IMG/VR virus record: IMGVR_UViG_3300034524_000034
Span: 1-23,285 of that record
Reading direction: 5' to 3' (one strand)
Source: a virus
Length of the DNA stretch: 23,285 nt
Every line of letters starts with the position of its first letter. Within the stretch, counting starts at the first letter, position 1. The position numbers were made by a program, and so were the translations under genes. This document shows, piece after piece, positions 1 through 23,285 of this stretch. The notes beneath the pieces are model-generated. The model worked only from the letters and a program-made list of their open reading frames with translations, ran no database searches and was not told the DNA's origin.

Positions 1-3000
1 AGTTTTAAAACTACTATAAAGCTCTTCAACTCTCTTGATAGTGTTTTTAACAGCCTGAATAGCAGCATTACCGCCAAGCTCCCAAGCGCTTTTAATATTA
101 TCTTTGTTCTCGTTTTGGATTTCAGCGTTTGCTTCACCAGCTTGAGATTCATCTGACAACTGTTCATTTAAGGATTGTTCTTTAACCTTTAAAACGCCAT
201 CTTCAAGGGCTACATAATCCTGGCCTTGTTCATTGTTGTATTCATTAATACCTTCAACCAATTGTCTCTTATAGTCAAGGCTCGTGTTTGCATCAAGTGC
301 TGCTATTTCTGCAAGAGTTTGTTGTTTCTGATTTTCAAGCCCAAGCTGTTGATTTATCACAGCTGCTTCAGCTTCAAGTTTTTTAATCTGAATATCTATT
401 TCAGCATCAAATTCCTGGTCTTTCATGTCGATAATTGCCGAGATAGCTGACTGCTGACCTTCAACACTTGAGCTATTAAATAGATTAGATTGTTTTAATA
501 ATTCAGGATATTCTTGGGCTAGTTTATATAGTTGCTCAGCACTTAAGGCTGTTCCTTGAGCTAGTTGTTCTTGAGCAGCTGTTAGGTTTGATGTTGAACT
601 AACGAGATTATCCATCAATGTGATAGTTTCTTCAAGTGGTGTATTCTCTACATCTATATATAAAGAAACTTCTCTTGTCGCTTGGATCATATCTAAATCT
701 GAATTGATTCGTTCAAGCTTTTCAGCAGCAGAATTTAACGTGCTTGTGTCAATCTCTACACCGGGCGACTGAGCGCCTAATCGGGCAATTTCTTGAAGCA
801 GATCTCTTTTTTGTTTAAGAAGCTCTCCTTCTTTTTCATCATAACTAGCTGCTTGGGCTTCAAGCTTATCAGCTTTTATTTGTCTCAGTAAAGCAAGTTG
901 TTCTTCTGCACCCTGATTAGCTACAGAATAAAAATCACTACCAGAATATGTATTCATCATGGCAACTAGATCTTCGGCTGTAGCTGTGCCGGCTGCTATT
1001 TTTTCAATATCTTCATCCAATGCACTGATCGCACTTTGCATATCAGTAACATCTGTCATGAATTCCTCGAAACTTATTCCAACTTCTACTTCATTTAGTG
1101 TCTCAACAGAATCAGTAACTTCTTCAACTTCCGTGACAACAGTTTGTAGTTCTGACTTTAATTCTGCAAACTGAGCAGATTGTTCATCAGTAAAATAACC
1201 AGCATTTTCATATTCTGTGATAGTGTCGATATATCCAAGCATTGTAGCTTGAAGTTCAAGCGCCTTACCTTTTTGAATATCTAATTCAGTATTCCACTTA
1301 TCTTGTTCTGATCGTGTAGCTTCAATTTGTTCAAGTAATCTATTATAATAGTACGATCCTTCTTCTTCACCATTTAACCTTGTCTGAAGGTCTGCTATGG
1401 TGTTGTCAAAATCAGTATTTTGGGATTCTAAATCGCTAATTGTTGTTGATAATGTTTCAAATTGACTTATTGTATTTTCGATACCAAAATCAAGCGTTGC
1501 TCCATCTGACCCAAGCGAAAAACCTGATTTCATATTTGTAAAGAATTTGCTAAATGGGTTTGAGCCTTCAATCTCATTTTGAGCGTTTTCTAATTTCTGA
1601 TTCTCAATAATTTGTTCCTCAAGATCTACACGCTCTCTAAGATAGTCAAGACGTTCCTGCTCTGATGCAGTTAGACCCTCATTTGTTCGCTTAGATTCTA
1701 GCTCTTCAATTTCTGTGTTTAGCTTGTCGTAAGCTTGAGTTAATTCATCAAGTTTTTCTTGAGCTTCTTCAGATGATACAGTAAGTAAGTCAAATCCTTT
1801 GATAAGGGCTGATACACCTACAGTTACAAGTGTTAATGGGTTTAATAATGCACCCTTGAGCATTGTTGCCACCTGTTTAACTCCATTAAGAGCTTTTTGT
1901 GCAGCTATGTTTGCTGAGGTTGCAACTGTGTTTTTCAATGTATTTGCCGTTTCAACAAGTGTGGCATCAGAATTTAAAGCGGTAGCAATCGCTGATTCTT
2001 TCTCAACAATCACACCAGCTTCTTTTAATGTGTTATTAACTTCTTGAACAATCGCTTGTTTTTTTGCAGCTTCTACTTCAAGATTCTCTACACCGACAAC
2101 AGATTTAAGAGCTGTCGCATATTCAGTAGCATTAATAGCTCCTTCTTTATAAAGTTTAGCCAGCTGATTATATTGAAGCCTTTTTTGTTTTAAAATTTCA
2201 ATTTCTGCTTCATTGCCTGCATTTTTAGCTTGCTGAAAATTATATTTAAAATAAGCATCTGTAGTTTCTGTTATTGAAGCTGCGTATTGTCTTTGTTGTT
2301 GTGTCCCAAGTTTTGTAGCTGTTGTAAATGCTGCAAGCAACCCAGTCATGTCACCAATGCTTTTTAATGCAAATACACCAATAGCAACACCACCAAGAGT
2401 TGCTGCAAAATTTAAAAGTTCCGGATTGATTTCTGTTATCTTATTAAATAAATCCTCAAAGCCACCCATGATATTTGTGATGCCATCAAGTAATCCTGAA
2501 TTACCAACAGCCATTCCAAGATCAATAATAGTGGCGTATAAGCTATTCCATTGCGCTCTAAAAGACTCCATTAAAGCTGCATTTTGTTCATCAAGATATG
2601 ATGTTTCACCAGATACAGACTCTTCAACCATTGCATAATATTTTGCAGAGTCGGTTGCCCAGTTTTGTAGTAACGTTAAGGCAACGTCACCTTGTCGTGT
2701 AGCCCCTAATGCTTCTTGAATTTGTTTAGCGACAGCATCATTGCCAGCATTGGAAAAATCATTATAGGCCCGGCTAGCTGTTTCCATCAAACCAGTAAAA
2801 TCTTTAAACTGGCCATTAACATCTTTTAATGAATAAGAAACGCCATTAGCATCAGAGCCAAGGGAATCAAACAGATTAACTGTCTTTTGTCTTGTTAAAT
2901 ATGAATTAATTGTTTTAAGAGAATTACCTGCTTCATCACCTGATTTAGCAAGTCTATCTCCAAGGATAGAAGTCATAACAATAGCATCATCAACATCACC

Positions 3001-4224
3001 ACCGATGGTTTTCATATACCCACCGATTTTTGACATAGCTGAACCAAATTCATCTGCTGTACCTAAAGCAGTTTTGTCAGCCATATAAGCCCATTTATTC
3101 AGGACTTCTTCAGCAAAATCAGCTGTCTCTTTGGTTCCGTCACTAAACTGCAATAATGTTGCATTTAATAATTTAACAGCTTCTTCTGCATCTTCTATCT
3201 CACCAACGCTCATGAACTTAGCTGTAAGTGTTGTTATTTCACCTAACAGTTCTTCGCTCTCAGCATATTGTTCGTTAATACGAACCCACGCAGATTGAAT
3301 TTCTTGAATGTCAGTCACTTGTGTTCCAGTTGCTTTAGCGGTTGAAACAGCATTAGATATTAAACGCTCTGCTGTTTCGGATGAAAAGTCATCCATAATA
3401 CGCTGTGTGTTTACAGCATTGTAGTTTACTTCTACAATATTTGTTCCAAGCTCGCTAAATGCAGCAGCTAAGGCACGAATTCCAACCAATGAAATACCTG
3501 CGCTCAGAATTGAATATCTTAAACTTGAAGCGTTCCCTAATGTAGTATCTTGATTTGTGAGTGAACTTAAATATGAAGATCCTGATCGCATTTGCGACTG
3601 AGCATTTTGGTAAGCTTGAACTTGATTTTTGAGGGAAGCCTTTTGATCACTTTCTTCTTTATCAAAGTATTCTTTAAACACATCAGCAGAATCCTTTGCA
3701 AGTTTCCGCTTAGTTAGTTCAGATTTTAAAAAATCATTTTCAATCTTTGCATTGTTTTGTTCTTTTGCTCTTGCGAGATCTTTTGAATATTCAATGCGTT
3801 TTGCAAGCTCTTCTTTTTCAGCTTCAGTAAGCTCTTTGCCTAGATTTTTTGCAAGCTCTGTGCTTTTTTTGCGTTCTTTTTCTTCCTTTGCAATGGCCTG
3901 AGCTAGCAATTTATCTGCATTCTTTTGGACATCAGCAGCAGACTTAATTTTTTGCTTTTCAATATCGGCCTGTTGTTTAAGTTCTGCTTTTAGCTTTTCT
4001 GATGCTGATACACCACCATTGTTTACCTTATCTAAGGCTTCATTGTATTCTTTGGCAGCCTTGGTGAGTTTGCTGTAAGATGTTTCAATGTTACTTAAGT
4101 TGGCAGCAAGTGTCTTGCTTGATTTGTTAATTTCATTAAAGCTCTTAGACACTTCACTGATACTGTTGCCGGAATCATCAACATTAAATTCAACGCCAAA
4201 CCGAATTCCCTTTTCTTCAGCCAT
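1..4224 (-). CDS. phage tail tape measure protein (C-terminus beyond window)
   Basis: The reading frame is open from an ATG at 4224 to the left edge, at least 1408 codons; I read the frame through to position 1 without a stop. Tape measure proteins set siphovirus tail length, lie inside the tail tube and help DNA enter the cell. Seen here: an N-terminal Lys/Glu/Ala-rich coiled-coil stretch (about residues 40-200), hydrophobic segments near 232-255, 598-620 and 787-812, a middle region resembling TP901-type tape measure domains, and a long Glu/Gln-rich coiled coil from about 815 onward. The start is fixed by GGGAGGTGG just upstream, and the ATG directly abuts the stop of the preceding gene, so the two are probably coupled in translation. 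Position after a major tail protein and a chaperone-like gene agrees with the role. The missing C-terminus could carry a lytic domain that I cannot see. Confidence 0.93.
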   Translation of the reverse strand, partial: MAEEKGIRFGVEFNVDDSGNSISEVSKSFNEINKSSKTLAANLSNIETSYSKLTKAAKEYNEALDKVNNGGVSASEKLKAELKQQADIEKQKIKSAADVQKNADKLLAQAIAKEEKERKKSTELAKNLGKELTEAEKEELAKRIEYSKDLARAKEQNNAKIENDFLKSELTKRKLAKDSADVFKEYFDKEESDQKASLKNQVQAYQNAQSQMRSGSSYLSSLTNQDTTLGNASSLRYSILSAGISLVGIRALAAAFSELGTNIVEVNYNAVNTQRIMDDFSSETAERLISNAVSTAKATGTQVTDIQEIQSAWVRINEQYAESEELLGEITTLTAKFMSVGEIEDAEEAVKLLNATLLQFSDGTKETADFAEEVLNKWAYMADKTALGTADEFGSAMSKIGGYMKTIGGDVDDAIVMTSILGDRLAKSGDEAGNSLKTINSYLTRQKTVNLFDSLGSDANGVSYSLKDVNGQFKDFTGLMETASRAYNDFSNAGNDAVAKQIQEALGATRQGDVALTLLQNWATDSAKYYAMVEESVSGETSYLDEQNAALMESFRAQWNSLYATIIDLGMAVGNSGLLDGITNIMGGFEDLFNKITEINPELLNFAATLGGVAIGVFALKSIGDMTGLLAAFTTATKLGTQQQRQYAASITETTDAYFKYNFQQAKNAGNEAEIEILKQKRLQYNQLAKLYKEGAINATEYATALKSVVGVENLEVEAAKKQAIVQEVNNTLKEAGVIVEKESAIATALNSDATLVETANTLKNTVATSANIAAQKALNGVKQVATMLKGALLNPLTLVTVGVSALIKGFDLLTVSSEEAQEKLDELTQAYDKLNTEIEELESKRTNEGLTASEQERLDYLRERVDLEEQIIENQKLENAQNEIEGSNPFSKFFTNMKSGFSLGSDGATLDFGIENTISQFETLSTTISDLESQNTDFDNTIADLQTRLNGEEEGSYYYNRLLEQIEATRSEQDKWNTELDIQKGKALELQATMLGYIDTITEYENAGYFTDEQSAQFAELKSELQTVVTEVEEVTDSVETLNEVEVGISFEEFMTDVTDMQSAISALDEDIEKIAAGTATAEDLVAMMNTYSGSDFYSVANQGAEEQLALLRQIKADKLEAQAASYDEKEGELLKQKRDLLQEIARLGAQSPGVEIDTSTLNSAAEKLERINSDLDMIQATREVSLYIDVENTPLEETITLMDNLVSSTSNLTAAQEQLAQGTALSAEQLYKLAQEYPELLKQSNLFNSSSVEGQQSAISAIIDMKDQEFDAEIDIQIKKLEAEAAVINQQLGLENQKQQTLAEIAALDANTSLDYKRQLVEGINEYNNEQGQDYVALEDGVLKVKEQSLNEQLSDESQAGEANAEIQNENKDNIKSAWELGGNAAIQAVKNTIKRVEELYSSFKT

Positions 4225-4866
4225 CTACTTACCACCTCCCTCTAAGCCTTTTAATGCCATAACATCTTTCATTGTCATATGATCTTTTTTAACCGGGGCT
4301 TTCCCTGAATTAGCTAAAGGATGTTCACCCGGGTCAATAAATTTATTAGGCTCTGAAACCATATCAATGATTCCAGTTTTGTACTCCCAATTTATTTTTT
4401 TACCAATATAATTAAGAAGATTAGAAAATTGAGTTAATGTCATATTCCTGATATCTTCATAAGTGTTTGATGTATACGCTTGAATAGCACATATAGAAGT
4501 TTTCCACTCGACTGATTCTTTTGTTTTATCTATATCTTTTTCGCCATTTGCATCAGTCATGCCATTGACAGCTTTTATATCTGCTATTAAATCAGGGAAA
4601 CCGCTAACACTAATATTTTTCATAAGTTCTTCAAGATCTGTATCTCTGAATGATTCTGCAAGAAAGCACATCATAGCAACTGATTTCTCTTCTTCCTGCA
4701 TATTCCCAACCATATCTGAATGATCAAAAAAACTTAGATATGTGTTTGCTTTATATAGGTCAGCCATTACGTATGGGTAACATCTTCGTGGTAGATTATC
4801 GATAAAGCAAGTAATATCAATTGGTAGACCTAACGCCATTTCAAGTTCTTGACCTTTAATTGTCAT
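4225..4866 (-). CDS. putative tail assembly chaperone (positional call)
   Basis: A 213-residue acidic protein between the major tail protein and tape measure genes, the slot normally used by tail assembly chaperones that bind the tape measure before tube polymerisation. I do not recognise a family with certainty; it begins TIKGQELEMALGLPIDI and ends with a Lys/Gly-rich tail. Start is ATG after AGGGGG. In many siphoviruses this locus makes a longer product by ribosomal frameshifting. There is an A6 run near the 3' end (about 4286-4291), but the -1 frame stops after three codons and the +1 frame stops before the next gene, so no extended fusion product is encoded. It sits after the terminator at 4888-4922, so its expression may depend on readthrough. 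Confidence 0.6.
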   Translation of the reverse strand: MTIKGQELEMALGLPIDITCFIDNLPRRCYPYVMADLYKANTYLSFFDHSDMVGNMQEEEKSVAMMCFLAESFRDTDLEELMKNISVSGFPDLIADIKAVNGMTDANGEKDIDKTKESVEWKTSICAIQAYTSNTYEDIRNMTLTQFSNLLNYIGKKINWEYKTGIIDMVSEPNKFIDPGEHPLANSGKAPVKKDHMTMKDVMALKGLEGGGK

Positions 4867-4887
4867 AATTCCCCCTAAAAATAAATC

Positions 4888-4922
4888 AAAAAATAGGCAA
4901 CAGCTTTTACACTGTTACCTAT
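4888..4922 (-). terminator. intrinsic terminator after major tail gene
   Basis: On the minus strand an 11-bp stem (ATAGGTAACAG / CTGTTGCCTAT, one G-U pair) with an 8-nt loop is followed by a run of five T. It lies about 20 bp past the major tail stop codon and before the chaperone-position gene. Confidence 0.85.
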
Positions 4923-4941
4923 AAACAACATTATCCGCTTA

Positions 4942-5691
4942 TTAAACGGCTACACCATCGATAAATAATGACCACAGCTTACCATCAACTCTCTGAGCGT
5001 CTTTTGCTTCTGCTTCAAAAGTTGGAGCGAAAGCAGACTGATGTGAAGGACTGATTGTAAAACCAGAAGTACACTGTGCCTTATAGATTTTAAGCATTGC
5101 GTTTGCAGTAATCTGGGTATCTTCATCGTAAATTGGGAAGATGTACTCAGCAATAAACGGTTTAGACATTGATTTCTGAGTAACACTATATTCTACCGCT
5201 TTGTTTGAAGCTAGATATTCATACACAATTGTAATACCTGTGCCTGCATCGGCTGTAGCAAATTTAAGTTCAGTTGTTGCTGCGGTAGACAATACCTCAC
5301 CAGCAACAGGATCACCTGTGTCAACTACAGTAAACCCATTAACAACAACAGATCCGGCAATTGGTGTATTACTAAGGTTAACAATACCATCTTCAGGGAC
5401 ACGAACTTCCAATGCATCTGTCATATTTACAGCTGCTACAGTCTTGTCAGCACCATCCATATACTCCAATAAACCTTCATTAAAAGTAGCATTAGTTCCT
5501 GAGATAGTTAATGCTTGATCCTGTTTAAATGAAGCAATTGGGAACATTTTATTACCACCGGTAATATCATCCTTTGAAGATGTCGATTCTACACTCAAAT
5601 CCTGCAAATCTGTAAATCCAATAATGGTTTTTGGTTCTCTAAAATCACGCATGATTAGTTTACCAATTCCATGAATAATCTCTTTAGCCAT
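4942..5691 (-). CDS. major tail (tube) protein
   Basis: This 249-residue protein has the composition and position of a siphovirus tail tube subunit: beta-rich, Gly/Thr/Val-rich, with a central domain around residues 100-165 (VVVNGFTVVDTGDPVAGE) that looks like an inserted Ig-like or surface-exposed module, then a conserved-looking C-terminal segment with an FTISPSHQSAFAPTFEAEAKD stretch (given here as two parts: FTISPSHQSAF and APTFEAEAKD). The start ATG follows CAGGAGGAAATAA. It is the gene after the tail terminator-like gene and is followed at once by a strong intrinsic terminator, as expected for a protein needed in many copies. I am confident of the role from context and composition, less so of the exact family. 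Confidence 0.8.
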   Translation of the reverse strand: MAKEIIHGIGKLIMRDFREPKTIIGFTDLQDLSVESTSSKDDITGGNKMFPIASFKQDQALTISGTNATFNEGLLEYMDGADKTVAAVNMTDALEVRVPEDGIVNLSNTPIAGSVVVNGFTVVDTGDPVAGEVLSTAATTELKFATADAGTGITIVYEYLASNKAVEYSVTQKSMSKPFIAEYIFPIYDEDTQITANAMLKIYKAQCTSGFTISPSHQSAFAPTFEAEAKDAQRVDGKLWSLFIDGVAV

Positions 5692-5704
5692 TTATTTCCT
5701 CCTG

Positions 5705-6190
5705 TTAAATTAAATATTTATATTCAAAAACCAATGTATATTTTTCCCACCCTGTGTTTCTTGATAATTGTATATTGTCACGTCTACGGTAGGATAAACC
5801 ATACAGTCCAATGGGTAATTTTTTTAACCCAAGTTTTTGCCGGTTGTTTGTGTCGAGAATTTCAATTAACCGTTTCATAATGATTAAATGCCTACGATCA
5901 ACTGATGTTTTATCTTGAGTGATGTGGATATCAACTGCAATATAACCAACTTCTTCAAAGCTATTAACAGAACCACCACTCTCGTCATGGATACATATTT
6001 TTGTGGAATAGTTAGTTAATAAGTCATCTGGTGTTTGTGCGTCAAATATTTGTTTTCTAAGGGCTTCAATAAACTCATCGTGTGTCATTTCAAATTTGTC
6101 AATATCAAGGAGTTTGACTATTTCAGCATCATCTCTGATAGCCTTAAAAATTTCTACATTAACTTGTTTAATATCAAATATACTTATCAC
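5705..6190 (-). CDS. putative tail terminator / tail completion protein
   Basis: A 161-residue protein directly upstream of the major tail gene. Tail terminators cap the growing tube and join it to the head; they are usually 130-170 residues and encoded here. The sequence shows an N-terminal helical part (EIFKAIRDDAEIVKLLDI) and a later alternating beta pattern with HLIIMKRLIEIL and YTLVFEYKYLI at the C-terminus, compatible with that fold. The start is GTG at 6190, which directly abuts the TAG of the preceding gene, with AAAGG five bases upstream. Family assignment rests on size, pattern and position, not on a diagnostic motif. Confidence 0.6.
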   Translation of the reverse strand: MISIFDIKQVNVEIFKAIRDDAEIVKLLDIDKFEMTHDEFIEALRKQIFDAQTPDDLLTNYSTKICIHDESGGSVNSFEEVGYIAVDIHITQDKTSVDRRHLIIMKRLIEILDTNNRQKLGLKKLPIGLYGLSYRRRDNIQLSRNTGWEKYTLVFEYKYLI

Positions 6191-6763
6191 CTAACCTTTC
6201 TCTGTTGTAACTGTTATAAATTGTCCATTGTTTACAGCTGACTGAACTTTGGGAATAACTTCACTATCTATTTTTTCTAAAAACAATGAGTATATATTGC
6301 CCAAAAAACTATCTATTCTTGGGTATGGTTTCTGCCCCTGACCAATTGGGATTGTGATACCTGCCATGTTACCAAGTGAGAGCCTTCTAATTTCACCAAT
6401 ACCTGTTTCCCAGTTGGGAGTAGTGTAATAACCATACTGTCTACCTACAATTTTTTTTCCTTTACGCAGTGGATTCCAATAATTACTTTTTTTGTATTTG
6501 CTCAAGTATGGGTTTGAATCTAACATATATTGACCACTTCCGTATTCTTGAAGAAATGCCTTTGCATTTTCTGTCCCAACCTCAAAATGGGTTGTATTGA
6601 TACTGCTAATATCATTGTTTACATAGCCACCATTATCCAATACCCAATAAACATTAGATGATACAGTGCTTATAATAGAATCATATAAGGCTTTATCTAA
6701 TAATTCTTTACAATACCATCTAAAACTAAATTCATCGAAAGTTACCTTGTTATAAGTAGCCAT
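6191..6763 (-). CDS. putative HK97-gp10-like tail/neck component
   Basis: About 190 residues, in the position of the HK97 gp10-type neck protein between head-tail connector and tail terminator. It carries an aromatic-rich central region (YGYYTTPNWETGIGEIRR) and a GITIPIGQGQKPYPRI segment; no diagnostic motif is visible. A TTG two codons earlier (6769) is possible, but the ATG at 6763 has CAGGGA about six bases upstream and lies just after the previous stop (TGATCATG), so I use it. The neighbouring genes upstream and downstream are packed without gaps, which suggests one operon with translational coupling. Confidence 0.55.
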   Translation of the reverse strand: MATYNKVTFDEFSFRWYCKELLDKALYDSIISTVSSNVYWVLDNGGYVNNDISSINTTHFEVGTENAKAFLQEYGSGQYMLDSNPYLSKYKKSNYWNPLRKGKKIVGRQYGYYTTPNWETGIGEIRRLSLGNMAGITIPIGQGQKPYPRIDSFLGNIYSLFLEKIDSEVIPKVQSAVNNGQFITVTTEKG

Positions 6764-6765
6764 GA

Positions 6766-7398
6766 TCAATCCCTGTAATATGTCATGTAACCAGATAATA
6801 AATCATTATCAAGTTCTTCAATATCAGTTATCTTGTATCGGTCTGATCCGATATACAAAATATCTTCTTTTTGAATATCCCAGTCTCTTGTTGTGATGAT
6901 CTGATTTACGCTATTACGATCTATACCGGCGTCAATTTGACGTTCTCTCATGCCAATCCTTTGGACGAAACAACCAATATCTTTAATAATATATGGAGAA
7001 TTGTTTATAATATCACCATCATCATTATAGGTAATCTGACTTCTCCTTAGCTCGACTGTGGTATTGTATAGAAGTGTTGAGAATAAATAATCAACTGGTG
7101 TTTCAATTGGATCACTAATAACAATCCCTTTTATGGAATATTCTGTGTCATCAGTGTTATCCATCATTTCAACGTAACTGCCACGTTTAACTTTAATTCC
7201 AAGCATACATGTCATTTGCTTTGTGTTTTCTTGTTTTGTGCTTCTTACATATTCACTATCCTGAACCTGCCCCCTAGTCTCCTGATTGTCTACTCTAAGG
7301 CCAACTGAGATGTATTCAGACTGCATAAGGTCATCATAGCGAACTCTTGCTTGCTCGATTACCTTGTCAATTACTTTAATTGTTGAGTTCTGAGCCAT
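6766..7398 (-). CDS. putative head-tail connector protein
   Basis: About 210 residues, acidic and Asp-rich, with a C-terminal region (DIQKEDILYIGSDRYKITDI) that resembles the beta-rich core of head closure/stopper proteins, which often contain a motif like 'DIIYYNGKRYEI'. Such proteins close the portal channel after packaging. The ATG at 7398 is preferred to a GTG at 7407 because AGGTGA lies five bases before it. The gene overlaps the 57-codon gene upstream by 23 bases in another frame. The role is inferred from position between capsid and tail genes; alternative: minor capsid protein of unknown function. Confidence 0.5.
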   Translation of the reverse strand: MAQNSTIKVIDKVIEQARVRYDDLMQSEYISVGLRVDNQETRGQVQDSEYVRSTKQENTKQMTCMLGIKVKRGSYVEMMDNTDDTEYSIKGIVISDPIETPVDYLFSTLLYNTTVELRRSQITYNDDGDIINNSPYIIKDIGCFVQRIGMRERQIDAGIDRNSVNQIITTRDWDIQKEDILYIGSDRYKITDIEELDNDLLSGYMTYYRD

Positions 7399-7549
7399 TT
7401 TCCTCACCTAACCTTTTGACATCATTGGCAATATCGAGAATTTTTTTGCGCACAAAAGAAAACATTTTTTGATCTTCGATGGAGACTTCAAGAATTTCAA
7501 GGATTGAAATTGTATCTGAGTATATCTTTTCGTATCTATTTTCTGTCAT
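7376..7549 (-). CDS. small conserved-position phage protein, 57 aa
   Basis: A 57-codon gene that is easy to miss. The ATG (7547-7549) shares one base with the TAA of the upstream connector gene (TAATG), and the reading frame ends inside the next gene. The peptide starts MTENRYEKIYSDTISILEIL and is predicted helical, Glu/Lys-rich with a short SFVRKK segment. The stop/start overlap on one side and 23-base overlap on the other, plus absence of any other explanation for the gap between flanking genes, support real translation by coupling. No function can be assigned. Confidence 0.65.
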   Translation of the reverse strand: MTENRYEKIYSDTISILEILEVSIEDQKMFSFVRKKILDIANDVKRLGEENGSELNN

Positions 7550-8037
7550 TAGTCATCATCTCCAAACTGTACAACAACAGCCGATAATGACTTGCTGCCA
7601 CTTATTTGAGCAATAAGATCATCTAAATACCGATTAGCATAATAAATAGAATCATTAATTGCTTCTGGTCTTTTTTCAAGCGATTTGATCTCAAATGTCA
7701 ATGTTTTAAAGTTAATAGCATCACGATTCAATTCATCTTTTAGCTTCATTAAGTAAGCCCTATAAGCATAATATGATGCTAAATACTTCTCTGAACTGGA
7801 TAGATCTTCTTCAATCCCCATCATTTTATTGACGACCACAGTTGTAGTTACACCAGCTTCATCAGTCACTTGGGTTTCAATATCTTCATAATAAAAATTA
7901 ATGTTTATATTGAGTGCCATTCCTGTTTCAATTAGCCCACGATAAGCAAGAGTGCTGTCTTCTGCTATTTCAGTTTTATAATCATCTGGGATAAGTGGTA
8001 GCATCATATCCATAATTGAATCTAATGTAGTTGCCAT
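7549..8037 (-). CDS. putative head-tail connector/adaptor protein
   Basis: A 162-residue protein two genes after the major capsid protein, the usual slot of the first head-tail connector that binds the portal ring. N-terminal SIMDMMLPLIPDDY and central SSEKYLASYYAYRAYLMKLK give a mostly helical profile, consistent with adaptor proteins of the gp6/gp15 type. Start ATG follows AGGAGGGTTAA. It ends in Asp-Asp-Asp and its stop overlaps the next start. No diagnostic motif; call is positional and based on the helical pattern. Confidence 0.5.
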   Translation of the reverse strand: MATTLDSIMDMMLPLIPDDYKTEIAEDSTLAYRGLIETGMALNININFYYEDIETQVTDEAGVTTTVVVNKMMGIEEDLSSSEKYLASYYAYRAYLMKLKDELNRDAINFKTLTFEIKSLEKRPEAINDSIYYANRYLDDLIAQISGSKSLSAVVVQFGDDD

Positions 8038-8046
8038 TTAACCCTC

Positions 8047-8478
8047 CTAAATCAAAACACTACCTTCTGATAGCTCCTTGATTTTATCCTCAATTTCAGC
8101 AATAAACTTTTCAGTCTTACCAAGCTCAATAGCCTTTACTCTAATATCTTTTAATAGTGTTGAACTATCAATATCATCAAGTTTTTTCTTGAAAGTTGTC
8201 AATGAATACCCAAGAAGTTTCTCGATATCTTCATTCGACATTACATTTTGACTCTCAATTTTTTCGTTGGCAATTTTTTCATCGATGTCAACAACCTCAA
8301 GAAAACCTTTTGAAAATGAGCCGGGACATTGTGTTGTCAAATACATGTACTCATCTTCTGTCAATGGGACAACTGTATTTGGCTTAAGTGACAAATGTTT
8401 TCCTTCTGTTACAAAATCAAGCGATAAACCAAAATCACTTCTTGATACGTTTTTTACCTTTACCATCTTTTCAGCCAT
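8047..8478 (-). CDS. unknown head-region protein with helical C-terminus
   Basis: A 143-residue protein right after the major capsid gene and its terminator. The N-terminal half (about 1-70) is beta-like (VKVKNVSRSDFGLSLDF, then KPNTVVPLTEDEY), and the C-terminal half is charged and helical (SNEDIEKLLGYSLTTFKKKL, IEDKIKELSEG). I do not recognise the family. The helical C-terminus could be a protein- or DNA-binding tail, and many phages have a small accessory protein here. Start ATG follows AAAGGAGAAGG. The promoterless position behind a terminator suggests lower expression than the capsid gene. Confidence 0.6.
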   Translation of the reverse strand: MAEKMVKVKNVSRSDFGLSLDFVTEGKHLSLKPNTVVPLTEDEYMYLTTQCPGSFSKGFLEVVDIDEKIANEKIESQNVMSNEDIEKLLGYSLTTFKKKLDDIDSSTLLKDIRVKAIELGKTEKFIAEIEDKIKELSEGSVLI

Positions 8479-8497
8479 TGTATATTCCTTCTCCTTT

Positions 8498-8525
8498 AAA
8501 AAAAATAGAAGGGGATGCCCCCTTC
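8498..8525 (-). terminator. intrinsic terminator after major capsid gene
   Basis: On the minus strand GAAGGGG pairs with CCCCTTC (7 bp, 4-nt loop) and is followed by TATTTTTTTT. It starts only a few bases past the major capsid stop codon; the ribosome binding site of the next gene (AAAGGAG) begins immediately after the T run. Confidence 0.88.
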
Positions 8526-8528
8526 ATA

Positions 8529-9470
8529 TTAACCAGTAATCTCAATTACGTATAGACCTTCTGGCTTAGTTACACAATAGCCAAGTTCACGGTCAATTCG
8601 ACAGTTCCAAGATTTATCATCAATATCTGTTTCTTGCAAGAAGTCATAATCTCCATAAGAAGCAGCATAACCAATTTTCTTCCCAACAAGCATCAACTTA
8701 TCAGTTGGAACAATTGATTTCTGAGATACAGGATCAAGGATTTCAGGTAAGTACAGGATATCGCAACCACGATATCGTCCTAACAGACCTTTATCACGAA
8801 TTTCATTATACAGTGATTCACATTCAGAGAATCCAGTAAACCCTTCAATCTGAGTACAAATATCAAAATCCGCAATGATTGTTGGGGCAGAGCCAGTTTT
8901 CTTACGAATATAGTTAATGCCAGCATCTAAGGCAGTTTTATCCAAAGCATTTACAGCCTTGTAATTATCTGAATTAGAAGTAGCGTTATACGCCTGTGCT
9001 AGAATTTCATATACTCTCTGATAAATAGATGTTTCAATTGCATCTTTACCATCTTTAATCAGTGAAGCAAGACTATCTAACCGACCTGTTTTAAGTTCTG
9101 ACAGTAGTGCTTCAGGACGAACACCCAATGCTTCAAATTCCATTGTGATTTCCGTATCATAATTTCGTGACTTAGGCACATATGAATTTGGTGCTGTCCA
9201 ATAGGCAGTTACACCTTTTTTCTTGGTTTTGAAAATTGGTTTATCACCATAACTAAAATGTTTTGTATCAAACAATTTCGGTGAAATATCAAAAGTGTTA
9301 TAACTATCTTCAAGAGAAATTTTAACAACTTCCGCTAACTCAGTTCTTCCGTCTTCAGTTTTCATCATTTCAGCAATGATTTTCTGAGCTTCAAGAACTC
9401 GTTTATCATCTCTTTTTATTTCATTTCGCTGTAATTTCTCAGCCAATGTAACAATATCTAAACTCATCAT
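8529..9470 (-). CDS. major capsid protein (HK97-fold type)
   Basis: A 313-residue protein, about the usual size for an HK97-fold capsid subunit. The N-terminal ~90 residues are helical and charged (LAEKLQRNEIKRDDKRVLEA); the rest alternates helices and strands, with a TIIADFDICTQIEG segment, YRGCDILYLPEIL, and a C-terminal RELGYCVTKPEGLYVIEITG ending, a pattern common in phage major capsid proteins (late strand near the end with EGLYVIE). It follows a protease-scaffold and a decoration-like gene, and precedes a strong terminator, in keeping with high dosage. ATG ATG start after GGGGG. Whether the N-terminal part is removed by the protease cannot be read from sequence. Confidence 0.88.
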   Translation of the reverse strand: MMSLDIVTLAEKLQRNEIKRDDKRVLEAQKIIAEMMKTEDGRTELAEVVKISLEDSYNTFDISPKLFDTKHFSYGDKPIFKTKKKGVTAYWTAPNSYVPKSRNYDTEITMEFEALGVRPEALLSELKTGRLDSLASLIKDGKDAIETSIYQRVYEILAQAYNATSNSDNYKAVNALDKTALDAGINYIRKKTGSAPTIIADFDICTQIEGFTGFSECESLYNEIRDKGLLGRYRGCDILYLPEILDPVSQKSIVPTDKLMLVGKKIGYAASYGDYDFLQETDIDDKSWNCRIDRELGYCVTKPEGLYVIEITG

Positions 9471-9480
9471 TTACCCCCTA

Positions 9481-9933
9481 TTATAGAATTTTGAATGAAA
9501 TCATTGCTTCTTCATATCCACCCATAGCAGGTGTTACAGCAATTACTTCAAACATCGGATCTTCTGTGGTAACAGCTTTTAATTTACCAGCATCTTCACC
9601 ACTGAATGCAGCTACAAGTTTAGTTCCTACGGCTGGACTACCAACAAATTCTGTTGTAGCCCATTCTTCATTCTTAACACTTGTATAAACTACAGCCTTA
9701 ACACCCTTAGCAATTGTGTCGTAATAGCTATCTTTATGCGTATCTTCGTCAATCCGAAGGGTTACAAATCCATAAATATCTTTAGCTTCATCAGCCGTAC
9801 TCGGCAAAGCAATTTCGTATTTACCAGTAGTGGCATTCAGTTTCCGAATTACGGCACTACCTTTTTTCATTTCAGCATTTGTTGCCATCAATCCATCTGG
9901 AATAGAAGCAATACTTCGTCTTTTCTGTAACAT
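9481..9933 (-). CDS. putative capsid decoration/stabilisation protein
   Basis: A 150-residue small protein between protease-scaffold and capsid genes, the classic place of lambda gpD-like head decoration proteins. The sequence is Ala/Val/Thr-rich and beta-like: KKGSAVIRKLNATTGKYEIA, TIAKGVKAVVYTSVKN, VGSPAVGTKLVAAFSGEDAG (quoted as separate segments). The ending EEAMISFKIL is typical of a short beta-barrel closing strand. Start ATG follows GGGAGGATATAG. Function is inferred from position, size and composition. Confidence 0.6.
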   Translation of the reverse strand: MLQKRRSIASIPDGLMATNAEMKKGSAVIRKLNATTGKYEIALPSTADEAKDIYGFVTLRIDEDTHKDSYYDTIAKGVKAVVYTSVKNEEWATTEFVGSPAVGTKLVAAFSGEDAGKLKAVTTEDPMFEVIAVTPAMGGYEEAMISFKIL

Positions 9934-9945
9934 CTATATCCTCCC

Positions 9946-11064
9946 TTATTTACAAATTTCATCCATTAACGAGACAAGTTTTGACTTATTGTCTTTAAGT
10001 CCTGTATCGCCATTGATTAAACCCAAAATGTTTTTGTCTGAACCAGCGGTTTCAATCTTGCCCTTTGCACTTGATGCAGTATCAACAACTGACTCAAGCA
10101 ATTCAGAATATTCAGTCTGATCCATTGAGCAAAGTTCTTCGATGGATTTTTCTGTGTAACCAAGTTTGGTTAGACGTTCCAATCTCTTTTCACCAACTGC
10201 AAGTTTTTCTGCTGTCTCAATCTTTTCTTTAAAAGGTGTTAATTCAGCAATTGCATCTTTTGCTTCAGAAATTTCAATTTCTTTATCAGCAAGAGCATCA
10301 ATCTTCTCTGCAATAGTAGTATTTAACTCACCAATTTTTGTTTCGGCTGTCACTAATTTTTCATCTACAATTGCCTTTTCAGCAATCAGAGTGTCGTGGT
10401 CAGCTTTTAAATCATTATATAGTTTTTCAAAATCCAATTCTGTTCCTCCTTGTTTTTCTGCTACTTCTAAACTATGAGAATTTACAAAGGCTGGCCTTCT
10501 CACAATAGCCAATCCTGTAAACTGTATTCTGGTACAATGCTTAATTCTGCTATCATCCAGATTACAATCCATCAGACCTTCAATTGAAAATTTCAACATT
10601 CCATTTGTATGAAGATCTAAAATTATTTCAGCAACTTCATGTAAATAATATTTATATAAGACAAGATCGCAAATAATTCGCAATTCACCATGCTCGTATT
10701 CGCTAGGATCTTTATCTGAAATATCAATAATATTCCCTGAGTCATCAACTATGACCGGGAAAGCATTAATAACATGACCGACATTTACCCTTTTATCTTT
10801 GTCAAAAGTAGATCGCTGAAAATCATATCCGTGGCCAGTTGGCATACCGAACTTGTCTTGAACTAAAACAAGTGGCTTATCAATTAAAGTTTGATAATTT
10901 TTAAGTAGAACTTCTCTTGAAAAAAAAGTTCCATTTTCATTTAAACCTTCATGTGTGGCAAAACATCTAATTCTCATTAAATCAACATCTTGAACAGAAC
11001 TTAATTCAAATGTGTCATGTTTTTTAAGTAATTCAATTTCAAATTTAGATTCTATTCCATCCAC
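9946..11064 (-). CDS. prohead protease fused to scaffolding domain
   Basis: A 372-residue protein in two parts. Residues about 20-200 look like a phage head maturation protease: GHGYDF (His78), NVGHVINAFPV (His97), then GMLKFSIEGL with Ser160, followed by GLAIVRRPAF near 185-193, the pattern of Ser/His prohead proteases. Residues about 208-300 form a Glu/Lys/Ala-rich coiled coil (DLKADHDTLIAEKAIVDEKL), like a scaffold. Protease-scaffold fusions are known in several phages; the scaffold guides capsid assembly and is then digested. The start is GTG at 11064 with AAGGTGG seven bases upstream. A candidate regulatory repeat lies 34 bp before the start, so this may begin a new transcription unit after the portal terminator. 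Confidence 0.8.
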   Translation of the reverse strand: MDGIESKFEIELLKKHDTFELSSVQDVDLMRIRCFATHEGLNENGTFFSREVLLKNYQTLIDKPLVLVQDKFGMPTGHGYDFQRSTFDKDKRVNVGHVINAFPVIVDDSGNIIDISDKDPSEYEHGELRIICDLVLYKYYLHEVAEIILDLHTNGMLKFSIEGLMDCNLDDSRIKHCTRIQFTGLAIVRRPAFVNSHSLEVAEKQGGTELDFEKLYNDLKADHDTLIAEKAIVDEKLVTAETKIGELNTTIAEKIDALADKEIEISEAKDAIAELTPFKEKIETAEKLAVGEKRLERLTKLGYTEKSIEELCSMDQTEYSELLESVVDTASSAKGKIETAGSDKNILGLINGDTGLKDNKSKLVSLMDEICK

Positions 11065-11097
11065 TTCTTCACCACCTTTTGCATGAAATAATTAATC

Positions 11098-11137
11098 CCC
11101 TACAATATAAGGTGATTACAAAGAAAAAAAATACCAT
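11098..11137 (-). promoter_or_regulatory. copy B of a 40-bp repeat before the protease gene
   Basis: This 40-bp element matches the one at 15703-15742 at 33 of 40 positions without gaps. It contains a CCCTACAATATAAGG core (a degenerate palindrome), GATTA, and an A-rich run ending in ATACCAT on the plus strand. It lies between the portal terminator and the GTG start of the protease-scaffold gene, so a promoter or operator for leftward transcription is the simplest reading; the minus strand shows TATATT as a possible -10. Confidence 0.5.
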
Positions 11138-11164
11138 TGAAATAAACATTTTTTAAAAAAAAAT

Positions 11165-11191
11165 AAAAAAGAGCGTTATTTTTAACGCCCT
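11165..11191 (-). terminator. intrinsic terminator overlapping portal stop codon
   Basis: On the minus strand AGGGCGTTA pairs with TAACGCTCT (one G-U), with a 4-nt loop, followed by TTTTTT. The portal stop codon (11182-11184) lies in the loop and stem, so ribosomes reaching the end of the portal gene would sit on the hairpin; translation may affect termination. Confidence 0.85.
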
Positions 11192-12654
11192 TTTGCCCCG
11201 GATCGTGGTGCATCATTATTTGAAGCTGTTTTATCTGTCTTTCGCTCCGATTGAGTTTTTTTAGGAGCGCCACCTTTGTCATTGGGCTGGTATTCTTCTG
11301 ACTCTGAATCTTGATTAGCATTCCCTTGGAATGGAAGTGACCTTACCTTAAATGTCTCATCAACCTTCTTGCTGTTTTCATCTTCACGTATCAACTTTAT
11401 AGAATCAAAGTTCATACCGAATTCTTCATATAACACTTGATAAGGTAAGCCAGCAGTAGTAAATAACTCTTTCACAAGATTAAGCTTGCTTTCTTTATCA
11501 ATGACAACTTCAGCAAAAGAAAAAACAGGGGCATGATCAGGATTAAGCCCATTTCTTTCAAGCTCGGCACGATAAAGGCCTTCAATTATATTTGGGATCT
11601 GCAATCTGATTCCTTCAATTGTTCTTGTTAGTCCAGAGAAGTTAAGCATACCTTCTGCATAATTACCGCCACCTTCTCCACGAATCAGGGTAAGCGATAC
11701 CCCCAGAGTATTTAATATATCAGTATCAATTTCAACAAATTTACTGCTGCCAAAGATATTTGTCTCAGGCTCAACCCATTTAATATTGACGTAATATGGA
11801 GCTGTTATTCTTGCAGACCCCGTTATACCATCAAATAAATTACTGTATTCAGTTATTAAATCTCTTGTAGGTCTGTTATTTTCGTCACCAATCTGGATAA
11901 GCATTAGTTTTTCAATAACATCGTTAGCTGTTGATCTCTCAGCTTCTTTTAGTAAACTTTTATGCGATAAATCCTCAAAAGCTGGCAAAATAACTGATAT
12001 ACCATAGCTTTCATATTGTGATGAATTGATCTTTGTAAAATATGATTTATCAGTATCAAGAATCCCAAACTCAGAACTACTTTGCTTTGCCTTTAAAATT
12101 TCAGACGGATATGCGTTTTCAATCAACTTATCAATATTGTTTCCATATGATGTTGTTGCATAAGTTGAAAGTGGAGTTTTGTAAGCAATAACTTGTTTGT
12201 TATCCTGTATTAAAGGAATAACCTCTATCTGGTTAATTGGATATATGTCAACTCTTGCACCATCACGATCATAACAAGCAAGATTACCTGTTAATGCAAG
12301 TTCAAAAATCATATCCTTTAGCAATTGGTCAATATCAATTCTTTTATTGTATTTCTCAATAACTTCTTTAACTCTTGCAGCCTTTTTAGGGTAACTGAGC
12401 TTGTACCCTGAAGCTCCAAAATCACGAATAATATTAATTACACGCATAATAATGCCGTGTTTTCTGTAGCAATATTTTGAGTATCCAATAATATCATCAA
12501 TGTGATCCTGTGGAGCATTAAATATAGCTTCGAGATCCACACTTGAAGGTGAACCATCAACATTAAAATTTTCTTCAAAATGTGTTGAGTAACTGGTCTT
12601 GAATTTTTTAACAGCAGCAGTTACAACATCATATACTTCTTTATTTTCTGACAC
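11182..12654 (-). CDS. portal protein
   Basis: A 490-residue protein next to the terminase large subunit, the usual place and size of the portal, the dodecameric ring through which DNA is packaged. Visible features: an N-terminal helical part (about residues 1-60), a LLKDMIFELALTGNLACY segment near 110-125 resembling the 'wing/stem' region of portals where helices are followed by 'TGNAY', an LTLIRGEGGGNYAEGMLNF segment with the glycine-rich loop near 330, and a hydrophilic, low-complexity C-terminal tail rich in Lys, Ser and Asn. The start is GTG with AGGAGG four bases upstream, overlapping the stop of the terminase gene. Confidence 0.87.
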   Translation of the reverse strand: MSENKEVYDVVTAAVKKFKTSYSTHFEENFNVDGSPSSVDLEAIFNAPQDHIDDIIGYSKYCYRKHGIIMRVINIIRDFGASGYKLSYPKKAARVKEVIEKYNKRIDIDQLLKDMIFELALTGNLACYDRDGARVDIYPINQIEVIPLIQDNKQVIAYKTPLSTYATTSYGNNIDKLIENAYPSEILKAKQSSSEFGILDTDKSYFTKINSSQYESYGISVILPAFEDLSHKSLLKEAERSTANDVIEKLMLIQIGDENNRPTRDLITEYSNLFDGITGSARITAPYYVNIKWVEPETNIFGSSKFVEIDTDILNTLGVSLTLIRGEGGGNYAEGMLNFSGLTRTIEGIRLQIPNIIEGLYRAELERNGLNPDHAPVFSFAEVVIDKESKLNLVKELFTTAGLPYQVLYEEFGMNFDSIKLIREDENSKKVDETFKVRSLPFQGNANQDSESEEYQPNDKGGAPKKTQSERKTDKTASNNDAPRSGAKGR

Positions 12655-12662
12655 TTATCCTC

Positions 12663-14282
12663 CTATCTTCTACTTACCAACATTAGGGCGCTTTGATTAC
12701 TTTTATCTTCTTCTCGTTCTTTTGCTATCTGAAGAAGACCGTATAAGCCCATGCCTAATGCAGACCATCTATCTTTTCTTTTTGATTTTGTTTTAAAGGC
12801 CATCCAACCATTACTGACACCTTTTGGTTCAATGTTCATAAGTTCCATACGTGTCGCTTCTGATTCCATGACAAGTTGTCGTTCTTCAAGTTCAAGATCA
12901 CGTTCTTCCTCAATATTAAATGGGTACAGATGAATCCATTTTTTCTCTGTGTAATTTTTTATTGCATATCCCATTCGATGATTGATCTCTTGAGTGGCCT
13001 TAATCCCATAAATAATAGGAATTCCTTTTGTTTGTTCAATCTTGTCCATGGCAGTCTTATCATTCATGTCAATTAGCGGTGGATACCACTTTTCATTATC
13101 AACGCAGTAATAATCTTTTGCAAGTTCATCTGACAACCCTTGACCAATCGTCATAGTATCTTGGAATATTCTTATAACATTAGGGAATTTTCTTAACACT
13201 TCTCTAACATTATCAGCCTGCTCGCTAAATGGCATACCGTTTAATGACCTCAGATAAACAAGATCTGCTTCACAGTGATCAACAAACCAGTGTAATTTAA
13301 AAACATAAATAACAGTATTATCCTTGCCCTCTACACGGGCAACGTCAACTGACATAATATACTCAAATTCATCATATCCACTTGTTTCAATATGTTTCAG
13401 ATCTGAACACTCTTGTATATCTTCATAATCAACCCATGCATTTTTTACGAGCCTTGGGAATCTGCCAAGATATTCCATTTCAAATTCCATTTCGCTCATG
13501 ACTGATCGCTGTTGCTTAACAATTTCCTCATCAAATAAACCGCATCTTACACCAACAGTATATGGCAATGTCATGGCAAAATATTTTGTATTGTCTGGTT
13601 CAGTCATTCGTTTAACATAATCTACAAATAGAGCATATAAATGATTGAATCTGTAATTTGCTGTTGATGTTAAAAGGAGTTTATTCCCCTCATAGTCATC
13701 TTGAGATTTTCCAACCACATAACCACGCTTTACAATCATCATTGGCTTAACAACTGTTTCAATTATGAACTTTGGCACATAAGCCGTTTCATCAATCAAG
13801 ATTACATGAAGTCTAGCACCTCGAATCTTTGAACCATCCGTCCCAATTGGGAATGCTTCGATCCATGAACCGTTAAACCATTCAATTCTTGCCTTTTGCG
13901 TACTACACACATAATTTTGTTCTTCCTGTTCAAGAAATGGCGACAATCGGCATAATTCATCCTTATATTTTTCTTGAATTGCCAATTTACCCTGTCTAAA
14001 TGCAGGAGCAACAATACCTGCTTTGGTATTGGGGTTTAATAAGCAATAAACAACCAAACATAAAACCCCTAACCATGTTTTACCAGTACCACGACACAGA
14101 ACCCAGCAATTAAATGAAAACCTAAAAAAAGCCCTCATAAGGACTTTCTGATATAGATTCAATTTTATCCCCATTACATCTTCTGTAAATTCATCAGGAT
14201 ATCTTTTGAAATATTCAACTGCTTCTCTATATATCTCTTTTTTAAAATTAAGGAGCCTTGCCCCTTCTGTCTTTTTCTGCAT
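12663..14282 (-). CDS. terL: terminase large subunit (ATPase-nuclease)
   Basis: The packaging motor, 539 residues. Seen in the sequence: Walker A-like VLCRGTGKTW (61-70, Lys68), Walker B VILIDE (160-165, Asp164-Glu165), a coupling motif LTSTAN (204-209), then a C-terminal RNase H-like nuclease with SVDVARVEGKDNT (Asp313) and RIFQDTMTIGQGL (Asp375). These are in the normal order for a large terminase that cuts concatemeric DNA and pumps it through the portal. The ATG shares one base with the TAA of the small subunit gene (TAATG), so the two subunits are translationally coupled. Full length; no defects seen. Confidence 0.96.
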   Translation of the reverse strand: MQKKTEGARLLNFKKEIYREAVEYFKRYPDEFTEDVMGIKLNLYQKVLMRAFFRFSFNCWVLCRGTGKTWLGVLCLVVYCLLNPNTKAGIVAPAFRQGKLAIQEKYKDELCRLSPFLEQEEQNYVCSTQKARIEWFNGSWIEAFPIGTDGSKIRGARLHVILIDETAYVPKFIIETVVKPMMIVKRGYVVGKSQDDYEGNKLLLTSTANYRFNHLYALFVDYVKRMTEPDNTKYFAMTLPYTVGVRCGLFDEEIVKQQRSVMSEMEFEMEYLGRFPRLVKNAWVDYEDIQECSDLKHIETSGYDEFEYIMSVDVARVEGKDNTVIYVFKLHWFVDHCEADLVYLRSLNGMPFSEQADNVREVLRKFPNVIRIFQDTMTIGQGLSDELAKDYYCVDNEKWYPPLIDMNDKTAMDKIEQTKGIPIIYGIKATQEINHRMGYAIKNYTEKKWIHLYPFNIEEERDLELEERQLVMESEATRMELMNIEPKGVSNGWMAFKTKSKRKDRWSALGMGLYGLLQIAKEREEDKSNQSALMLVSRR

Positions 14283-15091
14283 TAACTCAACATCTCCCTT
14301 GTGGAATTAAGGATAGTGTCGATCAGAAAATCAATCTCATCTTTTTCGTATTCTTTTTTCTCAACCTTAAACTCGCCCTCGGACACTTGTTTATCCATCC
14401 ACACAGTAAACTTATTTTGTGCCATATCCTCTCTAGCGTTTCTTTGTTTTTTAGTCCATTTCATACTTTCAAGTGTAGATTGGAGTTGGTCTGACAGTTT
14501 CTTTTCATCATTAATATCTACAAGCTTGCCAGCTGCTCTTTTAGTATCAATCCTATGAAGCGCTATTTCCAAGCTTAAGATACGTTTTAACAATGTCTTA
14601 TCAGCACCGTCATTGATCTCATACTGATCAAAGTATGACGTATATCTCTTTATCATATAATCACGTTCTACAGGATTAAATGACTTTATCCATGCTGTAA
14701 CTTCATCATTGTGAACCTCGTTCTCAAAGTAAATAGCATCATCAGCCGACAATATACTGTCAGGTTCATTAATATTTGATATTTCTTCTTCATCACGAAT
14801 TGCTTGAGCCTTTTTGCGATATTGAGCTAATCCCATTAATTTAAAGTATTGGGTCACTGGATTTGTGATTACATTACTCACTGGTCGCCTTGAAATGACT
14901 TCATTCCCATCTCTATCAGTGACTTTTTTTTCAATTATTTGTTGGTTTTTACCCTCGTTTGCCTTGCATAATTCAACCGCTCTATTCCAGCATTCTTCCA
15001 AAAATGGGAGTTCAGTATCAGCATTGTTTAATAAATAATCTTCCAGCTCTTGCCTAGTGTGGAGTTCTGGCCTTTTGCTTCTTCTAGCCAT
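14282..15091 (-). CDS. putative terminase small subunit
   Basis: A 269-residue charged, helical protein directly before the large terminase gene, the standard location of the DNA-recognising small subunit. The region about 60-100 (SNVITNPVTQYFKLMGLAQY) resembles the segment of P27/phage terminase small subunits that follows their first helices, but no clear helix-turn-helix can be pointed out by eye. The C-terminus is highly charged (KVEKKEYEKDEIDFLID). ATG start after AGGAGG. The length is above the common 130-200 residues, so an alternative is a different DNA-packaging cofactor. Confidence 0.7.
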   Translation of the reverse strand: MARRSKRPELHTRQELEDYLLNNADTELPFLEECWNRAVELCKANEGKNQQIIEKKVTDRDGNEVISRRPVSNVITNPVTQYFKLMGLAQYRKKAQAIRDEEEISNINEPDSILSADDAIYFENEVHNDEVTAWIKSFNPVERDYMIKRYTSYFDQYEINDGADKTLLKRILSLEIALHRIDTKRAAGKLVDINDEKKLSDQLQSTLESMKWTKKQRNAREDMAQNKFTVWMDKQVSEGEFKVEKKEYEKDEIDFLIDTILNSTREMLS

Positions 15092-15100
15092 ACATACCTC

Positions 15101-15256
15101 CTATACTGGGATACCAGCTTCTATTTCTAAAACCTTCACATGATCATCCTCAATTAAAATCATTGTATGTGGATGACAATTGTCAATCAACCATTCGATA
15201 ATTGGACAAGAGAGTTCCTCTAACTCATCAAGCTTTTGCTTATTTAGCTGATTCAT
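15101..15256 (-). CDS. small phage protein with CPIIEWL...HPHT pattern, 51 aa
   Basis: A 51-codon gene between terminase small subunit and two other short genes. It begins MNQLNKQKLDELEELSC and contains CPIIEWLIDNCHPHTMILIE, then ends IEAGIPV. From memory, short proteins with 'P-hydrophobic-I-x-W/F-L ... HPH' next to terminase genes are common in Gram-positive phages, though no function is known to me. ATG has GAGGTGAAGTAA just upstream (GAGGTG, five bases away). The two flanking genes are within 20 bases, which argues for a polycistronic message. Confidence 0.7.
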   Translation of the reverse strand: MNQLNKQKLDELEELSCPIIEWLIDNCHPHTMILIEDDHVKVLEIEAGIPV

Positions 15257-15272
15257 TTACTTCACCTCAGCT

Positions 15273-15386
15273 TCAATCTAACTTCAAGTCAACTTCAAAG
15301 TCAACCTTATCCACATCTTCATTTCCACCTGTGTATTGAATTGCTTCAACCACTTCTTCAGTCTTTAAATTTAAATATTTTTCCAT
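15273..15386 (-). CDS. 37-aa peptide resembling truncated paralogue of next gene
   Basis: A 37-codon frame with a perfect GGAGG seven bases before the ATG. Residues 11-20 (EVVEAIQYTG) resemble the VTIEAVQWTG near the N-terminus of the neighbouring protein encoded at 15399-15647; after that the sequence becomes acidic and stops. It may be a remnant of a duplicated gene, or a genuine micro-protein; the good ribosome site and conserved spacing favour translation. The C-terminal part (VDFEVDLKLD) has a direct repeat-like pattern (GTTGACTT twice in DNA). Confidence 0.55.
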   Translation of the reverse strand: MEKYLNLKTEEVVEAIQYTGGNEDVDKVDFEVDLKLD

Positions 15387-15398
15387 TTAACCTCCATG

Positions 15399-15647
15399 TT
15401 AATCTACTTTTTCATACGTCTTTTTAAAAATATCAGGTTTGCATGGATAGTATTCTCCATCCACGCCCCTGATAATAAAATCACCAATACTAGCACACAT
15501 GTTCCCTTCAAGTGTTGAGATCGTAAGATTGTCATCACAATAAAAAACATATGATCCAGAATCACAAAAATTTTTTACTTCACAATGATTTTGACCAGTC
15601 CATTGAACAGCTTCAATTGTTACCGGCAGTTTTTTGTACTTTGCCAT
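15399..15647 (-). CDS. phage protein with PGDYG-like fold pattern, 82 aa
   Basis: Starts AKYKKLPVTIEAVQWTGQ and ends GEYYPCKPDIFKKTYEKV, with ASIGDFIIRGVDGEYYPC in between. This matches the frequent small phage proteins of the type 'K-x-K-P-V-x-I-E-A-x-Q-W ... GDxIIxGVxGExYPCKPDIFxxTYE', which I know as conserved but without a firm function. The ATG at 15647 is preferred to one at 15668 because AAAGGG lies six bases before it. It is the first gene after copy A of the 40-bp repeat, about 56 bp downstream of that element, and probably starts the transcript that carries the terminase genes. Confidence 0.75.
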   Translation of the reverse strand: MAKYKKLPVTIEAVQWTGQNHCEVKNFCDSGSYVFYCDDNLTISTLEGNMCASIGDFIIRGVDGEYYPCKPDIFKKTYEKVD

Positions 15648-15702
15648 TATTACCCTTTCGCATGTCATTTTATCGTATGTGCAAACACTAAAAAAAAGAA
15701 CT

Positions 15703-15742
15703 CCCTATAATATAGGGCGATTAAAAGCAGAAAAAATACCAT
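15703..15742 (-). promoter_or_regulatory. copy A of a 40-bp repeat with perfect palindrome
   Basis: The element includes a perfect 15-bp palindrome CCCTATAATATAGGG (15703-15717), then GATTA and an A-rich run ending ATACCAT on the plus strand. It matches 11098-11137 at 33 of 40 positions. Located in the gap between two leftward genes, 56 bp before an ATG. On the minus strand TATATT or TATTAT could serve as -10. Candidate late promoter or operator. Confidence 0.5.
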
Positions 15743-15768
15743 AATTCTTTAAATATTTTAAAATATTT

Positions 15769-16071
15769 TTAAATTTCAAGAAAATCAACTGTAGAAAACT
15801 TAATTTCACGCTCTCTATTGCGCTTTTCACGATATTCAGTCATAATATTGTCTGTCTTAATATCTTTTCCGCTGTTGTAGATGTATGTGGCCATGACACT
15901 GAGCCTGCGCTGCACCTTTTCACCTGATCTGTCGTTTTTAGTCCCTGGCAAAGTATATGTAAAATATTCTTTGTATTCCTCAATGATTTGCTCGCACAAT
16001 ATTTTGCGTTCTTCAAGATTGTAATTATCTGGAAGATCAACTTTTATATTGCTATTTATATTTAAATACAA
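15769..16071 (-). CDS. unknown phage protein, 100 aa
   Basis: A 100-residue charged protein with IIEEYKEYFTYTLPGTKNDR and GEKVQRRLSVMATYIYNSGK in the middle and a basic helical stretch (EYREKRNREREIKF) near the end. I do not recognise it with a function, although it sits with the regulator gene as small unknown proteins often do at the head of late operons. The start is TTG at 16071, chosen because GGGGGTGATC, nearly the full anti-Shine-Dalgarno complement, lies five bases upstream. It overlaps the regulator gene by 10 bases, so coupling is likely. Confidence 0.7.
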   Translation of the reverse strand: MYLNINSNIKVDLPDNYNLEERKILCEQIIEEYKEYFTYTLPGTKNDRSGEKVQRRLSVMATYIYNSGKDIKTDNIMTEYREKRNREREIKFSTVDFLEI

Positions 16072-16403
16072 GTTGGATCACCCCCAACCAAATATGCAGA
16101 AATCTTTTTACAAGCATTGGTAATACTTCTATGGACTACTGGCTGTTTAGCGCCCTTAATATCAGCAATTTCTTTCTCTGTGTATCCATCCATCCATAAT
16201 TCAAGATACTCACTTTCCATTTTTGGCAACTCACAATTCTTCATAGCAATTTGGATATCAAGAAGAAATTCAAGTAGATCACAATCACCGCTATAGTAAA
16301 CAACTCCGTACAGTTGATTAAGATACCTGATCGCTCTCTTGACTAGTGAAATATTTGAATAATCAATTTCAACAGATGATCCTTCTGGATAAATCTGCTG
16401 CAA
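16062..16403 (-). CDS. sigma-70 region 4-like phage transcription regulator
   Basis: A 113-residue protein whose C-terminal half contains a helix-turn-helix of the sigma-factor region 4 type: YLELWMDGYTEKEIADIKG then QPVVHRSITNACKKISAYL (about residues 66-105). Such small sigma-like proteins (ArpU-type and related) commonly sit before the terminase genes of Firmicutes phages and switch on late transcription. The start is TTG at 16403 with AGAGG four to five bases upstream; no ATG is present in frame. It is the first gene of the leftward block and follows an extended -10 promoter. It may recognise the 40-bp repeats at 15703 and 11098; that link is inference. Confidence 0.75.
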   Translation of the reverse strand: MQQIYPEGSSVEIDYSNISLVKRAIRYLNQLYGVVYYSGDCDLLEFLLDIQIAMKNCELPKMESEYLELWMDGYTEKEIADIKGAKQPVVHRSITNACKKISAYLVGGDPTCI

Positions 16404-16466
16404 TATACCTCTATTTGATCCTATATTATTTCCCCCTTCTAAAATTTGTCCCCCGACTATACACTT

Positions 16467-16475
16467 ATTGTACCA
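16467..16475 (-). promoter_or_regulatory. extended -10 promoter for leftward block
   Basis: On the minus strand TGGTACAAT gives a TGn extended -10 (TACAAT), about 65 bases before the TTG of the sigma-like gene. No good -35 is present at 17 bases, so it would be an extended -10 promoter or one that needs an activator. Confidence 0.5.
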
Positions 16476-16548
16476 TACATTTTGTCGTTTGTGTTGGCAA
16501 TATAGCGATTATTTTATTTTTTTTAAAAATAATTTTTATTTCATGTTT

Positions 16549-16601
16549 GATAACGCTTGACATTATCTGACATGAATGATACAATAGTATTAAGATAACG
16601 C
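16549..16601 (+). promoter_or_regulatory. sigma-70 promoter of recombinase gene with operator-like repeats
   Basis: TTGACA (16557-16562), 17-bp spacer, TACAAT (16580-16585). GATAACGC occurs directly repeated at 16549-16556 and 16594-16601, flanking the promoter, and GATAA/TTATC form an inverted repeat around the -35 box (16549-16567). Repressor or recombinase binding here is plausible. Further downstream ACATGTT occurs twice before the start codon. Confidence 0.75.
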
Positions 16602-16642
16602 ATAAGATAAATAACATGTTCAAGTTATACATGTTATGCATG

Positions 16643-16659
16643 TTGTGCGAATACACAAG
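16643..16659 (+). repeat. quasi-palindrome 5' of recombinase gene
   Basis: TTGTGCGAATACACAAG: TTGTG and CACAA form an inverted repeat with 6 bases between them. A 14/17-identical copy lies past the recombinase gene at 17976-17992. Possible binding site of the recombinase or an autoregulator. Confidence 0.5.
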
Positions 16660-16680
16660 ATGAATAAAGGGGAAAATAAA

Positions 16681-17673
16681 ATGAATGGATTAATAACACA
16701 GAGAGATGAATTTGGATTGGTAACACTGAGAGATGATTATGCAGAGAGTTATACAAACACTCTGTCACCTGAAACTAAGCGAGCATATCTATCGACTATC
16801 AAGGAATTCTTTGGAGTTCACGATTTGCTTGACATCAAGGTTGATGATATGAAAGCTGTTACGCCTGACATGGCAAATGCATGGGCACATATATTGCTTG
16901 ACAAAGGTCAGGCAAAATCAACAATCAACAGAAAATTAAGTGCTATGCAGAATTTTTATGGCTTTATCAGTCGTAGATCAATCAGGATTGCTGAGTACAA
17001 CCCATTTGAGACAAAGGAAGGATGCATTAGATTTAGAGGGGCTACTAAAAGCTATAGCCAAAGAATTGCATTGACAGAGGAACAGATCAGCGCAATAGTG
17101 ACAGCCATTCCACAGGATAATTTTGAATCAAAGGCTGATATGCTTGTTGCCAAGAGAGATTATATTGTGATGGCGATCCTGATTACAGCAGGTCTAAGAC
17201 GAGCAGAATTGTGCAGTATTAATATTGGCGATATCATTCAGGTTGATGGGAAATATGTGATTAATGTGCTAGGCAAGGGTGATAAAACGAGAATGATGGT
17301 ATTAGCAAATTCAATTAAGCGAAAGATTGATGAGTATGTAAATCTTCGTGGAATAACTTATGATGATGTTGATGCTCCGCTGATTATTGGTCATGGTACA
17401 AACTCAGATCCCGATGCTCATGTGTCAGATGTCACAGTGGCAAGGATTGTCAAGAGATATACTAAGGCAGCCAATATCGACAGTAGACTTGTGTCACCAC
17501 ATACACTAAGACACACATTCTGTACTGAGCTGTTGAAGATGGGTGAAGATATTACAGATGTTCAGGATCTTATGGGACACGCCAGTGTGAGTACCACAAG
17601 ACGATATGACCACATTAACCGGACATTGGGAAGTAACAGTAGTGCTAAATTAGCAAAGAAATATGATATTTAG
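16681..17673 (+). CDS. tyrosine recombinase (XerC/D-sized integrase)
   Basis: A 330-residue site-specific recombinase. The N-terminal core-binding domain (about 15-110) is followed by the catalytic domain with all expected residues: Arg173 in AGLRRAEL, Lys202 in GKGDKTR, His274 and Arg277 in SPHTLRHTF, His300 in LMGHASVSTT and the nucleophile Tyr309 in RRYDHI. The ATG at 16681 is chosen over upstream starts because AAAGGGG is eight bases before it. The length and lack of an extra N-terminal arm-binding domain resemble XerC/D rather than lambda-type integrases. It is the only rightward gene near the divergent control region, so it could integrate the phage, or resolve multimers if the element replicates as a plasmid. 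Confidence 0.92.
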   Translation: MNGLITQRDEFGLVTLRDDYAESYTNTLSPETKRAYLSTIKEFFGVHDLLDIKVDDMKAVTPDMANAWAHILLDKGQAKSTINRKLSAMQNFYGFISRRSIRIAEYNPFETKEGCIRFRGATKSYSQRIALTEEQISAIVTAIPQDNFESKADMLVAKRDYIVMAILITAGLRRAELCSINIGDIIQVDGKYVINVLGKGDKTRMMVLANSIKRKIDEYVNLRGITYDDVDAPLIIGHGTNSDPDAHVSDVTVARIVKRYTKAANIDSRLVSPHTLRHTFCTELLKMGEDITDVQDLMGHASVSTTRRYDHINRTLGSNSSAKLAKKYDI

Positions 17674-17957
17674 TGGTGTGATATAAAAAATGCCGAGAAT
17701 GGCTTAAAGAATACCAAAAATTAACAGAATAGCCAATCTATATACAGATTTGCGAATATGGTTTCGATTTAAGCCCCTCTCGCTTGTTTTTAGTGCCTAC
17801 CCTAGTAAGTATACCTAATTTACGTTTTACCCCCAAAAATATTTGAATTAGAAGGCAAAAACGGCTATATGCGTGTTGCATTTGAAGTGATATATTCGAC
17901 ATGCGATAAATCAATGCATAAATTACACCACTTGCACTAGATGTGTATGTGGTGTTT

Positions 17958-17992
17958 CTTGTGCGTATGCGTAAGATGTGTGAATGCACAAG
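17958..17992. repeat. paired recombinase-site-like repeats 3' of integrase
   Basis: CTTGTGC (17958-17964) and GCACAAG (17986-17992) form a perfect 7-bp inverted repeat. The right part, ATGTGTGAATGCACAAG, matches 14 of 17 bases of the element before the integrase gene at 16643. The left part, CTTGTGCGTATGCGTAAG, is a further variant. These could be recombinase arm or core sites (attP candidate) or operators. Confidence 0.45.
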
Positions 17993-18018
17993 ACCAGTTA
18001 CAGATAAATCTCAGCCCC

Positions 18019-18132
18019 TTATATATATATATATATATATATATTAATTATATATATAATTATAATATATATATATTAATTATATATATAATTATAATAT
18101 ATATATATATTATATAAATTATTTATATATTA
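18019..18132. repeat. 114-bp pure A/T tract with 32-bp tandem repeat
   Basis: Not one G or C in 114 bases. It begins with alternating TA, then two 32-bp direct copies (18044-18075, 18076-18107), each holding the perfect palindrome TAATTATATATATAATTA. Such a tract would melt very easily and fits a DNA unwinding element; slippage during replication is an alternative origin for it. Confidence 0.8.
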
Positions 18133-18213
18133 CTCATTACATTCGTAATATATAAAATAATTTATTAGCGATAAACTGGAAATTTACCGCTGAAGTTAAA
18201 CAAACAAATTAAC

Positions 18214-18249
18214 AAGATCTTTCACTGATTGGTGAAGGGTCTTTTTTTT
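18214..18249 (+). terminator. intrinsic terminator, rightward
   Basis: AAGATCTTTCAC pairs with GTGAAGGGTCTT (12 bp, two G-U pairs) around a 6-nt loop, followed by TTTTTTTT. It lies 540 bp past the recombinase stop codon, so either the recombinase message has a long 3' end or a separate RNA ends here. It would also insulate the DnaA-box region. Confidence 0.88.
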
Positions 18250-18891
18250 ATGTCTGAAATTAAACCAACGGAGTGTTACCAACGAAGGGAAAAGTGATAA
18301 AAAATAAAATAAATATATTATTACTTGTAAATCCACACTATAAGTAATGAATTAGTAAAATAATCTTGTACAATTGTCATGTTTGATAATGTATTTAGAA
18401 TGATTATGGTGATATAAGCCAGGGAAGGAATTATATTGGTTAAGATAGTTTTAAAATATAAATAAAAGCTTTCCATGAGAATGTTCATTTTGGCATTGAT
18501 GATCAGAGTGCAAATAAGAGATTTTAAATATAAATATAAAATAGGGAATGGCTTGCTGTCGGGGATAGGTGGCGTTTGGTGAAATTTTTTTGAAGATACG
18601 GAAAGGTGCGAAATGGCCGGAAAATTTTTTGGGAGTAGAGTTGAGTACCCCCGCCGTGGCCGTGATGAATTGAAGTAAACATTTTAGTAAACCGCCCCAA
18701 CATTCCTTAAAAAAAATCATGCACGATAATGGCTATTATTGCTCATGCCGCCGGATGTAATTCCCACTGGAACGCTGTGAGTTTAATTCCCACTAACCCA
18801 CTATGAATACTATGATATAAGCCTCTGATTAGGGGTTGAGTGAAAAAAAGCAACAAAATTTCATACAATGCAATATGAATTAAATTACACT

Positions 18892-18952
18892 TTATCCACA
18901 CAAACACAACACTTATCCACAGCCTGTTGATAACCTTTTACACTGTGGATAA
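18892..18952. other. DnaA-box cluster, candidate replication origin
   Basis: TTATCCACA, the consensus DnaA box, is present at 18892-18900 and 18913-18921 on the plus strand and as TGTGGATAA at 18944-18952 on the minus strand. TGTTGATAA at 18925-18933 is a one-mismatch box. Four boxes in 61 bp is far above chance. Such clusters mark host-DnaA-dependent origins or DnaA-regulated promoters. Two AT-rich 12-mers follow immediately. Confidence 0.65.
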
Positions 18953-18967
18953 CTATAACAAGTCCAC

Positions 18968-19000
18968 TATATTGTATTTTTCGTGCATTATATTGTATTT
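18968..19000 (+). repeat. AT-rich 12-mer direct repeat beside DnaA boxes
   Basis: TATATTGTATTT is present at 18968-18979 and 18989-19000, 21 bp apart, i.e. two helical turns. AT-rich direct repeats next to DnaA boxes are typical of the unwinding part of origins. Confidence 0.55.
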
Positions 19001-19045
19001 ATTGCCCATGGCCAGCGCCTATATATAATTCCCTACAAGAATATA

Positions 19046-19069
19046 TACGTGTACGTGTACGTGTACGTG
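19046..19069 (+). repeat. four tandem TACGTG hexamers
   Basis: TACGTG is repeated four times without change. It may be a microsatellite-like expansion or iteron-like protein site; no function can be assigned. Confidence 0.6.
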
Positions 19070-19197
19070 CATGATTTTTCGCCATATAATGAAGAAAACA
19101 TTAATTAAAACATTTTAAATAGCCACAAAACAGCTGTATTATGCCATTTACACCACAGTTGTAACTAATTAGATACAATTATGTTACAATTTATCTA

Positions 19198-19267
19198 TAG
19201 ACTGATTATCGCTGACATGCTATACTTGCACCAAGTCAAGCGACACGGCGCCGGCATACCGGTAGCC
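19198..19267 (+). promoter_or_regulatory. weak promoter plus GC-rich hairpin
   Basis: TAGACT (19198-19203), 17-bp spacer, TATACT (19221-19226) make a moderate promoter. Just downstream GGC-G-CCGG, CATA, CCGG-TA-GCC (19247-19267) forms a strong hairpin, the most GC-rich piece of the region, followed after a gap by an A8 run and TTTTTT at 19273-19288. A short terminated RNA is possible. Confidence 0.35.
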
Positions 19268-19298
19268 CGAACTAAAAAAAAGTTTTTTAAAAAAAGTC

Positions 19299-19327
19299 TT
19301 GACAGTCTAACGCTTTCGTGATATCAT
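19299..19327 (+). promoter_or_regulatory. promoter P1 of accessory region
   Basis: TTGACA (19299-19304), exactly 17 bp, TATCAT (19322-19327). The spacer contains ACG-CTTT-CGTGA directly before the -10, matching the layout of promoter P2 127 bp downstream. Reads toward the small unknown gene at 19967 and the amidoligase operon. Confidence 0.75.
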
Positions 19328-19425
19328 GATGGCAAGTCAAACATCAATAGTTTTTAAGCGAAGCAAAATTCCCGCAGGAATGGCCAGGGGCTTGCATAGT
19401 AACTTAAGCGAGTTGAAAAAAAGAC

Positions 19426-19454
19426 TTGACATCCTCACGGAAACGTGAGATAAT
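19426..19454 (+). promoter_or_regulatory. promoter P2 with palindromic operator
   Basis: TTGACA (19426-19431), 17 bp, GATAAT (19449-19454). The spacer holds a perfect inverted repeat CTCACG-GAAA-CGTGAG (19434-19449) that touches the -10, a typical place for a repressor site. Confidence 0.8.
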
Positions 19455-19459
19455 AAGCA

Positions 19460-19950
19460 CAACAAACGAAACGGGTTCCCTGTTGACCCGAAAAACAGGA
19501 GGGCACCGCCTAAAACAGGTCATTGAAAACATAATATTAAAGGTAGTCGTGAGAAACCGACTAATCGCAGCAGAGAGTTGGAACGCCCACTGCGAACGCC
19601 TATAGGATTGACGACCCTATAAGGAATACAACCAACCTGTGAAAATCAGGAGGGGTATATACTGTGTGAGTCCGGTATATATGAAAATAGCACCGTTTGG
19701 TAGTTTAGGTGGATAAAATATAACACTACTCGACACTGTATTGTACGTAAAAATACAGGGCATTGGATGAATTCCTGGCCGAGTGCGGATATAAAATGAG
19801 CAATCATGGAAGTTCTACGCCTGATCAGGGATAAAGTACCGATTCCAAACGGGATAACTTATAAGATTTTATATGCCCATTGGTTTTTATAACAATGGGT
19901 ATTTATAAACCTTATGGGTTTAAAAATTATGGTGAGGATCACACTTAAAA
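19460..19950 (+). ncRNA. candidate structured leader or non-coding RNA
   Basis: About 500 nt between promoter P2 and the next gene, visibly richer in GC than its surroundings and without a good ORF. Hairpins readable by eye: CCTGTT/AACAGG (19479-19499), with an alternative CGGGT/ACCCG (19472-19490); TAGTCG/CGACTA (19544-19563); CGCAG/CTGCG (19566-19594); TATAGG/CCTATA (19601-19621); ATGCCCATTG/CAATGGGTAT (19873-19902, one G-U). No T run follows the last stem, so the RNA likely continues into the gene at 19967. It may be a long regulatory leader or one of the large phage RNAs; I cannot match it to a known class from sequence alone. Confidence 0.4.
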
Positions 19951-19966
19951 ATCAGGAGGATAAAAA

Positions 19967-20230
19967 ATGGTCTTAAATGAAAAAACTCGTCAAGAACTTA
20001 ATTCAATCTGTCAAAAATATTCAGTAATCAGTGAGCCACGGGCTATTGTGGGGCTTTATAAAGAGCTTGAAGCAAGGGGAATTATTATCCCATGTTGGGA
20101 TTGCTGGGCGGAAAATAGACCGCACCCCTTTGAAATTGCAGGATTTCCGGTAGAAAATAGCAATTTTATCCTGAAAAAATACCGGTTTGATCATTATAAT
20201 CGGGTAGAATATAATTGCTATTTCAGTTAA
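19967..20230 (+). CDS. unknown small protein, 87 aa
   Basis: An 87-residue protein with a strong ribosome site (CAGGAGGATAAAAA before ATG). It starts MVLNEKTRQELNSICQKY, has an IVGLYKELEARGIIIP helix-strand segment, then CWDCWAENRPHPFEIAGF and a Tyr/Asn-rich end. I do not recognise a family. The CWDCW pair of cysteines is a possible metal site or structural element. It is the first gene after promoters P1 and P2 and the long leader, and precedes a third promoter, so it may be expressed separately from the amidoligase genes. Base composition is like its neighbours. Confidence 0.75.
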   Translation: MVLNEKTRQELNSICQKYSVISEPRAIVGLYKELEARGIIIPCWDCWAENRPHPFEIAGFPVENSNFILKKYRFDHYNRVEYNCYFS

Positions 20231-20244
20231 AATTAAAAAAAGTG

Positions 20245-20274
20245 TTGACAAACTAAAACGACAAAGTGTATCAT
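20245..20274 (+). promoter_or_regulatory. promoter P3 before the 47-aa gene and amidoligase
   Basis: TTGACA (20245-20250), 18-bp spacer, TATCAT (20269-20274), the same -35 and -10 as P1. It contains an ACG before the -10 but not the full P1/P2 shared element. Transcription would enter the gene at 20295 some 15 bases later. Confidence 0.7.
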
Positions 20275-20294
20275 AAAACAAACAGGAGGGGAAA

Positions 20295-20438
20295 ATGGTA
20301 ATCTACAAAAAACGAGTTTATGACGGATTAATCAAGGGCTATAAATACGACCAATTACGAAACGTGGTATGGCTTGAAGGGCTGTTTTTAGTAAAGTTTG
20401 CAGGGTTTCATGAATATTACCATGATATAATACGATAA
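20295..20438 (+). CDS. unknown micro-protein, 47 aa
   Basis: A 47-codon frame directly behind promoter P3, with CAGGAGGGGAAA before the ATG. The peptide (starting MVIYKKRVYDGLIKGYKYDQ) is basic, rich in Tyr, with a hydrophobic WLEGLFLVKFAGF segment and HEYYHDIIR at the end. Too short for the usual gene caller, but promoter, ribosome site and start are ideally placed. No function is known; it is co-transcribed with the amidoligase gene unless the hairpin at 20463 stops transcription. Confidence 0.65.
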   Translation: MVIYKKRVYDGLIKGYKYDQLRNVVWLEGLFLVKFAGFHEYYHDIIR

Positions 20439-20462
20439 AAAGCAATACACAATATTCCAATC

Positions 20463-20495
20463 ATTGCCAATTTGATCAATACGTGAATTGGCAAT
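20463..20495 (+). repeat. perfect 10-bp inverted repeat before amidoligase gene
   Basis: ATTGCCAATT (20463-20472) and AATTGGCAAT (20486-20495) are exact inverted copies with 13 bases between. No T run follows, so it is not a standard terminator. It may be an operator, an RNA-stability hairpin or an attenuator. Confidence 0.6.
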
Positions 20496-20560
20496 AGTGG
20501 GGATATTCCCAAAAAAAATAAAAGGTGACGGATACACCATAAAACCGGAAAGGTAAAACA

Positions 20561-21973
20561 ATGGCTGAAAACACTAAAAGAATCTGTATGGATTGTGGCT
20601 GTGTAATCGAAGATGGTATGGATTTTTTAGAGGGCGATAATGGTATAGTTTGCGAAACGTGTATGGATGAATGGTGTTTTTGTGAATTTTGCGGGGATAT
20701 TCATAGGGATTATAGTTTTGTAAGAGCGGAGGATACAGGAACATTTGCCTGTGATTATTGCGCTGGACAGCATTTTTACCAATGTAACGAGTGCGAGGAA
20801 TATTTTGAACTCAATTATAATATTCACCAGGACGACTACGGCAATACACTTTGCGAAGACTGTTTTTATGATGGTTATACTATTTGCGAAAATTGCGGCG
20901 AAATTATCCACTATGATCATGCTCATGAATATGATGGCTACTCATACTGTAGAAGTTGTTTTGACGAAATTGATAAAACGCCCGGAAACATTAACAGTTA
21001 TGGATATAAGCCATACCCTGAATTTTTCGGAGGGGAAAATACAGGCGAGTTTACTTTCGGTATGGAATTAGAAGCCGGGAACGGGACTTTAAGCGGTTTA
21101 AGTGAGTTTTGCGAGTATGCAGATATGGATGAAATCTATCTAAAAGAGGATTGCACAATTCCGGGTTATGGCTGTGAAATTGTAACTCATCCAATGACAT
21201 TTTCATATTTAAATGGCTGTTTTGACCTTGAGTCCATATTACAATCGGCGAGACAAAATGGCCTAACATCTCATGATAATGGGGATTGTGGGTTACACCT
21301 CCATGTTGATAAGCGGTATTTTGGGGATGATGATATGACACAAAAATTCAATATTGCCAAAACAATCATTTTATATGAACGCCATTTTGATAATATTGTT
21401 AATTTTTCAAGGAGACAAGAGTATAAAATTGATAAATGGTGCAATTGTTCAAGCATTAGTCGTAGACAACACGACACCGCTAGAAGTCTTGCGGATAAAA
21501 TAAGTGACAAAATATATGAGGATGACCGCTACGAAGCCGTAAACCTTCAAAACGAAAATACAGTTGAGTTCCGTGTATTCAGAGGGTCATTATTAATGGA
21601 AACTGTCATGGCTTCAATCCAATTCACAAAAATAATTATCGACTTTGCAAAATCATCAACAATTGATGTATGCGACAATGCTACATGGGGCGATATCATG
21701 GCAACTGGATCAGAATTTAAAGAATTGCAATCATATCTTGCAAAACGTAATCTTGTTGAAGAGCCAACTTCAAAATTTAGAATTGTAAATGTGGTAAATC
21801 CGTTTACTGGTGAAGTTCAGGAAATGTTTGATGTGGAATATAGTGAATTTGAAAAACAGGCTGAAATTTTGGCCGATGAAAATGTATCCGCAATAGATGA
21901 TTGCCCACCACTTGTCATTAGCAATACAATAAATGCTGGTCATGGCAATAACCTAGCGTGGATAGCTATATAA
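20561..21973 (+). CDS. zinc-module-fused amidoligase (COOH-NH2 ligase family)
   Basis: A 470-residue two-part protein. Residues 1-140 carry eight CxxC pairs at 9-12, 31-34, 41-44, 64-67, 75-78, 98-101, 109-112 and 130-133, i.e. four tandem CxxC-N18/21-CxxC modules with a 32-34 residue period, expected to bind zinc like LIM/treble-clef domains. Residues about 160-400 match the amidoligase_2 family of the glutamine-synthetase-like superfamily: FTFGMELEAG (165-173), a conserved CEIVTHP (205-211), CGLHLHVD (243-250) and NTVEFRVFRGSL (333-344). These enzymes use ATP to form amide or peptide bonds. The ATG follows GGAAAGG. The next gene encodes a class II glutamine amidotransferase, a likely partner. 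The zinc part may bind a protein or nucleic acid substrate. Substrate unknown. Confidence 0.85.
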   Translation: MAENTKRICMDCGCVIEDGMDFLEGDNGIVCETCMDEWCFCEFCGDIHRDYSFVRAEDTGTFACDYCAGQHFYQCNECEEYFELNYNIHQDDYGNTLCEDCFYDGYTICENCGEIIHYDHAHEYDGYSYCRSCFDEIDKTPGNINSYGYKPYPEFFGGENTGEFTFGMELEAGNGTLSGLSEFCEYADMDEIYLKEDCTIPGYGCEIVTHPMTFSYLNGCFDLESILQSARQNGLTSHDNGDCGLHLHVDKRYFGDDDMTQKFNIAKTIILYERHFDNIVNFSRRQEYKIDKWCNCSSISRRQHDTARSLADKISDKIYEDDRYEAVNLQNENTVEFRVFRGSLLMETVMASIQFTKIIIDFAKSSTIDVCDNATWGDIMATGSEFKELQSYLAKRNLVEEPTSKFRIVNVVNPFTGEVQEMFDVEYSEFEKQAEILADENVSAIDDCPPLVISNTINAGHGNNLAWIAI

Positions 21974-22060
21974 AATAGCCGTAAATACAACAAAAAGAAA
22001 AACAAAATAGTATAAAATAACAAAAAATACAATTATAGAAAAGGTTAAAAAGGTGAAATT

Positions 22061-23029
22061 ATGTGTATTATCGCAGTAAAAAATAGTGGAGTAAAAATGC
22101 CCGATGAAAAATTGATTAGGAATATGTTTCAAAGAAACCCTGACGGGGCGGGTTTTATGTATCTCGACAAAAACAAGAATAAAGTGATCATTGAAAAGGG
22201 TATCATGGATGTTAAAACCTTCTTAAAGAAGGTGAAGCGTTTTGGTGTTGATGACTCGCTTGTTATGCACTTTAGAATTGGGACAAGTGGCGGTAACACT
22301 AAAGCTAATACACATCCATTTATGATTAGCGAAAACATCGAAGACCTTAAAAAACTCAAGGCTGTTACTGATGTTGGAGTAGTCCACAATGGCATAATTG
22401 ATATTATGCCACGAAAGGGGATTAGTGACACAATGGAATTTATAGCGGATAGATTAGCACATATTAAAATGGCTATGCCGGGATTTTATAAAAATAAACA
22501 CATACTAAAGTGGGTTGAGAATGAAATTGGATCAAAAATGTGCTTCTTAACAGAAAAAAATGAAATTGTCACTATTGGTGACTTTAACGAAAACGAAGGT
22601 GTTTTGTATTCAAATTACACATATGAAGAAAGTAAATATAAAAGCACAGCCATTAAACCATACTCCTATTATGATTATGATTGGGATAAGTTTAGCTGGA
22701 TAGATGATTATGATACTGTTGACGAAAAAGTCAACACGCTTAAAAACGATGGATTATTGCCCAAAACACAAGGTAGAATTGCAAGATTATGCTTTGTCCC
22801 TGACGATTGTTTTATTTTGGATGAGTCAGACGGTCAAATTTATGATTCTCTTGACTATGTAGTTGACGAGTGCCTTAATGTTTTTGGAATTGTAAATACA
22901 TCGTTTGAAAACGGATACATGGAAGTTGTTTACAATGAAAACTTGCAACTGATCAAAGATGACGATTATGTAAAAGATCTTAATTTTGACAAACTTGATT
23001 TTGATTATTTCTATGAGCTATTCATGTAA
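22061..23029 (+). CDS. class II glutamine amidotransferase-like (Ntn hydrolase) protein
   Basis: A 322-residue protein beginning MCIIAV, so removal of Met would expose Cys2 as the N-terminal nucleophile, as in GATase class II enzymes (GlmS, PurF, YafJ-like). Supporting motifs: NPDGAGF (26-32), HFRIGTSG (70-77), THPF (84-87), VVHNGII (107-113) and SDTMEF (122-127). The first ~190 residues hold the domain; the remaining Asp/Tyr-rich part (about 200-322, with DDYDTVDEK and LDFDYFYELF) is not recognised. Such domains release ammonia from glutamine or cleave gamma-glutamyl bonds. The gene is 87 bp after the amidoligase and in the same direction. AAGGTG lies before the ATG. Direct channelling of ammonia to the amidoligase is inference. 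Confidence 0.85.
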   Translation: MCIIAVKNSGVKMPDEKLIRNMFQRNPDGAGFMYLDKNKNKVIIEKGIMDVKTFLKKVKRFGVDDSLVMHFRIGTSGGNTKANTHPFMISENIEDLKKLKAVTDVGVVHNGIIDIMPRKGISDTMEFIADRLAHIKMAMPGFYKNKHILKWVENEIGSKMCFLTEKNEIVTIGDFNENEGVLYSNYTYEESKYKSTAIKPYSYYDYDWDKFSWIDDYDTVDEKVNTLKNDGLLPKTQGRIARLCFVPDDCFILDESDGQIYDSLDYVVDECLNVFGIVNTSFENGYMEVVYNENLQLIKDDDYVKDLNFDKLDFDYFYELFM

Positions 23030-23107
23030 TTTGTAAAAGGTGTGGGCATTTTAACAAGTGCCTACTCTTGTATAAATTAATAAAAAATACAAAAGGAGGA
23101 TTTAAAA

Positions 23108-23285
23108 ATGGAACTGGTAAATGTTAGGGATTGCATTGAGTTCGTGGATGATTTAACAGATGTGGCGGATATTGTACGGCCTGTAATGGGGGATGATTTG
23201 GCGGATTACATTAAAAGACAAGATTATTCAGCGGAAAAACACTTGCAGGAATTGAAATTCAATTCAGATTTTGAAGCTTATGAAG
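23108..23285 (+). CDS. start of unknown gene, truncated by window edge
   Basis: An ATG with AAAGGAGGATTTAAAA before it opens a frame that stays open to the window edge (59 codons). The visible part, beginning MELVNVRDCIEFVDDLTDVA, is acidic and helical. It is the third gene of the amidoligase/amidotransferase operon or starts a new unit after the hairpin in the gap (around 23042-23066, GTGGGCATT with AAGTGCCTAC). No function can be assigned from the fragment. Confidence 0.7.
   Translation, partial: MELVNVRDCIEFVDDLTDVADIVRPVMGDDLADYIKRQDYSAEKHLQELKFNSDFEAYE

Follow-up and report, generated by a model that had tools for sequence, protein, structure and literature searches.

A stretch of about 490 bases lies between two strong promoters and the accessory operon of a siphophage, raising the question of whether it encodes a structured RNA and, if so, whether this RNA stands free or leads the transcript of the operon behind it. 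The initial annotation had left both possibilities side by side, as a regulatory leader or a large ornate RNA. The DNA analyzed here (the window) is a complete virus record of 23,285 bases, in which the late genes (tail, capsid, portal, and terminase) occupy the minus strand, and a tyrosine integrase (16636-17673), a non-coding stretch, and the accessory operon follow one another on the plus strand. The standard bacterial code is used in the window, and its capsid and terminase have distant relatives in Bacillus phages Slash and Stahl, SPbeta-like phages, and Microcystis phage MaeS.

Promoters and gene setting

Two plus-strand promoters, P1 (19299-19327; TTGACA-17-TATCAT) and P2 (19426-19454; TTGACA-17-GATAAT), each depart from the sigma-70 consensus at a single position (11/12) and carry an extended -10 (TG before the -10), in agreement with the two strong promoters that had been proposed ahead of the stretch. 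A third one of the same type, P3 (20245-20274, plus strand; TTGACA-18-TATCAT), lies farther downstream, and a AAAAAAAGNCTTGACA-like upstream element is common to all three. The spacer of P1 contains an operator-like repeat, CTAACG-CTTT-CGTGA (19307-19321), and that of P2 contains, in the same register, a perfect inverted repeat, CTCACG-GAAA-CGTGAG (19434-19449). The sequence CTMACGNNNNCGTGA occurs exactly at only two places in the window, namely P1 and P2, at equal distance from the -35 (expected number with up to one mismatch, 0.21). This in-register operator repeat, limited to P1 and P2, supports the view that they are real and co-regulated promoters, and the set of P1, P2, and P3 looks like promoters under a single repressor, whose gene is not in the 23,285-base fragment.

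Between the integrase and the operon, three exact TTATCCACA DnaA boxes and one with a single mismatch are clustered within 61 bases (18892-18952), which is probably a replication origin or a DnaA-binding region. Long runs of TA/ATATAT repeats, a low-complexity sequence with very strong fold scores, were also observed after the integrase gene (17940-18120). The first gene of the operon, ORF87 (87 aa; 19967-20230, plus strand, ATG at 19967), has no match in Pfam or PHROG, and a search for its relatives was also empty. Because its RBS (AAAATCAGGAGG, 19948-19959) lies 20 nt upstream of the ATG, ORF87 would be read from the RNA of the stretch, P3 coming only after the end of ORF87. The following plus-strand genes encode a 47-aa ORF (20295-20438; RBS CAGGAGGGG, no Pfam match), a 470-aa Amidoligase_2 protein (20561-21973), and a possible class-II glutamine amidotransferase-like protein that is below the Pfam cut-off (22061-23029). 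The adjacency of the amidoligase and this amidotransferase-like gene (20561-23029) is a further feature of the accessory operon.

Coding capacity and predicted fold

No ORF of at least 60 aa is present in 19460-19950, and the shorter ones are mechanical, none having an RBS at the proper position relative to a start. A hidden gene was ruled out under table 11, TAG=Q, and table 4. GC content is 0.43-0.45 over 19300-19700 versus 0.31-0.36 immediately upstream and 0.33-0.39 downstream, and the earlier description of about 500 nt of GC-rich, ORF-poor sequence thus stands, with no credible gene in about 490 bases. The improved limits of this structured, untranslated plus-strand stretch are about 19461 (the P2 start) to 19947.

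The minimum free energy of the stretch is -132.5 kcal/mol (z -3.2 against dinucleotide shuffles). Since dinucleotide-shuffled energies are a blunt measure, confident base pairs were also counted as a sharper test. The plus strand has 81 local pairs with P>0.9, a number reached by none of 100 shuffles (21.7 +/- 13.0), and nine local helices of at least 5 bp, again reached by none of 100 (2.7 +/- 1.7). By confident pairs it ranks first among the 49 plus-strand 485-nt tiles of the window, and the strands are clearly biased (81 pairs on the plus versus 34 on the minus strand). The signal is weaker in 150-nt windows (best -3.4 at 19810), and energy alone would not pick out the stretch because neighboring regions at 16500 and 17700-18200 (the latter due to AT repeats) also have strong fold scores. 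It is conceivable, albeit unlikely, that the stretch has no RNA function and is a spacer or a decayed gene next to an origin of replication, its inverted repeats acting at the DNA level or having arisen by chance. The DnaA boxes 500 bp upstream and the non-coding, strongly folding AT repeats of 17700-18200 would fit this explanation, as would the unconserved primary sequence and the lack of strand bias in the related phage discussed below, whereas the top rank and strand bias of the fold in the window, and its position, flanked precisely by strong promoters and an RBS, argue against it.

At least six hairpins had been read initially, and the predicted plus-strand fold places six at 19472-19682, together with a domain at 19693-19852 and another hairpin at 19856-19920. 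In the 5' hairpin (19472-19508), whose 3' arm carries the SD-like AACAGGAGGG, CGGGUU/GACCCG is replaced by CCUGUU/AACAGG: the former (about -7.6 kcal/mol) would form first, followed by CCCUGUU/AACAGGAGGG with its flanks (-16 kcal/mol). The two forms are about 8 kcal/mol apart, and the stronger one wins once its 3' arm is transcribed, so that the early one should be an intermediate of folding and the pair not a balanced switch. The mutually exclusive hairpin pair noticed earlier is real on paper. Next to it are the hairpins UAGUCG/CGACUA (19544-19563, P 0.94), UCGCAG/CUGCGA (19565-19595, P 0.90), UAUAGG/CCUAUA (19599-19624, with the loop region GGAUUGACGACCC), CCUG/CAGG (19636-19650, overlapping a second SD-like sequence, AUCAGGAGGGG), and GUAUAUACUG/CGGUAUAUAU (19655-19682, P 0.97). 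The domain at 19693-19852 is closed by an 8-bp long-range helix, CCGUUUGG/CCAAACGG (P 0.56), and contains, beside others, a hairpin at 19736-19758 (P 0.97). Finally, the near-palindromic 65-nt hairpin at 19856-19920 consists of two 10-bp helices (-22.7 kcal/mol) and is not followed by a T run.

The SD-like AACAGGAGGG is located some 35 nt downstream of the P2 start and has an anti-SD pairing energy of -10.8 kcal/mol; it is mostly paired in the predicted fold, as are the SD-like sites of the stretch in general (mean unpaired 0.23-0.25). An excess of SD-like motifs was rejected, as they are no commoner than in shuffles. No ORF lies at a normal distance behind AUCAGGAGGGG beyond a GTG-TGA start-stop. 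A switch controlling the operon, either an attenuator or riboswitch-like and with leader peptides, might be suspected from the alternative 5' hairpins, the two SD-like sites within hairpins, and a possible 11-codon frame (MKIAPFGSLGG*, 19681-19716) behind the second of these sites. However, such a switch would have no terminator to form, its 5' alternatives are too unequal in energy as given above, no SD-start pair has a usable reading frame, and no Rfam riboswitch matches, which makes this the least probable of the explanations considered.

The equivalent region in a related phage

Single-protein scans identified one related contig (L002, belonging to phage record G001), and alignment scans added another (L011), which ends in an AT-rich stretch before the position of the putative leader. 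G001 (74,176 bases) is the only relative found that spans this position; its capsid, portal, terminase, and integrase are 74%, 65%, 61%, and 42% identical to those of the window, respectively. The closest cellular relative recovered was a distant prophage, L012, in a Clostridia genome bin, with neither the integrase nor the early region, and a portal profile detected nothing more in about 1,180 overlapping genome searches around its host (391+394+398). The layout of the distantly related phage Slash is different.

At the equivalent place, G001 has an AT-rich stretch and then an 11/12 promoter (contig L006, 7726-7755), followed by about 570 non-coding bases (about 7764-8330; fold z -6.5). The operon behind encodes, among others, LPD11 and the antirestriction protein ArdA (ardA). 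Among the tiles sampled there, this stretch is the top one on the plus strand and the minus strand is equally high; because this excess of structure comes without strand bias, a DNA-level role in G001 is possible. A 39-nt repeat was also observed flanking the G001 stretch (7704-7742 and 8315-8353, 77% identical, TAACGTGTTGACAT exact), the second copy of which may be an operator instead of a promoter since it has no -10 at the right distance.

Sequence similarity between the two stretches is faint, and no convincing alignment was obtained. The chain score of their collinear short matches was reached in 32 of 1500 and 26 of 1500 shuffles (p ~0.02), and a single-sequence covariance model of the 5' part of the window stretch ranked the G001 stretch first in 20 kb (E 0.22), whereas a model of the 3' part found nothing in G001. 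The loop sequence GGAUUGACGACCC recurs in G001 with one difference, as a GG/CC-closed loop. Shared loop motifs in the same order (AUUGACRA, ACGUAAAAA, and GAUUCCAAA) were rejected, as about 2% of shuffles and other window tiles match their score. No peptide worth calling is common to the two stretches; the best match was short and gapped (E 0.003 in 626 nt). DNA homologues in phages or plasmids were not found, and no second homologue in the collections searched was similar enough to test covariation. These results support a common position and a common character of the two stretches; descent of the RNAs from a common ancestor is conjectural. We consider it rather improbable that the two represent a hitherto undescribed class among the large structured RNAs of phages, heading an early counter-defence operon in a rare siphophage lineage and changing in sequence almost beyond recognition.

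Two other G001 loci were recorded. Next to its leader, a small ORF (MLDKVLNLLDRLLKFLTTKKRPMIAIHISIKVVIIRKR) with a very strong RBS, an overlapping hairpin, and a facing promoter-terminator arrangement (8452-8565) has the appearance of a type I toxin-antitoxin pair. A possible tRNA-repair or tRNA-replacement island at 13567-15548 brings together four tRNA-like genes, an RtcB RNA ligase gene, and a drum RNA (RF02958, 53 bits).

Possible function and comparison with known RNAs

Rfam 15 gave no match to the window at the gathering score, none with E<=0.5 to the stretch at lax settings, and no known RNA family for the G001 stretch. Membership in the ROOL, GOLLD, OLE, or HEARO families, which had been suggested initially, was not borne out, as their covariance models matched nothing at the gathering score or at E<=5. 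An undescribed class of free-standing large structured RNA, acting in trans in the manner of ROOL and GOLLD, would agree with the size of the stretch, its elaborate fold and long-range helix, the lack of an Rfam match, and the structured non-coding stretch at the equivalent place in G001. However, no consensus intrinsic terminator is present on the plus strand over 19074-20600 (although a terminator may depart from the simple consensus), no more than 30 nt separate the last hairpin from the RBS of ORF87, size and loops are unlike between the two phages, and the 23-kb window, itself a fragment, contains no tRNAs, in contrast to typical ROOL and GOLLD sites (PMC12286853). On balance, a free-standing RNA appears doubtful.

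A promoter lies directly upstream of the stretch and an RBS and ORF directly downstream, with no terminator between. Since no intrinsic terminator precedes ORF87, a leader is more likely than a free-standing ornate RNA, and the leader half of the initial interpretation fits better: a structured non-coding stretch that follows two strong promoters and opens an accessory operon, with a similarly placed structured stretch in G001, is retained, without the four named families. We regard it as a real structured leader, unclassified and of putative function. The specific model of a cis-acting structured 5' leader of about 490 nt in a repressor-controlled early accessory operon has, in our judgment, about an even chance of being right; transcription, cis action, and the role of the fold are inferred in it. 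P1 and P2, sharing one operator, would be released together, and the transcript would open with the stack of hairpins and, meeting no terminator, continue into ORF87 and the downstream genes. Most likely, folding of the nascent leader would keep the polycistronic mRNA transcribed and intact, for instance by protecting the 5' end from exonuclease, possibly aided by the ribosome-binding-like AACAGGAGG near this end; alternatively, the fold may have an antitermination-type effect on the polymerase. Sequence data do not discriminate between mRNA protection and antitermination.

Provided that the fold exists and has been maintained by selection, it would constitute a new RNA element setting the expression of the first genes of the phage, including, in G001, an antirestriction protein. 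To our knowledge, few RNA elements that protect or extend early phage transcripts are known outside lambdoid phages, and the leader would then offer a concrete case in phages of low-GC Gram-positive-type hosts.

Among known systems, put of the lambdoid phage HK022 and EAR of Bacillus are RNA antiterminators that act in cis immediately downstream of a promoter, either an early phage promoter or that of an operon. Both are much shorter than the leader, and EAR is an Rfam family that is unmatched here; the leader shares with them a structured RNA directly after a promoter, a position that fits antitermination. Type III toxin-antitoxin RNAs consist of 30-40 nt tandem repeats followed by a terminator and then a toxin gene; this type was rejected, as the stretch has no tandem repeat family and no terminator, and neither Pfam nor PHROG has a family that matches ORF87. 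tRNA islands are often found near ROOL and GOLLD, both large phage RNAs (PMC12286853). A further trait of ROOL is its homo-oligomeric RNA cage. The leader resembles ROOL in its large, elaborate fold and its phage or prophage origin in a low-GC Gram-positive-type setting (ROOL cryo-EM: PMC12286853), but it has no tRNAs nearby in the window and, lacking a terminator, is probably not a discrete RNA; in G001, the tRNAs are 5-7 kb beyond the leader, whereas ROOL often lies by tRNA islands. GOLLD, likewise a large structured phage RNA, is larger (usually >800 nt, often adjoining tRNA islands; PMC12286853), and the conserved 3' region of its model is unmatched in the window. The STAB-SD of cry3A is an SD-like 5' element that protects a Bacillus mRNA from 5' decay (PMC4113751). 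The leader differs from it in that its SD-like sites are predicted to be paired and are not enriched and in being far larger than such protection needs, but the two have in common a long 5' UTR, an SD-like sequence (AACAGGAGG in the leader) that lies close to the 5' end and has no reading frame, and stem-loops.

Follow-up and report, generated by a model that had tools for sequence, protein, structure and literature searches.

A predicted amidoligase with LIM-like zinc modules and a predicted class II glutamine amidotransferase are encoded by a conserved gene pair in phages and clostridial elements

The stretch of DNA analysed here (hereafter the window) is a 23,285-base viral record, IMG/VR record IMGVR_UViG_3300034524_000034. 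It has the gene content of a tailed phage, with genes for tape measure, portal, terminase and head on the minus strand and one for a tyrosine integrase on the plus strand, in agreement with the phage origin proposed in a first-pass annotation of the sequence. At the right end of the record lie two plus-strand open reading frames separated by 87 bases, exactly where that annotation had placed two adjacent genes. The upstream gene (20561-21973) encodes a 470-residue predicted amidoligase, in which N-terminal zinc modules precede a ligase core of glutamine-synthetase (GS)/GCS fold (PF12224, phrog_16683, AF2 and Foldseek), and the downstream gene (22061-23029) encodes a 322-residue predicted class II (Ntn) glutamine amidotransferase (GATase; family profile against PDB, and residue conservation). 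The annotation had also described the nearby promoters as strong; upstream of the operon, a scan identifies one sigma-70-like site on the plus strand (TTGACA-18-TATCAT; 20245-20274), which matches 11 of 12 positions and is strong in the sense of a consensus match only. The first small open reading frame past this site, read directly from the sequence (20295-20438, plus strand; 47 residues; AGGAGG ribosome-binding site), has no BLASTP match among the open reading frames of related loci. Downstream of the GATase gene, a consensus scan detects a weak terminator-like hairpin (23042-23065, plus strand; 10 pairs, only 4 of them G-C), followed by a plus-strand gene that is preceded by AGGAGG, extends beyond the window end (23108-23285) and has no relative among related loci. 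The window has no near DNA relative among annotated phages, and PADLOC returns no match.

Between the integrase gene and the rightward operon is a stretch of about 2.3 kb that contains no convincing open reading frame (17674-19966). This stretch includes a tract of AT dinucleotides (18020-18140), strong promoter-like sites at 19299 and 19426 (each matching 11 of 12 positions with a TG extension) and a segment that by eye resembles a structured non-coding RNA (19460-19900). An Rfam search of the stretch yields no match at the gathering threshold, and below the threshold only chance-level ones.

The 470-residue protein contains all four motifs that the annotation had cited for its amidoligase assignment (FGMELEA, CEIVTHP, GLHLHVD and VEFRVFRGS), and the assignment itself is borne out by profile searches: Amidoligase_2 (PF12224) matches residues 202-358 with E=3.4e-15 and 57 bits (cut-off 22), and phrog_16683 matches the protein with E=1e-44, whereas NCBIfam provides nothing useful. 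An AF2 model computed with an alignment of 71 sequences has a mean pLDDT of 85.9 (33, and useless, when computed with no alignment) and exhibits a fold of the glutamine-synthetase/YbdK type at residues 159-399 (21035-21757, plus strand), C-terminal to the zinc modules. In Foldseek searches with the model, YbdK-type chains are the best matches (E=3e-5), and Dop, PafA and glutamine synthetases rank lower. In VIA-align comparisons, the core aligns with YbdK-type 1tt4 with Z 12.7 (214 residues, 3.7 Å) and with many glutamine synthetases with Z about 12. Twelve core residues (G167, E169, E171, D197, E206, G244, H246, H248, R285, N328, E336 and R338) are kept in 0.90-0.99 of 160 sequences, among them E169, E171, E206, H246, H248, E336 and R338, and the protein has the Amidoligase_2 catalytic pattern of ExE, E, HxH and ExR. 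We conclude, from sequence and modelled fold, that the protein is a member of the Amidoligase_2 family with a GS/GCS-type fold and with predicted ligase activity.

The eight CxxC motifs of the ligase, starting at residues 9, 31, 41, 64, 75, 98, 109 and 130, make up four CxxC...CxxC modules (residues 9-133; 20585-20959, plus strand), the number given in the annotation; the motifs suggest that the modules would bind zinc. Foldseek matches the modules to the LIM domains of LMO2 (E=1e-3) and PINCH (E=3e-3), and a profile search gives a weak match to LIM proteins (E=0.0065). LIM domains have the spacing CX2C-X16-23-HX2C-X2-CX2C-X16-21-CX2C/H/D. In the ligase, the third position is Cys, not His, and the modules are separated by 6-7 residues, not 2; because of this inter-module spacing and the missing His ligand, we call the modules LIM-like, not LIM. 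A literature search for LIM domain together with amidoligase found nothing. The presence of modules correlates with features of the neighbouring gene. Ligases with at least two CxxC motifs have an adjacent GATase in 101 of 103 loci, with GATases typically of 288-305 residues, whereas ligases with no or one CxxC motif have an adjacent GATase in 13 of 26 loci (some of them truncated at contig ends), with a median GATase length of 220 residues. The trends in adjacency and length fit, but do not prove, an interaction of the zinc modules with the GATase extension. The modules may select the target, as the annotation had proposed, but they might just as well serve to dock the GATase.

The 322-residue protein, compared as a single sequence with Pfam GATase_4, scores E=0.0023 and 17.4 bits, under the cut-off of 23, a cut-off that is a library convenience and not a defining trait of class II GATases; a relative in another locus (L002) scores 26.7 bits, over the cut-off. 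NCBIfam likewise suggests a GlmS-type protein, far under its cut-off. A family profile built from the protein and six relatives matches GlmS (E=2.1e-10) and PurF (E=4e-9) in the PDB. Cys2, Arg72, Thr75, His85, His109-Asn110-Gly111 and Asp123 are kept in 0.95-0.99 of 164 sequences (Cys2, Arg72, Asn110 and Gly111 in.99, Thr75 in.96 and Asp123 in.95), and His70 is also among the conserved residues. The C-terminal extension, of about 130 residues, has no known match. We conclude that the protein is, as judged by profile and conserved residues, a class II (Ntn) glutamine amidotransferase with predicted glutaminase activity, as the annotation had proposed on the basis of Cys2; the conserved residues would also fit gamma-glutamyl hydrolases. 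The profile test that the annotation had suggested thus places the ligase over its cut-off with a single sequence and identifies the GATase clearly by family profile, not by single sequence. The catalytic geometry that it had expected of predicted structures is supported for the ligase by predicted fold together with residue conservation, and for the GATase by residue conservation.

To assess pairing of the two genes we scanned IMG/VR with three-member alignments, seeding separately with the GATase and with the ligase (seven-member alignments were too divergent for scanning, and single-protein scans of viral contigs gave no relatives). The GATase is also present in 77 of 79 ligase-seeded viral loci, and the ligase in 72 of 80 GATase-seeded viral loci. 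In GTDB, 79 loci have the ligase, most of them by far titled as Clostridia or their families, and 68 of the 79 also have the GATase. Conservation of the pair in related phages, the further test that the annotation had named, is therefore observed. The two genes are on the same strand in all pairs, viral and clostridial, and the ligase precedes the GATase in 75 ligase-seeded, 72 GATase-seeded and 67 clostridial loci (147 of 149 for the viral total). In both ligase-only viral loci the ligase is at the locus end, and several GATase-only loci are likewise end-located. In 135 of 152 pairs no more than 200 bases separate ligase and GATase, the two genes overlapping in 44, and some GATases are 0.5-3 kb away from their ligase. 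Redundancy is moderate, with 156 pairs from viral and phage records reducing to 99 at 70% ligase identity. Ligase and GATase distances are correlated with r=0.47, against a maximum of 0.16 in 1000 permutations, a correlation that shared descent alone could produce.

Both genes are also present in annotated phages, namely Marvin, MEP402, the integrase-bearing spring podophage MW202733 and a Christensenellales phage, and in two further unannotated records; a search of plasmids returned six weak matches only. In the clostridial loci, the neighbours of the pair include a serine resolvase (39 loci), an integrase (16), a D5-type primase (13) and a relaxase (10), that is, these loci are mobile elements. 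Clustering of all neighbours in search of a third gene, encoding a precursor peptide or substrate, shows that even the most frequent viral families occur in no more than 19 of 99 representatives, and so no dedicated substrate gene emerged. In seven loci (L010, L011, L026, L079, L092, L102 and L105) two ligases lie beside one GATase, and the tandem or nearby copies keep nearly all twelve core residues, Asn328 being changed to Ser once in each of L026 and L079.

Several loci show other arrangements or neighbours. A DUF960 protein is encoded, usually immediately 5' to the amidoligase gene, in 27 of the 79 clostridial loci (L169-L247), and a DUF3846 protein nearby in 8 of the 79. Clostridioides phage AR1086-1 (L008:5551-7740) has an amidoligase with no adjoining GATase; the neighbouring gene encodes an RNA-repair nucleotidyltransferase (RlaP), and kptA is located some 4 kb upstream. 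MT839723, deposited as a bacteriophage, contains by eye a prolipoprotein diacylglyceryl transferase gene (L007:2-790) and may be a bacterial or integrative element rather than a phage. In Faecalimonas phage NatCom_26447 (L009:5773-7218), the partner of the amidoligase is a gamma-glutamyl cyclotransferase, not a GATase, and amidoligases with a gamma-glutamyl cyclotransferase occur also in C. clostridioforme prophages (PMC11318856).

The ligase core shares its fold with YbdK/GCS2 carboxylate-amine ligases and glutamine synthetase, which are not known to have zinc modules or a GATase partner. A works-like comparison is provided by MurT-GatD lipid II isoglutaminyl synthase, in which two subunits carry out glutamine-fed amidation; its folds, a Mur ligase and a class I GATase, are unrelated to those of the pair. 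Mycobacteriophage Marvin (JF704100) has, like the window, adjacent genes for an Amidoligase_2-like and a class II GATase-like protein in identical order (gp105-gp106), although its proteins are about 27% identical to those of the window and its own Amidoligase_2 and GATase_4 scores are under cut-off. In the Marvin record (L004:5971-8311) gp105 is annotated as a glutamine amidotransferase yet matches amidoligase, gp106 being the amidotransferase; gp105 counterparts in many Marvin-like records share both this annotation and this match. Methylophilales phages MEP401 and MEP402, like the window, have the GATase directly after the amidoligase; the MEP402 ligase, unlike that of the window, has a long N-terminus with 2 CxxC motifs counted. 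Podophages like LUZ24, tf, phiEco32 and RIO-1 resemble the window in encoding Amidoligase_2 and, close by, a class II GATase, in their case in the early region, and they also encode a COOH-NH2 ligase, an ATP-grasp protein and GGCT.

The pair itself has precedents: published accounts of amidoligase/amidotransferase pairs in phages go back to about 2009-2013. Iyer et al. predicted phage amidoligase and GATase genes in 2009 (as related in PMC10580990); ORF23 and ORF25 of UFV-P2 are an example of the pair (PMC3890496); and amidoligase and GATase have been assigned, together with GGCT, a second ligase and ATP-grasp, to a predicted peptidoglycan-modification module, for which a role in preventing superinfection has been proposed (PMC5498523, PMC3890496, PMC10580990, PMC11945000). 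A role of MurT-GatD in peptidoglycan amidation is described in PMC3267633. In the pair-bearing records, which may be fragments, the COOH-NH2 ligase family is present in 1 of 51 and GGACT (GGCT) in 8 of 51, and in the window, a 23-kb fragment, neither has a match (PF14395, PF06094). From these frequencies the pair mostly acts with neither the COOH-NH2 ligase nor GGACT. What our analysis adds is the strictness of the pairing, the lack of the module's COOH-NH2 ligase and GGCT from most of these records, the occurrence of one GATase for two intact ligases, and the association of zinc-bearing ligases with longer GATases.

In what we consider the likeliest explanation, slightly more probable than an even chance, the products of the two genes are the subunits of a single amide synthetase that depends on glutamine. 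According to this hypothesis, the GATase subunit would free ammonia from glutamine and hand it to the ligase, the ligase would use ATP to turn a carboxylate into an acyl phosphate, the carboxylate, belonging to a peptide, a protein or peptidoglycan, would end up as a primary amide, and the LIM-like zinc modules would dock the GATase, the substrate or both. The hypothesis is supported by both families and folds, by the conserved catalytic residues by the near-invariant pairing of ligase then GATase and by the lack of any universal third gene in the clustering, and two ligases per GATase would suit an ammonia supplier that both share. Against it count the GATases 0.5-3 kb away from their ligase and the fact that GS-fold ligases characterised so far work with free ammonia or amines, so that a class II GATase of their own would not be required a priori. 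An alternative, which we judge unlikely but to be taken seriously, is that the amidoligase adds a gamma-glutamyl group or an amino acid to a target and that the Ntn protein, instead of donating ammonia, acts as an amidase or peptidase that takes the group off again or processes the gamma-glutamyl bond. GATase-like Ntn enzymes can be hydrolases, the amidotransferase is classed with degradation genes in published readings of the related module (PMC5498523), and a gamma-glutamyl cyclotransferase replaces the GATase beside some amidoligases (L009; PMC11318856); but the strict one-to-one adjacency and fixed order suggest joint more than opposing action, and the residues of the glutamine pocket are kept (R72, T75, H85, N110-G111 and D123), a pattern that a gamma-glutamyl hydrolase would fit too.

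The annotation had held that the pair makes an amide bond on a substrate left unknown, and the family assignments and pairing support that statement; a search found no pair member with a known substrate. Its further suggestion, a superinfection block or protection against host defence, is a guess. The proposal that phage amidoligases exclude superinfection through cell-wall modification already exists (Iyer et al., 2009, as related in PMC10580990; and PMC5498523), and the same two enzyme types in phiEco32-, LUZ24- and RIO-1-type phages have been predicted to modify peptidoglycan (PMC5498523, PMC10580990, PMC11945000). In the corresponding reading, which names a substrate and a benefit and is compatible with a two-subunit synthetase, the pair would be the core of a system that amidates or links stem-peptide carboxylates and thereby blocks adsorption of rivals or cutting by lysins. 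We regard this as a tentative possibility, since the COOH-NH2 ligase is nearly absent from pair-bearing records and GGACT is rare in them, the pair is found also on clostridial elements, close to genes for a relaxase or resolvase, and by eye neither a signal peptide nor a membrane segment is evident, so that the target would have to be a cytoplasmic precursor. A cell-wall carboxylate, although suggested in print, is neither supported nor excluded as the substrate by the present data, which do not point specifically to it. Modification of nucleobases or DNA, for example by amidation of a 7-deazaguanine carboxylate, appears very improbable. Class II GATases occur in that setting too, as GATase-QueC fusions; but QueC is present in 0 of 51 pair-bearing records, with 12 of 14 control genomes positive, and we reject the 7-deazaguanine pathway on this basis.

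For a two-subunit synthetase, possible benefits to the phage would include a cell wall changed to the disadvantage of rivals, or the concealment of a target in the host. A more specific version, which we consider improbable, is that the LIM-like array selects a host protein and that mobile elements use the stand-alone GS-fold glutamine-dependent synthetase to amidate a specific protein carboxylate, in counter-defence or host takeover; if true, the pair would be a viral protein-amidation system and, as far as we know, the first case in which a separate class II amidotransferase supplies a GS-fold ligase. In its minimal form of two genes the pair is tractable, consisting of two apparently soluble proteins with a conserved Cys2 and a defined zinc array. 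The pair is strictly retained in viral contigs from many samples, in cultured mycobacterial and marine Methylophilales phages, and in clostridial mobile elements. Kept so strictly across these elements, the pair must be useful to mobile DNA.
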